A stretch of 64,000 nt of DNA from Planctomycetaceae bacterium (GTDB taxonomy: Bacteria > Planctomycetota > Planctomycetia > Planctomycetales > Planctomycetaceae). This document shows, piece by piece, positions 1 to 64,000 of this stretch. Position numbers and translations under genes: made by a program. Under the pieces are notes generated by a model. The model made no database searches, had not been told where the DNA came from, and was given only the letters and a program-made list of their open reading frames with translations. Position 1 is the first letter of the stretch. Every line of letters starts with the position of its first letter. The stretch spans positions 124,001 through 188,000 of the forward strand of contig JAKFUG010000014.1 of NCBI GenBank assembly GCA_021732785.1, in the 5' to 3' direction.

Positions 1-600
1 TCAAAGAACCGGTACATACCAAACTTCCTTGTTTGGGAGGCGGGGAATCGGGCACAAATTGACGAGCAGAGCGGAACGACCGCACGGTACGGCGTTTCGC
101 GGAGTCGGGGATCAACACCAGATACAAACGAATCGGTGTTGAAGAAAGTCGTCGCTATCCAATCCGACGACGGGGCTGCTCGCAACGAGGGGGAGCGCCT
201 TGGTGTCTAACCGGTTTCAACGGTCCGGGAGCCAGGCCAAACTGACCGCGATTTGACTGACTGCGATATGACGGGGCATCGTGCCCGAGAGAGGCTCGCA
301 TCGAAAGCATCCTTTCACTCGTTGCGAATCCGACGTCGACGATCCATCGTCAACGGAATTCGCGAATGCTATCACAACTTCCCAACCGGCGCTCCACGAG
401 TTTTCCGTTTACGAAAAAAATCCGCCAGTTTTTTCTCGGGCGGGAACTGACGCCCTTTTCAGGGAACGAACTCGGGGTCGACGATGTTGAAGCCGGTTTA
501 CCCATGTGGCTATACTCGGAGTCTGTTCAGCCGCTCGTTACTGCCGAAACAATGATCCCTGGTAAGACCGCCAGTTGCTCTGGTTGTCGACCTCTGTCGA
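1..600. other. Intergenic region upstream of citrate synthase, no gene seen
   Basis: I read both strands and found no convincing coding frame. The short open frames between 253 and 623 have arginine/serine-rich translations without family resemblance and overlap one another. A minus-strand frame that would enter at the left edge hits a stop within about 120 nt and has no start. No tRNA-like T-loop or Rho-independent terminator was seen. The region presumably carries the citrate synthase promoter, but I could not pick a confident -35/-10 pair. Confidence 0.5.
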
Positions 601-1767
601 ATGAGACCGTTCATGACCGCTGACGTTGCCGCGATTGAATCTGCCGAGAAAACCGCCGCGCGTGGACTCAAAGGAGTGGTTGCGGCCGACACCACCATTT
701 GCGATGTGGATGGCGATCTCGGCAAATTGATTTATCGCGGCTATAGCATTGATGAGCTTGCCGTCAGCAGTTCCTTTGAAGAAGTCTCGTACCTGTTATT
801 CAAGGGCAACCTTCCCACCCGACCGCAACTGGCGGAATTTAACGACGTGCTCATCGGTCACCGCGAGCTGGAAAAGCCGGTGCTCGATTTCCTGAAGAGT
901 CTGCCCGTCAGTACGCCGACGATGACGGCGCTGCGGTCCGCGGTTTCCGTCTCCGGCGCGTACGACGACACCGCCGAGGACGACAGCCCGGAAGCCAACT
1001 ACACCAAGTCCATCCGCATGACGGCGGAGATGACGACGATTGTCGCCGCGATTCGGCGACTGCGCGATGGTCTCGAACCGATCTCCCCACGATCGGACCT
1101 CAGCCACGCCGCCAACTTCATGTACATGCTGAATGGCACCGTCCCGTCCAAAGACGCGGAACGGGCGATGGACCTGATTCTGATTCTTCACGCCGAGCAC
1201 GGCCTCAATGCCAGCACCTTCGCCGGCCGGGTGATTGCCGCGACGCTGACCGATCTTTACTCGGCCATCACGGGAGCGATTGGTGCCTTGAAGGGACCGC
1301 TCCACGGCGGGGCAAATACGGAAGTGCTCCACACGCTCCAGGAAATCGGCTCGGTCGAAAAAGTCAAACCGTATGTCGAAGCCACACGGGCAAAAAAAGG
1401 CAAGTTCATGGGGTTCGGTCATGCGGTCTACAAAGTCGAAGACCCGCGGGCCAAGCATCTGAAGGAACTCTCGCGGAGGCTCAGCATCGAGACCGGCGAA
1501 CCGAAGTGGTACGACATGTCCATCGCGATGGAAAAGGAAGTCAACGCCGTGATCCATCGCTATTGCAATGTCGATTTCTACTCCGCCAGTCTCCAGCACT
1601 ACATGGGGATTCCCGGCGACCTGTTTACCTGCGTGTTCGCCGCGAGCCGCATTGTCGGGTGGTGTGCCCACGTGCTGGAACAACTCAGCGACAACAAGAT
1701 CATCCGCCCGTCGTCGAATTACATCGGACCGGCAGAACGGTCGTACGTCAGTATCGACAAGCGCTAA
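601..1767 (+). CDS. gltA: Citrate synthase
   Basis: Condenses acetyl-CoA and oxaloacetate to citrate in the TCA cycle (cytosolic). At 388 aa it has the compact length of the bacterial/archaeal dimeric type rather than the longer proteobacterial hexameric form. Visible family motifs are LHAEHGLNAST (around residues 196-206), GPLHGGANTEV (H235), MGFGHAVYK (H274) and NVDFYSASL (D325). The last three supply the expected catalytic His-His-Asp triad. The start is uncertain: an in-frame ATG at 613 gives MTADVAAIE and matches typical N-termini equally well, and neither start has a clear Shine-Dalgarno. The gene stands alone, with a non-coding palindromic repeat starting 3 nt past the stop. A 2-methylcitrate synthase activity cannot be excluded, but no prp genes are nearby. 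Confidence 0.95.
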   Translation: MRPFMTADVAAIESAEKTAARGLKGVVAADTTICDVDGDLGKLIYRGYSIDELAVSSSFEEVSYLLFKGNLPTRPQLAEFNDVLIGHRELEKPVLDFLKSLPVSTPTMTALRSAVSVSGAYDDTAEDDSPEANYTKSIRMTAEMTTIVAAIRRLRDGLEPISPRSDLSHAANFMYMLNGTVPSKDAERAMDLILILHAEHGLNASTFAGRVIAATLTDLYSAITGAIGALKGPLHGGANTEVLHTLQEIGSVEKVKPYVEATRAKKGKFMGFGHAVYKVEDPRAKHLKELSRRLSIETGEPKWYDMSIAMEKEVNAVIHRYCNVDFYSASLQHYMGIPGDLFTCVFAASRIVGWCAHVLEQLSDNKIIRPSSNYIGPAERSYVSIDKR

Positions 1768-1769
1768 TC

Positions 1770-1828
1770 CGCTCGCGCTTTGCAAGATCCCAAAGATCGC
1801 GATCTATTAGTCCTGCAGAGCGCAAGCG
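1770..1828. repeat. Degenerate palindromic repeat after the gltA stop
   Basis: Arms at 1770-1784 (CGCTCGCGCTTTGCA) and 1814-1828 (TGCAGAGCGCAAGCG) are inverted repeats with two mismatches, both tolerable as G-U pairs in RNA. A related element with the same left arm and the same CCCAAAG stretch in the loop lies at 24461-24516, also directly after a stop codon. It could act as a 3' mRNA structure or be a dispersed repeat. There is no U-run typical of a terminator. Confidence 0.6.
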
Positions 1829-1960
1829 TGGGTCGCAACCACTCCGGCCGTAGCGGTCGTGCATGTCCTGGCAGTGCAACTCGATCCGCGATTCGCAAAT
1901 GGTCGATGCTGAACGTGGACCCTGCTTTTCTCGGTGTCCGTCGGCTTCGAGGACCCTGCC

Positions 1961-2833
1961 ATGCGGTTGACCTGGGCGATTGTGACGGTCGTACTCTTGA
2001 GCGGAGCCTCCTCCGCCTGGGCGCTCGATCTCTTTGTCGACAACGCAAATGGTAGCGACGCGTACGATGGATCCGCGCCGACCATCCAGACCACTCTGTC
2101 CGGACCGCTGCGAACCCTGCAACATGCCGCCGAACTTTTGCAGCCCGGCGATGCCATCGTGATCGCCAACACCGGGAAACCTTACTTTGAATCGTTGAAC
2201 TTTGCCGGGCGGCGTTTCAGCGGAGCGGCAACGCAACCGCTGATGATTCGAGGGAATGGGGCACAACTCTGCGGCGTCCGCGTTCTGCCGACGGCGGCCT
2301 GGCGGTTAACGGAATCCAGCCGGTGGCAATTGAATTTCTCCCGCAAAGGTTGGGGCCGGCTCTTTCAAGACGGCAAGGCCTACCCGGAATACCTGCCCGC
2401 CGCGGGCGAAAATCTGCGAGAGGCGCTCCCCGCCGGTTATTGGGGACAACAACAGGGGTTGGTTCACGTCCATCACGCAGCCGGCCGCTTGCCCTCGGAA
2501 AGCGAGTGGACTTACGCGGCGGTGGATATGGGAGTGTCGCTGGTCGATGTCAACTTTGTCGAGATTTCCGACCTGGAAATCTGGGGCTTTCGTGTCGACG
2601 GCATCAATGTCGACAGCCACTCCCGTAACATCGTGCTGAAGAACGTGACCGTGCGTGACAACGGCCGGGCTGGTGTGGCGGTCGGCAGTTCCGCGAAGAT
2701 CGCACTCGTCGGTTGCAAGCTGCAAGACAACGGCCGGTATTCGATGATCATCACCGAAGCCGCCGGTGCCAGCGCCGATGACGCGACCGACTTCGGCGGC
2801 GTGGAACCCACCGTGACTACGATCGCACGATAG
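1961..2833 (+). CDS. Secreted right-handed parallel beta-helix protein
   Basis: 290 aa starting with a clear Sec signal peptide (MRLTWAIVTVVLLSGASSAWA). The ATG at 1961 is chosen because an upstream in-frame GTG would bury that signal behind extra residues. The mature start, LFVDNANGSDAYDGSA..GPLRTLQHAAELLQPGDAIVI, is typical of secreted pectate-lyase-fold proteins of planctomycetes. The rungs ISDLEIWGFRVDGINV / NIVLKNVTVRDNGRAGVAV / IALVGCKLQDNGRY are beta-helix coils. No catalytic residues can be assigned, so a carbohydrate-binding or lyase role is only inferred from the fold. It is shorter than many relatives, with few coils. It converges with the flippase-like gene downstream. Confidence 0.8.
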   Translation: MRLTWAIVTVVLLSGASSAWALDLFVDNANGSDAYDGSAPTIQTTLSGPLRTLQHAAELLQPGDAIVIANTGKPYFESLNFAGRRFSGAATQPLMIRGNGAQLCGVRVLPTAAWRLTESSRWQLNFSRKGWGRLFQDGKAYPEYLPAAGENLREALPAGYWGQQQGLVHVHHAAGRLPSESEWTYAAVDMGVSLVDVNFVEISDLEIWGFRVDGINVDSHSRNIVLKNVTVRDNGRAGVAVGSSAKIALVGCKLQDNGRYSMIITEAAGASADDATDFGGVEPTVTTIAR

Positions 2834-2866
2834 AGCATGCACTCCAGGGATCGGAATGCCTGAACT

Positions 2867-3919
2867 TCAGGCGGGCTTTGCATCGGCAGCGGCGTTGACC
2901 TCACGCAGGGTCATCCCTGAACGCACGAAGTAGACGAAGCCGATCAGCGTCACCGGAATCCATTGTGCCAGATGGTAATAGACCGACGCGGCAAAGACGG
3001 CGGGCTGGTCGTCGACAAAGACTTTCAACACGGTCATGAAGCACAATTGAATCACGCCGAAATATCCCGGCGATGACGGCACCGTGACGCCAAACGCCGT
3101 CACGCCGACGACAAGGCACGACACCGCCCCACTCACGTGGATGCCGAAACTCCACAACGACAAGTGGACCATCGCGGCATTCAACAGCCACTGCGCAAGC
3201 GATGACAGCACGATTCCGGTCAGCAGTTTTGGTTGCTTCAGCGACGCCAATCCCGATGCTCCGGCCTCCAGCGTTTCGGTCAGCTTGCGCCGCAATCCTG
3301 CTGGCAGCAAGGGAACCCATGCGAGGACAGCCTCGAACTGCCGCACAAAGGGTCCGGTCCAGATGACGAACGCGATTGCTCCCATCATGAACACGGCGGC
3401 AATCGCGGCGAACACCATGGCCGTCTTGTGAACCGATGCGTTCAGACCGGGCACGAACAAGAGTCCCCCACCAAGAATGAAGAGCACGGCGATGATGTCG
3501 AATATGCGCTCGAGTATCACGCTCGACAGCGCCGCCAACGGTGTGACACCCTGTTTTCGCGAGAAAACATAAACCCGGATAAAGTCCCCGAGGTGTGCCG
3601 GCAAGACATTGTTGAAGGCAAAACCAATCATCACCGGCGGCAGCAAATCTCGCAGAGAGTGAAAGTCGCCGACAGGTCGCAACAGCAGTCGCCACCGCCA
3701 TGCTTTGAGCAGATAGAACAACGTCAGACACAACCACATGGGCAGTAGTGTGATGTAATTCGCCTCGGCAAACTCCGTTCGGATCTGCTCCAGCCCCTGT
3801 TTATCGCTGAGCATTTCGCGCGCGGAATACCACAGGCAGCCCAGCGAAACGGCAATGCCGAGGGCTAATTGCCAAACGTGGTGCTGCGATTTTTGTGGTC
3901 CCTCCGATGGTGCGGTCAT
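2867..3919 (-). CDS. Flippase-like integral membrane protein (UPF0104 / LPG synthase TM region)
   Basis: 350-aa polytopic membrane protein of the lysylphosphatidylglycerol synthase transmembrane / UPF0104 family. The conserved block FNNVLPAHLGDFIRVYVFSRK followed by ALSSVILERIFD is diagnostic, as is the later VPSSPGYFGVIQ. The aminoacyl-transferase domain of MprF is absent, so a lipid or glycolipid flipping role is likelier than LPG synthesis (inference). The start is set at ATG 3919 because it overlaps the stop of the upstream EVE gene as ATGA, typical of translational coupling. A start at 3961 would add an uncharged-poor 14-residue tail. It converges with the beta-helix gene; a 7-bp palindrome overlaps its stop codon. 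Confidence 0.85.
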   Translation of the reverse strand: MTAPSEGPQKSQHHVWQLALGIAVSLGCLWYSAREMLSDKQGLEQIRTEFAEANYITLLPMWLCLTLFYLLKAWRWRLLLRPVGDFHSLRDLLPPVMIGFAFNNVLPAHLGDFIRVYVFSRKQGVTPLAALSSVILERIFDIIAVLFILGGGLLFVPGLNASVHKTAMVFAAIAAVFMMGAIAFVIWTGPFVRQFEAVLAWVPLLPAGLRRKLTETLEAGASGLASLKQPKLLTGIVLSSLAQWLLNAAMVHLSLWSFGIHVSGAVSCLVVGVTAFGVTVPSSPGYFGVIQLCFMTVLKVFVDDQPAVFAASVYYHLAQWIPVTLIGFVYFVRSGMTLREVNAAADAKPA

Positions 3920-4410
3920 CGGGGGGGCTTTCGTCCGGCGAGACGATGGACCGCCGCCCATTCTTCCGCGGTGACGGGTTGAATCGACAAGCGCATGCCG
4001 CGCTTCATCACCAGCATCCCTGCCGTGACCTCGTCGGCCTCCAGGTGCTCCCGCAACACCGGCGTGGGAAACTTTTCGAGCAACCGGACATTCACCATCA
4101 CCCAGCGCGGGTTATCGCGCGGGCTTTTGGGATCGAAGTAGTTGCTCTTGGGATCGAACTGTGTGGTATCGGGGTATGCCGCCTGCACGACGGTCATGGT
4201 GCCAAACACACCCAGCGGCGGTTCACTGCTGTGGTAGAAGAGCACGCGATCGCCGACTTGCACACCATCTCGCAGATAATTGCGGGCCTGATAATTCCGC
4301 ACCCCATCCCACGGCGCCGTCTGCTCCGGCACTTTGACCAAATCTTCAATACCGAACGCCGACGGTTCGGACTTGAAAAGCCAATAACCCCGCGGCGGTG
4401 ACTTCGGCAT
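3916..4410 (-). CDS. EVE domain-containing protein
   Basis: 164 aa, essentially a single EVE domain (PUA-like fold). Recognised from YWLFKSEPSAFGIEDL near the N-terminus, WDGVRNYQARNYLRD, GDRVLFYHSS and a C-terminal LVMKRGMRLSIQPVTAEEW. EVE proteins bind modified bases in DNA or RNA, and the human homologue is thymocyte nuclear protein 1. The bacterial substrate is not established here. First gene of a two-gene unit with the flippase-like gene (4-nt overlap). No modification or restriction gene sits next to it, so no specific defence role is suggested by context. Confidence 0.9.
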   Translation of the reverse strand: MPKSPPRGYWLFKSEPSAFGIEDLVKVPEQTAPWDGVRNYQARNYLRDGVQVGDRVLFYHSSEPPLGVFGTMTVVQAAYPDTTQFDPKSNYFDPKSPRDNPRWVMVNVRLLEKFPTPVLREHLEADEVTAGMLVMKRGMRLSIQPVTAEEWAAVHRLAGRKPPR

Positions 4411-4601
4411 GGGATCGACTCCTTGCTATAACAGGAAGTGCAGTACAAAGTGAGGAGTGAATCATGAAAAGTGCGGAGTGACAAAAACGAAAAATCTGCA
4501 CCGTGACACCCGCTAAACGGCAAGCGAACGTTGTGCGTCCTTCTCATTCTGCACTTTTCGCGGCTAACTTTGCACTCTCCGATTTCTTGTTGGTCACCAC
4601 G

Positions 4602-4633
4602 AAAAAGGCCACCCTCTTTGTGGGAGGGTGGCC
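4602..4633 (-). terminator. Rho-independent terminator of the mini-cytochrome gene
   Basis: Arms 4607-4616 (GGCCACCCTC) and 4624-4633 (GAGGGTGGCC) form a perfect 10-bp GC-rich stem with a 7-nt loop. On the minus strand the stem is followed by five T residues (4606-4602). It lies 33 nt beyond the stop of the cytochrome gene. Confidence 0.85.
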
Positions 4634-4666
4634 TCGAAATTCAATTCCGGATCGACGGACCACTCG

Positions 4667-5023
4667 TTACGGAGCCTTGCCGGGCAGCTTGCCGTCCTTG
4701 ATCAGTTCGCCGAAGGTCTTGCCGTCGGCGTTCTTTTCAGCTTCCGCCTTTTTCAAGCCTTCGGTGATCTTCGCGGCGTCCATGACGTTCTTTTCGCCGA
4801 GCGCCTTGCCCACGGCCATGCCGTAGTCGTTACGATTGGTCTTCTTGTCGCCGAAGTGGCAGACGTTGCACTTCACCGTGTCGGCCTGGGTGACGAGTGC
4901 CGGGTAGGCTTCCTTGAAACCACCCATGTACTTGGGACGAGCCTGGGCGTCTTGTGCCGTGACAACGAACACGAGGGCCGCCAGGACGGCGCCGCACACC
5001 AACCATGTGCCATTCTTCCGCAT
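4667..5023 (-). CDS. Small secreted monoheme c-type cytochrome-like protein
   Basis: 118 aa with a Sec signal peptide (MRKNGTWLVCGAVLAALVFV, cleavage probably after AQDAQA). There is a single heme-attachment motif CNVCH (residues 52-56), in the context YPALVTQADTVKCNVCHFGDKKTNRNDYG. The C-terminal half is Lys/Glu-rich and ends KDGKLPGKAP. The distal axial ligand is not obvious; the only Met after CNVCH are in YGMAVG and NVMDAA. Likely a periplasmic electron carrier of the short planctomycete type. It is monocistronic with a strong terminator, suggesting separate, possibly high expression. Confidence 0.8.
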   Translation of the reverse strand: MRKNGTWLVCGAVLAALVFVVTAQDAQARPKYMGGFKEAYPALVTQADTVKCNVCHFGDKKTNRNDYGMAVGKALGEKNVMDAAKITEGLKKAEAEKNADGKTFGELIKDGKLPGKAP

Positions 5024-5298
5024 GAACCGTTCCTCTCAAAGTGTGTGACGATGACGGTGCGGTCTCACGGCGGAGGGACTCGCCCTCAGCACCGCCGACC
5101 CCGGTGACGGTCACATTCCAAGCGTGCTAACACCGTCGACAACCGGTAGCATTAGACGTACGAATCCCAAGTCTGTCAACCGATCCCGACTTCAAAGATC
5201 CGCCCCAAGTTGTTGAGAATTCATTCATATCGATTTTAGTGCGAATCATCTTCCATTCGAGAACGCCCCTCCCCCAGCGAACTTGCGGAGACCCGAAC

Positions 5299-6603
5299 GT
5301 GAACCTGCCGTGGAAATCTGTGAAGCAACTGGCGTGCCTGGCGCTCGCTGTTTTTTGCGGTCTGCCAGCGCAAGCCGCCCCACCGAACGTGGTGATCATC
5401 CTCGGCGACGATCAGGCGTGGACCGACTACGGTTTTATGGGCCATCCAACGATCCGAACGCCGCACATCGACCGCCTGGCCAGCCAATCCGCGGCCTTCA
5501 CCCGCGGATATGGCCCGACAAGCTTGTGTCGACCGAGTTTGGCCACTTTGATCACAGGGCGTTATCCACATGAGCACAAAATCAGCGGGAACGATCCACC
5601 GAAGGGCGTCAATCGCACAGAAATGCTGCGGCACATTCGTCAATTGCCCACCATTCCCAAATGGTTGGGAGAGAAGGGTTATCAGAGTTTACAAACCGGC
5701 AAATGGTGGGAAGGAAATTACAAAGAGGGCGGTTTCACCCACGGGATGACGCACGGCGACCCGAGCAAAGGAGGCCGGCATGGCGACTTGGGTCTGAAAA
5801 TCGGCCGCGAGGGTCTCGCACCGATCGCTGAATTTCTGGATCAACACGGTGACAAACCCTTTTTCCTGTGGTACGCCCCGCTGCTGCCGCACTCACCCCA
5901 TAACCCGCCGGAACGATTGCTCGAAAAATACCGCACGGCGGAGCGACCGTTACCGATCGCCAAATACTTCGCGATGTGCGAATGGTGGGACGAAACGGTC
6001 GGCGGAGTTCTGGCACTACTCGATGAACGCAAGCTGGCCGAGAATACGCTCGTGATTTACCTCACTGACAACGGCTGGATTCAACAACCGGACGGCAATG
6101 GTTACGCGCCGAAGAGCAAGCGTTCTCCCTACGACGGGGGCTTGCGCACGCCGATCCTCATCAAATGGCCGGGGCACGTGACACCCGCGCGGTTCGATAC
6201 GCCCGTGAGTTCGCTCGACATCGCCCCGACAATTCTGGCTGCGACCGGAGTGGATCCGAAAGAAAAACTGCCGGGATTCAACTTGCTCGACATCGCCAGG
6301 AACAGCGGCAAGACCAATCGGACGGCGTTGTTCGGCGAAGTGCTCGACCACGATGTTGCGGACATCGACAACCCCGCGGCGACGTTACAGTATCGATGGA
6401 CGCTGTCCGAATCACGGTGGAAGCTGATTCTGCCCAACGCCGCCGGAACGCCGGAACGGCCGACGATTCCCGCGACCCCCGAGTTATACGATGTGCTGGC
6501 CGACCCGCACGAAACGCGTAACCTCGCCACGGAACAACCCGAGCGCGTAGCGGCATTGACGAAACTCATCAACGAGTGGTGGTCGGCGGCAAACTATAAG
6601 TGA
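5299..6603 (+). CDS. Secreted sulfatase (S1/arylsulfatase family) with atypical CxPSL motif
   Basis: 434 aa. GTG start at 5299, preceded 8 nt upstream by GGAG and followed by a signal peptide ending GLPAQA; a longer frame upstream lacks these. Family features: NVVIILGDDQAWTDYG (metal-binding Asp pair at residues 37-38), active-site region TSLCRPSLATLITGRYPHEH with the modifiable Cys at 77, LTDNGW, and a C-terminal ELYDVLADPHETRNLA block. Sulfatases hydrolyse sulfate esters, here probably of algal or host polysaccharides (inference from the phylum). Unusual: the formylglycine motif reads C-R-P-S-L, so the Arg at +4 of the canonical C-x-P-x-R is replaced by Leu. No sulfatase-modifying enzyme is in the window. 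Confidence 0.93.
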   Translation: MNLPWKSVKQLACLALAVFCGLPAQAAPPNVVIILGDDQAWTDYGFMGHPTIRTPHIDRLASQSAAFTRGYGPTSLCRPSLATLITGRYPHEHKISGNDPPKGVNRTEMLRHIRQLPTIPKWLGEKGYQSLQTGKWWEGNYKEGGFTHGMTHGDPSKGGRHGDLGLKIGREGLAPIAEFLDQHGDKPFFLWYAPLLPHSPHNPPERLLEKYRTAERPLPIAKYFAMCEWWDETVGGVLALLDERKLAENTLVIYLTDNGWIQQPDGNGYAPKSKRSPYDGGLRTPILIKWPGHVTPARFDTPVSSLDIAPTILAATGVDPKEKLPGFNLLDIARNSGKTNRTALFGEVLDHDVADIDNPAATLQYRWTLSESRWKLILPNAAGTPERPTIPATPELYDVLADPHETRNLATEQPERVAALTKLINEWWSAANYK

Positions 6604-6631
6604 AGATATTTTGCGATCGTTACGGCACTCT

Positions 6632-6919
6632 TCAGTTCTCCAGGGTGGATGCGATTCCGTCAGTCGTGAACGCCAACTGTTCCGACAATTGTTTCAGGAC
6701 AACGAAATCAACGGCTTCATTGCACCCAGCAGAAATTACGATTGCAGACGGAGATTCGGTTACAGCGAGATGCATCGGCCGGGTATTGATCCAGACATCC
6801 CAACTTCGGCCCTTCCGCGTGCGGATGATTTGCTCAGCCATTTCGGTCAACTTGGAATCGATAGCATCTAGTGTCGAAGGGTAAACATCATTCAAAAGGA
6901 CTTCGCAAGTCGGGCCCAT
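6632..6919 (-). CDS. Small conserved-looking hypothetical protein downstream of lhgO
   Basis: 95 aa, MGPTCEVLLNDVYPSTLDAI... ending GIASTLEN; function unknown. Reasons to accept it: its ATG lies 11 nt after the lhgO stop, GGAG sits 7 nt upstream of the ATG, and the composition is ordinary and soluble (alternating hydrophobic strands such as AIVISAG and amphipathic helix DSKLTEMAEQIIRTR). It may be an alpha/beta protein. An overlapping plus-strand frame at 6600-6884 has no ribosome site and a less protein-like composition. No domain is recognised. Confidence 0.6.
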   Translation of the reverse strand: MGPTCEVLLNDVYPSTLDAIDSKLTEMAEQIIRTRKGRSWDVWINTRPMHLAVTESPSAIVISAGCNEAVDFVVLKQLSEQLAFTTDGIASTLEN

Positions 6920-6930
6920 TTAAGACTCCA

Positions 6931-8130
6931 TCAACTCAACTTTGGCGCGAGCTTGTCGACGACGAGTTGGCCGACGTTCAGCGAAGCCGTTGCGGCTGGG
7001 GATGGTGCGTTGCAGACATTGACGACGAGATCATTCTCGGTGATCAGGAAATCATCGACGAGTTCGCCTTGCGGTGTCAAAGCCTGGGCCCGTACTCCCG
7101 CGGGAGCCGAGACGAGATCGGCTCCGGTGATTTCCGGCACCAATCGTTGCAGCGCGGCGACAAACGCCCCTTTGTTGAGTGACCGCCACATTTCGTAACA
7201 ACCCTGCCGCCAGTGTTTCCACGCCATTCGCAGGAAGCCCGAATACGTCAGCGTCTCCAGCAGGTCGAACAGATTGAAGCTCGTCTTGTAGTAGCCTTCG
7301 CGGGCAAGCGCCAGCACCGCATTGGGACCACACTCCACACCGCCGTGAATCATGCGCGTGAAGTGGACGCCGAGAAACGGAAAGTCCGGGTCGGGCACCG
7401 GGTAAATCAAGCCCTTGCAGAGATGTTGCGCGGAGGGCTTGATCTCAAAATACTCGCCGCGAAAAGGCACAATCTGGGCCGTGGGCGTTTGACCGGACAG
7501 TCGTGTCAAACGGTCGCTGTGGAGCCCGCCGCAGGTAATGACGTACTTCGTTTCGACTTCGCCGCCGGTGCTTTCGATGATCATCCGACCGTTGCGGCGA
7601 TACATCGCGGAGACCTTGGCGTTCAGCAAGACGGTCCCGCCGCGCTCGGCAATCCGTTGCGACAGCCGTTCGCAGACCTGGCGGTAGTCGATGATGCCGG
7701 CTTCGGGAACATGGATGGCCTGCACACCCCGGACATGGGGTTCCAGTTCCTTGAGTCGTGACGCGTCGATCATCTCGCACACCACGCCGTTGGCTTGGCC
7801 GCGCTCGAAGATTTTCTGAAGCTGTGGCAACTCTGAAGAATCGACCGCGACAATCACCTTGCCGCAGAGGTTGAACGGAATTTCCTCCCGCTCGCAGAAC
7901 TCCTGCATGGCGAGTTTACCCTGTCGGCAATTAATCGCGCGGAGCGAACCCGGTTTGTAATAGATGCCGGAGTGAAGTACGCCGGAGTTGTGCCCGGTCT
8001 GATGGTGCGCGACTTCCCGTTCTTTTTCGAGGAGCATCAATTTCGTGCCGGGAAACCGTTCCTGCAGCCGGTACGCGGTTGCCAGCCCGATGATTCCGCC
8101 GCCGACGATGGCAACATCTGTGGTGTGCAT
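6931..8130 (-). CDS. lhgO: L-2-hydroxyglutarate oxidase
   Basis: 399-aa FAD-dependent oxidoreductase of the DAO superfamily that oxidises L-2-hydroxyglutarate to 2-oxoglutarate. The N-terminal dinucleotide-binding motif VAIVGGGIIGLATAYRLQE is followed by the family-specific block HHQTGHNSGVLHSGIYYKPGS (residues about 42-62), and later by CGGLHSDRLTRLSG and FLGVHFTR. The C-terminal GVRAQALTPQGELVDDF and NAPSPAATASLNVG are also typical of LhgO/YgaF. Removes a TCA-cycle side product. Followed 11 nt downstream by the 95-aa hypothetical gene. Upstream lies a pair of REP-like hairpins. Confidence 0.93.
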   Translation of the reverse strand: MHTTDVAIVGGGIIGLATAYRLQERFPGTKLMLLEKEREVAHHQTGHNSGVLHSGIYYKPGSLRAINCRQGKLAMQEFCEREEIPFNLCGKVIVAVDSSELPQLQKIFERGQANGVVCEMIDASRLKELEPHVRGVQAIHVPEAGIIDYRQVCERLSQRIAERGGTVLLNAKVSAMYRRNGRMIIESTGGEVETKYVITCGGLHSDRLTRLSGQTPTAQIVPFRGEYFEIKPSAQHLCKGLIYPVPDPDFPFLGVHFTRMIHGGVECGPNAVLALAREGYYKTSFNLFDLLETLTYSGFLRMAWKHWRQGCYEMWRSLNKGAFVAALQRLVPEITGADLVSAPAGVRAQALTPQGELVDDFLITENDLVVNVCNAPSPAATASLNVGQLVVDKLAPKLS

Positions 8131-8253
8131 GAGTGGATAACGCGCTCGCTCATGAAGGGTTTGACGGTGCCGAATGGTTGTTGCGGGGCAGTATACTTTG
8201 CCCAGACCGCCGAGACCATGCGGCGAGAGTTTCTCTCGACGCCGGGTGATCCG

Positions 8254-8344
8254 TTTGAAGAGTCGGGGCGGGGGCCCCGACCTATCATTTATCTATCAAA
8301 AACCGATCATTCATAGGACGGGGCCCCTGCCCCGTCTCTTCAAA
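8254..8344. repeat. Inverted pair of GAAG-footed REP-like hairpins
   Basis: Two 32-nt units, 8254-8285 and 8313-8344, are inverted relative to each other with 29 of 32 positions identical. Each unit contains its own hairpin, with a 7-bp stem (TCGGGGC/GCCCCGA in one, ACGGGGC/GCCCCGT in the other) and a 4-nt loop. Two of the three differences swap one stem pair from T-A to A-T, so pairing is preserved. Each unit is preceded by GAAG on its own strand. Located between the lhgO start and the dus stop. Confidence 0.85.
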
Positions 8345-8378
8345 CTGTACCACCACCGGGCTTGCAACCCTTGAGCTT

Positions 8379-9467
8379 CTACCAGTGTTCGATTGGACCG
8401 TTGGGGACTTTGACGAGCGCGGTCGCAATCGGGGATTGTCGCTCACCATGACGCTCGCGGATTTCTGCGACCAGAGCGTGGAAGGCGTCGACCGATTCGA
8501 ACAACCGAAGTCGTTGTTCCAGATCTTCCGGGATGCCGAGTTTGGCCCCGTACCACGCGGCGAATTTCCGGAACAACAGGCAACTGCGGTCGCCGTGTTG
8601 TTCGGTCATGCGGGTGAAGTGGCGGACCAGAAAATCAATCTGTTCCGCTGGCGTCGGTTCGTAGGGAACTCGCCCGGCTTCGACATCGGCAATCTTGCGG
8701 AACAGCCACGGATCGAGCAGCGCTCCGCGACCGATCGCCACGGCGGCACAACCGGTCACGCGCCGCATGTGGAAAGCGTCTTCGGCAGTCCGTACATCAC
8801 CATTACCAATGATCGGAATCTTCGAGACCGCAGCCACGGTTTCCGCGATGCCGTCCAGATTTACCGTCCCGCCGAAGCCTTGCTGCCGGGTTCTTCCGTG
8901 AAGCGTAATCGCGACCACGCCCGCTTGTTCAAATCGACTGGCAAGATACGGTGCGGAGATCGATTCCCGATCCCAACCCAAACGCATCTTCACCGAAACC
9001 GGGACCGTCACGGCGGCGACCACGGCTTCCACGAGTCGACAGGCATTGTCCGCGTCGCACAACAAGCGGGCCCCCCCGCCCTGGCTGTTAACCTTCGCCA
9101 TCGGACACCCCATGTTGAGGTCGACGCCCTGATAGCCGTGATCCTGCAACCACCGGGCGGCGTTCACAAGATCACGCGTTTGTCCACCGAAAATCTGCAC
9201 GGAAAGCGGCGTGTCATCAGTCGTCGTTTCGACCAATTCGAGTGAGTGTCGATGCTGGGATAAGAGATGCGTGGCCAGTACGAGATCGGTGGTCGCCAGC
9301 CCCAATCCGCCGAGATCGCGCAAGGTTCGCCGCAATGCGAGATGCGTGTAACCCGCCAGCGGTGCCAGAAAGTACCGCGTTGGCATCATGCGCGGCCCGA
9401 GTCCCAGTGCGGGTTCAGGGCGGATTGCGTCCGGAGGCAATTCAGGAACAGCAGCTTCGACGGTCAT
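8379..9467 (-). CDS. dus: tRNA-dihydrouridine synthase
   Basis: 362-aa FMN-dependent TIM-barrel enzyme reducing uridine to dihydrouridine in tRNA. Family signatures: FLAPLAGYTHLALRR at the N-terminus, VQIFGGQ, GVDLNMGCPMAKVNSQGGGARLL with the catalytic Cys at residue 121, VSVKMRLGWD, TLHGRTRQQGF, and PIIGNGDVRTAEDA followed by AIGRGALLDPWLF. It looks closest to the DusB-type bacterial group, but I would not assign a site specificity. Its ATG overlaps the stop of the upstream SDR gene by 4 nt, so the two are probably co-transcribed. Confidence 0.93.
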   Translation of the reverse strand: MTVEAAVPELPPDAIRPEPALGLGPRMMPTRYFLAPLAGYTHLALRRTLRDLGGLGLATTDLVLATHLLSQHRHSLELVETTTDDTPLSVQIFGGQTRDLVNAARWLQDHGYQGVDLNMGCPMAKVNSQGGGARLLCDADNACRLVEAVVAAVTVPVSVKMRLGWDRESISAPYLASRFEQAGVVAITLHGRTRQQGFGGTVNLDGIAETVAAVSKIPIIGNGDVRTAEDAFHMRRVTGCAAVAIGRGALLDPWLFRKIADVEAGRVPYEPTPAEQIDFLVRHFTRMTEQHGDRSCLLFRKFAAWYGAKLGIPEDLEQRLRLFESVDAFHALVAEIRERHGERQSPIATALVKVPNGPIEHW

Positions 9468-10282
9468 TTCAGTTTCGACGATTTCGGCTCAATCTTTCGC
9501 CGCGGCCGGAAAAATCGCATCGATTCTTTCACCACCCGGGCGCGACTGGCGATCCGCACGAGCAATGTCAGTAGATAGTTCTTCCAGCCGATGACCACAA
9601 CTTGACGCCGCCCGAGTGCATCGAGCGCGGAGCGCACGACGCGCTCCGGCGAATGCGACGCATGCTTCTGCAACCAACCGGCGGCTCCGGCGATGTCAAA
9701 AAACTGCGTCTGCGTGACGCCAGGGCAGACCGCGAGAATGGCGACCCCCCGGTCCTTCACTTCCACGGCCAGGGCTTCGCTGAAGTGGAGCAAAAACGCT
9801 TTCGACGAGGCATACACGCTCATGTAGGCCACGGGTTGGAATGCGGACAGCGACGACAGATTGATGATCGCCCCGTGGTGGCGTTCCAGCATGCCGGGAA
9901 GAAAGGCGTACGTCAGCGTCACGGCGGCATTGATGTTGAGTCGGATCAGTTCCTGCAGACGTTCGACCTGTGCGTCTTCCACTTCTCCGACAACACCAAA
10001 ACCGGCATTGTTGACGAGGAGTTCGACCGTGATTCCACGCCGTGCAATTTCCAGCACCACTTGCTGTGGACCGTCCTGGTTGGACAGATCGCACGCGATG
10101 ACTTCACAGCGTGTCGCATGCTTGGCGTGCAACTCGGCGGCGAGTTCGTCCAGCAGATCTTTCCGGCGGGCAACGAGCACGAGGTGCATGCCGCGGCCGG
10201 CCAGTTGGCGCGCAAACTCAGCGCCGATGCCTGAGGATGCACCGGTTACCAGCGCCCATTGATCAACCAACTGTTTCCACAC
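9464..10282 (-). CDS. Short-chain dehydrogenase/reductase
   Basis: Classical SDR of about 272 aa. Cofactor-binding ALVTGASSGIGAEFARQLA, the structural NNAGFGVVGE, and catalytic Ser plus YASSK (Tyr-x-x-x-Lys) are all present. VLVARRKDLL suggests NADP preference (Arg after the second beta strand; inference). Similar to the DltE/YqjQ-like general SDRs; substrate unknown. The start is uncertain. The frame is open to an ATG at 10378 but the extra N-terminal segment does not resemble SDRs, so I place the start at GTG 10282 just before the Rossmann strand. A TTG slightly further in is also possible. Overlaps dus by 4 nt. Confidence 0.85.
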   Translation of the reverse strand: MWKQLVDQWALVTGASSGIGAEFARQLAGRGMHLVLVARRKDLLDELAAELHAKHATRCEVIACDLSNQDGPQQVVLEIARRGITVELLVNNAGFGVVGEVEDAQVERLQELIRLNINAAVTLTYAFLPGMLERHHGAIINLSSLSAFQPVAYMSVYASSKAFLLHFSEALAVEVKDRGVAILAVCPGVTQTQFFDIAGAAGWLQKHASHSPERVVRSALDALGRRQVVVIGWKNYLLTLLVRIASRARVVKESMRFFRPRRKIEPKSSKLK

Positions 10283-10553
10283 GCAGTGGGAATCCTGATT
10301 GGTCCGTACACCGAGACACCAGCGACACCGAACGGTTGCCGAAATGTCATCGAGAGAGACGATCGAAGCGGGTCCCAACCTCCCACTGCCAACATCGTCT
10401 CGATCAACACCCGCGAAGATGGTAACAGATTTCCCGGCGCGCCAACATCAACCCGCGGTGGGAGGCGACCCTGTTTTTCTGATTCGGACCGGTGGCCTTC
10501 ACACTCGGAAAGCAGAGTCGGCTTTGCGGTCTGGTAATCGCGTTCCGTGGGAA

Positions 10554-11099
10554 TCAGTTCTTACCCAGGATCACTTTCGAGATTGCGACGCCCTTCCGCG
10601 GGTTATCGTCCGCCACGCGCGCGTCGATAGTGAAGCATTCTTTCAATAATCCCTCATTGTCGAACGACACGGTCAACTGTTCATATTTGGCAATCGGCCC
10701 ATCGAGTAATTTGGCAGCATCCGCATACAGTTCGTCGATGGTCTTCGGCCGGGCGGCGCGCCCTTCGTGTTTGCCGAGTTCTAAAGTCGTTTCCACCCAT
10801 TCCGTCACGGGATTGACCAGCTTGGTTCCCACTGGCTTTCCTTTGGGAATGGCCCCTTTCACAAGCCGACGTTCGCTGACTTTGTTGTCGCGGACGACGA
10901 TGGTGGTGACGGATGCCGTGCCGCTGTAGAACTCGACCGTGACTTCATACGCGTAGTTTCCCGCGCAGGTTTGGCGAGCGGTTTCCCACGCTTTCTGGCT
11001 GACCGCCAATTTCTCTTTCCAGACGTCAACATCGGCGCCGAACACCGTCGAGTGCGCGTACAACAGGGCAATGAATAACATCAGGAAGACCTTGCACAT
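10554..11099 (-). CDS. Small secreted protein, DUF6174-like
   Basis: 181 aa with a Sec signal peptide (MCKVFLMLFIALLYAHSTVFGA) from ATG 11099; a longer frame would start at 11147 but put 16 residues before the signal. The mature protein has WKEKLAVSQKAWETARQTCAGNYAYEVTVEFYSG, then beta-rich segments TTIVVRDNKVSERRLV and YEQLTVSFDNEGLLKECFTID. This pattern (Trp-helix, NY.YE.. strand, V.V.dgkv strand) resembles the DUF6174 family, with moderate certainty. Function unknown; probably periplasmic. Last gene of a minus-strand run with 11173-12320. Confidence 0.7.
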   Translation of the reverse strand: MCKVFLMLFIALLYAHSTVFGADVDVWKEKLAVSQKAWETARQTCAGNYAYEVTVEFYSGTASVTTIVVRDNKVSERRLVKGAIPKGKPVGTKLVNPVTEWVETTLELGKHEGRAARPKTIDELYADAAKLLDGPIAKYEQLTVSFDNEGLLKECFTIDARVADDNPRKGVAISKVILGKN

Positions 11100-11172
11100 G
11101 GTCGTTAATCCTTTCACATGAAGTGAGGCGTTCAGGAAGAATACCACGACCGCGATCGTCGCGATTCGTAAA

Positions 11173-11592
11173 TCACTCTCGAATCAGGTAACGCAACCAA
11201 CGTCGGCAAAGGGCGGCCAGATCCGTGCGAGAAATCAAATCCACCACGAAGGACCGTGCGCCCCATTCGCGGAACACGGGTTCCAATTCCGCGGTCGCTT
11301 TCGATCCCAGCACAATGGTTGGCACAGCGCCGTTGTGCTGTCCCGCCAGCCATGTCAAACATCCCTCCGGTTGGAAGGAAAGGTCGTATACGACAATGGT
11401 TTTTCCATCATTCATCAAGATCGCATTCAGCTCACGCAGGGAATGACAACCGCGGACCTGATGGCGTTCTGGTTGCAATTCCCGTTGCAGGGCCGGGGTC
11501 CAGAATGCCCTCGGTTCGCAAACCACAATGGTTCCCGGTGCCGTCGTTTCTTTTTTCGTCATCGGATGTTCTTCGCGATGGGAACGAAGCAT
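11173..11592 (-). CDS. Receiver-like (pseudo-receiver) protein
   Basis: 139 aa from an ATG at 11592 that overlaps the stop of the upstream hydrolase gene by one base (TGATG); ATG 11562 is an alternative. The layout TIVVCEPR - LRELNAILMNDGKTIVVYDLS - VPTIVLGS - EWGARSFVVD recalls the beta-alpha fold of response-regulator receiver domains. VVYDLS aligns with the phospho-acceptor strand, but the acidic pair at the end of strand 1 (normally DD) is replaced by CEP. I therefore regard it as a non-phosphorylated receiver-like protein. No output domain and no histidine kinase nearby. Confidence 0.65.
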   Translation of the reverse strand: MLRSHREEHPMTKKETTAPGTIVVCEPRAFWTPALQRELQPERHQVRGCHSLRELNAILMNDGKTIVVYDLSFQPEGCLTWLAGQHNGAVPTIVLGSKATAELEPVFREWGARSFVVDLISRTDLAALCRRWLRYLIRE

Positions 11593-12320
11593 CACGGCCT
11601 CACGCCGGTCAACCGGACGCGAATGTCGCGATGAATCCTGTCGTCCCATTCCGCACCAATATGGGCACTGGGATCGAGGATCGCCCCGTAAGGTGGCCCT
11701 CCTGCACGCAAGAAGCCTTTCGCGGGATCTGCAAGGTCAACCGCGATGACCCGCGGTTCCTTCTGCCACGGGGCCCAGACTACGGCACTCCGGCTGGCGT
11801 ATTGCACGGCCGAGGCGACATTTTTCGGCAATGTCGCCGGTCGTTTTGAATCGGGACGCCCCGCCGATGAGGGGTCCAAAAAAATGACCAGCGGGAATTG
11901 AAGCTCCGGTTGCGTTTCCGCGACAAGCTGGCAAACTTCCCATGCCGTGTGTCCGCCCCAACTGTTGCCCACGATGGCAATCCGCGCATCCAGATTCACT
12001 GAGGTGTGCTGACGAAGATGATTGGCAATTGCCGCCGTGCCGGGCGGATTCTCGTCACCGATTTTTCCGGGCGGTGTGCCGTTCCAGTTGAAATACTCGG
12101 CGGAAATCTTTTCCGCGCGGAGATCATTCCGCAGTTGAAACATGCCGCTGTTGCCTTCCCCGCGTCGTGCTGTCCCTGCCAATTGCTGCGGCGTGGGATC
12201 GGAATCGAAACCGCCGATGAGCACCACATGCGTGAGTGGAACGGTGGCCAGGGGCTCGGCGGCGAGAATCGCACTGCCATTCGCAATCGCTCCCAGCATC
12301 AGCAGGAATTTCAGACACAT
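11592..12320 (-). CDS. Secreted alpha/beta-hydrolase-like protein
   Basis: 242 aa with a signal peptide (MCLKFLLMLGAIANGSAILA). The strand-plus-nucleophile elbow IAIVGNSWGGHTAW (Ser 120 in G-x-S-x-G) marks an alpha/beta hydrolase. LVIFLDPSSAG could carry the acidic residue and DPSAHIGAEWDD the catalytic His. The early HVVLIGGFDSDP corresponds to the oxyanion-hole strand. Probably a periplasmic lipase/esterase-like enzyme; substrate unknown. First gene of a three-gene minus-strand unit, divergent from the WD40 gene across about 216 nt. Confidence 0.7.
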   Translation of the reverse strand: MCLKFLLMLGAIANGSAILAAEPLATVPLTHVVLIGGFDSDPTPQQLAGTARRGEGNSGMFQLRNDLRAEKISAEYFNWNGTPPGKIGDENPPGTAAIANHLRQHTSVNLDARIAIVGNSWGGHTAWEVCQLVAETQPELQFPLVIFLDPSSAGRPDSKRPATLPKNVASAVQYASRSAVVWAPWQKEPRVIAVDLADPAKGFLRAGGPPYGAILDPSAHIGAEWDDRIHRDIRVRLTGVRP

Positions 12321-12536
12321 TGGTCTCTCACTCCGTTGAATGAAATCGCGTTTTGTGTTCCGCGACGACGCATTGCCCGGTCGTCAGGACAGCCTCCATA
12401 CCAATTGGACAAAAATCGGCAATCGTGCCCAACTTTGCGGGAACACTGGCCGCCGATGTCACGTCGATGGTAGCGTCGTTTCCGATAGCCATTCAATTCA
12501 CTCGCCAATCTTGCACCTCTTCGGGAGTTGCCATCC

Positions 12537-13637
12537 ATGCTCGCAGATTCCCTCCGCCCTGTCATGTTTGCCATTCGATTACCGCTCGTATTGGCCATCA
12601 CGATCGCTTTTGTACCGATGGTGCATGCCGATGAGCCGACACCAGTCGTCAGCCAGGCCACTCCGGTGTCGAATCTCGCCTGGCTGCGGCACTCGCACGG
12701 GTTGATCACCACGGGCAAGTTCAACGGACTGGGCCAGTGGATGTTCACCGTCGGCGGAGGCTCAAAACTCGTCGCCTGCGAATTGAATCAGATGACGCGC
12801 CTGCCGAATCATGCGAACTCGATGGCGGTGGGCGGGAAACCTGAGCGGATTGTGCTCGGGACGAACATCGGCACGGTGGTGTTGCGGGACGGCGATACTC
12901 TGCAGGAAATCAAGACGCTGTCGGTGGGTCCGAAGTACAGTGTCTATGCCGTGGCCATTGATGTCGAAGGGAAGCAGATCGCCGCCTGCCGGGTCGATGG
13001 AACCGTGCTGGTCTGGAATGTCGACGATGATGACCCAGTTCATCATCTCAAGCAGTGCAGCCGCGAGGGCGAACGGATGGCCGCAATCGCGTTTTCACCG
13101 GATGGCAAATCCCTCGCGACGCTCAGCCGCTACGGTTATCTCGCACTGTGGGATCTCGAAACGGGGAAATCGCTCGGAATGATGGATCACGCGGGCGGCG
13201 AGCAGAGCACGCTGCGTTTCACACCGGACGGACACCGTGTGGCCATCGTGAATCGTGCATCGATCCGCTTGTGGCATCCGGTGTTTGAAGCCAAGCCTCG
13301 GGAGGTCATCCCACCCGAGGAAGTGTGTCCGCGCTACACGGAGAAAGAGAACGAAACCCTCGACAGCCGACCCGACTTCGGTCATGACATCCGCTTCGCC
13401 GGGATTGCGACGTTATCACCGGATGCAAAACGGATCGCGAGTGTCCTCGAAACCGGCGGCATTGCAATTTGGGATCTCAGCAGCTTGAAAGTCTTGCAGA
13501 AGTTGTCGCCGCCGCCATTCGTGGAGACGTGGGAACACCGCGGCCAATACTTCGAGCGGATCGCGTTCTCACCCGATGGCAGCAAAATCGCGGCATCCAC
13601 CTCGTTGGGACATCTCGCGGTGTGGCAAGTTGAGTAA
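12537..13637 (+). CDS. Secreted WD40-repeat beta-propeller protein
   Basis: 366 aa. An N-terminal signal segment (MFAIRLPLVLAITIAFVPMVHA) is preceded by a short extension; ATG 12537 or ATG 12564 are both plausible starts. At least five WD-type blades are visible by their ends: TVLVWNVDD, YLALWDLETGKSL, SIRLWHPV, GIAIWDLSSLKVL, HLAVWQVE, each preceded by a FSPDGK/TPDG/SPDAK turn. Most likely a seven-bladed periplasmic scaffold for protein interaction. There is no enzymatic domain. Converges with hrpA, 12 nt between stops. Confidence 0.85.
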   Translation: MLADSLRPVMFAIRLPLVLAITIAFVPMVHADEPTPVVSQATPVSNLAWLRHSHGLITTGKFNGLGQWMFTVGGGSKLVACELNQMTRLPNHANSMAVGGKPERIVLGTNIGTVVLRDGDTLQEIKTLSVGPKYSVYAVAIDVEGKQIAACRVDGTVLVWNVDDDDPVHHLKQCSREGERMAAIAFSPDGKSLATLSRYGYLALWDLETGKSLGMMDHAGGEQSTLRFTPDGHRVAIVNRASIRLWHPVFEAKPREVIPPEEVCPRYTEKENETLDSRPDFGHDIRFAGIATLSPDAKRIASVLETGGIAIWDLSSLKVLQKLSPPPFVETWEHRGQYFERIAFSPDGSKIAASTSLGHLAVWQVE

Positions 13638-13649
13638 CCGCGCGCTGAT

Positions 13650-16600
13650 TTACAACGTCGATTCGGTAACGATCGCCCATTGTTTGTCGAGGCGCTTTTC
13701 CGAGACGCTCATGGCCGTGCCGAGATCCTGCGCGAAGAGCAGAATACGGTATTCTTCGAGCATCCAGCGGTAGTTTTCGAGTTCGGCATCATAGAGACCG
13801 CGTTCTCTCGCGATGTGTGCGCGGTCTTTCCAGCGCTGCCAGCGGGGAAGGAAACTCGACAACTGTTGCCCGTCGCGCGGTCCGCTGCCCGCCGTCAGCT
13901 TTTCGATCCGCCGCACGATGCCCCGCAGATAGCGCGGGAGATGCACGAACCATGTCCACGGCGTGCGAATGAGGAAACCGCTGGCGAGCAAATTTGAAAG
14001 ATGGTCATGCAGGTCCCGCCGCGTCGCCTGATACCGCGGCAAATCGGTCTTCTCCCACAATCGACGAATCTGCGTGTAGGTTTCAAGTAATGGTTGCAGT
14101 TGCCGGGCCACCAAGGCGGCCGCGGCGGGAATATGCGGTTTCCCGGCGGCAACCCGTAGGCCGAACTCCGGCTGGGAGCGCGGCCACGGCGATTCCGACA
14201 AAAATGCGCGCTCGGCAATGCGCTCGGCAAGATGTTGCCGTAACGGAAACGGTTGCGGCAACGTTTGGCCCAGTAACGTCCACGCATTGATGAACGGCAA
14301 ATGATCCACCTGTTGCTTCAACTCGCGCGCCATGGCGATGCTGAAGAGCCGAATCAAGCCAAACCGAAACTCATAGGCCGCCTGTACGGTGGAATCGAGC
14401 AGTCGCAAGGAAACGGTTTCGCCTCGATCGAGCAATGTGGGATAACCCGTCAACTGGATCCCCGCCCGTTCCACGGAAACTGCTTCCGGCAACGGTCCGA
14501 AGTCCCAGTTTCTCAGGCTGTCACGTGTCCAACGCGGATCGGGCGCTGCGGAAAACGTGGCGGTCGCCTTAGCGCCGAGTTGCCCGCGCAGTTCGTCGAG
14601 ATCGCGACTGATGCCCAGGGAATCGCCTTTGGAATCGACGACTTCGATGCGCATCCGCAGATGATCGGGCAGCTTGTCTTCCTGGAATGCACTCGCGGGG
14701 ATGACAATGCCGGTGACGTCTTCCACCGCACGGGTGATGCCGGTCAACAAGGCTCCCTCACCGAAGTGCAACCGGGCGGCAACCGCGCGGGCAACGTCGG
14801 GTAAGGGGACGAGGTCGCGCCGCACATCTTTGGGAAGGGATCGCAACAGCGCGGTCACCTTGTCTTCCAACAATCCCGGCACCAGCCAGCGCAGCCGATC
14901 AGAATCAAGCTGGTTGAGTCCCGCATGCGGCACGGTCACCGTGACGCCGTCCACATCTTCGCCCGGTTCGTGCTGATACGTGAGCGGCAGTTGCAGTTGC
15001 TGAATGTGTAACGCTTCGGGAAACAGCGTTGCGGAAGCGATCTCCGCTTCCGCAATCAGGAGATCGGCATCCGTCATGAGAAGCGATCGCGTACCGACCG
15101 TTGCGAGTTGTTGAGGCGGATGTCGGTGATGACCCTGGGCGACCGTCGCTGGCGACGCCGACTGTAACAGATGACGTTTTAAGGACGCCCCATCCAGAAC
15201 TTCGGGTGGCAAGCGCGATTCGTAAAACGCGATTAACTCTTCTTCGTCGCGCAACATCGCCGGTTGACGGCTGCGAGTCTGCAAGTCGCGCAGCGTTTGC
15301 CCGAGCTTCAAATTGTGAGCCAGAAACTCCGGCGGATCGGGCCAGACGCCGTTGACCAGCCCGTCGCGCACAAACAATTCGCGGGCAACAACCGGATCGA
15401 TCTTGGCATACCGCACCCGCCGTTTCGGCACGAGCGGCAATCCGAAGAGCGTGACTTTTTCGAAGGCCATCACCGACAAGGCGTCCGGATCCCAGTGTGG
15501 TTCGCTGTGCGTTTTCGTAACGAGATGACCGGCGAGTGGTTCAATCCACGCAGGATCGATGCGGCCGTCCGTCTTCAAATACCGCCGGGTGGTTTCCAGC
15601 AGTTCGCCGCACACAATCCACTTGGGAGACTTGCCGCTGAGACATGACCCCGGCCACAGCGCGGCTTTCATTCCCCCCGCGGCGAGGTACTCGCCGCTTT
15701 CCGTCCGATACGCGATGCTCGACAGATAACCGGTGAGCAGCGCGCGGTGAATGGCCGCCGAACGGGAAGGATCGCACGGACCGTCCGGTAACGGCGTCCG
15801 CGACTTGCCGGCTTTCACGCGACCGGCGTCCTCGGCACGCTGCCGCTCGCGGCGACCGCCGTCGGTCTGCCGGACGAGTTCTCGCAGTTCACGATGAATA
15901 TCAACCCATTCCTGCATGCGAATCGGCGAAAGAAAATTTTGCTGACACGCCTTTCGCAACTGGCTCCGCGTCAATTCGTCTTTCAGTTTGTGATAGAAGT
16001 CCCAGAGCCGCAAATAACTCAGAAAATCGGAGTCGGGATCGCTGAAGCGACTGTGGGCTTCGTCCGCGTTTTTTTGTTTGTCGAGCGGTCGTTCACGCGG
16101 GTCCTGGATTTCCAGCGCCGACGCAATAATTAAAATATCGTCGAGACAATGTTCATCCTGTCCGGCCACCACGATGCGGGCAATGCGCGGATCGACCGGT
16201 AACCGGTGCAGTGTCCGGCCCAATTCGGTCAACACCCACCGCGGTGCTTTTTCGGTCGCTTTATTGTCGGGCGACTCTTCTTCGGCGGTGCGGTCTTCCC
16301 GGTGTGTTCGTAACGAGTGCCCGTCGGCAACGGCTCCCAGTTCGAACAGCGTCTTGTAGGCGTCGCGCACCGCTTCCAGTTTCGGCGGTTCGAGAAACGG
16401 GAACTGATCGACGTGGCCGAGACCCAGCGCTTCCAGTTGCAGAATGACCGCGGCGAGGTTGGATCGCAGAATTTCGGGTGGCGTATAACGCTCACGGCGT
16501 TCGTAGTCTTCGCGACTGTAAAGCCGGACGCACACGCCGGGGCCAATCCGTCCACAGCGACCGGCGCGTTGATCCGCCGAGGCTTGGGATATGGATTCGA

Positions 16601-17756
16601 TCGGCAGCCGTTGCAGCTTCGATTTCGGTGAGTACCGGCTGATTCGCGCGGTGCCGGTGTCCACCACGTACCGAATGCCCGGCACGGTCAACGACGATTC
16701 CGCGACATTCGTGGCTAGTACGATCCGGCGACTCGAACCGGTTTGAAACACCAGTTGCTGTTCCGCGGCCGGCAGACGGGCATACAGCGGCAACAGTGTC
16801 GGTTTTCCGCCCGCGAATGATCGGCCTTTCAATCGCTTCATCGCTTCATGGATTTCACGCTCGGTCGGCAGAAAGACGAGCACATCGCCCGGACCCCGTT
16901 CGCACACTTCCTGAACCGCGTTCGCCACGTCTTCATCGGGATCGCGATCCTCATCGACGTTCGGGGGAGGATTTCGATAAACCATCTCCACCGGATAGGT
17001 CCGCCCCGAGACCGTCAGAATCGGCACCGTGCCGGTGACCGTACTAAAATGCTCGGCGAAACGTTCCGCATCGATCGTCGCCGACGTGATGATCAATTTG
17101 AGATCGCGGCGTTTGATCAACAAGCGGTGCAGATATCCCAGCAGAAAATCGATGTTCAGCGACCGCTCGTGGGCTTCGTCGATAATGATCGTGTCATACC
17201 GGTTGAGCCAGCGGTCGGTCGTCGATTCCGCGAGCAGCAACCCGTCGGTCATCAATTTGACGTAAGTCTGCGGGCTGGTCACGTCGCTGAAACGGACCTG
17301 ATAACCGACTTCCCGACCGAGGGGCACGCTCAATTCCTCGGCGACACGGGCGGCAATCGTCCGCGCGGCGATGCGGCGCGGCTGGGTGTGACCGATCATG
17401 CCGTCGATGCCGCGGCCGAGTTCGAGACACATCTTCGGCAATTGTGTCGATTTGCCGGACCCCGTTTCGCCGCAGATAACGACGACTTGATTCGCGCGGA
17501 TCGTTTCGAGAATTTCTTCGCGCCGCACGTGAATTGGCAGCGTGTCGTCGTAAGTGATTGACGGTCGGCGCTGGACGCGCTCGGTCAACAGTTGTCGCGC
17601 ACGGTCCAGGTCGGCTTGCCACCTGGCGAGCTTTTGATCGAACGGTCGCCCGGCTCGTTCCGCATCGCTGATTTCTCGCCACTTGCGGCGCAGCCGAACC
17701 CGATCGACGAGCATCGTCTCCTGCAATGCGGCGTCATATTCCGTCAGAGCGAGCAT
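13650..17756 (-). CDS. hrpA: ATP-dependent RNA helicase HrpA (DEAH family)
   Basis: 1368 aa, close to the length of bacterial HrpA. Walker A GETGSGKST (residues 96-104 from this start), Walker B DEAH (193-196), motif III ITSATIDAERFAEHF and motif VI QRAGRCGRIGPG are present. These are followed by the helicase-associated/OB region and a long C-terminal DUF3418-type domain. HrpA remodels mRNA and ribosome-associated RNA. I start at ATG 17756 (MLALTEYDAALQE); an upstream extension to 17867 is Ser/Arg-rich and unlike the family, and ATG 17714 is a further option. Divergent from the ECF sigma gene. Confidence 0.93.
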   Translation of the reverse strand: MLALTEYDAALQETMLVDRVRLRRKWREISDAERAGRPFDQKLARWQADLDRARQLLTERVQRRPSITYDDTLPIHVRREEILETIRANQVVVICGETGSGKSTQLPKMCLELGRGIDGMIGHTQPRRIAARTIAARVAEELSVPLGREVGYQVRFSDVTSPQTYVKLMTDGLLLAESTTDRWLNRYDTIIIDEAHERSLNIDFLLGYLHRLLIKRRDLKLIITSATIDAERFAEHFSTVTGTVPILTVSGRTYPVEMVYRNPPPNVDEDRDPDEDVANAVQEVCERGPGDVLVFLPTEREIHEAMKRLKGRSFAGGKPTLLPLYARLPAAEQQLVFQTGSSRRIVLATNVAESSLTVPGIRYVVDTGTARISRYSPKSKLQRLPIESISQASADQRAGRCGRIGPGVCVRLYSREDYERRERYTPPEILRSNLAAVILQLEALGLGHVDQFPFLEPPKLEAVRDAYKTLFELGAVADGHSLRTHREDRTAEEESPDNKATEKAPRWVLTELGRTLHRLPVDPRIARIVVAGQDEHCLDDILIIASALEIQDPRERPLDKQKNADEAHSRFSDPDSDFLSYLRLWDFYHKLKDELTRSQLRKACQQNFLSPIRMQEWVDIHRELRELVRQTDGGRRERQRAEDAGRVKAGKSRTPLPDGPCDPSRSAAIHRALLTGYLSSIAYRTESGEYLAAGGMKAALWPGSCLSGKSPKWIVCGELLETTRRYLKTDGRIDPAWIEPLAGHLVTKTHSEPHWDPDALSVMAFEKVTLFGLPLVPKRRVRYAKIDPVVARELFVRDGLVNGVWPDPPEFLAHNLKLGQTLRDLQTRSRQPAMLRDEEELIAFYESRLPPEVLDGASLKRHLLQSASPATVAQGHHRHPPQQLATVGTRSLLMTDADLLIAEAEIASATLFPEALHIQQLQLPLTYQHEPGEDVDGVTVTVPHAGLNQLDSDRLRWLVPGLLEDKVTALLRSLPKDVRRDLVPLPDVARAVAARLHFGEGALLTGITRAVEDVTGIVIPASAFQEDKLPDHLRMRIEVVDSKGDSLGISRDLDELRGQLGAKATATFSAAPDPRWTRDSLRNWDFGPLPEAVSVERAGIQLTGYPTLLDRGETVSLRLLDSTVQAAYEFRFGLIRLFSIAMARELKQQVDHLPFINAWTLLGQTLPQPFPLRQHLAERIAERAFLSESPWPRSQPEFGLRVAAGKPHIPAAAALVARQLQPLLETYTQIRRLWEKTDLPRYQATRRDLHDHLSNLLASGFLIRTPWTWFVHLPRYLRGIVRRIEKLTAGSGPRDGQQLSSFLPRWQRWKDRAHIARERGLYDAELENYRWMLEEYRILLFAQDLGTAMSVSEKRLDKQWAIVTESTL

Positions 17757-17952
17757 CAAATACGATCGGGGCGAAGGAGCAATCGATTCAGACCGCGAGC
17801 GAAACCGTTTCGGAACGCGATCCGCAACCTTACAGCTTACCCAATTCGCGGACTCGTTGCCTGTCAATGGTGCCCGAAGTCCCTTTCCGTGCCGTCGATC
17901 AAGACATTATGATGTGTCATCGACAGCTCGGTCACACTTCGAGGGCGATTTC
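17757..17952. promoter_or_regulatory. Divergent intergenic region hrpA / ECF-sigma operon
   Basis: 196 nt between the chosen starts of hrpA (minus) and the sigma gene (plus), so both promoters should lie here. The best plus-strand -10-like hexamer is TATGAT (17908-17913), 40 nt before the TTG start. No matching -35 at 16-18 bp was found. I did not find a clear ECF-type bipartite motif, so autoregulation cannot be claimed. Confidence 0.3.
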
Positions 17953-18516
17953 TTGCAGGACGCCGATCACGAACTGATGGTTCGCATGCGCACGGGCGAC
18001 CGTGAGGCATTTGCGTCGCTCGTGGATCGGCATCAGCGGCCTCTGTATGGCTTTCTGCGAGCGCGGGTTCTCCGTCCCGATGACGCCGAAGACATGGTGC
18101 AGGAAGTTTTCATCCGGTTTTATCAGGCACGGGCACGGTTTGATTCGACGGCGCTGGTGCGTCCCTGGTTGATGGGCATCGCGCGCAATTTGCTGCGGGA
18201 GCATGTGCGACATGTCCGTCGGCGGCGCGAGGTGGCCTGGACGGAACTTTGTCTGGAATTGGAAACCATCTGGCCCCATGCCGATGTCTCGGAAGACAAA
18301 CTCCGCTGGCTGCCGGAATGCCTCGTGGATTTGGGGCCGAGCGCGCGGCAGGCGATTGAGTTGCACTATCGGACCGGTCAGAAATTAACCGAGATCGCCG
18401 GTTTGTTGCATCGCAGTGAAGGCGCGGTGAAGTTGTTGTTGCACCGCGCGCGGCAGGCATTACGAGATTGTTTGAACCTCAAACAGCGTCAGGCGGAGCC
18501 CCATGAACGACGCTGA
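17953..18516 (+). CDS. ECF-type RNA polymerase sigma factor
   Basis: 187 aa. Region 2: DREAFASLVDRHQRPLYGFLRARVL then PDDAEDMVQEVFIRFYQAR. Region 4: LGPSARQAIELHYRTGQKLTEIAGLLHRSEGAVKLLLHRARQALRDCL. Spacing is that of the planctomycete/verrucomicrobial ECF group. The start is ambiguous. TTG 17953 has GAGGG about 8 nt upstream and is preferred; ATG 17977 is possible; a longer frame back to 17683 runs into hrpA and is unlikely. The 3' end overlaps the next gene by 14 nt with GGCGGAG acting as its ribosome site. The giant membrane protein that follows is therefore probably its cognate regulator and translationally coupled. Confidence 0.88.
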   Translation: MQDADHELMVRMRTGDREAFASLVDRHQRPLYGFLRARVLRPDDAEDMVQEVFIRFYQARARFDSTALVRPWLMGIARNLLREHVRHVRRRREVAWTELCLELETIWPHADVSEDKLRWLPECLVDLGPSARQAIELHYRTGQKLTEIAGLLHRSEGAVKLLLHRARQALRDCLNLKQRQAEPHERR

Positions 18517-21500
18517 ACTGCTGCAATTATTGCAGGAAAAAATGCCGGCGGACTTCACCGAAGCCGAGTTGGCCGCGCTGCGGGCGCGATGGAGCGACTC
18601 GCCGGAAATCCGCGCGGCACTTGCCGCCACGCTGGAACTCGAAACGGAACTGGCCACCGGGTTGGCCGACGTGACAATCTCCGTCGATGATCTGATGGCC
18701 CGCGCCGCCGCGCAGAAGTCGAATTCGTCGACGGGTGCATCACGTTGGTGGTCTCTCGTGGGTTTGACGGCAGTGATGTTGCTGGCGGTGGGCATCAGTG
18801 TCTGGTTTTTCCGTGGACCGCGGGGTGACTTGGACGCTCCCGAAGTCGCATCCGCCAAAACCCCCGCCGGGCAACAAGACCCGGACGCCGCCGCCGAGAA
18901 GGACAAACCACCGGTTGCCATTCTTCCCGGTGAAACGGAGAAATCGGCTCAGCAAGCGCTGGCGGCGACCCTTCCGAACGACCCCGTCCCGATGCCTGCG
19001 GTGACGCCCCCGGTAGTCGCAGCCGACGCACCTTGGGCACCGTGGTTAAACGGCGAACTTTCTCCGCTGGCGGTCAACAGTCCGCGATTGCGGGCCGACT
19101 TGCGCACGATGGGGCATGATGAACTTCCGCTGGCCGAGTTCCAGCGCTGGTGGGGTGAAGTGCCGGGGATTGCCCCCGGTTGGAATGAAGCGATCATCGG
19201 CGGTCGGCGAACGGTGCAGGTCGATGGGCGGATGCAGCTCAAAGCGCCGTGGGTCGATGACGCCGTATTGCGACTCACGCCGTTCGACCTCACCGATATG
19301 ACGTTGCTGTTCGGTGACGATCAACGAGGCGTGGCCCTGCGGTTCTATCGTCAGCGCGAGCCGCACATCTGGGCGGCCTACGAATTTCAACGTCCGCCCG
19401 GCGAAACGGCGATCAAGTGGGGCGGGTTGCTCACGACCGACGGGGGGGCGTGGTATCGCAGCGGTGCGGTCACCTTTGAAGTCCGTCGCCAGGGCGGTCA
19501 ACTCATTCTGTCGGCGGGGAAGATTCCGCTCCTTTCGGCACCGCTGACGGAGTCGCCCAAAGTCGTGCAACTACTGGGGCGTGGTCGCATCCGCGGGTTC
19601 TCGTGGTTGCGTGCGGAACCGTGGCCGACGGGTAATGTCGCCGAACACCCGCTCGTGCTCGACAGCGCGCAAACCGACACCGCGAAGTGGGAAATGACCA
19701 AGCCCGATGTCGCGATGATTCACGTCGAGACGGGCGGCGCGGTGCTGTTAACCGGCAATTCCAAGTCCGTCGAAGCGCAGGCCTTCACCACATTGCCGCG
19801 TGCGACACTGGTGGAGTCGATCTTTCGACTCTCCGCGGCGGATGCCGGCACCGGGGTGTATCTGGGAAATGAACAGGGCCAACCGCTGGTCCTGCTCGGA
19901 ATTTGCCAGGACCGGCGGACCAAACAATTGACTTTCGGGGCGTTGCGACCGCAGGAGCGACGCATCGACTCGGATTACGACCCGAACGCTTTTCCGCCGC
20001 CGTATTGGAGTCCGCAACTCTGGTTGCGCGTGGTCGCCGGTTTGGGAACCTGCCACGTCTGGTCGAGCGGCGATGGCGTGCATTGGGGCCATGTCGCCGA
20101 GAATCCGCTCAACGATCTTCCCGGCGCGGTGCGATCCATCGGAGTGTACTGTTTCCCCGGCGAGACGCCCCGATCGATTCGTGTCGAATCGTACCAGGTT
20201 CGTGAACTGGCCGGGTTAACGCAATTTGCCGATCAAAAGGACTTGCGGAATTCGTTGCCGAGCAGCGAAAAATTGCCGCCGACCTTGGCAGAATGGCAGC
20301 CCGAAGTCGTCGAGCACTTGCCGGACGGTGTTGCCCCCTCAACTTGGATGAACCACGCGGGAGTTGCGGCGCTGACGGCGGGACCGCCCAAATCGCTGGC
20401 CCGCGAGATTGTCGAACGACTGGCCCTTTCCGAACGGTTCCACGCGGCAAGTTTTGCGGAGCAGAACGCCTTTCTCGACGATGCGGCTTCCCTGCTCGAT
20501 CAGTGGCAGGACCACGACATCATGCCGTTTCGTCGTGCTTACATGCAGCGGCCGTGCATCACACCGGACGAAATGGAAGCCAACTGGTCGGCGTGGTTGC
20601 ACTCGCCCGTCTGGACGCACGCGCCGGTCGTCAATCCTCATTGGCAGAATCTTGCCACGTCGCTGCAGGCGAATGCGTTTTCCGACAATCGCGACGCACT
20701 GGCGACCATCGTTCCCGATGCCCAGTTCTGGCTGACACTCGGCCACCCCGATCACCGTTTGAAACCGGAGGGTGAAGTTGTCGATCGCCTGCTGCGGTGG
20801 TCCCGCTCCATTGTCGGCATCAATGAACGACAAGACGATGCCTCGGACGTTCTGCCGCTGGCGTGGCGACACCCGCTGCAACTCACCGTAAACAAAGAAG
20901 CGTACAATGTCCGTTCCGAATTGCGTTCGGCCCTCATCGGCGGGACGTTCCCGGATGCCGGGCGCATCGCAATGAATTTCGGTGAAAACGACGGCGTCGG
21001 ACTTTTGCCGGACATGGACGACGACCGCCTGTTCGTCTCGATTCCCGTGGCCATGGCGACCGCCGTCAAAGATTACCCGGCGTTCGGCGATGTGCTCCGC
21101 AATGAGTTCGGACCGACCGGAATGGTTCGGGTTCTGCAAGCCACCCGAAAAGGCGATCTGGCGACCTTGCGTGCGGCGACGATTCAGTTCTTCGGGACTC
21201 CAGCGGCGGCGGAAGCCGAGCGCGTGCTGGGCGACCGCCAGATGGCGCTCGGCGATTTTTTTGGTGCCCGCCGACGGTATCTCGACGCGGACCGCAGTGC
21301 GAACGACGATCAGCATGCCGCACTGAAGTCACGAATTCTGCTGGCAGATCGTCTGGCGGGTTCGATGGCAACCACGTTCGATCCGACCGCGGTATCCGAT
21401 GCCAAACTCGACGGCGTTCCGCTCGCTCCACTGTTGCAGGAACTGCAAGCGGCGGCGGCACCGAGTTCGCCACCAGCCGTTGTCGCCCCATCGGAGCCGC

Positions 21501-23194
21501 GGGCACGATATCGACTCGACGTGAAAGCCAGGTTCGATGGTCAGGTGGGGCAGAATGCCGGGCGCGGCGAGTACCGGAATGTCGATGCGTTCGGCCGCCA
21601 GTTCGCGGTGACCGTTGATGTTCCGCGGTTCTATGTCAGCAATCGTTTTCAAACCACGGCGTACAAGGTCGAGGACGGTCAGCAGTTGTGGGCGGCTTCG
21701 GTCGGCAGCGATCAGGGAGAGGCCCACGGCTATCGCTTCACACCCATGAAGCCGCTCCGCATCGATGACAAGCTGCTCGTTCGGCGGATCATCAAAGGGG
21801 CCATCGAACTGGCGTGCCTGAAACCCGATGATGGCCAGTTGGTCTGGAAAATCCGCGGCGGCGATAAGGCCGATGTTCTTTCCGAACCCGTCGCGCTCCC
21901 CGGCCGGATCGGCGTCATCATCAGCCATCGCCTCGAAGACGATATGCTTGATGTGCGATGGACGCATCTTTCACCCGCAACGGGGGATGTGCTTGCCGAA
22001 TTTCCGTTGATCCGATTGCGGGACGCATGGGCGGGAGAAACACCCTGCATTTTGGCGGTACGAGATTACATCGCGGTCGCCACGATCGGGGGGGCCGTCA
22101 TCGGCTTTGATACGACCGGCGGCGTGAATTGGGTCCGCCGCGAATCGTGGTTACCCACGAAAGTCGACCCGCTGGCGGAAGATTTCCTCCTCTCGGCCCC
22201 CATCTTCGGCACCGATGCAAGCGGGCAATCGCTGGTGATGATCACGGCCCCGGCTTCCCGGCAGGTCATCGGTCTGGATCTCGCGTCCGGCCGGGTCCGC
22301 TGGCGGTTGGTTCGTCCGCAATTGCAAGGCATTCTGACAGCACATGACAACATCGTTGTGCTCGCCGAACAGCCGGGATTGCTGGGGGTGAATCCGGCGA
22401 CTGGTGAAGTCGTTTGGGAACGCTCACTCCCCGGACGCATGACTGCGCATCAGATTGACGGCACGAAACTGGTGGTCATGGTGGAACGCGAGTCCACGGG
22501 GAACAAAGCCTGGCCGCAACTGGCGTGGTTCGATCTCGCCACCGGTTCGCCGCGCGGGGAAGGACAAATCGATGTGGAAGATCATCCCGAATGGCGCAGC
22601 GGTCCTTTCTTCTCCGTGGGACCGAACTGGTGGACGCTGATCGGCAATGTCGGCAACAAGCCGCAGCGCGATCTGGCGCTGCTTGTCCCTCTCAGCGATG
22701 CGTCTCCGGAAAATGCGACCGATCCGGCATGGGACGAGTGGCATTCGACTTTCCCAAGCGAACGACGGGCTGTGCAATCGATTTTGCCCGGCTGGCAACC
22801 GTTGGTCGCGGCGCGCAACGTCTTTACGACCCCGGCAGAGCCAGTGCGTGATCAACGCTCCGTCCTGGTCGCGAAACTGCAACGCCCGACCGATCAGGTG
22901 CGACTGGTGCGCACGGTGACGGTTCCGAAAACCGGCACCCCGAGTCTGCAACTGCGGATGGGCCATCAAGCCGGGCAACGCTGGCAAGTGGAAGTCCGCG
23001 TCGGCACGCGAACGGTCCTCAGCGAATCGGTGACGGACGAATCGGCCCCCAACGGCTGGCTCGACACCCGCATGGCGTTATTTCCGTTCGCCGGGCAAAC
23101 CGTCTCGCTGCAAATTGTCTGCCGGAATCTGGACGCAAAACCAGGAGACGTCCTGTGGCGCGAGGCAAAACTGACAGGATTCGAGAATCCGTGA
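18503..23194 (+). CDS. Giant membrane-anchored anti-sigma-like protein with PQQ beta-propeller
   Basis: 1563 aa. Residues 1-70 are a cytoplasmic helical segment (MNDAELLQLLQEKMPADFTEAE..) in the position of an anti-sigma domain. It lacks the His/Cys zinc motif of ZAS anti-sigma factors. One transmembrane helix (about 82-103) is followed by a Pro/Ala-rich linker. The exported part begins with beta-sandwich-like segments (two PWL/SWLRAEPW laminin-G-like regions, resembling the Rhodopirellula DUF1581/DUF1583 proteins; tentative) and a helical middle. A BamB/PQQ-type propeller spans about 1050-1380, shown by LWAAS, LVWKIRGG, NWVRRES, RVRWRLVR and GEVVWERSL blade ends. A C-terminal beta-sandwich closes it. 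Likely senses an extracytoplasmic ligand and controls the sigma factor (inference from overlap and topology). Confidence 0.8.
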   Translation: MNDAELLQLLQEKMPADFTEAELAALRARWSDSPEIRAALAATLELETELATGLADVTISVDDLMARAAAQKSNSSTGASRWWSLVGLTAVMLLAVGISVWFFRGPRGDLDAPEVASAKTPAGQQDPDAAAEKDKPPVAILPGETEKSAQQALAATLPNDPVPMPAVTPPVVAADAPWAPWLNGELSPLAVNSPRLRADLRTMGHDELPLAEFQRWWGEVPGIAPGWNEAIIGGRRTVQVDGRMQLKAPWVDDAVLRLTPFDLTDMTLLFGDDQRGVALRFYRQREPHIWAAYEFQRPPGETAIKWGGLLTTDGGAWYRSGAVTFEVRRQGGQLILSAGKIPLLSAPLTESPKVVQLLGRGRIRGFSWLRAEPWPTGNVAEHPLVLDSAQTDTAKWEMTKPDVAMIHVETGGAVLLTGNSKSVEAQAFTTLPRATLVESIFRLSAADAGTGVYLGNEQGQPLVLLGICQDRRTKQLTFGALRPQERRIDSDYDPNAFPPPYWSPQLWLRVVAGLGTCHVWSSGDGVHWGHVAENPLNDLPGAVRSIGVYCFPGETPRSIRVESYQVRELAGLTQFADQKDLRNSLPSSEKLPPTLAEWQPEVVEHLPDGVAPSTWMNHAGVAALTAGPPKSLAREIVERLALSERFHAASFAEQNAFLDDAASLLDQWQDHDIMPFRRAYMQRPCITPDEMEANWSAWLHSPVWTHAPVVNPHWQNLATSLQANAFSDNRDALATIVPDAQFWLTLGHPDHRLKPEGEVVDRLLRWSRSIVGINERQDDASDVLPLAWRHPLQLTVNKEAYNVRSELRSALIGGTFPDAGRIAMNFGENDGVGLLPDMDDDRLFVSIPVAMATAVKDYPAFGDVLRNEFGPTGMVRVLQATRKGDLATLRAATIQFFGTPAAAEAERVLGDRQMALGDFFGARRRYLDADRSANDDQHAALKSRILLADRLAGSMATTFDPTAVSDAKLDGVPLAPLLQELQAAAAPSSPPAVVAPSEPRARYRLDVKARFDGQVGQNAGRGEYRNVDAFGRQFAVTVDVPRFYVSNRFQTTAYKVEDGQQLWAASVGSDQGEAHGYRFTPMKPLRIDDKLLVRRIIKGAIELACLKPDDGQLVWKIRGGDKADVLSEPVALPGRIGVIISHRLEDDMLDVRWTHLSPATGDVLAEFPLIRLRDAWAGETPCILAVRDYIAVATIGGAVIGFDTTGGVNWVRRESWLPTKVDPLAEDFLLSAPIFGTDASGQSLVMITAPASRQVIGLDLASGRVRWRLVRPQLQGILTAHDNIVVLAEQPGLLGVNPATGEVVWERSLPGRMTAHQIDGTKLVVMVERESTGNKAWPQLAWFDLATGSPRGEGQIDVEDHPEWRSGPFFSVGPNWWTLIGNVGNKPQRDLALLVPLSDASPENATDPAWDEWHSTFPSERRAVQSILPGWQPLVAARNVFTTPAEPVRDQRSVLVAKLQRPTDQVRLVRTVTVPKTGTPSLQLRMGHQAGQRWQVEVRVGTRTVLSESVTDESAPNGWLDTRMALFPFAGQTVSLQIVCRNLDAKPGDVLWREAKLTGFENP

Positions 23195-23303
23195 CCCGCC
23201 GTCGAATTCGCGCGTAACCCCGACGGCTGGTGCGGCAATCATGGGTGCGTCCTTCGTCGGGGCGTGTTCGCTGTCGATTTCCTGTTCTCGACTTCGGTTC
23301 CGC

Positions 23304-24452
23304 ATGTTGAAGCGTGTTGTCACCATTGTCATAGTGATGTGGACAGCCGCGGCGCTCACGCCGCCGCTGTCGGCACAAAATCCGCCGCCCGTCACGCGCG
23401 AATGGGAAGTCACGCCTGATTCGGAACTCGCCCTGGAACGCGGTCTGGCATGGCTGGCCCGTAACCAGGGAGCCACGGGGAATTGGGAATCGAACGACCT
23501 GGGCCTCGTCAGTCTTGGGGCGATGGCGTTTCTCTCTGCGGGGCACATGCCCGGCCGTGGGAAGTATGGCGAAACGGTCGATCGCGCTCTCGGCTACGTC
23601 ATTAAAAACATGAAGCCGTCGGGGATGCTCAACATCGCCGATGCCCAGCGCGACATGTACAATCACGGTCTCGCCGCATTTGTGCTCGGGCAGGCCTACG
23701 GCATGACCGACGATCCCCAATTGGGCCGCGTGCTCGACAAAGCGCTGAAGCTCATCGCCACGACGCAATGCGAAGACGGCGGCTGGGATTACCGCGCGAA
23801 ACGACAGGAACGCGGTCACGATCTCAGTCTGGTGGTAATGCAGGCCAAAGCGCTGCGGAGCGCGGTCGACAGCGGCTTCGAGGTCCGGGGCGATGTCATC
23901 CGTTCGGCCATTCGCAGCGTTCGCGAACATTACAAGGCCAACAACAACACCCGCGGGTTCGACGAACGGGCCAAAGACGGCCCCGGCCAATTCACGTACG
24001 ACGGCAACCGCGGCACCCTCGCGATGGCGGCTTGCGGGGTCGTCTGCCTGCAGGAATTCGGCCAGTACGATGACTGGCGGATTGCGAAAAATCTGGAAAT
24101 CATCGCCGACGAAATCCGGCGGTTGAAAACGCCCAAAGGGAACGGCGAAGTCCCGTTCGATGCCTACACCGCGTATTACGTCGGACAGGCGCTGTATCAG
24201 GTCGGTGGACCCGCATGGCGGGAAAGCTATCCGATCCTGCGGGATCAACTCGTGCAATCCCAATTGCGACGCCCCGAAAATCCCGGAGAAGATGGCTCGT
24301 GGCGCGACACCCGCTGGGTCCACGGCAAACCCGGTCATCTATACGGAACTGCGGTTGGGTGCTTCATCCTGTCGATGCCGAATCGGTATTTGCCCATCCT
24401 GCAGGAAGGCAAAATCGAAGGTCTGCGCGAATCCCTCAGTGGAGAAAAGTGA
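23304..24452 (+). CDS. Secreted squalene-cyclase/prenyltransferase-like alpha-toroid protein
   Basis: 382 aa from ATG 23304, which begins a signal peptide (MLKRVVTIVIVMWTAAALTPPLSAQ). A frame extends upstream to 23241 but would bury it. The mature protein is built of helical-hairpin repeats with QW-like turns: NQGATGNWESNDLGLVSLG, QCEDGGWDYRAK and GEDGSWRDTRW. These are characteristic of the terpenoid cyclase/protein prenyltransferase (alpha/alpha)6 toroid. The DxDD catalytic motif of squalene-hopene cyclase and a GCGEQ thioester are both absent, so an enzymatic terpene function is unlikely. Such proteins commonly sit beside BatA/vWA genes in planctomycetes. 109 nt after the sigma-linked gene. 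Confidence 0.82.
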   Translation: MLKRVVTIVIVMWTAAALTPPLSAQNPPPVTREWEVTPDSELALERGLAWLARNQGATGNWESNDLGLVSLGAMAFLSAGHMPGRGKYGETVDRALGYVIKNMKPSGMLNIADAQRDMYNHGLAAFVLGQAYGMTDDPQLGRVLDKALKLIATTQCEDGGWDYRAKRQERGHDLSLVVMQAKALRSAVDSGFEVRGDVIRSAIRSVREHYKANNNTRGFDERAKDGPGQFTYDGNRGTLAMAACGVVCLQEFGQYDDWRIAKNLEIIADEIRRLKTPKGNGEVPFDAYTAYYVGQALYQVGGPAWRESYPILRDQLVQSQLRRPENPGEDGSWRDTRWVHGKPGHLYGTAVGCFILSMPNRYLPILQEGKIEGLRESLSGEK

Positions 24453-24460
24453 CCGCTCCG

Positions 24461-24516
24461 CGCTCGCGCTTTGCAGACCCCAAAGCGCGATCCATGTCAT
24501 CTGCGAAACGCAAGCG
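24461..24516. repeat. Degenerate palindromic repeat, second copy
   Basis: Left arm 24461-24475 is identical to the left arm of the element at 1770-1784. It is followed by the same CCCAAAG stretch, and the right arm at 24501-24516 (CTGCGAAACGCAAGCG) pairs with three mismatches. It begins 9 nt after a stop codon, as the first copy begins 3 nt after the gltA stop. It lies in the 111-nt gap before the BatA-like gene. Confidence 0.6.
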
Positions 24517-24563
24517 ACGATCAAACTTAATCCCGATCTACCTCCCATTCACCACTATTCTAA

Positions 24564-27236
24564 ATGCTTGGTTTTGATACATCGCTGTTTGCTCTCGCTG
24601 GATTGGCCGTTGCGGCCGGACCGGTGATCATTCATTTGTTCAACCGGCGGCGGTTTCGCGTGCTGCCTTGGGCGGCGATGGATTTCCTGCGGGCCGCGCT
24701 CGAACGTCACCGCCGCGTGTTGCAGGTGCGCGATCTCATTCTGTTAGCGCTGCGGGTGCTGGCGGTGGTCGGTATCGGTCTGGCATTGGCGCGGCCGTAC
24801 TTCCTCGGCGGCGGTTTCGGCACGGCTTCGGGTCTGCTGTTTCTGCTGTTGTGCGGAATCGCGGCGGTCTCGGCAGCCGCGGCTGCGGTGCTGCCCGACC
24901 GCCGACAGCAGCGCTGGTCGTTGGCATCGTGCGGCCTCTCAGTGGCACTGCTGCTGACGATGTTTGGCTGGGTGGCATCCCGAACGACAGAAGAATCGGC
25001 GGAACGGTCCACCGCCCGGTCGCCAGTCCATGCGATTGTGGTGATCGACAACAGTCGCAGTATGGGTGTGGCGGAAACGGCCGGAACGCGTCTCGATCGT
25101 GCCAAACGGCGCGTGGAAGCGTTCTTCGATTCCTTGCCGCCCGATAGCCGGTTCTCGCTGATTCCGCTCGCTGGCAGTGTGGAAACGATTCCCGAGGACC
25201 CGCTCCGCAGCAAGGAAGATGCCCGGCGGACACTGGCGAGTGTGCAGTTGGTCGACGCCGCCGGGGAAATATCGACGGGACTGGAAGCGGCCGAGCGTGC
25301 CAGTCAACAAGCCGCGGACTTGCCCGTGAAACGTGTGGTGCTCGTTTCCGATTTGCAGACCACCGCATGGAAAGATTTCGACTGGTCCGCGTGGTCAACG
25401 AAACTTCCCGGCTTACAAATCGCCCCGGTGGCCGCTGAACCCGTCAGCAATGTGTGGATCTCGAATCTGGAACTCGAAGATGGCATTGCCGGGATTGAAG
25501 CTCCCGTGCGCATCACCGCGAATCTGCAGGCCGACGGTCCGCATGCCGCGACATCGGTGCAAGCGGTGCTCACCATCGATGGCGTTGAAGTCGGCAGCCA
25601 GGCGCTCGACCTTGCACCGGGGCAATCCCGCGAAGTGGAATTTGAACATCAATTCGATGTTGCCGGCGAACCGGGACGGCCGCATTGGTCGCAGGTGAGC
25701 CTCGAAGTTCACGCCGATTCCCTCGTCGCCGATCAACTTCCCGCGGACAACCGGGCCACGCGGCTGGCCCCGGTCGTCGCGGCACTCCCGGTGATCTTCG
25801 TCGATCAATACGGCGATCAGGAAGATGTCTCCCGCCATCGGATTGGTGAAACGTACGCCTTGCGGCATCTGCTGGCACCCCGTCTGGCGACGGAAGCGGT
25901 GCCGCGCCGGTTGATTCACGTGCAGCATGTCCGGTTGGAACAACTCACGCAGGAAATGCTGGAAACAGCGCGGCTGGTGGTGATCGCCGGAGTCGACACT
26001 CCCGCGTCATCCGTCGGGTTGTTGCGGGAGTATGTCCTGCAGGGCGGACCGTGCGTCATCCTCGCGGGGGGAACATTCAACGCGCGGGAATGGCAGAATG
26101 CGGGCTGGCTTGAAGGTGACGGGTTGCTCCCCTGTCCGCTGCAACCGGCGCTCAAAGGTCATCTGCCCGACACGGCCGCGGAACTTCATCCGTTCTTTGT
26201 CGACTTTGCCAGCCTGCAACACGATGACTTCCTGATCCCCGGCGAAGATCCGCAATTGATGTCGGGACTGTTCAGCGCGACGCCATTCTTCCAGGCGGCG
26301 ATCGCGGATTGCTCAACCGAAACTCTTTCCGCCCTGCGCACGCATCTGGAATCGCGACTCACCGACGATCTGCGCTTCCTGCACGATTACGACGCCCTCA
26401 AACGAAACGGCACGACCGCCAGCGATTCTTCAACCGCCCTGTTGCGGGAACAATCGGAACAACGCTTCCGGCGGATGGAGCCCGCCTGGTGGCAATGGCG
26501 TTCGCCGCTGCCGTTGTGGGATCGCTCCCGATCGGCGGCCGATCTTGCCGAGCAAAGTTTGCCGCGCGTGCTGGCCGCGTTCGATGCCGATCATCTGCCG
26601 TGGGTCATTGAACGTCGCATGCAAGCCGGGAAAGTGGTGCTGTTTACCAGCGGCGTCAGTTCCGATTGGAACCTGCTGCGGACGTCGGGCGTGATGTATG
26701 TCTTTCATCGCATCCTGCATCGATTGATGGAAGAAACTTTCCCGCGCCGCAATTTTGACGCGGGTGAACGGATCGCCCTGCCCCTCGCGAGCTGGACCGA
26801 TGGACGCTATGCCATCGAACGACCGAGCGGTGTGCGTGAGACCATAGCCGTCGAGGCCCTGAGCGCCGACGTGTCGGGGCTGCTCGTCCGCCGACCGCTC
26901 ACCAGCGGCTTCTACCGGATTGACTCCGAAGCGGCTGCGACCAATGACGGCGACAAAACCACTCCCGCAGCGCACGCGAAAGATCTGTTCCAACTGGCCG
27001 TGCAGGCTCCGGAAGCGGAATCGCTGCCCGCGTGTCTGACTCCGTACGAATTGCAGCAGCAACTGGGGAATGCCGAGGTCCGTGTCCTCGCCGTTGACGA
27101 ACCGATTCTGGTTACGGGCGGGCGACTCCGCGGGCAGGGATTGTGGCGCTGGCTCATTGGCGGCGTCCTGGGCGCGTTGCTGCTCGAAATGCTGATTGCG
27201 GGCGGCGTCACACGTAAAGCGGGAGGCGAAGTATGA
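24564..27236 (+). CDS. BatA-like membrane protein with vWA domain
   Basis: 890 aa. The N-terminus (FALAGLAVAAGPVIIHLFNRRRFRVLPWAAMDFLRAALERHRR) is the BatA N-terminal two-helix module, followed by a helix pair LLALRVLAVVGIGLAL. The vWA domain starts at about residue 155 with MIDAS-type DNSRSM and continues to VVLVSDLQTT. It is followed by beta-sandwich segments and a class-I-glutamine-amidotransferase-like fold (VVIAGVDTPASS..LREYVLQGGPCVILAGG). A C-terminal helix (WLIGGVLGALLLEMLIAGGV) anchors it. Proteins of this plan act with MoxR ATPases in envelope maturation or stress tolerance. Its TGA overlaps the next ATG as ATGA. Confidence 0.87.
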   Translation: MLGFDTSLFALAGLAVAAGPVIIHLFNRRRFRVLPWAAMDFLRAALERHRRVLQVRDLILLALRVLAVVGIGLALARPYFLGGGFGTASGLLFLLLCGIAAVSAAAAAVLPDRRQQRWSLASCGLSVALLLTMFGWVASRTTEESAERSTARSPVHAIVVIDNSRSMGVAETAGTRLDRAKRRVEAFFDSLPPDSRFSLIPLAGSVETIPEDPLRSKEDARRTLASVQLVDAAGEISTGLEAAERASQQAADLPVKRVVLVSDLQTTAWKDFDWSAWSTKLPGLQIAPVAAEPVSNVWISNLELEDGIAGIEAPVRITANLQADGPHAATSVQAVLTIDGVEVGSQALDLAPGQSREVEFEHQFDVAGEPGRPHWSQVSLEVHADSLVADQLPADNRATRLAPVVAALPVIFVDQYGDQEDVSRHRIGETYALRHLLAPRLATEAVPRRLIHVQHVRLEQLTQEMLETARLVVIAGVDTPASSVGLLREYVLQGGPCVILAGGTFNAREWQNAGWLEGDGLLPCPLQPALKGHLPDTAAELHPFFVDFASLQHDDFLIPGEDPQLMSGLFSATPFFQAAIADCSTETLSALRTHLESRLTDDLRFLHDYDALKRNGTTASDSSTALLREQSEQRFRRMEPAWWQWRSPLPLWDRSRSAADLAEQSLPRVLAAFDADHLPWVIERRMQAGKVVLFTSGVSSDWNLLRTSGVMYVFHRILHRLMEETFPRRNFDAGERIALPLASWTDGRYAIERPSGVRETIAVEALSADVSGLLVRRPLTSGFYRIDSEAAATNDGDKTTPAAHAKDLFQLAVQAPEAESLPACLTPYELQQQLGNAEVRVLAVDEPILVTGGRLRGQGLWRWLIGGVLGALLLEMLIAGGVTRKAGGEV

Positions 27237-29650
27237 ACCTCACCGTAATCATTGGCCGGCTCTTGGGCTACGATGACGTCACCCAAATTGAAGGCTGGCG
27301 GCCATCGTTCGGTGCTTCGTGGGCGCATTCGTCACCGTTGCTGCTCGTGTTCGGCCTTCTCGCCGCGGCGGGGTTGTCCGCGTGGTTCTACCTGCGCATG
27401 CAGCCGCGCGGACGGACATCGCTCCGCATCGGTTTGTGTCTGGCCCGCGGCCTGGTGCTCGGCGTCTTGCTGACGATTCTGGCCGATCCGATTCTCGAAA
27501 TCACCTTGGTGCGGCATCCGCTGCCCACATTATGGGTCGCGCTCGATGGCAGCGAGAGCATGGGGATCGCCGACGAACTGCCGGCCCCCATTCGTGAAGC
27601 CACCGCAGCCGCGGTGCATTGGTCGTCGAAATCGAACGACGCCGGCGACCAGCCGACGCGGGCCGATTACATTCGCTCATTTCTGACCAACTCGCAGACG
27701 GCATGGCTCAAGAAACTCGAAGACCGCTTCCGTGTCCGAACGTTTGTCGTCTCCACCGATCGCGGCGTGGAAACACTCGATCAGGAACAGTCGGCACCGC
27801 TCAGCGGATGGAAGCCACACGGTCACGTCACGGCACTGGGCGATGGTCTCGAAGAACTCGCACGGCGGCAAGCCGGGGACAATCTCGCGGGGGTGATTCT
27901 CTTCAGTGACTTCGACCAGAACGCCGGCGCTGCCCCGGTCTCGGCGGCGCGACGCTTGGGGGCACCGCTCTTCACCGTCGGCGTGGGGCCGGAATCGGCG
28001 GTCGATCTCGCCGTCGATTTGTCCGCACCGCCCACGATGAAGAAGGCGGAAGGTTCCACGTTCGTCGTCACCATCCGGCAGCGTGAACTCGAAAACACGC
28101 CAGTCACCGTCCGCGTCTTTGCCGAACCGACATCGGGAACGGTAACCACCGATCAACCACAAATCTTCGTCGGCGAACGCTCGCTGACCCTCACTGCCGC
28201 GACGCAATCCGTCGAGTTTCCGTTCAACCCGGAACAAACCGGCCGCTTCACGTTCGTCGCCGAAGTCAACGTCGTCCCCGGCGAAACCATCACGCAGAAC
28301 AATCGCTCGGCCCGTGATGTCCGTATCATTGATGACTTTCTGCGTTTGCTTTACATCGAATATGAACCAACGTGGGAATGGCGGTTCGTGAAAGAAGTCT
28401 TTCATCGCGACAAGCTCGTGGGCATGCGCGGCTTCCGCACGTTCCTGCGATCGGCCGACCCCGTGGTGCGTGAAACGAATGAGCTGTTCGTGTCGAGTCT
28501 CACGCTGCCGCGCAGCGAGTTCTTCGAATCGGACGTCATCTTTCTCGGCGATTTGCCAGCCTCGGCGCTCAGCACGCGGTTCTGTGAAATGACGAAAGAG
28601 TTCGTCGAACAGTTCGGCGGCGGGCTGGTGGTACTCGGCGGGCCGCGATTCGGACCCGGTCAACTCGCCGAAACCCCGATGGCCGATCTGTTGCCCGTGG
28701 TGGTCGATCGCGATGGCCGCCGGCGCGATGAGCGCGATTTCCGCATGCAGCTCACGCCCTTGGCCGGTCAGTACGATTTCATGCGACTCGGCCAGACCGA
28801 CAGCGAATCGGCCCGCGCGTGGGGCACGCTCGGAAAGTTGCCGTGGTACCAACCCGTGCTGCGGGTCGATCCGCGGGCAACGGTGCTGGCCGAACATCCG
28901 ACCGATTTGTGCCGGGACGGCAAGTCCAAACAGCCGCTGATTGCCGTGCGGCCGTATGGTCGCGGCGAAGTGGTGTATGTCGGCTTTAACGAACTTTGGC
29001 GTCTGCGGCGCTTGCATGGCGAAGAGTATTACCGCCAGTTCTGGGGTCAGCTCATTCATCGCCTCGGTTTGAGCCACGCGCTCGGCGATCAGAAGCGATT
29101 TGTCGTGCGGACCGATCGCCAGCAGTACCGCAACGGTGACGATGCGGTAATTACAGTCGAAGCGTACGACAAAGATTTCCAGCCCTTACAGGAGGCCGAT
29201 GTTCCGGATCGCCGGTTGGAAGCCGAACATGTCTGGCCGCAGCCCGATGAGCAGGGACGCCGGAGCAGCAATCTCTCTATTACGCAAATCCGGCCGGGTG
29301 TCTTCGGTACAAAGTTGCCGCTGCGGAATGATGGCGAACATCGCCTGCGGGTGACCGATCCCGTCACCGGCACACCGAGTGAAATTCGTTTCAATGTCAG
29401 CGATGTTTCGGTCGAGCGCCGCAATCCGGTCCGGAATGTGGCGTTGCAGCAATCTCTCGCCAGTGAAACCGGCGGCCGATCGTATGATCTCACCACCGCG
29501 CATCAATTCCTCGACGACTTTCAACCGCCGCGGCCCACCGAACGGACGATTGAAATCTTTCCGTTGTGGAATACGTGGCTCGTGTTCGTCCTCGTGATGG
29601 GGCTCCTGCTCACCGAATGGACCGTGCGAAAGGCGATCAATCTCCCATGA
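27233..29650 (+). CDS. vWA / GATase-like membrane protein
   Basis: 805 aa. Two N-terminal membrane helices (LLLVFGLLAAAGLSAWFYL; LVLGVLLTILADPILEI), then a vWA domain with DGSESMGIAD and GVILFSDFDQNAG. A beta-sandwich and a glutamine-amidotransferase-like domain follow (FIELPASAL-type strand; GGLVVLGGPRFGPGQL; PYGRGEVVYVGFNELWRLR). There is a membrane-proximal C-terminal domain and a last helix (WLVFVLVMGLLLTEWTVRKA). The architecture parallels the preceding gene, so the two may form a heteromeric vWA pair. Four-nt overlaps on both sides indicate translational coupling. Cys-His catalytic residues of true amidotransferases are not apparent, so an amidotransferase activity is not claimed. Confidence 0.85.
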   Translation: MNLTVIIGRLLGYDDVTQIEGWRPSFGASWAHSSPLLLVFGLLAAAGLSAWFYLRMQPRGRTSLRIGLCLARGLVLGVLLTILADPILEITLVRHPLPTLWVALDGSESMGIADELPAPIREATAAAVHWSSKSNDAGDQPTRADYIRSFLTNSQTAWLKKLEDRFRVRTFVVSTDRGVETLDQEQSAPLSGWKPHGHVTALGDGLEELARRQAGDNLAGVILFSDFDQNAGAAPVSAARRLGAPLFTVGVGPESAVDLAVDLSAPPTMKKAEGSTFVVTIRQRELENTPVTVRVFAEPTSGTVTTDQPQIFVGERSLTLTAATQSVEFPFNPEQTGRFTFVAEVNVVPGETITQNNRSARDVRIIDDFLRLLYIEYEPTWEWRFVKEVFHRDKLVGMRGFRTFLRSADPVVRETNELFVSSLTLPRSEFFESDVIFLGDLPASALSTRFCEMTKEFVEQFGGGLVVLGGPRFGPGQLAETPMADLLPVVVDRDGRRRDERDFRMQLTPLAGQYDFMRLGQTDSESARAWGTLGKLPWYQPVLRVDPRATVLAEHPTDLCRDGKSKQPLIAVRPYGRGEVVYVGFNELWRLRRLHGEEYYRQFWGQLIHRLGLSHALGDQKRFVVRTDRQQYRNGDDAVITVEAYDKDFQPLQEADVPDRRLEAEHVWPQPDEQGRRSSNLSITQIRPGVFGTKLPLRNDGEHRLRVTDPVTGTPSEIRFNVSDVSVERRNPVRNVALQQSLASETGGRSYDLTTAHQFLDDFQPPRPTERTIEIFPLWNTWLVFVLVMGLLLTEWTVRKAINLP

Positions 29651-31329
29651 GTCGACTCGCGACATTGCGAAGCCGGTTATCGTCCCTGCGCACGGCGCGG
29701 GCGACGGTCCGGTGGGGGAGCGCGCTTGCCGGGGTGCTGCTGTGTGTGTTCGGATTCTGGCTGCTCGCGTTTCTCCTCGATTGGTCTACGCAACTTTCAT
29801 TCGCCTCGCGGTTGGTGTTGCTGTTGGCGTTTGTCGCAGCGGTGACTGCGGCGGTGGTTCGCTGGGTAGTCCCGCAGTTTCGGCAGACCGAATCGCTGGA
29901 GAAAATGGCACTGCTGGTCGAGAAGCAACACCGCATCGACAGCGATCTGGTCGCCGCCCTGGAATTCGAATCTCCGCAAGCCGCGACCTGGGGATCGTCA
30001 CGTCTGACCAACGCCGTGGTCGATTACGTCGCGGAGTTCAGTCCGGGACTGAATGTTTTTGAAGGGTTCCGCTGGCGACCGTTACCGCAACTCGTCGGCG
30101 CGACTGTCTTCGCACTTCTCACTGCCGTAGCCTTTGCGATCGTCTGTCCGGGGCATGCCTCGGCGTTCTGGAATCGCTTCTGGCTGGGCGGCGCGCATTA
30201 TCCCACGCGGACGCAATTGGTCGAAGTGACCATCAACGGCGACACGATTCCGGTGTTCCATTCGGAGCCAATCGAATTGCGATTACCGCAAGGGGAAGCG
30301 ATTCGCATCAGCGTGACATGCAGCGGCGAAGTTCCCCGCGAAGGGGTCGTGCAGGTGCAGGGACAACAAACCCGCGGCTGGAACACGTGGTCGCTCACCC
30401 CCGATCCTTCGGGAAAAGGGGATCTGTTTATCGCGACCGCACCCACATTGACGGAAGACGTACGGGTGTGGATCACCGCGGGGGATGCCAGCAGCGATCC
30501 AATTCAACTGACCGTGATGGCGTTGCCCATTCTCGATGTGCAATGGACCATCACGCCCCCGGCGTATGCGATGAAGTCCGATGTGGAAACCGTGCCCGCG
30601 GGAGCCCGCCAGTTTGCGGTGCTGCAAGGATCGAAACTGTCCGCGCACGTGCGATGCCTCAACAAATCGTTGTCGAAAGCGGAACTCCATCTTGGTGACC
30701 AGCGGATTGGATTGATCACCAAGTCCAGTTCCGACGGCCACACCGTGTGGGAGTTGCCGCCCGGTCACCCGCTGGAATCGATCAAGGAACCGCTGGCATT
30801 CACGCTCAGCGTGGTTGATCAAGACGGCTTATCGCCTGTGCCACCCTGGTCGGGGCAAATTCGTCTCGCGGCCGATCGTGTCCCGCGGGTGATTGCCGCG
30901 GTCCAGAGCAAAAAGATTCTGCCCACGGCGAAGCCGAAAATCGTGATCGCTGCCATCGATGACTTCGGACTGAAACAGATCCGCTTGCAAGCCACCATCT
31001 CACGGGCCGAAGGCGAAAGCACGACCGAAAACCTGGTCGTCTGGAGTCATCCCGCGGGCGAAGTGCCGCCCCTCAACGTGAAGTCGGAAACCTCGTTTGT
31101 CCTCAGCCCGTATCGGTTGTCCAAAGGGGATGAATTGCGGGTGGTGGTTTTCGCGGAAGATGACCGTGGGGAATGGCCCTCGCAAATCGGGCAAAGTGAA
31201 CCGCTGATTTTTGAAGTGACGGACCGAAACGGAATTCTCGCCGGATTGCTGGAGACGGATCAGCAGTCGGCCAAACAGCTCGATGCGATTATCGAACGCG
31301 AACTCGGAATCGGAGGGAACAAGCGATGA
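29647..31329 (+). CDS. DUF4175-like membrane protein
   Basis: 560 aa from ATG 29647, which overlaps the previous stop as ATGA. Two N-terminal membrane helices (ALAGVLLCVFGFWLLAFLL; LVLLLAFVAAVTAAVV), a cytosolic-type amphipathic segment (SLEKMALLVEKQHRIDSDLVAALEFE), and a third helix (VGATVFALLTAVAFAIVC). A long periplasmic region of beta-sandwich repeats follows (ILDVQWTITPPAYA; VVDQDGLSPVPP; IDDFGLKQIRLQ; VFAEDDRGEWPS). This is the layout of DUF4175-type proteins, which usually continue into a Gln/Ala-rich helical tail. Here that part appears to be encoded by the next, separate gene. Function unknown; presumed envelope component of the MoxR/vWA unit. Confidence 0.78.
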   Translation: MSRLATLRSRLSSLRTARATVRWGSALAGVLLCVFGFWLLAFLLDWSTQLSFASRLVLLLAFVAAVTAAVVRWVVPQFRQTESLEKMALLVEKQHRIDSDLVAALEFESPQAATWGSSRLTNAVVDYVAEFSPGLNVFEGFRWRPLPQLVGATVFALLTAVAFAIVCPGHASAFWNRFWLGGAHYPTRTQLVEVTINGDTIPVFHSEPIELRLPQGEAIRISVTCSGEVPREGVVQVQGQQTRGWNTWSLTPDPSGKGDLFIATAPTLTEDVRVWITAGDASSDPIQLTVMALPILDVQWTITPPAYAMKSDVETVPAGARQFAVLQGSKLSAHVRCLNKSLSKAELHLGDQRIGLITKSSSDGHTVWELPPGHPLESIKEPLAFTLSVVDQDGLSPVPPWSGQIRLAADRVPRVIAAVQSKKILPTAKPKIVIAAIDDFGLKQIRLQATISRAEGESTTENLVVWSHPAGEVPPLNVKSETSFVLSPYRLSKGDELRVVVFAEDDRGEWPSQIGQSEPLIFEVTDRNGILAGLLETDQQSAKQLDAIIERELGIGGNKR

Positions 31330-34300
31330 CTCGATTCGTGCAGACCGGACGGCCGCTGGCAGTCGGCGTGGTGATGATCGGGATGTTCGCCGGTGTGGCC
31401 GGAGCGCAATCCGTCGAGTCGGACACGCTCCGCCGCAAGCAGGAAGATCAGCAACGGGCGCGGACGATGACCCGCGAACTCGTCGGCAGCGTCCTCGACA
31501 TTCAACTACGGCAGTTGGAGGACAACGGGCTGGAAGACATGCCCGTGTATGCCGATATCCAACTGATGCGAAAGAATCTCGCCACACTGGTTGACGCCGA
31601 AATGGTCAAAGTGGTGGAACTGCTCGCCGACGCTCAAAAGCTCCCCGCGGCCCAGCGGCAAGCGACGTTTGTGGAAGCCCGCAAGCAAATCCGTTCGGTG
31701 GTCGTGCGACTGACGGCCGAGCGGCAATCGCTGCTGCGACGTCTGCGGATGGCCGAACTCGCGGAACAGGCCCGGCGATTGATCGGCATTCAAAACGGAG
31801 TGCGGACCGTCACCGTGTCGATTCCCGAAGAAGCCAAATCCCGGCAGGAATCGTTGCTTCTGAAAACACAGGAAGACCAGCGCGATGTGAAGGAATTATT
31901 CCTGCATCTCGTGCAGACACTCGATGATGTGCGCCAGTGGGGCGGTCCGGTCGCGGACGCCTCGACCGAAGGGTTGCGAGTTCTCAAAGCGGCGGACGTC
32001 GGCCGACACGTGGACCGGGCCGAAGCCGAATTGATCGCGGCACAGCCTCCCAAAGCGATCGAACATCAGGATTCGGTTCTCAAGGGATTGCGCGATCTGC
32101 TGAAGATTCTCGAACGCACCCAGGGGGCAATCTCCAACGAGAATCGCGAAGCGCTGGATCGATTGCGGTCCGTCGTCGAGAAGCAGGAACAACTGCAACA
32201 GGAAACGAAGAAACTCGATCCCAGCCAACCCGCACCCGAAGAATTGGTCGAGAAACAAGCCCAGATTCAAACCGCCGTCGCAGAACTCGAAAAGCTCATT
32301 CCCGAAGCGCCGACAGCCGCCCGGTTGACGGAACAGGCAGAAGCCGCCGCGAAAGATGCGACGTCGGAACTCTTCGAAGGGAACCTCACCGCCGCCGTGA
32401 CGGAGCAGAGCGAAGTTCTCGGAAATCTCGCAGCGCTGGAGCAGTTGCTCGCCCAGGGTAGCGACGAACCGGCCTCGGATCGCACAGCGGAAGAACTCGC
32501 CAAATTGGTTGCCGATCTGCAGCAAGCCAAGGCGAAACTCGCGGAAGCGGCACAGAAGCAAGACGCCGCCGAGCAAAAAGCGGTCGCGAACGCCAAGGAC
32601 GCGGCTCCACTGGAAAAGCAAGCGGCGGAGGCCATCGATGCGGCAGAGAAAGCGGGCGACTTGCCCGCCGATGTGGAACGGCGACTGGAGGAAGCGGAGC
32701 AAGCCGCCCGTTCGGCGGAAGCGGTTCTCGCCGCCGCTGCCGGTGAAGCTGGCCCTGCGGAAGATGCCGCTTTGGCGAAAGCGGACAAAGCCCTCGACCG
32801 TGCCCAAGCCAGTGTGGAAGCCGCACTCAACGATGCCGAACGGCAAGCCGCCGCAGTGAAGATTGGGGAACTCGCCCGTGCCGCCGAAGCGCTCGAACGT
32901 GCCGCCGCGGAAGAACGGGCGATTGCAAAAGAAGCGGACGTCGCCGCGGCCGATGGTGCCGTCATGCCGGAAGAAGCCAAGGCACTGGAGAATCGTCAGG
33001 GCGATGTCGAAGCGCTGGCGGATAAACTCTCGGAAGCATTGAAGTCCGTTTCCCCTGAGACTGCCGCTGCCGTGGCGCAGGCGTCCGATGCCGCCGAGAT
33101 GGCCGGGGACCAACTCGCTGCCGCAGTCAAGGAGGGAACGACTCCGGATGCCGCCGCGAAGTCGACGAAGGAAGCCGCACAAACGGCTCGGGATGCCGCC
33201 AAGAAACTTTCCACCGCGGCACAGCAACTTCGTGAAGAAGTTCGCCAAGCCGCATTGGCGCTGGCGAAAGAAAGTCAGGACCAGGCCAAACAGTTAGCCG
33301 AGGCCCGCGGTGCTGTGGAAGAGGCTTTGAACGGACCGACGGTTTCGCTTGCCGAGCAAATGTCGCAATTGCAGGCGGCTCAAAAGAAGACCGCGGAAGC
33401 CTCACGACAACAACAAAAAGCATCCGGTCGGCCAGAAGCGGCGAAGGCCATGGAACTAGCGGAGCAGATCGCGGAAGCCCAGACCGCCCAACAAACAGCC
33501 GATAGCGCCGCGGACGATCTTGCCAACGGTGCCGCTGCCACGCCGCTCAAAGCCTCGGCTCAACAGCAGGCGGTTGCCGAGTTAGCCGAAGCCGCCGCCG
33601 CTCAAGCCGCGGAGCGACCGCAGGCCCAAGCCACACCACAAGGTGACGAATTGAAGGCCGCCTTGGAAGAAGCCCAAGCCGCGGCATCGAAGGCCGCGAA
33701 AGATCTGTTCGACGGCAAGACCGCTGAGGCTGAAGCGGCGCAGAAGCAAGCCGATGCCGCTCTCGAAAAGGCGGCGAAACTGGCGGCGGCTGAAGCGACA
33801 ACGGCGATGCAAGCCGCGCCGACAGCCGCCCCCGACCTCGCCGCCCAGAAGGCCGCCGAGCAAGCCGCTCGCGCCGCGGAAGACCTTGCCGGCGGCGATG
33901 CCCCCATCGCAGCGGAAGCATTAGGTGATGCGGCGGAAGCGGGAGCCGACGCCGCAAAAGAATTGGCCGCCGGTCAACCCGACGCCGCAAAGGCCGCACA
34001 AAAGCAAGCGGAAACCAAACTCGCACAAGCCGAGAAGAATCTGGCAGCCGCAGTGGCTGATCTGTCCCAAAAACAGCAGGCCGAACTCGCCAAACAAGCC
34101 ATAGCCGCCGACAAACTGGCCGAGACCACGGCCAAACTCGAACCGACGGCCACCGAAGCCATCGAAGCCGCACAAGCCGCGGCCGCAACCGGCGCCTTGG
34201 CCGAAAGCGATCCCGGCGAACAAGTCGCCGCAGCGATGTCGGCCGAACGGCAACTCGAACGCGCTGCAGCGACACTCGCGGCTAAGGAACAGCAGGTGCG

Positions 34301-35255
34301 ACGCGATCAATCGGTCGCCGAGGCGCTCGCCGCCCTCGCTGCTCAACAGAAAGATGCCGCCGAATTGCTCGATCAACAACGCGCCCTAGCCGAAGCCATG
34401 ACGCCCGGCGTCGAACCGACCACGCCCGAAGCATTCAATGCTGAGAAAGCCGCGCAGGCCGCCGCCGACTTCACCGAAGCCCAGCGCGCCACCGGTCAGG
34501 GCGCTGCGGAAGTTTCCGGGCAACAGCAAGTTGCCAATCCCCCGCTGCGGGAAGCCCTCGAAATGGCCGCGGCGTTGCCGTCCTCCCAACAAGCCGCCGC
34601 GTTAGCCGCAGAGAAACCGCTCGTCGGAGAATTGAAACCGTTGCCTCAAAATGACGGGACTGACGGACAACCGATGCCGGCGGAGGGAACGCCGCCGGGT
34701 GAAGGAACGCCTGCGAATGACACGCCCGGAGAAGCCGCGGGCCAACCGGGAACACCCGCATCGGAACCGGGCATGGGCGATACGGGCTTCGTGCCGCAAT
34801 CGCCGGAATTAACGGCACAACTGCTCGCCGGTCCCGAAGCCGCTGCCGCCATTCAAGCGGCTCAACACGCCCCACCGGGGACGAAGCCGCAACCGGGAAA
34901 GAATCCCAAGAACACGCCATCGACATCTGGCAAGCCACCTTCGCCACAAGCGACACCCATCGCGGAAGGAACGCCCGGCAGCGAGTTCTCTGCGCCCAAA
35001 TCTGGTTCAGAGACCAAGAACGCCCCCGTGAAAGATGGAGCTATTGAAAAGCAACCGGAGAAGTCCGACCTCGGCGACAGCAAGTCCGGTAAACGCGACG
35101 GTGATGCCGATGGGACAGCGCGGAAGTTCGAGGATCAGCCCTGGTTTGCCAAGCTGCCGCCGGAACTGCGTCGGTCCATTCGGGCCGGAACACAACAGAA
35201 ATCACCCCGCGCTTATGAAGAGCGTTTGAAACGCTACTTCCAAAGCGTGGATTGA
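31326..35255 (+). CDS. Very large secreted Ala-rich coiled-coil protein
   Basis: 1309 aa, beginning with a signal peptide (about residues 1-27). Most of the protein (roughly 30-1090) is Ala/Glu/Lys/Gln-rich heptad-like helix with almost no aromatic residues, e.g. repeated variations of AAEKA, AAQKQADAAL and EQAARAAEDLA. About 1100-1265 is a Pro/Gly/Thr-rich disordered linker. The last about 40 residues (FEDQPWFAKLPPELRRSIRAG..PRAYEERLKRYFQSVD) form a compact, aromatic and charged module that stands out and resembles the C-terminus of other planctomycete proteins at such loci. Probably an elongated periplasmic spacer or scaffold. Coupled to the DUF4175-like gene by ATGA. The internal DNA looks repetitive because of biased codons, not because of an exact tandem array. 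Confidence 0.8.
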   Translation: MTRFVQTGRPLAVGVVMIGMFAGVAGAQSVESDTLRRKQEDQQRARTMTRELVGSVLDIQLRQLEDNGLEDMPVYADIQLMRKNLATLVDAEMVKVVELLADAQKLPAAQRQATFVEARKQIRSVVVRLTAERQSLLRRLRMAELAEQARRLIGIQNGVRTVTVSIPEEAKSRQESLLLKTQEDQRDVKELFLHLVQTLDDVRQWGGPVADASTEGLRVLKAADVGRHVDRAEAELIAAQPPKAIEHQDSVLKGLRDLLKILERTQGAISNENREALDRLRSVVEKQEQLQQETKKLDPSQPAPEELVEKQAQIQTAVAELEKLIPEAPTAARLTEQAEAAAKDATSELFEGNLTAAVTEQSEVLGNLAALEQLLAQGSDEPASDRTAEELAKLVADLQQAKAKLAEAAQKQDAAEQKAVANAKDAAPLEKQAAEAIDAAEKAGDLPADVERRLEEAEQAARSAEAVLAAAAGEAGPAEDAALAKADKALDRAQASVEAALNDAERQAAAVKIGELARAAEALERAAAEERAIAKEADVAAADGAVMPEEAKALENRQGDVEALADKLSEALKSVSPETAAAVAQASDAAEMAGDQLAAAVKEGTTPDAAAKSTKEAAQTARDAAKKLSTAAQQLREEVRQAALALAKESQDQAKQLAEARGAVEEALNGPTVSLAEQMSQLQAAQKKTAEASRQQQKASGRPEAAKAMELAEQIAEAQTAQQTADSAADDLANGAAATPLKASAQQQAVAELAEAAAAQAAERPQAQATPQGDELKAALEEAQAAASKAAKDLFDGKTAEAEAAQKQADAALEKAAKLAAAEATTAMQAAPTAAPDLAAQKAAEQAARAAEDLAGGDAPIAAEALGDAAEAGADAAKELAAGQPDAAKAAQKQAETKLAQAEKNLAAAVADLSQKQQAELAKQAIAADKLAETTAKLEPTATEAIEAAQAAAATGALAESDPGEQVAAAMSAERQLERAAATLAAKEQQVRRDQSVAEALAALAAQQKDAAELLDQQRALAEAMTPGVEPTTPEAFNAEKAAQAAADFTEAQRATGQGAAEVSGQQQVANPPLREALEMAAALPSSQQAAALAAEKPLVGELKPLPQNDGTDGQPMPAEGTPPGEGTPANDTPGEAAGQPGTPASEPGMGDTGFVPQSPELTAQLLAGPEAAAAIQAAQHAPPGTKPQPGKNPKNTPSTSGKPPSPQATPIAEGTPGSEFSAPKSGSETKNAPVKDGAIEKQPEKSDLGDSKSGKRDGDADGTARKFEDQPWFAKLPPELRRSIRAGTQQKSPRAYEERLKRYFQSVD

Positions 35256-35269
35256 GTTCATTCCCACCA

Positions 35270-35295
35270 GAAGCCCACGGTTTCTGAACCGTGGG
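35270..35295 (+). repeat. GAAG-footed hairpin between coiled-coil gene and moxR
   Basis: GAAG at 35270-35273 is followed directly by a 9-bp perfect stem CCCACGGTT/AACCGTGGG (35274-35282, 35287-35295) with a 4-nt loop. This has the same design (GAAG, CCC-start stem, 4-nt loop) as the units bounding the RAYT gene, with a different stem sequence. It lies 15 nt after a stop codon. No U-run, so it is not an obvious intrinsic terminator. The operon may read through it. Confidence 0.75.
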
Positions 35296-35328
35296 TCTCT
35301 TCCGCATACCAGACAAGGAACACAAACG

Positions 35329-36369
35329 ATGAGCGACAATCTTTCCGCGGACGACGTCGCCGCCGTGCAGCGGTGCGAGCGGGCCTACAACACACTGCGC
35401 GACGAACTGGCCAAGGTCATCGTCGGCCAGCCGGACGTGATTGAGCAGGTCCTGATTGCCGTATTCGCCCGCGGTCATGCGCTGCTCGAAGGCGTTCCCG
35501 GTCTGGCGAAGACGCTGCTGGTCAGTTCGCTTGCACAGGCGTTGCACCTGACGTTCAAACGCATCCAGTTCACACCCGACCTGATGCCCAGCGACGTCAC
35601 CGGGACCGATGTCATTCAGGAAAATCTCGAAACCCGAGGCCGCGAATACCGCTTTCTGCCGGGGCCGCTGTTCGCCAACATGATTCTCGCGGACGAAATC
35701 AATCGCACGCCGCCGAAGACGCAGGCGGCGATGCTCGAAGCCATGCAGGAGCGGCAGGTGTCGGCAGGCGGTCGTGTCCACAAACTGCCCGATCCGTTCT
35801 TTGTTCTCGCGACGCAGAACCCGCTGGAACACGAAGGAACGTACCCGCTCCCGGAAGCCCAACTCGACCGTTTTTTGCTGCATATTCGCGTCGATTACCC
35901 CACGGGTGATGACGAATGGGAAGTCGCCCGCCGCGTGACATCCGGGCAACAGGGGACCATCTCGCCCGTGTTATCGGCGGATGACATTGTCGAATACCAA
36001 CGACTCGTGACGCGCGTGCCGGTGAGCGATCAGGTGCTCGGTTATGCGTGGACGCTGGTTCGTTCCTCGCGGCCGCAAACGAAGGAAGCCCCGGACTTCG
36101 TCAACAAGTGGGTGAGCTGGGGTGCCGGCCCGCGCGGCGTGTTGACACTCGTCACCTGTGCCAAAGCCCGCGCCGTGTTGTACGGCCGCTATCATGCGAC
36201 CATCGGCGACGTACAAGCCATCGCCGCGGGCACCCTGCGGCATCGCATCGCTCCGAACTACGCCGCCCAAGCCGCCGGGGTCAACAGCGAGAAAATCATC
36301 TCGATGCTGATGGAGAACATTCCCACCGATAAGAAGTACACGCGACCGGTGTTGGTCGGCGCGAAGTGA
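35329..36369 (+). CDS. MoxR-family AAA+ ATPase
   Basis: 346 aa. AAA_3-type domain with Walker A GVPGLAKT (residues 55-62), FTPDLMPSDVTGTD, Walker B ILADEINR (about 120-127), then TPPKTQAAMLEAMQERQVS, FVLATQNPLEHEGTYPLPEAQLDRF (sensor 1 and Arg-finger region), and a C-terminal lid. AAGGA precedes the ATG at about 10 nt. MoxR ATPases work with vWA-domain proteins to assemble or activate client complexes. Here the vWA partners are the two genes at 24564-29650 and the DUF58 protein immediately downstream. Confidence 0.95.
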   Translation: MSDNLSADDVAAVQRCERAYNTLRDELAKVIVGQPDVIEQVLIAVFARGHALLEGVPGLAKTLLVSSLAQALHLTFKRIQFTPDLMPSDVTGTDVIQENLETRGREYRFLPGPLFANMILADEINRTPPKTQAAMLEAMQERQVSAGGRVHKLPDPFFVLATQNPLEHEGTYPLPEAQLDRFLLHIRVDYPTGDDEWEVARRVTSGQQGTISPVLSADDIVEYQRLVTRVPVSDQVLGYAWTLVRSSRPQTKEAPDFVNKWVSWGAGPRGVLTLVTCAKARAVLYGRYHATIGDVQAIAAGTLRHRIAPNYAAQAAGVNSEKIISMLMENIPTDKKYTRPVLVGAK

Positions 36370-36381
36370 AGTTTCATGATT

Positions 36382-36452
36382 GTTTAGCCGCGACCCGAAG
36401 GGGAGCGTTGAATTTGCATCAGGCAGCGCTCCCCTTCGGGTCGCGGCTAAAC
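36382..36452. repeat. Perfect 26-bp inverted repeat between moxR and the DUF58 gene
   Basis: Arms 36382-36407 and 36427-36452 are exact reverse complements over 26 nt (core GACCCGAAGGGGAGCG), separated by a 19-nt AT-richer loop. It occupies most of the 110-nt gap. A cruciform or very stable mRNA hairpin would form. There is no following U-run. It could act as a processing or stability element, or be a mobile palindromic unit. Confidence 0.85.
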
Positions 36453-36479
36453 GAAATCATCCAAGAGTGAGAGTCATCC

Positions 36480-37388
36480 GTGTCTGCCAGCGTGTTGTCC
36501 CGATACCTCGATCCCGAAGTGCTGCAACAGACGGCGGACCGGCCGATTGAACCGGCGTCACTCGTGCTGGGGTCACTCGCCGGGGGGCACAAATCGCCGC
36601 TGGCGGGATTTGCGGTCGAGTTCGCCGGGCATCGCGAGTATGTCGTGGGCGATGACCCCAAGCACATCGACTGGCGGTTGTATCACAAGCGCGAACGCTA
36701 CTTCATCAAACAGTACGAAATGGAGACGAACTTCGTCTGCCATCTGCTGCTCGATGTCAGCGCCTCGATGCGTTACGGCGACGGTCGCCAGCAAAAACTG
36801 CTCTATGCGGAGCAACTCGCCACAACCTTGGCTTACTCAGTCGTCCAACAGCACGACAAAGTGTCCCTTGCCACGTTCGACGATCAGGTCCGCGGCTACG
36901 TTCCCCCCGGCAGCACGCTCACGCAGGTGGTGAAGCTGACCCAACATCTCGATGAGGTCCAACCCGTCGAGAAAACCCGGATGCCGGAATGTCTGGTGGA
37001 ACTCGCCGGGCGGATGGGCCGCCGCGAAATCATCATGATTTTCAGCGACTTTTTTACTGACTTAACAGCGCTGGAACCCGCATTACAACGGCTGCGCTAC
37101 GATCGTCACGAAGTGGTGCTGTTTCAGATTCTGCATCATCACGAACTGACGTTCGATCTCGACGGCATGATCAAGTTCCAGGGATTGGAAGCGGCCGACG
37201 AAATGCTCACGCAGACGGAAGACATCCGCAAAGGATATCTCGAAGCCTTAAAACGCTTCGAGGACGAGTTCGCCGCGGTCTGCCAGCGTAACCGCATTGA
37301 GCACGTCGTCATCGACACCAGCCGCAACCCGGGCGATGCGATGCTCGATTACCTGAACCATCGCGATCTGCTGCTGCGGACGCGATAG
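36480..37388 (+). CDS. DUF58 domain-containing protein
   Basis: 302 aa from GTG 36480. The DUF58 signature GHREYVVGDDPKHIDWRLYHKRERYFIKQYEME (about residues 59-91) is followed by a vWA-like domain with DVSASM as MIDAS and IIMIFSDFFTDLTALE. DUF58 proteins are standard partners of MoxR ATPases in bacterial gene clusters and are thought to take part in client recruitment. No membrane helix, so probably cytoplasmic. Last gene of the 17953-37388 run, followed by a stem-loop terminator. Confidence 0.93.
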   Translation: MSASVLSRYLDPEVLQQTADRPIEPASLVLGSLAGGHKSPLAGFAVEFAGHREYVVGDDPKHIDWRLYHKRERYFIKQYEMETNFVCHLLLDVSASMRYGDGRQQKLLYAEQLATTLAYSVVQQHDKVSLATFDDQVRGYVPPGSTLTQVVKLTQHLDEVQPVEKTRMPECLVELAGRMGRREIIMIFSDFFTDLTALEPALQRLRYDRHEVVLFQILHHHELTFDLDGMIKFQGLEAADEMLTQTEDIRKGYLEALKRFEDEFAAVCQRNRIEHVVIDTSRNPGDAMLDYLNHRDLLLRTR

Positions 37389-37439
37389 CAGACGCTGACA
37401 AAGTCGCCATCACGCGCAGTGTAATGGCGATTGGAAAGA

Positions 37440-37475
37440 AAGAAGCCCGGCATCTTATGAGATGCCGGGCTTCTT
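37440..37475. terminator. Bidirectional stem-loop terminator between DUF58 gene and fusA
   Basis: Arms 37440-37455 and 37460-37475 (AGATGCCGGGCTTCTT) are exact reverse complements over 16 nt with a 4-nt loop, located between two converging genes. U-rich flanks (TTCTTT on plus, its equivalent on minus) are compatible with termination in both directions. It also contains GAAGCCC at its foot, like the REP-like hairpins, so it may have originated from one. Confidence 0.75.
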
Positions 37476-37499
37476 TGCGTCTATTCATCGCGGAAAACG

Positions 37500-39647
<2,148 letters not shown>

Positions 39648-40067
39648 GATCGAACGAGAATCCTGATAGAGAGTGAAAAATCGGTGTTCGTCGCCACGGG
39701 ACTTCCGTGGGAACAAAACAGTTTCAGCGATCCGTTCGCAACATGACGGCGAACGGGGAAGACAGCGGTTGAACTCGGGGGAATCGCCTTCGTCGCGATG
39801 GGTGCCGCCGTGGCAAACAACGGTGGCGAGCAAACAGAAATTCCCGGGGTGTCAGCGACGCGGCGGCAACCCGGAGTGGTTGCCGTCGTGACGGCCGTGG
39901 TGATCAGCGGCAGGGTTCCGTCCCCTCGCGATCAATCCGCGGTCCGCCACGCGATGAACATCGGCGGTGGCACTTCCCAGATCAACATGACGTTTTAACC
40001 TATCGTGATTAAGACAGACGTGGTCGACAAAAAGTTCCCGAACCGACATCATTGAGATCACACTGGA

Positions 40068-40089
40068 ATCACGGGAAATTACCCGTGAT
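40068..40089. other. Small perfect inverted repeat (operator-like or hairpin)
   Basis: ATCACGGG (40068-40075), 6-nt spacer AAATTA, CCCGTGAT (40082-40089). An AT spacer between two GC-containing 8-nt arms has the look of a dimeric regulator operator. It has no U-run for termination. It lies about 290 nt before rlmN, so the regulated gene is not obvious. Confidence 0.35.
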
Positions 40090-40340
40090 GTGGAGCAACG
40101 AGGCGGGACTCTTGGCGAGCAAGTCTGGCAGCGCAGCCTGGAAATCGATTCCTTATCGGATTCCCGAGCACATTAAGAATAACTTTCCCGGATGTCGGGA
40201 GGAAGATCATCCCTGAGAAAAAATGATGAAAACTTGATGGATCGTCCCAAAAATGAACACGCGGACACTATTCCGCACCCGGGAAGAGGTGGGATGTGGG
40301 AGCCCGCGCACAACAAAATTCTCGATTTGAGTTTGCTGTC

Positions 40341-40349
40341 TGCTATACT
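40341..40349 (+). promoter_or_regulatory. Extended -10 promoter candidate for rlmN
   Basis: TGCTATACT matches the extended -10 pattern TGn-TATAnT with one mismatch. It is 31 nt upstream of the rlmN ATG, so a transcript would start roughly 24 nt before the codon. No good -35 hexamer at 17 bp, which is acceptable for extended -10 promoters. Confidence 0.45.
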
Positions 40350-40379
40350 GCGAGACTGTCGCTATGCGGCACCACGATC

Positions 40380-41501
40380 ATGACCACGACCACACTCTCC
40401 GTTGATGCACTGCCCGTTACACGCCCCCGCGTGACCGAATTGTCCCGCGCTGCGCTGGCGGAATGGTGCATCGAACGCGGTGTTCCCGGTTACCGCGCGG
40501 ATCAAATCCGCCGCTGGATTTTCGGCAAACGGGTCCGATCCTTCACCGAGATGCACGACATCCCGGCGTCGCTGCGAACCCAACTGTCCGAAGCGTTCTC
40601 GCTGTTCCCCGCCAAGATCGTGCAGCATCTGACGGCGCGCGATCAGACCGAAAAACTGCTGCTGGAACTGCACGACGGCGAATTTATCGAATGCGTCCTG
40701 ATGCGCGAACCCGACCGCCGGACGATTTGCATCAGCACGCAAGTCGGCTGTGCGATGGGCTGCGTCTTCTGCGCCAGCGGGCTTCAGGGCCTGAAACGCA
40801 ACCTCACCACGGGCGAAATCCTCGAACAGGTTTTGCTGCTGGATCGGTTGCTCGGCCCGGATGAACGGATCACAAACCTCGTCGTAATGGGGATCGGTGA
40901 ACCACTCGCCAACTTGCGAGCACTCCTTCCGGCACTCGACAGCGTTAGCGATAAAGGCGGTCTCGGACTCGGTGCCCGCCGCATCACGATTTCGACCGTC
41001 GGCCTCCCGGAAAAAATTCGTGAACTGGCGAAAACCGGCAAGGCGTATAATCTGGCGGTGTCACTGCACGCCCCGAATAATGCGCTGCGAACGCAATTGG
41101 TCCCGGTCAACGAAAAAATTGGCATTGACGAAGTTCTGGAAGCGGCAGACGATTTCTTTGCCGAGACCGGCCGCCGGGTGACTTATGAGTATGTGCTGCT
41201 TTCGGGGCTGAACGATAGTCCGCAAGAAGCCCGTGAACTCGCCCGACGGTTGCAATCGCGGATTGCGCATGTCAACCTGATTCCCATGAACGGCGTGACG
41301 GATCTGCCGTTCGTCGAACCCACGGCCCCGCGGACGAACGAATTCGTGGCGATTTTAGAAAGCTTTGGAATTCCCGCGACCGTGCGGAAACGCAAAGGAG
41401 CGGACATCGACGCCGCCTGCGGACAATTACGACTGCATCAACTCAGCCCGGCCCCCGCGTCATCGGACGCTGTGGACGAACCGGTGCTCCGCGACGAGTA
41501 G
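40380..41501 (+). CDS. rlmN: 23S rRNA (adenine-2503-C2)-methyltransferase / tRNA A37 methylase
   Basis: 373-aa radical SAM enzyme. The cluster-binding CxxxCxxC is CAMGCVFC (C124, C128, C131). It is followed by NLTTGEILEQV, VVMGIGEPLANL (SAM binding), ISTVGLPEKI, NLAVSLHAPN, and the C-terminal RKRKGADIDAACGQL, whose Cys forms the methyl-transfer intermediate. Start at ATG 40380; an upstream frame extends to 40296 but is not conserved-looking and passes through the promoter candidate. Probably the first gene of rlmN-permease-sco. Confidence 0.95.
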   Translation: MTTTTLSVDALPVTRPRVTELSRAALAEWCIERGVPGYRADQIRRWIFGKRVRSFTEMHDIPASLRTQLSEAFSLFPAKIVQHLTARDQTEKLLLELHDGEFIECVLMREPDRRTICISTQVGCAMGCVFCASGLQGLKRNLTTGEILEQVLLLDRLLGPDERITNLVVMGIGEPLANLRALLPALDSVSDKGGLGLGARRITISTVGLPEKIRELAKTGKAYNLAVSLHAPNNALRTQLVPVNEKIGIDEVLEAADDFFAETGRRVTYEYVLLSGLNDSPQEARELARRLQSRIAHVNLIPMNGVTDLPFVEPTAPRTNEFVAILESFGIPATVRKRKGADIDAACGQLRLHQLSPAPASSDAVDEPVLRDE

Positions 41502-41531
41502 CCCGTCGCCTGTCTCCCGGAACCTTCATTC

Positions 41532-42407
41532 GTGTCGACTGTGCCCATTGCGGCCCATGGAACGACGCCCTCGTTTGCGGTCACCACGCCCACCCCGGTC
41601 GCGGCACCATTCTGGTTGCCCGTCTGGTCGCTGGCGCGGCGTGAACTCGTCCGTTTCCTGCGACAACGAACGCGACTGGTCGGAGCCCTCGGACAACCGA
41701 TTCTGTTCTGGATTCTCTTCGGCGCAGGATTGCACGGATCTTTCCGCGGACCGGCTGACATGTCTTACCAGGAATATTTCTTTCCCGGTGTGGCAGTCAT
41801 GATCGTCCTGTTCACGGCGATCTTCTCGACGATTTCCATCATTGATGACCGAGCCAACGGGTTTCTCCAAGGCGTGCTGGTGTCCCCGGTGCCGCGGTTG
41901 GGAATTGTGCTCGGCAAGGTCTTCGGCGGCGCGACGTTGGCCGTTCTGCAGACTGTGTTGTTCCTGATCATCGGCCCGCTATTGTCGATGATCGGCCTTG
42001 CGCCGGAAATCACAACGGGGCTGACGGCAAGCAACGCTGTCTTCGTCATTGCATGGCTGGCATGGCTCGGCATCACGTTGACGGCGCTGGGCTACTGCAT
42101 CGCGTGGCAAATGGATTCGACGCATGGTTTTCATGCGATTATGAGCGTATTTCTCATGCCGATGTGGTTGCTGTCGGGAGCCTTCTTCCCGGCAGATCAC
42201 CACGGTTGGCTGAGTGTTGTCATTCGGTTGAATCCGCTGACGTACGGAGTGGCGGGGTTGCGGCGACTGATGTCGTCCAATCCGCTCGCCGTGGCGGATT
42301 TGCCGGCATGGCCGGTGTGCGGGACGGTCACCGGTCTGTTTGGTTTCGTGTGTCTCACCGGAGCGGTCTGGCTGACCAATCGCCAGAGCGCGCACAACGC
42401 CCGATAA
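41532..42407 (+). CDS. ABC-2 type transporter permease
   Basis: 291 aa with about six membrane helices. The N-terminus LARRELVRFLRQRTRLVGALGQPILFWILFGAGL, the mid-segment YQEYFFPGVAVMIVLFTAIFSTISIIDDRANGFLQGVLVSPVPR, and GAFFPADHHGWLSVVIRLNPLTYGVAGLRR near the C-terminus are standard ABC-2 permease landmarks. GTG start 41532, 30 nt after rlmN. Neither neighbour encodes an ATP-binding subunit, so the partner ATPase must be encoded elsewhere. Placement before a Sco-type protein suggests a link to respiratory copper-site assembly, but the substrate is not determinable here. Confidence 0.88.
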   Translation: MSTVPIAAHGTTPSFAVTTPTPVAAPFWLPVWSLARRELVRFLRQRTRLVGALGQPILFWILFGAGLHGSFRGPADMSYQEYFFPGVAVMIVLFTAIFSTISIIDDRANGFLQGVLVSPVPRLGIVLGKVFGGATLAVLQTVLFLIIGPLLSMIGLAPEITTGLTASNAVFVIAWLAWLGITLTALGYCIAWQMDSTHGFHAIMSVFLMPMWLLSGAFFPADHHGWLSVVIRLNPLTYGVAGLRRLMSSNPLAVADLPAWPVCGTVTGLFGFVCLTGAVWLTNRQSAHNAR

Positions 42408-42439
42408 CGGCGACGGTGTCGTCCCCTTGGATTACTTGA

Positions 42440-43258
42440 ATGAACGGTTCGAACAGTTTGCCCGCCAGTCCGGACGTCGCTCGTCCTGCCTGTGGTGTGC
42501 GTCCGGTCTTTCTGTGGACCGGCAGCCTCTTGTGGGGCGTCGTGCTGGTGGGTCTCGTCGTGATGTGGCAGAACCAGCGGCAACGTGATGCCGCCGCATC
42601 GTCCGACGAACGGAGCGATTCCCGTCTCGAATCCCCGGACAAAGACACGAAAGTCGTCACCATTCCCGTCAACACGGCGACCGACGGGCAGGTGATCAAT
42701 CTCTCCGATCTGATGGGGCAATCGAAACCCGCGGCCGATGTGCCACTGTGGGACCCGAACGGGATTGAAGATTTCTCGTTCACCAACTGCGATGGCCGCA
42801 CGGTCACCAAGGCCGACCTGCTGGGTAAACCGTGGGCAATCTGTTTCGTCTTCACGAAGTGCCTCGGCCCGTGTCCCATCGTGACGCGGCAACTGCGGAC
42901 ATTGCAGGACCGGTTGAAAGACGCCGATGTCCGGTTGGTGACGCTCACCGTCGATCCCATCCGTGACACCCCCGAAGCCCTGCTCGAATACGCCAAGATT
43001 AACGGGGCCGACCTCGGCAAGTGGTACTTCCTCACCGGTGATCAAACCGCAATTTACGGCCTGATCCACCGCGGTTTCCGCATGCCCGTCCAGGAAGTCA
43101 CCGGCCCAACACGGCAGGAAGGCTTCGAAATCATCCACTCGACCAACGTGATGCTCGTCGATGCCGAAGGCGTCGTCCGCGCGAAATTCAACGCCGCAAA
43201 AGACGAAGACATGGTGTCGCTCCGCAAAGAACTGTTGAAACTCTCAACCCCCCCGTGA
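42440..43258 (+). CDS. Sco1/SenC-family copper chaperone (thioredoxin fold)
   Basis: 272 aa, membrane-anchored by a helix at about residues 23-43, with an exported thioredoxin-like domain. The copper-binding CxxxC is CLGPC (C141, C145) in CFVFTKCLGPCPIVTRQL, and the partner His is in EIIHSTNVMLVD (about residue 233). LVTLTVDPIRDTPEALLEYA is typical of the family. Sco proteins insert copper into the CuA site of cytochrome c oxidase. Here it may act with the upstream permease. Its TGA overlaps by two bases with the first REP-like unit of the RAYT cassette. Confidence 0.92.
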   Translation: MNGSNSLPASPDVARPACGVRPVFLWTGSLLWGVVLVGLVVMWQNQRQRDAAASSDERSDSRLESPDKDTKVVTIPVNTATDGQVINLSDLMGQSKPAADVPLWDPNGIEDFSFTNCDGRTVTKADLLGKPWAICFVFTKCLGPCPIVTRQLRTLQDRLKDADVRLVTLTVDPIRDTPEALLEYAKINGADLGKWYFLTGDQTAIYGLIHRGFRMPVQEVTGPTRQEGFEIIHSTNVMLVDAEGVVRAKFNAAKDEDMVSLRKELLKLSTPP

Positions 43259-43286
43259 AGCCCAGGGACTGCCGTCCCTGGGAAGT
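43257..43286 (-). repeat. REP-like unit 1 (left end of RAYT cassette)
   Basis: GAAG, then a 9-bp stem CCCAGGGAC/GTCCCTGGG (43261-43269, 43274-43282) with a 4-nt loop TGCC, then AAGT. Abuts the RAYT stop codon at 43287. Its reverse complement is identical over 30 nt to the unit inside leuS (46095-46124). Confidence 0.9.
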
Positions 43287-43808
43287 TTACTTATCAATCA
43301 GCGCCGACCAAACCCACGCCCCCTCATGGATGTGATCAAGAATGTACCGGTAAACATTCTTCTGGTGCGCTCGATCCCGTATCCGCACCACTTTGCCACG
43401 AACGGCCCACAGCTTCCCGCGAAACCCGGAGTCATGCGCCACAAACGTGGCGTGTTTCTTGGCCAATCCCAACGGGATCCGGGCATCGCCGTCATCCAGT
43501 TGCACTTGAAGATGCGCATGCTGGCCGCCACAACTCACGGTGAGAATGTTGCCGCCAAGTTGCTGTAAACGATCTCGTAACGCCGCACCGATGATCGGCC
43601 GGAATACGGAATCAATGACCGCCCCGGCTTGCTTCAAGTCCTGCTGATGTTCGTAGTGGCGGCGCTCGTATTGCCCTTCCGGCGGCGGCGATTTGTAATC
43701 GCCTTCGATGTGCTCGCGGTGATGTCGCGTGCGAAAACCGCGCGGGTCGCCCGGGAGCCAACTGCCGTAGGTGGAGATGATGAGGTGGAACCAGACTCGT
43801 GGAGTCAT
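43287..43808 (-). CDS. REP-associated tyrosine transposase-like (Y1/HUH) protein
   Basis: 173 aa. The HUH metal-binding motif is QHAHLQV (H97, H99). The candidate nucleophile is in NVYRYILDH (Y153 or Y155), close to the C-terminus as in Y1 transposases. The N-terminus TYGSWLPGDPRGFRTRHHREHIEGDY is typical of the stand-alone transposase-like proteins common in planctomycetes. It is single-copy-sized (IS200/IS605-like fold without TnpB). The flanking inverted palindromes make a RAYT role likely: nicking and joining single-stranded DNA at REP hairpins. Some residues of classical IS200 TnpA are not recognisable, so activity is unproven. Confidence 0.85.
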   Translation of the reverse strand: MTPRVWFHLIISTYGSWLPGDPRGFRTRHHREHIEGDYKSPPPEGQYERRHYEHQQDLKQAGAVIDSVFRPIIGAALRDRLQQLGGNILTVSCGGQHAHLQVQLDDGDARIPLGLAKKHATFVAHDSGFRGKLWAVRGKVVRIRDRAHQKNVYRYILDHIHEGAWVWSALIDK

Positions 43809-43827
43809 GTTGATTCTCTTCTCAAAA

Positions 43828-43857
43828 ACTTCCCAGGGACGGCAGTCCCTGGGCGTC
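43828..43857 (+). repeat. REP-like unit 2 (right end of RAYT cassette)
   Basis: Same hairpin as unit 1 in opposite orientation (stem 43832-43840 and 43845-43853, loop GGCA). One of 30 positions differs: the foot reads GACG instead of GAAG on the minus strand. It lies 19 nt upstream of the RAYT start and 2 nt from the leuS stop, so it may serve both as the RAYT leader and the leuS 3' end. Confidence 0.88.
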
Positions 43858-43859
43858 TG

Positions 43860-46800
43860 TCACTTCACGACCATGTTCAGCAACTTTCCTGCAACATACA
43901 CCACTTTCACGACCGTTTTCCCAGACAACTGCTGTGCAATCGCATCAATCGCATTCGCTGCGGCTTCGATGGTCGCTTGATCCGCGTCCTTCGGCACCGT
44001 CACCTTACCGCGGACTTTCCCGTTGATCTGCACCGGGATTTCCATCTCCGCTTCAACTAACAACGCGGGGTCATACGTCGGCCACGGTTCGTATGCCAAT
44101 GTGGTGGTGTGACCCAGCAACTGCCATAACTCTTCGGCGAGGTGCGGGGCGAACGGGCTGAGCAACAGCACGAACGATGACAACACGCTCTTCGGGCGCA
44201 CGTCGTGGCTGGTGAATTCATTCGTGAACTCCATCATCCGACTGATCGCGGTGTTGAACTGCAATCGCTCGATGTCGTCCGTCACCGCTTTGATCGTCTT
44301 GTGCAGCACGCGCAACTGTCCCGGCGTCGGCGGCACGTCCTGCACGGCGTCAGCGAGGCGAATGTCATCGGCCCGGTCATCTGCCACGAGTCGCCACACG
44401 CGGCCGAGGAACCGGAAGATGCCGTCGACTCCCGCCATGCTCCACGGCTTGGTCGCTTCGAGCGGCCCCATGAACATCTCGTACAGCCGCAAAGAATCGG
44501 CCCCGTATTCCTTCACGACCGTGTCCGGATTGATCACGTTGCCGCGCGATTTGGACATTTTGTAGGAGCGGGCGTCAACTTGGATCGAAGGATTATCCTT
44601 AAGGACCCAGGTATCACCACTTTTTTCGACTTGGGATGCATCAATTGGAGCGTACCTAGCCGCCGTATAAACGCTCGCGATTTCCACCGTAGGAACCGGG
44701 ACCACCGATGTTGTGCTCCATTTCAAATCCTTATCTTTAATGGAGAGCCATTCGTCGGTCAGTGGATGTTTCAATCCATTGAACTCCATCTCGCCGAGGA
44801 TCATCCCTTGATTGACCAACCGCGCGAATGGTTCGGGACACGTCACATGCCCGCGGTCGAAGAGGACTTTGTGCCAGAACCGCGCGTACAAGAGGTGCAG
44901 CACCGCGTGCTCGGCCCCGCCGATGTAGAGGTCCACCGGCAACCAGTATTTTTCCTTCGCCGGATCGATGAAGCGGTCGCTGTTCTTGTTGTCGCAGAAC
45001 CGCAAGTAGTACCAGCAACTGCCGGCCCATTGCGGCATGCTGTTCGTCTCGCGCTTCAGCTTCGTGCCGTCCGCCGCGGTGGCGTAGAGCCAATCCGCCG
45101 GGGCCTTCGACAACAACGGCTCGGGCGTGCCGGTCGGCTGGAAATCTTCCATCTCCGGCAACCGCACGGGCAAATCGGCATCGGTCACCGCGCGGACCAT
45201 TCCCGTCGGCTCGCCATGACTATCGAGTTCATGCCAGATCGGAAACGGCTCACCCCAGTACCGCTGCCGTGAGAAGAGCCAGTCGCGCAGGCGATAATTC
45301 ACCGCCTGCTTGCCGAGGCCTTGGGTGGCGAGATCGGCGGTGATCTTCGTTTTGAACTCGGCAGTGGGGAGACCGGTGTAGGGACCGGAGTTGATGGCCG
45401 TACCATACTCCCCGAAGGCCTTCTTGAAGCAACCCGGCTCGATCCTATAAGACTGACGGAGTTGCACGGCATCGTCTTCGGAAACCCGGTCCCCGTGAAG
45501 GATTCGCCGCTCGATTTCGATGTACGAAAGGAAGTCATCCTGCATGATCTCGCAACTGCTGACGACATCCTTAACGGCATTCGCGAGCTTTCCTGGATCA
45601 TCGCCCACGCTGTGCCAGCTATGAAATGGCCCCAACATGTCGACGTTCGCGATTAACCAGGCATCGGGAGGCGCCACGACGGGAGTGACGTTGATTCCCA
45701 TCGCATTGGCGAACTCCCAGTCGCGTTCATCATGCGCGGGGACGGCCATGATCGCGCCGGTGCCGTAGCTGATGAGGACATAATCGGCGATCCAGACGGG
45801 GACGCGTTCGCCGTTGACGGGGTTGATCGCATAGCCGCCGGTGAAAACGCCGCTCTTTTCTTTTGCGAGATCGGTGCGGTCGAGATCGCTCTTGAGCGAC
45901 GCTTTCTGACGGTATTCATCGACCGCGGCGCGTTGGGCTGGCGTGGTGATGGTGTCGACGAGCGGATGTTCCGGCGCGAGGACCATGTAGGTCACGCCGA
46001 ACAATGTGTCCGGGCGGGTGGTGTAGACGCGGATGACGTTGGGTTCGGGGGTGGTGGGGAAACCGGATTTGGTCCGCACGCTTTTCCATTCATCACTTCC
46101 CAGGGACGGCAGTCCCTGGGCTTCCGGCTGGCTCTTGACTCTCGACTCTTGACTCTCGACTAAGAAATCCACCTCTGCACCAACGCTCTTGCCGATCCAG
46201 TTCTTCTGCAACGCCTTGATCGATTCCGACCAGTTGAGTGGTTCCAATTCGTCGATGAGCCGTTCGGCGTATGCGGTGATACGGAGCATCCATTGTTTCA
46301 ACCGGCGGCGTTCGACAGGATGGTTACCGCGATCGCTTTTGCCGTCGGCGGTGACTTCTTCATTCGCGAGGACAGTCCCGAGAGCCGGGCACCAGTTCAC
46401 CGGGGCTTCGTGGATGTAGGCGAGCCGGTTCGCGTCCTGATAGTTCCGGACGGCGATGTCCCCCTGCGAACGCACGTCCGCGGGGATCGGCAACTCGGCG
46501 ATCGGTCTTCCCTTGCCGACGCGCCGCTCACCGTCCGGGCCGGTCCACGGGTAGTTCGGGTCGTACCACGTGTCGAAGAGCTGGAGAAAAATCCATTGCG
46601 TCCAGCGGACATATTCCGGGTCGGTGGTCGCGAGTTCGCGGCTCCAGTCGTAACTGAAGCCGAGCATTTTCAACTGGCGTTTGAACGTGTCGATGTTTTT
46701 GAGCGTGGTGACCCGCGGATGGGTGCCGGTCTTGATGGCGTGCTGTTCCGCCGGGAGTCCGAAGGCGTCCCAGCCCATCGGATGGAGCACGTTCTTGCCG

Positions 46801-47006
46801 CGCATGCGATTGAACCGGCAGACGATGTCCGTCGCCGTGTACCCCTCGGGGTGACCGACGTGCAACCCGTCCCCCGACGGATACGGGAACATATCGAGGA
46901 CGTACAGCTTCGGTTTGGACGGGTCGAACTCGACGCGGAACGTCTGGTTCTTCTCCCAAAACTGTTGCCACTTGGGTTCAATCCGTTGAGCGTCGTATCG
47001 AGGCAT
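43860..47006 (-). CDS. leuS: Leucyl-tRNA synthetase, unusually long
   Basis: 1048-aa class I synthetase charging tRNA-Leu. HIGH-type HVGH (residues 49-52, in [15 protein letters not shown]), CP1 editing-domain motifs TTRPDTLFG and [37 protein letters not shown] (YKMSKSRGN, about residue 815), and the C-terminal anticodon-binding domain are all present. The frame is uninterrupted, so it is probably functional. It is about 190 aa longer than E. coli LeuRS. Extra material is visible at about 282-312 (translated REP-like unit plus a tandem repeat), about 449-529 between [10 protein letters not shown] and [14 protein letters not shown], and about 750-812 before KMSKS. The last two look lower in GC than their surroundings. 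Confidence 0.95.
46095..46124 (+). repeat. REP-like unit 3 inside the leuS coding sequence
   Basis: Identical over 30 nt to the reverse complement of unit 1 (stem 46099-46107 and 46112-46120, loop GGCA). On the leuS (minus) strand the GAAG foot is at 46124-46121. In the leuS frame it is read as [11 protein letters not shown]-type residues within the start of the CP1 editing domain. Confidence 0.92.
46134..46161. repeat. Two tandem 14-bp repeats inside leuS
   Basis: CTTGACTCTCGACT occurs twice back to back (46134-46147, 46148-46161), 9 nt from REP-like unit 3. It is translated in leuS as [11 protein letters not shown]. Such GAGTC-rich direct repeats look like non-coding intergenic sequence that was carried into the gene together with the palindrome. 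Confidence 0.85.
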
Positions 47007-47221
47007 GGGGAGGGTCTAGTGCTAAGGGTCAAGTGTCAAGTGCCGAAGACGGACGGCTTGCCGTTTCGCGCCCCGGGGTGAGAACAGACAGCGTTCTCCC
47101 ACTTTCGGTTCACCAGGTGGACCGCGGAAGACTGTCAGTGTAAAAGTATGGGGCGGGAATTCCAATTGGATGCGATTCCCGGACCATGCGCTCGATCGGT
47201 CTTCCAGAAGAATGATTGACG

Positions 47222-47284
47222 AGCCCGAAGCGCAAGCGCCGGGTTTTTTGATCGAAAATTCACCCGGCGCTTGCGCTTCGGGCT
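47222..47284. repeat. Perfect 23-bp inverted repeat upstream of the PLP enzyme gene
   Basis: Arms 47222-47244 and 47262-47284 are exact reverse complements (core CCCGAAGCGCAAGCGCCGGG), with a 17-nt AT-rich loop that includes TTTTTGATCGAAAATTC. It lies in the divergent gap between leuS and the D-threonine-aldolase-like gene, ending 15 nt before that gene's ATG. The arm carries CGCAAGCG, as do the right arms at 1821-1828 and 24509-24516. Confidence 0.85.
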
Positions 47285-47299
47285 TGTGAAAGATGTGTG

Positions 47300-48421
47300 A
47301 TGACCGTTCCCGTTCTTGAAAACGTTGCCGAATGTATTTCCCCGTCGCTGGTTATTATCCGTGAGGCGCTTGATAGCAATCTGCGGAACATGATTGCGAT
47401 TGCCGGTTCCGTCGATCGGCTGCGGCCGCATTGCAAGACGCATAAGATGGCGGCGGTGACGAAGATCGAACTGGCGCTGGGGATCACGAAACATAAAGCC
47501 GCGACGTTCGCCGAGGCGGAAATGCTTGCCGACGCCGGGGTGAAGGATATCTTTCTCGCCTACAACCTCGTCGGCCCGAACATCGACCGGGCGGTGAAAT
47601 TCCGCACGAAGTACCCCGATGTCGCCTTTGCCGCGACGGCCGATGATGCGGCAATGATCACGGCGCTCAGCAACGCGATGAAAGAACCGCGCGGCTGGAC
47701 AGCGAAGATGGGCGTGGTCCTCGATGTCGACACCGGGCTGCATCGCACCGGCGTGAGCGATCCGTCGAAAGCGGCGGCGTTGTATGAGCAGATCATCCAA
47801 TCGCCCGGCCTGGAACCGTGGGGGTTCCATGCGTATGATGGCCATAATCACCAGACCCCGTTTGAGGAACGGACCGCGGCGGTGCTGAGCGGATTTGAAC
47901 TCGCCCGCAAACTGCGTGATGATTTCGTGGCCCGTGGTTGGCCGGTGCCGAAGATCATCTGTGGCGGCACCGGATCGTTCCCTGTCTTCGCGAAGTTGAC
48001 CGATCCCGCGGTGGAACTCAGTCCCGGCACCTGCGTCTTTCATGACACCGGTTACGCCACAGCGTTCCCCGAGATGCACTTCGATCCCGCGCAGTGGATC
48101 ATCACCCGCGTCATCAGCCGCCCGACGGACGATCGTTTGACGTGCGACGTCGGCAACAAAGCGGTGGCGTCCGATCCGCCGAAGGGGAGCCGCATCTTCT
48201 TCCCGGACCTCCCCGACGCGGAGCAAGTGCTGCACAACGAAGAGCATCTCGTACTGCAAACGCCGCTCGCGAAAAACTACAAACCCGGCGATGTGCTGCT
48301 GGCGATTCCCAAGCATGTTTGTCCGACCAGCGCCCTGCACAAATGGGCGTATGTTGCCGAAGGGGGCCGCGTCACCGGCCAATGGGACGTCACTTCGCGC
48401 GATCGACAAATCACGATTTAA
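47300..48421 (+). CDS. D-threonine aldolase / D-serine dehydratase-like PLP enzyme (fold type III)
   Basis: 373 aa. N-terminal alanine-racemase-type barrel with the Schiff-base Lys in RPHCKTHK (the first Lys), DVDTGLHRTGV, GFHAYDGHNH and ICGGTGSFPVF. The C-terminal beta domain has PKHVCPTSALHKWAYV, whose H-x-C pair corresponds to the metal (Zn) site of DSD1-type D-serine dehydratases and to the divalent-cation site of D-threonine aldolases. It therefore either cleaves D-3-hydroxyamino acids or deaminates D-serine; sequence alone does not decide. ATG 47300 is preferred over the adjacent GTG 47297. Preceded by a 23-bp palindrome that could shape its leader. Confidence 0.88.
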   Translation: MTVPVLENVAECISPSLVIIREALDSNLRNMIAIAGSVDRLRPHCKTHKMAAVTKIELALGITKHKAATFAEAEMLADAGVKDIFLAYNLVGPNIDRAVKFRTKYPDVAFAATADDAAMITALSNAMKEPRGWTAKMGVVLDVDTGLHRTGVSDPSKAAALYEQIIQSPGLEPWGFHAYDGHNHQTPFEERTAAVLSGFELARKLRDDFVARGWPVPKIICGGTGSFPVFAKLTDPAVELSPGTCVFHDTGYATAFPEMHFDPAQWIITRVISRPTDDRLTCDVGNKAVASDPPKGSRIFFPDLPDAEQVLHNEEHLVLQTPLAKNYKPGDVLLAIPKHVCPTSALHKWAYVAEGGRVTGQWDVTSRDRQITI

Positions 48422-48590
48422 TCTTCTGACCGTCACAGTCCGGAGCGCAAGCGACGGATTTTCCTCACGATCTCGACGCCAGTAATCCCGGCATGGTATC
48501 TTTCCAGATATATGCTCGCGGGTTGATGGGTGCGTCGCAAGCTCCTCGCCAGCGAGAGGGACAGCTCAATTCCCTGACTGGCCGACTTTG

Positions 48591-51500
48591 ATGAAATGGT
48601 TTTCGTGGATTTTCGCCGTCGTCGCCGGGTTCGTTCCGACGATGGGATTGGCTGCCGACGATGATGGCCTGGCATTCTTCGAGCAAAAAATCCGCCCGGT
48701 GCTGGTTCAGCACTGCTATAGCTGCCATTCGATAATGGCCCGCGATGCGAAAAAATTGCAGGGGCAACTCTATCTGGATTCCGCCGACGGGATTGCCGCC
48801 GGTGGCGAATCGGGAGCGACGCTCGTCAAAGGAAAGTCGGCCGAGAGTCTGTTGCTCAAAGCCCTGAAGTATGACGGCATGGAGATGCCCCCGAGCGGCA
48901 AGTTGTCCGAGGAGATCATCGCCGACTTTACGAAGTGGATCGACATGGGGGCTCCCGATCCGCGGAAGGGCGATGTGCCCGCCAAACCCAAACGGGAGAT
49001 CAATCTCGAAGACGGCAAGAAGTGGTGGGCGTTCCAGCCGCTGCAAAGTCGCCATCACGCTCCGCGTGATGGCGACTTTAAGACCATCGACGCCCATATC
49101 CTCGCGGCGCAGCAGGCCAAGGGTCTCACACCCGGCAAACCGACGAGCAAAGATAAACTCATCCGCCGCGCGTATTTCGATCTCATCGGGTTGCCTCCGA
49201 CGCCGGAACAGACGGCGGCATTTGTGAATGATTCATCGCCGAACGCCTTCGAAAAAGTGATTGACGAGTTGCTGGCCAGTCCGCGGTATGGGGAACGCTG
49301 GGCGCGGCACTGGCTCGATGCGGCCCGGTTTGCGGAAAGTGGCGGATACGAATTCGACGGCTTTCGTCCCGGAGCGTACCACTATCGCGACTGGGTGGTC
49401 CGCGCGCTCAATGCCGACATGCCGTATGACGAATTCGTGCGGATGCAATTGGCCGGTGATGTGCTGCATCCGGACGACATCGACGCCGCGGCGGCGACCG
49501 GGTTCCTCGTCGCGGGTCCGTATCCGGGGCAGATCACGGCGAAGACGGTCGAGCGGATTCGCTACGATCAACTCGACGACATGATGATGACCATCGGCGG
49601 GTCAATGCTCGGGTTGACGCTGGGTTGCGTCCGCTGTCACGAACACAAGTACGACCCGCTCCCGCATCAGGATTATTATGCCGTGGCGGCGTCGTTCGCC
49701 AAGACCGCGCACGGCACGCGAACAATGGACTTGGATCCGGTCGCGACGCAAGCCGCCGTGGAAAAACATCAGGCGGAGCATTCCCCGCTGGTCGCCGCAT
49801 TGAAGGCGTTTGCAGAAACGGAACTGCCGAAGCGCTTCGACACCTGGCGCGCCACAGAACTCGTGAAGCAACCGGAAGCGACATCGTGGCAGACGCTCGA
49901 AGCGACAACACTGGATGCCGAACGCTCTTATCTGAAAATGTTGCCGTCGGGAATTGTGGCAAATGATGGATTGATCAACCCGGGCACCAAAGTCCGGCAG
50001 CGCGGTCAGCGTCGCAATGTCGCGAACGAAGAACGGTACCGCATCACATGTGAAACCTATCAGAAGAATGTGACGGGGCTGCGTCTCGACACTTTCGCGG
50101 ACAAGTCGCTGCCGCAACGGGGACCGGGCCTGAATGGGGATGGAAGTTTCCAGCTTGCCGAGATCAAAGTGACCGCGAAGCCTCTCGATCCGGCAGTCAA
50201 AGAGGCTCCGGTGGAGCTGAAACTCAAGCCGGTGTTTGCGGCGCTCGAAGATAAGGATCAACCGCTCAGCAACGCGGTGGATGGCAAGCCCGCCACGGCA
50301 TGGGTGGTACGGACGACCGCCAAAAAGGACAACGCTGCCGTCTTCGAACTGGAAGCACCGCTCGCCGGGTTTACGAACGGCACGGAACTGACCATCGAGT
50401 TGAAGTTCCGCGATCTGGGCATGGGACGCATGCGGTTCTCACTCACCACGGAAGCGGCCCCGGTGACGTGGGCCGGCGATGTGGCACCGCAGCACGTGAA
50501 TGAAATCCGAGCGATCCTCGCAGCAAACGGCAACACGCTGCCCGCTGCATTGCGAGAACCGATGACCCGCTGGTTCGCCCCGTTTGATGTCGAGACGGCG
50601 AAAGTCGTCAAGACCGTGCATGACCATGCGGCGGCATTTCCCCGGCCGAATTTGTCCGAAGTCTACACCACGGTCGCAGGCGGGCAGGACGTCTTTTTTC
50701 TGCGTCGCGGCGAAGTCGATAACAAGCAGGACAAAGCCGAACCGGGCTTCCTGCAAGTTCTGATGCGTGAAACAAACGACAAGACGGTCTCAGCCACAGC
50801 GCCCATGGTGGTCGACCCGCGCGTCGGTCTGGCGAACTGGATGACCGATGTCGAACACGGTGCGGGTCCGTTGTTGGCGCGGGTCATCGTGAATCGCCTC
50901 TGGCATCACCACTTCGGCGAAGGTCTCGTCGGCACGCCGAATGACTTCGGTGTCCAGGGCGACAAACCGACGCATCCCGAACTCCTCGAAGGACTGGCAA
51001 CGGCCTTGGTCCAAAACGACTGGAAACTGAAGCCGTTACACAAGCAGATCATGCTGAGCGCGGCGTATCAGCAATCGCACGAAGTGGACGCCGAGAACAT
51101 CAAAAAAGACCCGGCGAACCAGTATCTGTGGCACTTCCGTCCGCGGCGGCTGGAAGCCGAGATCATTCGCGATTCGCTGCTGGCCGTCGGCGGCAATCTC
51201 GACCTGACGATGTACGGCCCCAGCGTGCTCGACAATACCACTCGGCGCAGCGTCTACCTGCGGGTGAAGCGGAGCGAGTTGCTGCCGATCATGACGATGT
51301 TCGATGCCCCCGAACCGACACAAAGCATTGGTGAGCGCGTCGCAACGACGGTCCCTACGCAGGCGCTCGCGATGATGAATTCGCCGTTCGTTCGTCAGCA
51401 GGCCGAAAAGCTGTTCGCGCGAATTCGTCCCGCTGTGGACACACCTACCGATGTCACGATTGATCGCGCGTACCAAATCGTATTGGCCCGCGCGCCGCAC

Positions 51501-51641
51501 GAACACGAGCGATCGCGGATGCTGGCCTTCATGGAATCTCAACGTACGAGTTTGGGCACCGATGCCGCAGCCACCGAAAAAGCCCTCACGGAATTTTGCC
51601 ACGTTTTGTTGTGTCTGAGCGAGTTCGTGTACGTCGATTGA
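48591..51641 (+). CDS. Secreted PSCyt1-DUF1549-DUF1553 cytochrome c-type protein
   Basis: 1016 aa with a signal peptide (KWFSWIFAVVAGFVPTMGLA). The N-terminal planctomycete cytochrome domain has CYSCH (C42-H46) and SADGIAAGGESGATLVKGKSAES. DUF1549 (about 150-355) includes HWLDAARFAESGGYEFDG, and a second CxxCH (CVRCH, about 345) in the LGCVRCHEHKYDPLPHQDYY block. A middle beta-rich insert (about 500-640) follows, then DUF1553 (about 740-985) with LLARVIVNRLWHHHFGEGLVGTPNDFG and FDAPEPTQSIGERVATTVPTQALAMMN. Function of this abundant family is unresolved; a redox role in polymer breakdown has been suggested. ATG 48591 preferred over TTG 48588. Paired with the DUF1501 gene 11 nt downstream. Confidence 0.93.
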   Translation: MKWFSWIFAVVAGFVPTMGLAADDDGLAFFEQKIRPVLVQHCYSCHSIMARDAKKLQGQLYLDSADGIAAGGESGATLVKGKSAESLLLKALKYDGMEMPPSGKLSEEIIADFTKWIDMGAPDPRKGDVPAKPKREINLEDGKKWWAFQPLQSRHHAPRDGDFKTIDAHILAAQQAKGLTPGKPTSKDKLIRRAYFDLIGLPPTPEQTAAFVNDSSPNAFEKVIDELLASPRYGERWARHWLDAARFAESGGYEFDGFRPGAYHYRDWVVRALNADMPYDEFVRMQLAGDVLHPDDIDAAAATGFLVAGPYPGQITAKTVERIRYDQLDDMMMTIGGSMLGLTLGCVRCHEHKYDPLPHQDYYAVAASFAKTAHGTRTMDLDPVATQAAVEKHQAEHSPLVAALKAFAETELPKRFDTWRATELVKQPEATSWQTLEATTLDAERSYLKMLPSGIVANDGLINPGTKVRQRGQRRNVANEERYRITCETYQKNVTGLRLDTFADKSLPQRGPGLNGDGSFQLAEIKVTAKPLDPAVKEAPVELKLKPVFAALEDKDQPLSNAVDGKPATAWVVRTTAKKDNAAVFELEAPLAGFTNGTELTIELKFRDLGMGRMRFSLTTEAAPVTWAGDVAPQHVNEIRAILAANGNTLPAALREPMTRWFAPFDVETAKVVKTVHDHAAAFPRPNLSEVYTTVAGGQDVFFLRRGEVDNKQDKAEPGFLQVLMRETNDKTVSATAPMVVDPRVGLANWMTDVEHGAGPLLARVIVNRLWHHHFGEGLVGTPNDFGVQGDKPTHPELLEGLATALVQNDWKLKPLHKQIMLSAAYQQSHEVDAENIKKDPANQYLWHFRPRRLEAEIIRDSLLAVGGNLDLTMYGPSVLDNTTRRSVYLRVKRSELLPIMTMFDAPEPTQSIGERVATTVPTQALAMMNSPFVRQQAEKLFARIRPAVDTPTDVTIDRAYQIVLARAPHEHERSRMLAFMESQRTSLGTDAAATEKALTEFCHVLLCLSEFVYVD

Positions 51642-51652
51642 AAGCCGCCACC

Positions 51653-53098
51653 ATGTTCAACACATCTCCGGAAATCATGCTGCCTTCGCGACGGCGGTTT
51701 CTGCGCGACGCCGGGTTGGGGTTTGGCTCGCTGGCGTTGGCCAGCATGCTGCATCGCGATGCGCACGCCGACATCGCCGCGGCCGATCCGCTGGCGTTGC
51801 GGCCGCCGCATTATCCGGGCAAAGTGAAGTCGATTATCTGGCTGTTTATGACGGGGGCGCCATCGCAGGTCGATACGTGGGACTACAAGCCCGAATTGCA
51901 AAAGCGCGACGGTGAGGAACTCGCGGGGGCCGATCCTAAAACCGGGTTCTTCACGACCAGTGGCAAATGCCTGAAGTCGCCGTTTGAATGGGCGCAGCAC
52001 GGCGAATCGGGATCGTGGGTTTCGGACCTGTTCCCGCACTTGTCGAAACAGGTCGACAAGATGTGTTTTCTTCATTCGATGTATCTCCGACAGAACAATC
52101 ACGCTCCGGCGTCGATTGAATTGATGTGCGGCACCAATCGCCCCGGTTTGCCGGCGCTCGGGGCCTGGATGACGTACGGTCTCGGTTCGCAGAATCAGAA
52201 CCTGCCGTCGTATGTTGTCCTGCACGACACGCGACCGCGGGGCGACGATCAAATCTGGTCCGCCGGTTTCCTGCCAAAGACGTACCAGGCTCTGGCGCTC
52301 GATGCCCGCCGCAAAGAATCGGTCGACAATCTTGTCCGCGACGGCAAACACAGTGACGCTCAACAACGGGCGCAGCTCGATCTCATCAAATTGTTGAACG
52401 AGGATCATGCTGCGAATCGCCCCACTCAGGCCGATCTCGCTGCGCGGATCAATTCGTACGAGCTGGCTTATCGCATGCAGATGGCGGCCCCGGAAGCCCT
52501 CGATCTCACGAAGGAATCGGAAGTCACGCACAAGCTCTACGGAATGGATCAGCCGGAGTGTGCGACGTTCTCGCGGCAATGCCTGCTGGCGCGGCGGTTG
52601 GTCGAACGGGGCGTGCGGTTCGTGCAGGTCTTTGCGGGAAAAGGCGTCGGCGGTGACGGCAGCGTGAACGATGTCCCGTGGGATTGTCACACCGATGTGC
52701 AGATCAATCACCGATCGTGCGGATTGCATACGGACCAACCCGCTGCGGCGTTGCTTGCCGATCTGGAAGCCCGCGGATTGCTCGATTCCACGTTGGTCAT
52801 TTGGGGTGGCGAGTTCGGCCGCACGTCGGATTCTCAAGGGGCGAAAGGCCGCGATCACAACCCGAACGGTTTCACGATCTGGATGGCCGGTGCTGGAGTG
52901 AAAGGGGGACTCCATTACGGTTCGACCGACCCGTTCGGTTACAAGGCCGTGGAGAAGAAGGTCCACGTCAACGATCTGCACGCCACACTGCTGCATCTGA
53001 TGGGACTGGAGCACACCCGGCTGACTCACCGTTTCAACGGCCGCGACTTCCGCCTGACAGACGTTGGCGGCGAAGTCCTGCAGGAAATTCTGGTTTGA
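51653..53098 (+). CDS. Tat-exported DUF1501 protein
   Basis: 481 aa. Twin-arginine signal [20 protein letters not shown] after ATG 51653; a frame extends to 51596 but starts inside the previous gene and is Arg-rich. DUF1501 hallmarks: [107 protein letters not shown] and a C-terminal [17 protein letters not shown]. This belongs to the alkaline-phosphatase/sulfatase superfamily by fold. It nearly always follows a DUF1549/DUF1553 gene in this phylum, and does so here. Confidence 0.94.
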
Positions 53099-53103
53099 AC
53101 AGC

Positions 53104-56076
53104 ATGACTCGCGTGATTTACACGGGACCTACAAGCGCGGCATGGTCGCTGGCGCTTCTCTGCACGACCGTGGCGCTGTGTCCCGCCAATTCCCTTGCAG
53201 CGGAAGCGCCGAACCCGCTCGATGCCACTTTCATCCAGCAAATCAAACCCTTTCTGACAAAGCACTGCGAGCGCTGCCATAACCCCGACAAGCTGTCCTC
53301 GGGCATTCGCGTCGATCATCTCACCGCGGGAATGGAAGATCGGCACCTCAAACTGTGGGGAGGCATCCGGCATCAAATTGAATCGCTTGCGATGCCACCC
53401 GAAGACGAGCCGCAACCAAGCGACGAAGAACGCCAACAAGTGCTGATGTGGATTGAACGCGGCCTGACCTTGGCAAAGACGCGGCCCACGCCCAGGAACG
53501 GCGGCACCCGACGCCTCACCGTCGCCCAGTACCGCAATACATTGCGCGAGCTGCTACTGCTGGAAGACGACGTTGCGGACGTCCTGCCGCCGGATGCCAT
53601 TTCGCGCGATGGCTTCACGAACAATCAGGAAACGCTGGCGCTATCGCCGTTGCTGTTGGAGACCTACTTCGAAATTGCGGAGAAAGCGCTGAAGCGTTCG
53701 ATTGTCGATGAAACTTCGAAGCCCACGATTCAGAACTTCCGCGTCGATTTAGGCGCGGCGGTGAACCCGGCCCCCTGCCCCGACAATCTGATTCTTGGTG
53801 CCGACAGCCTGTTGCTCAACAACGCTGACGTTCTGGTCACGCAGTTGACCGCGACCAAGCCGTTCGAGTTCACGCCGTTCGTGATGCAGACGAAGTATCG
53901 GTTCATCGAAGGTTACCAGGGGAACGACACGGTCCGCGGCTGGCGGGACTACGATAGCATTTATCATTCGGTCTTTGCGTGCATGCGCGGCAGTCACGGC
54001 TATCCCAAGGGGCGGGCCTACAGCACGGTCCCCCAAGGGCTGTTGCTGCGACCGGCGATTCCCAGCGAAGAGATTTTCAATCAGGCCAGCACCTACGGCC
54101 CTCAGGCGAATTTCAAAATCTCGCTGCGGGAACTTCCCGACGACGGACGTTTTCGGGTGACGGTGACCGCGGCGAAATACGATGATGGCTTGCTGCTCGA
54201 TTCCGGGACCGTCGCTCAGTCCGATGATTTGCCCGGTGCCGTTGTTGGCCGCGACTTGCAATCCGCCGCATCGGTAACGATGCCGCAGGCCGGTCTGTAT
54301 CAGATCGATGTGCATCTGGCGAAGCCCGCAGAGAAATCGCAAGAACTCACGTTGATGCTGGGTGAGCGGCAGTTCATTGGCATCTTGAAACAACCCGCGT
54401 TCCTTGCCGTACGGTTGCCTGCGGGATCACTCCCTGTGAGTGCGCAGTACCCCGGAGCAGAGAAGCTGGACCGCATCACGTTCACCCCGCTTGCCCCGGA
54501 GAGCGATCTCGCGAAACGGTTCGTCCTCTTTGAAAACCGTTCGCCGCGCGTGGGTGTCCATCTGGGATTACGCCGGGATTGCGGCAGCACATTGACTCCG
54601 GTGGGAACTCCACAAACGGTGGCGAACACCGCCCTCACCAAGTTCGCATTTGAAGGCGCAATTCGCAACTTCCCCAGCCCGGATGTGGAAAAGGACAACG
54701 TCAATTACCTCGCCGGTGTTCGGGAAATCGGTGTCCGCAGTGAATATACCGATGGCCGCGACATGCCTCGCCTGATGATCCGTTCGGTCGAATTTGAAGG
54801 GCCGCTGTACGAATCGTGGCCGCCGGCGTCGCACCGCAATCTGTTCGTGGACTTCGACCGCAAAGACGATCACGCCGCGTATGCCCGCGAGATTGTGCGG
54901 TCGTTCGCCACCCGCGCGTATCGCCGCCCGGTCACGGCGACGGAAGAAGCGTCGCTGTGGGCCGTGTTCGAAAAATCGCATCAAGGTGGAGAAAGCTTTC
55001 AGAACAGCGTGAAGGATGCGCTCCAGGTTGTGCTGACGTCGCCGCAGTTTCTCTTCTTGATCGAGACCAGCCCGACGCCCGAAGCGGAACCGCTTGATGA
55101 TCCCGAACTGGCGTCGAAGTTGTCCTATTTCTTGTGGAATGGCCCGCCCGATGATGCCACACGGACGTTGGCCACGAACGGACAGTTGCGGCCTCATCTC
55201 GATGCGGAAGCCACGCGGATGATTGCCGATCCGCGATTTGAACGTTTTCTCAGCGAGTTCACCACGCAGTGGCTGGCCCTCGATAAATTCCAGGTGCTTG
55301 AACCGGATCGGCAACGTTTTCCCAAGCTGACGCGCGACACCCGCACCCAGCTTCGGCAGGAACCGGTGCAGTTTTTGCAATATCTCATCCGTAACAATTT
55401 ACCCGCGCGGAACTTGATTGAATCCGACTTTGTTGTCGCGAATGAAGTGGTCGCCAACTACTACGATCTCGCCGATCTAACCGAGAACGGTTTCCTTTTC
55501 ACAGCGATTCCGCATCGTCAACAAGAACTTGGCGGCGTCTTGTCGCAGGCCGCGATCCTTGCCGGATTATCGGATGGCCGCGAATCGAATCCCGTGAAGC
55601 GCGGTGCGTGGGTGGCTCGCAAAATCGTCGCCGAACCACCCGACGACCCACCGCCGAACGTCCCCACGTTGAAGGAAGAACAACAGCGATCCCTGCGCGA
55701 ACGACTGGAACGGCACCGCAATCAGCCCGGCTGCGCGAACTGCCATACGAAAATCGACCCGTGGGGCATTCCCTTCGAGGAATTCGATGCGGGGGGACGA
55801 TGGAAAAAAGACCCGGTCGATGCCCGGTCGACATTGCCCGACAAGACCGACGTCGCCGGGGTTCGCGACCTCAAGCGTTACCTCGCGGAAGACCGGCTCG
55901 ATCAGGTCGCCTTCAGCGTCCTCAAACACCTGACGACCTATGCCACCGGCCGCACCCTGACATACAATGAACTCGAATTACTCAAACGCGATGGCATGAA
56001 GCTGAAAGCCGACGGTTACCGCATGCAGGACATGATTCGGTTTGTGGTATATAGCCCGATGTTCCTCGAAAAGTAA
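53104..56076 (+). CDS. Secreted DUF1587-DUF1592-DUF1588-DUF1585 cytochrome c-type protein
   Basis: 990 aa from ATG 53104 (signal peptide to about PANSLAAE); the frame is open further upstream but runs through the DUF1501 gene. PSCyt1-like cytochrome motif CERCH (C55-H59). DUF1587 with [16 protein letters not shown] and [29 protein letters not shown] central beta-rich DUF1595-type region with [18 protein letters not shown]1592 with [28 protein letters not shown]1588 with [22 protein letters not shown] and CANCH (about 878) in [29 protein letters not shown]1585 at the C-terminus ([10 protein letters not shown]). Two CxxCH sites suggest di-heme chemistry. 5 nt after the DUF1501 gene. Confidence 0.93.
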
Positions 56077-56109
56077 TCTACGGATTTGGTTCCCCTCGGA
56101 GCGTGATGT

Positions 56110-57450
56110 ATGACGGGATTTCACAAGCTGGACCGCCGCGCGTTCCTGAAGGGCTGCGGCGGGGTAGCGTTGGCCCTGCCGGTGCTCGATGCGATGGGGA
56201 CCGAAATCACGGCTCAATCGCCGCGGCGGTTCTGTGCGCTCTACACCGCGAACGGCATGTCGCTACCGCAATCGGCGCATGGCATTGATGAATGGAGTTG
56301 GTTCCCCACCAAAGAAGAGAACGGCGCGTTCGTCTTTGGCAAATCGACGGAGCCGCTCAGCCCGTTCCGAAAAAGCGTGAGTTTTCTCGGCGGGCTGTAT
56401 CATCCCAGCGGTCCCAAGGCTGATCCGCACGTCTGCTCCGATATGTGGCTCACCGGGGCCCCGCTGCATAATCCCAAGCCGGGGACCTATAACTCCGTCG
56501 GCCTCGATCAGATGGTGGCGCTGCACACGAAACAACACTGCCGGCAACCATCGCTGGTGCTATCGATCGATGCGGGCACCGGGTTTCTCTCGCGCACCGG
56601 TACGATCTCGTACAGTCTCGAAGGCCGTCCGATTCCCGCCGAAAACAGCCCGCGGCGCGTGTTCGACCGGCTGTTCCGTGGCGACCGGAACTCGCTGCAA
56701 TCGGAACGCGAAGCACTGAAGCGGCGGATCAAACTGGTGGACGCCGTTGTCGAAAGTGCCAAATCGCTGAATCAGCAACTGGGCAAGACCGACCGCGAGA
56801 AGATGGAACAATATCTCACGTCGCTGAACGAAGTCGAATCGCGGCTGATTGCGTCCGAGCGGTGGATCGATGTCCCGCTCAAACAGCAGGATTATTCGCA
56901 ACTCAATCTCGACATCACCAATGAAAGCGAACCCGCGGACTATTATCGCAACATGTTCGATTTGATCGCGTTGGCGTTCGACGCCGATATCACGCGGTCG
57001 GTCACGTTCATGCTCAATCGCGAAGACGGCATGGGAATCAGCGATACGTTCCCGATTAAACTCGGTTTGAAACACACGCACCATTCGTTGTCGCATGCCG
57101 GGGACAAAGAGGGGCAACTGGCCTTTGCGAAGTATGACCGCTTCCTCAGTGAACAGATCGCCCACTTCCTGACGCGGTTGACCGAGTACCGCGACAAAGA
57201 CGGCAGCGTGCTCGACAACAGCATCGTCCTCTTCGGCAGCGGGGCTAGCACCACGCATAATCCGCGCAACCTGCCGACGCTCGTTGCCGGTGGCAACAAC
57301 CTCGGCCTGAAGCATGGTACCTACTGGCGCAGCGGCGAAACGCGGATGTCGAATGTGTATCTCAGCATCCTGCGTTCGTTGGAAATTGAACAGGAATCGT
57401 TCGCCGACAGCACGGGCACGATCTCCAGCTCAATTTTCAACCGAACCTGA
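56110..57450 (+). CDS. Tat-exported DUF1552 protein
   Basis: 446 aa. Twin-arginine signal [23 protein letters not shown] at the N-terminus. DUF1552 core: [107 protein letters not shown] and [28 protein letters not shown]. Standard partner of DUF1592-type cytochrome proteins and directly downstream of one here (33 nt). Function unknown; the two are expected to be co-exported and to act together in the periplasm. Confidence 0.94.
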
Positions 57451-57485
57451 TTACTTTTCGACAATCATCGTCGTCCTCGTTGGTG

Positions 57486-58775
57486 ATGAGCATGAAACTG
57501 CTACTGCGTTGTGTCGCGTTACTGATGTTGCCTCTTAGCGTTCACAGTGCGGAACCGCAGACGGGCACGGGCGACAAATGTGACCCGGAGATCGTCGGTC
57601 CGTGGAATTTGACGGAACTGAAGCAGCCGCCGAAAATGCGCTGGCTCACGCAGACCGGTGCGGTCCATTCGCTGCTGTATACCGGTGAGACATTTCAGGG
57701 GCACGATACCGAAGTCTTCGCGTTCTACGCATCCCCGGCCACGTTGGACGAAACGAAACGCGAGCAGAAATTTCCGGGTGTCGTGCTGATCCACGGCGGT
57801 GGCGGGACCGCGTTTGTGGAATGGGCTTATCTCTGGGCGAAGCGCGGTTATGCGGCGATCGCCATGGATCTCGCCGGGAGTCGACCGACCGATCCGGTGT
57901 ACGATGCGGCCGGTGTCCCCACGCCGAACCTCGCCGTGAAGGGTGACTCACGCACACGGTTGCCGAACGGCGGACCGGGGCAAGGTCACGAAGAGAAATT
58001 CGACAGCATCGGCGGTGAGATTGCTGACGACTGGCCGTATCACGCCGCGGCGAGTGTCATCCGCGCCCATTCGCTACTGCGCTCTTTTCCGGAAGTCATT
58101 GCCGATCGCACGGCCGTAACGGGGATCAGTTGGGGCGGCTACACGACGTGTCTGGTCGCTTCACTGGATGATCGCTTCCGCGCGGCGGTACCGGTGTATG
58201 GCTGCGGATTTCTACACGAAGGGGAATCGGACCAGAAGCCTTCCATCGACAAGCTCGGCGACCGCCGCGAGGCATGGGTCAAAGAGTACGATCCGTCGAG
58301 CCTGTTGCCGCGCTGCCGCGTACCGATCTTTTTTGTCAACGGCACGAACGATGTCCATTATGTGCTCGACAGCTACGAAAAAAGTTTCCACGCGGTTCCC
58401 GGTCGCAAGCAGATGCGGATCGAAGTCAACATGCGGCACGGCCATCCGCCCGGTTGGGCACCGCAGGAAATCGGGTTGTTCATCGATTCCTTTTGTCGGG
58501 ACGGCCTACCGCTCCCCGTGCCGGGTGAGATGAACACGGACGGCGATGAAGTCTCGCTTTCCTACACCAGCGCCGTGCCGTTGAAATCCGCGGTGCTGCA
58601 CTACTCGTCCGATACCGGGCTACGATCGAATCGCACCTGGAAAAGTGTCCCCGCAAAGATTGGCACGAAGACTGTGGCGGCCCCCAAACCGCCCGCGGAA
58701 GCCAACACGTGGTTCATCGCGCTGACCGATGAACGCAATGCGATGGTCACCACCGATGTCCATTTTCAGCCGTGA
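57486..58775 (+). CDS. Secreted alpha/beta hydrolase (acetyl-xylan-esterase/dienelactone-hydrolase-like)
   Basis: 429 aa with a signal peptide (MSMKLLLRCVALLMLPLSVHSAE). ATG 57486 or 57492; TTG 57480 and GTG 57483 are less likely. Oxyanion-hole region VVLIHGGGGTAF, nucleophile AVTGISWGGYTTCL (Ser at about 214), acid FFVNGTNDVHY, catalytic His in MRHGHPPGW. The segment MDLAGSRPTDP and the C-terminal beta-sandwich (VSLSYTSAVPLKSAVLHYSSD) recall PhoPQ-regulated/AXE1-type esterases. Likely a polysaccharide deacetylase or esterase. 35 nt after the DUF1552 gene on the same strand, so possibly part of the same polymer-degradation unit. Confidence 0.85.
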   Translation: MSMKLLLRCVALLMLPLSVHSAEPQTGTGDKCDPEIVGPWNLTELKQPPKMRWLTQTGAVHSLLYTGETFQGHDTEVFAFYASPATLDETKREQKFPGVVLIHGGGGTAFVEWAYLWAKRGYAAIAMDLAGSRPTDPVYDAAGVPTPNLAVKGDSRTRLPNGGPGQGHEEKFDSIGGEIADDWPYHAAASVIRAHSLLRSFPEVIADRTAVTGISWGGYTTCLVASLDDRFRAAVPVYGCGFLHEGESDQKPSIDKLGDRREAWVKEYDPSSLLPRCRVPIFFVNGTNDVHYVLDSYEKSFHAVPGRKQMRIEVNMRHGHPPGWAPQEIGLFIDSFCRDGLPLPVPGEMNTDGDEVSLSYTSAVPLKSAVLHYSSDTGLRSNRTWKSVPAKIGTKTVAAPKPPAEANTWFIALTDERNAMVTTDVHFQP

Positions 58776-58829
58776 TCGTCGAAGCCGTGGCGCTGGATTC
58801 TGTGCGCGCGGCCGACTAATCTGCCCTGC

Positions 58830-60515
<1,686 letters not shown>

Positions 60516-60536
60516 TGGCAGCGAACCGCGGGAATG

Positions 60537-61445
60537 CTACGACAGGCTCGGAAACGGCACGCGCGATTCCGTACCCACGCGCTGTAATGCTTCGAGCACA
60601 TCCGCCCGAATCGATAACGATTCGGGCAGCGCTCCCGCGGTTACCGATTTCCATCCCGCGCTGCCGTCACTCGCGTGTTGAGTGAGTTCATCACCGATGC
60701 GGGTGAAGGAATCCACGGCGGAGAAAGAGGGAATGTGAATCGCCATGCAGGCATACTCGGCCCCCGCACCGAAGGGCGAAGCTCGTTTCTTGGCCGACGG
60801 TAACTTGCAATCGGTGAGTCCCGCGGTGAGGGCCAGCGACAAAATACCGCGGAACGCATCGTTCAAAGATGCCAACGGCAAATCAGGGTGATCCGTTGAG
60901 CCGCGCAGTGCCGTCCAGATACGGTCTTTGTGCGGGATCGCCCACCCATGCGGTTGCGACGACAACCAGGCTGTTCCCCCCGGTTGCGTCGATGTGTCAG
61001 CGCGGCCCCAGTTCGCGGTGCAGAATCCCACACAGCCCGTCGCTGTTGCCAATGCGGCAATCCCGGCAACGTCGACTTCCGGCTGGCTGTTTTTCACGAC
61101 GACGAGCGCAATCCCCGTCACCTGCGCCTTCTGAATGGCGAGCATCATCGCGCGGCTGGCACCGACCTGTCCGATGCCGGTACTGCCATCCAACACCGCA
61201 ATGGCCGGAGCATCCACGACCGTCAATGTTCGGGCTCGCGGATCGACATCGCCCAGATCGATCGCCGTCAGGATGTTTGCAAAACTGCTCAGCCCGCCGG
61301 TGGGGCGCTCGGCCGTTTCCGCTTCAAGAATGCGCGCGATCACCAGTTGGGCATCGGCCGCAAATTGCCCCTTCCGTGTCAGCGCTTTCAGCATCCACTC
61401 CTGCAATACGGCAGCGGGAAGAGTGACCGAGAGTGGGTGCGACAT
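60537..61445 (-). CDS. Divergent malate/L-lactate dehydrogenase (Ldh_2) family protein
   Basis: 302 aa from ATG 61445 (MSHPLSV); ATG 61454 is 9 nt earlier and the ribosome site AGGG suits either. The Ldh_2 core is recognisable: LVIARILEAETAERPTGGLSSF, AIAVLDGSTGIGQVGASRAMMLAIQKAQVTGIALVVVKNS, IAALATATGCVGFCTANWGRAD. However the usual NS-x-HFG (active-site His) reads NSQPEVDVAG, and the usual SHG near the N-terminus reads TGG. The protein is also shorter than the usual 330-360 aa. It may be a non-catalytic or differently acting member. Start overlaps the upstream FAD-oxidase stop region. Confidence 0.72.
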   Translation of the reverse strand: MSHPLSVTLPAAVLQEWMLKALTRKGQFAADAQLVIARILEAETAERPTGGLSSFANILTAIDLGDVDPRARTLTVVDAPAIAVLDGSTGIGQVGASRAMMLAIQKAQVTGIALVVVKNSQPEVDVAGIAALATATGCVGFCTANWGRADTSTQPGGTAWLSSQPHGWAIPHKDRIWTALRGSTDHPDLPLASLNDAFRGILSLALTAGLTDCKLPSAKKRASPFGAGAEYACMAIHIPSFSAVDSFTRIGDELTQHASDGSAGWKSVTAGALPESLSIRADVLEALQRVGTESRVPFPSLS

Positions 61446-61446
61446 A

Positions 61447-62601
61447 TTATCCATTTCCCTGTAATGCCGGACGATTCCAGCGCAGGAACTCAATCGGAGC
61501 CTCCGTCCGACCCTTCCACGCCAGATCGGCCAGCGCTTCGCCAATCACCGATGTAAATTTGAATCCATGCCCCGAGAACCCGGCGGCTACGATCACACCG
61601 TCGTCCTGCGGATGATCATCGACTACAAAATGACGGTCCGGCGTCAGCGTGTAAAGACAAACCGAGTGCCGATCGAGAATCGGTCGCGTTCGCGGCAAGA
61701 CATTTTGGCGGAAGGCCTCCAGTCGCGCGACGTCTTCCGTTCGCCGGCTTCGATCCACAGTCGCGGGGTCATCGACGACATCGTGGCCCGTGTGTTCCGC
61801 GAATTTGATCGTGCGCCGGTCCATACTCGGGAATCCGTAGAATGCCCCATCGGGCTGCTCGATGTAGAATGTCGGCGTGCCGCGATCGACATCGTAGGCC
61901 CCCGGCTCCACTTCGTACCAGCCGACAAACTTGCGGACTACCGTCAGCGGCAGCCCCGCATCGGCGAGAACGCGACCCGTCCACGCCCCCGCGGTGATGA
62001 CCAGCCGTGTCGCCGTAAATCGGCCGAAATGCGTGTCGACGTAAAGCATCGCCCCGTCACGTCCCCACCCCAGCACGGGGACTTCTCCCTGGATTTCGGC
62101 ACCGGCGCGACGGGCTTCATCAATGTGAGCTTCGACACATGCTTCGACGTGCAGCAAACCCGCATCGGGCTCAAGGACAACGTGATGATCCTCCGGCAGA
62201 CGGAAATCAGGAAACCGTCGCATCGCTTCCCCGGCGGTCATCGATTCCACATCGAGACCATGTTCCTGCGCGGCGCGCAAGGCACCGGGAATCGCTTCTC
62301 CCTCCGGCGGACCGGATATCAGCAACCGCGTCTTGCGAAACAGTGTCTTCGCCGTTGAGGCTTCGAGATCGGCCCACAGTTCGTAGGCCCGCCGCAACAA
62401 CGGTACGTAATCGGGATGTTCAAAGTAAGCGAGGCGAATGATGCGCGTCTCGCCGTGCGAACTGCCGCGATCGTGCAGCAGCGGGAACTGTTCCAGTCCG
62501 AGCACGCGAACGCCACGCCGCGCGAGGTGATAACACGCCGCGCTGCCAAAACCGCCGACGCCGAGTACGATCACATCGTAATGTGCCCGAAGCGGCATCA
62601 T
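61447..62601 (-). CDS. Sarcosine oxidase / N-methyltryptophan oxidase-like FAD enzyme
   Basis: 384 aa from ATG 62601, which overlaps the UDPGP gene stop as ATGA; the frame extends upstream inside that gene without family similarity. FAD motif VIVLGVGGFGSAACYHLARRG (GxGxxG at 14-19), GSSHGETRIIRLAYFEHPDYVPLLRRAY, and the covalent-FAD Cys in SVCLYTLTPDRHFVVDDHP. These are diagnostic of monomeric sarcosine/N-methyl-amino-acid oxidases. The C-terminal VAAGFSGHGFKFTSVIGEALADLA completes the fold. Oxidatively demethylates N-methylated amino acids, producing formaldehyde and peroxide; exact substrate uncertain. Confidence 0.92.
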   Translation of the reverse strand: MMPLRAHYDVIVLGVGGFGSAACYHLARRGVRVLGLEQFPLLHDRGSSHGETRIIRLAYFEHPDYVPLLRRAYELWADLEASTAKTLFRKTRLLISGPPEGEAIPGALRAAQEHGLDVESMTAGEAMRRFPDFRLPEDHHVVLEPDAGLLHVEACVEAHIDEARRAGAEIQGEVPVLGWGRDGAMLYVDTHFGRFTATRLVITAGAWTGRVLADAGLPLTVVRKFVGWYEVEPGAYDVDRGTPTFYIEQPDGAFYGFPSMDRRTIKFAEHTGHDVVDDPATVDRSRRTEDVARLEAFRQNVLPRTRPILDRHSVCLYTLTPDRHFVVDDHPQDDGVIVAAGFSGHGFKFTSVIGEALADLAWKGRTEAPIEFLRWNRPALQGNG

Positions 62602-64000
62602 GATCGCGGAGCCGGACGAAACCACGGAAACTGCGCGATCGTTTCCGGTGTGAGCCACGTCGGTTGGGCGATCACCGTCCCCGGTGCGATGCGGCCCTGT
62701 AAATCCTCGGCACTCAAGGCGACCAGCGGGCTGATCTCTATCGGTACATCGTCGGCAATGGTCGCTCCGGCGGCGCGCAACCAACTGCGATGCAGCGCCA
62801 TCATGGCCGCTTGCGACGTTTCTAGCGAATCGGCCCCGGTGTTGTTCTTGACCGGATTGAATTCCGCGGTGCGGTCGGCTTCGACAATCAACGCTGCCTT
62901 GGACCACGGCATGACGTCAAAAATGAACCGTTCAAACTTGAACGCATTCGGCATCGGCGGAGTGACCACCCCGGCATCGGCCGTCCAAAACGGAACGGCC
63001 TTCCGCGCGATGTGGAACGGCAAAGCTTGCTTGTCGAGCAGCGCCCGTTCCAGAAACGCACGCTGAAAGACGTGAATCGCCGTGCTCCCCGCCCAGAATC
63101 GCAACCGGCCTCGATCGTCCGTTAACGCCGCCAGCTCGCCCGGCAGGTCGCTGTATTCGATGATCTGCGTCGCGCCGTTCAAATCGACGGCGACCCCCAT
63201 TTTTTCTTCGGCGGACCGCTTCGCCACAACCTTCGTCGACATCTCGGCGTGCGTCTGCAAATGCCAGCCGAGAAGCGCGGGGTCGGCCACCACGGTCGTC
63301 GGGTTGTCGATCTGGTGATAGAACAGCATGTCGATGCCGCGGGACTTCATCTTCTCCAGCAGCCCGGCTTTGGCCATCGCCGCGAGGATACCGCCGTGGC
63401 CATCGGGGCTGAGTGCGAGTTGTCCCGGACCGGCCAGTAATGCGCGGCCCGTATCCGCATCGACCGCCGGCATGCACCCCTGGCAAAACGGCCACACATT
63501 GTCGCGATCGAGGCCGAAGCAGTTCTGTTCTTCGAGCGCCTGCAACGTCTCGGCATGTGTTGCCGGGCTGGTCATAATGGCATAGGGAATCGTCACACCG
63601 TGGCGGTGTTGTCGGGCTTTCAATTGATCGAAGAAGCGGGCGAACAACGTCTGCTGACTGAGCGCACCAATGGGCAGCAATCCCTTGGGAAACGAGATCC
63701 CCAGCCGGGTTCCCTGTCCACCCGCCACCACGACGACCGCGACACGACCGGCCCGTAGCGCTTCCTCACCGGTGGCCCGGGCCGCCTGCCAATGAGTGCG
63801 TTCGGCGTCATTGCCGGGCAGCCGAAGCAACATGCGGGGAGAGCGCGCTTCGAAGGCATTGACGGCCGTTAACACGTCGCGCGTCCGCCAGAGCTGCGCG
63901 ACCAGATCCCAATCAATGGACTGGAGTTGTTCCAGAAATGTAGCGCGTTCCGTGGTCGATAATTGCTCAGCGTGCTCGATCAGATGCTCTTGTCCAGCCC
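62598..64000 (-). CDS. UDPGP-type nucleotidyltransferase (UDP-N-acetylhexosamine pyrophosphorylase-like), 5' end beyond window
   Basis: At least 467 codons are present. The frame continues open to the window edge (reading AGQEHLIEHAEQLSTTERAT..., a typical UDPGP N-terminus), so the real start lies outside. An internal GTG at 63875 is not the start. The nucleotide-binding motif GGQGTRLGISFPKGLLPIG, VWPFCQGCMPAVD, LSPDGHGGILAA, FYHQIDNPTTVV and NAFKFERFIFD match the eukaryote-like UDP-N-acetylglucosamine/galactosamine pyrophosphorylase group found in planctomycetes. Makes UDP-amino-sugar for envelope glycans. First visible gene of a three-gene minus-strand unit (ATGA overlap with the FAD oxidase). 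Confidence 0.92.
   Translation of the reverse strand, partial: AGQEHLIEHAEQLSTTERATFLEQLQSIDWDLVAQLWRTRDVLTAVNAFEARSPRMLLRLPGNDAERTHWQAARATGEEALRAGRVAVVVVAGGQGTRLGISFPKGLLPIGALSQQTLFARFFDQLKARQHRHGVTIPYAIMTSPATHAETLQALEEQNCFGLDRDNVWPFCQGCMPAVDADTGRALLAGPGQLALSPDGHGGILAAMAKAGLLEKMKSRGIDMLFYHQIDNPTTVVADPALLGWHLQTHAEMSTKVVAKRSAEEKMGVAVDLNGATQIIEYSDLPGELAALTDDRGRLRFWAGSTAIHVFQRAFLERALLDKQALPFHIARKAVPFWTADAGVVTPPMPNAFKFERFIFDVMPWSKAALIVEADRTAEFNPVKNNTGADSLETSQAAMMALHRSWLRAAGATIADDVPIEISPLVALSAEDLQGRIAPGTVIAQPTWLTPETIAQFPWFRPAPRS

Follow-up and report, generated by a model that had tools for sequence, protein, structure and literature searches.

Among Y1 transposases, class 1 has Gln and class 2 has Asn four positions after the catalytic tyrosine (Y+4), and class 3 TnpA-Y1, accompanied by high-copy hairpins, is found in Planctomycetes, Acidobacteria and Proteobacteria (PMC6006769). 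Cleavage by the TnpA-REP proteins of E. coli and Stenotrophomonas occurs at CT, next to the hairpin, and depends on the foot (PMC8266576). In the REPIN literature, single REPs are regarded as immobile remnants of doublets (PMC8049555). Intragenic REPs have been described elsewhere in uvrA and in genes for tRNA synthetases, and the paper on CGTC-tagged REPs did not find these units on both sides of any transposase (PMC3733652). The element described here lies in a 64,000-nt stretch of a planctomycete genome (the window). It is REPtron-like, and its Y1/HUH transposase belongs to a separate planctomycete lineage. The features of the locus, in window coordinates, are as follows.

42440..43258, + strand: sco, a SCO1/SenC-family gene, the neighbour on the left
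43257..43288, + strand: left REP-like unit, with foot GAAG, 9-bp stem CCCAGGGAC/GTCCCTGGG, loop TGCC and tail AAGTTT
43287..43808, - strand: RAYT-like Y1/HUH transposase gene, 173 aa, with HAH at 97-99, Y155 and H159
43826..43857, - strand: right REP-like unit, with foot GACG, and stem, loop and tail as in the left unit
43860..47006, - strand: leuS (leucyl-tRNA synthetase), the neighbour on the right
46093..46124, - strand: third unit of the family, in-frame within leuS, encoding AQGLPSLG

The gap between sco and leuS is filled by the transposase gene and the two framing units. The inverted units that the preliminary description had placed around the 173-aa HUH/Y1 reading frame (30 nt, 29/30) are real, and the arms were measured here as 32 nt each with 31 of 32 positions identical (97% complementary). 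The sole differing base is the third of the foot (GAAG in the left unit, GACG in the right). That description was also accurate at both borders: the left unit shares GA with the sco stop codon, because TGA occupies 43256-43258 and the unit starts at 43257, and the right unit lies 2 nt from the leuS stop (unit end 43857, stop from 43860). The left unit and the transposase stop overlap by 2 nt, and the right unit starts 17 nt upstream of the transposase ATG. Each framing unit forms a perfect 9-bp stem with a 4-nt loop, and single-stranded DNA folding gave -10.7 kcal/mol for each (z of -4.8 and -4.1). The core pattern CCCAGGGANNNNNNTCCCTGGG occurs three times in the window versus 0.02 expected. 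The two framing copies had been listed correctly before, and the third copy, at 46099-46120 and in-frame inside leuS, had been overlooked.

Another palindrome (CCCGAAGCGCAAGCGCCGGG) forms an inverted doublet upstream of leuS, at 47224-47282, with starts 39 nt apart. The same palindrome type frames a class-3-like gene beside an ileS-like gene (L002, G000:C22).

With up to two mismatches allowed, the core was found at 44 sites in the 6.69-Mb genome versus none for a reversed-pattern control. A looser pattern gave 206 sites versus 20 in the control, and a covariance model search at E 0.1 returned at least 150 matches. Distinct sites gathered from the pattern and model lists number at least 117, so the possibility raised earlier that only the copies at this locus exist does not hold. 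Over 93% of these sites are solitary units. Pairs of neighbours less than 1 kb apart numbered four among 117 sites, one of them being the pair around the transposase gene, and inverted doublets (the REPIN arrangement) are not the usual form of the units among these 117 sites.

Almost all copies inspected in context (46/47) have GA[AC]G immediately 5' of the stem on one or both strands, and the foot is confined to one strand in 44 of those 46. In an alignment of 49 copies, which were selected by the presence of the GA[AC]G foot, 99.5% of the stem cells are paired, a value reached by 0 of 500 shuffles, and stem pair 9, adjoining the loop, is CG, UA or AU. When the pattern was extended by AAG of the foot, a scan of 170 family genomes gave matches in the three that belong to the genus and in hardly any other. 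The hairpin units are a genuine repeat family, restricted to one genus among these genomes.

The window protein matched no Pfam family at E <=1, PF01797 (Y1_Tnp) included, and no match was returned by NCBIfam, by PHROGs or by tblastn against plasmid and phage collections; an Rfam search of window positions 43000-46400 was also without a match. Y1_Tnp PF01797 was matched by 7 of the 16 sequences of a wider alignment. An AF2 model based on 15 sequences reached a pLDDT of 84, with residues 18-40 below 50. In a Foldseek search with this model, the structure of E. coli RAYT in complex with a REP hairpin (4er8) ranked first at E 6.7e-5, and ISDra2 and IS200-type TnpAs came next. For this predicted fold, the Z scores to 4er8 and the IS200-type TnpAs were 11.6-12.8, with unrelated rows from 9.2. 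On the evidence of the model, the window protein has the RAYT/IS200 fold.

In the alignment, H97 and H99 are invariant, and Y155 and H159 are nearly invariant. The histidine motif of the window protein is QHAH and its tyrosine motif is YILDH, with His at Y+4; in a neighbouring sub-branch, Y+4 is Gln again. The dN/dS ratio was 0.06-0.12 between lineage pairs with finite dS, with dS near saturation in most, and 0.06 in the best pair (dS 0.59). Judged by these ratios, the transposase is under purifying selection. Besides one full copy of the transposase, the genome has just two distant homologues (27-28% identical). A quick tree of 56 rows, calculated without bootstrap, assigns the window protein to a 28-row lineage (SH-aLRT 99), which adjoins a class-3-like group labelled by motifs and stands apart from the class 1/2 type proteins of the genome.

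The locus has the broad-sense features of a REPtron, namely the HUH and Tyr residues, inverted framing palindromes, and many palindromes with a single transposase gene. It resembles the class 2 RAYT/TnpA-REP systems with GTAG REPs in its Y1/HUH fold (4er8), in the tetranucleotide foot 5' of the hairpin, in the position of a chromosomal gene between inverted hairpins, in the genome-wide repeats, and in the copies inside uvrA and tRNA synthetase genes (PMC3733652). However, class 2 has Y---NP, GTAG and REPIN doublets, whereas Y---H, GA[AC]G and solitary units are found here: the window protein reads YILDH in place of Y---NP, and GAAG or GACG stands in place of GTAG in 46/47 copies. The likeness to class 3 TnpA-Y1 includes the extended N-terminal conservation, the planctomycete distribution, and hairpins that frame genes and may be repeated across the genome. 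In the quick tree, the window protein nevertheless falls in the separate lineage (SH-aLRT 99) beside the motif-labelled class-3-like group. Neither NHVH nor Y----Q is present in it (QHAH and Y---H instead), and the class 3 foot CnGA is replaced by GA[AC]G in the window family.

The CGTC-tagged REPs (PMC3733652) share 8-9-bp stems and short loops with the window units, and GACG reads CGTC on the opposite strand, but their stems start with A/T pairs. Assignment to that family was set aside, as the motif is not CGTC when GACG is the 5' foot. The IS200/IS605 elements (IS608, ISDra2) are alike in fold, in HUH and Tyr, and in a guide-like tetranucleotide 5' of the hairpin; they differ in the metal-ligand position, which is Gln there and His in the window protein. 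Several full-length copies, a feature of IS200/IS605, were not found in the genome, where one full copy accompanies high-copy solitary hairpins.

The element is called REPtron-like because its relatives too are mostly framed by inverted repeats, which differ between genera, and the lineage is counted as new because it has no GTAG foot and no REPIN doublets. The preliminary reading as a RAYT/REPtron was therefore sound for a RAYT-like Y1 transposase with genome-wide palindromes, and failed for the enteric and pseudomonad kind, since the foot is GA[AC]G and the lineage is another. The selfish-repeat system as such is known, but this branch of it has scarcely been described. What is new here is the separate lineage, another foot and solitary spreading units, although an earlier description outside the open-licence literature searched is possible.

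A flanking inverted pair of at least 20 nt was detected at 22 of 29 related loci versus 0 of 157 control windows, and in 35 of 812 cross-locus pairs used as a control for inverted flanks. The same test found no such pair at 5 of the 29 related genes, including L061, which lies amid units outside the windows tested. These repeats are mostly perfect palindromes, with some imperfect hairpins, and their cores differ by genus. Most related transposase genes are thus framed, usually by palindromes, contrary to the possibility that the palindrome is absent where orthologues occur. Genus g24 and genomes G043, G069, G087 and G149 contain many copies of a second core, CCCACGGGN6CCCGTGGG. A palindrome family was present in G043, G065, G067 and G069, where no gene of the window type was detected, although assemblies are incomplete and there are other Y1 genes. 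The correspondence between core and gene is therefore suggestive and incomplete. At three related loci (L061, L068 and L071), the C-termini of the transposases are encoded by hairpin units (SPGTAVPG).

In the sister species G007, an orthologue of the transposase (64% identical) likewise occupies the position next to leuS, and the 9 kb read there contains no sco gene. The leuS side is therefore older than the species. The proposed insertion between two convergent stops is not a recent event, given this orthologue, which stands beside leuS without sco.

The leuS unit adds about ten residues that are absent from other genera, and leuS of G007 has a GAT/ATC variant of the stem at the same site. 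At the site of the MetRS unit, a different hairpin pair was found in G007 (L188, metG) and nothing in six other genera. Units are also carried by ValRS, CysRS, two UvrA-type genes, a hydantoinase-like gene and a DNA methyltransferase; these named genes were confirmed by family search or relatives, as the open-frame test for intragenic copies overcalls owing to long chance frames. The copies within coding genes are translated in different frames. The unit-bearing LeuRS (46099-46120), ValRS, MetRS and CysRS (L024, L028, L045) are all class I tRNA synthetases. An excess of units in tRNA synthetases was spotted post hoc and is a lead only.

One subtype is distinguished by TTCCGA at the loop and by the tail TCTCTT. 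It is represented by 45 exact 26-mers in the genome, none of which was found in either of the two sister genomes; one of these is 64% complete. Twenty copies, picked for identical model score, have the whole 32 nt in common, with the same borders and apparently unrelated flanks. Identical units in this genome, their absence from the sisters and the unrelated flanks therefore suggest that single hairpins moved recently in the species. Over 40 copies of this type, a weak lean towards C just upstream and T downstream was observed, which may reflect a target preference. The loop and tail of the recently dispersed subtype are unlike those of both units framing the transposase gene.

This difference bears on the question of which enzyme moves the hairpins. 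A PF01797 search identified nine other Y1 genes in the genome, and one of their products, for example a class 1, 2 or 3 paralogue, could be the driver, with the window gene merely captured between two hairpins; both the number of these genes and the deviating subtype speak for such an origin. However, CCCAGGG palindromes frame only the window gene among the Y1 genes found in the genome, the paralogues with inverted palindromes have other ones, and genes of the window lineage lie repeatedly between inverted repeats in other genera. We therefore consider this explanation unlikely. Six more Y1 genes in this genome (L002, L003, L111, L112, L116 and L117) each have their own inverted repeat pair, and L110 (G000:C10) is a Y1 gene of 147 aa between 58-nt inverted repeats.

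The GC-rich stem followed by a T-rich tail, together with the many intergenic copies, would also suit transcription terminators or protein-binding sites under selection, to which the transposase link would be secondary. Such a role is improbable as the main explanation, given hairpins confined to one genus, 45 identical copies of one subtype with none in the sister genomes, copies within coding genes in different frames, and transposase genes flanked by inverted repeats in other genera. An ordinary IS200/IS605 insertion sequence with the hairpins as its ends would have the same fold and HUH/Tyr catalytic residues, but the supposed ends are present more than 100 times without the gene, which itself exists in one full copy and is kept beside leuS in the sister species. 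This reading appears the least probable and can hardly be maintained.

The locus is probably a separate-lineage REPtron-like element whose Y1 enzyme would bind, cut and disperse GA[AC]G hairpins. That the window protein recognises and moves the hairpins is inferred, as are the cut sites and the function of H159. In the proposed mechanism, the host would keep a single transposase gene copy beside leuS, and the enzyme would bind the single-stranded 32-nt hairpin, composed of the foot GA[AC]G, the 9-bp stem, the 4-nt loop and the T-rich tail. A metal would be held by H97/H99 and probably H159. By analogy with the TnpA-REP proteins of E. coli and Stenotrophomonas, Tyr155 may cut beside the hairpin, guided by the foot, and the single-stranded unit would be joined to other single-stranded sites, by which solitary hairpins would disperse through the genome. 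A simple guide rule, in which A3G4 of the foot pairs with the CT cut site, fits the TCTCTT tail; it was not retained, as no corresponding CG is present in the tails of units with a GACG foot.

There is about an even chance that the single 32-nt hairpin, and not the REPIN doublet, is what moves, driven by a Y1 enzyme with a three-His metal site (HUH plus His at Y+4). The 45 identical, sharp-bordered singles, absent in both sisters, point in the opposite direction to the view of singles as remnants of doublets (PMC8049555), and they make the smallest mobile unit a testable question. Moreover, palindrome and enzyme turn over genus by genus, which provides a natural series on how Y1 enzymes read hairpins.
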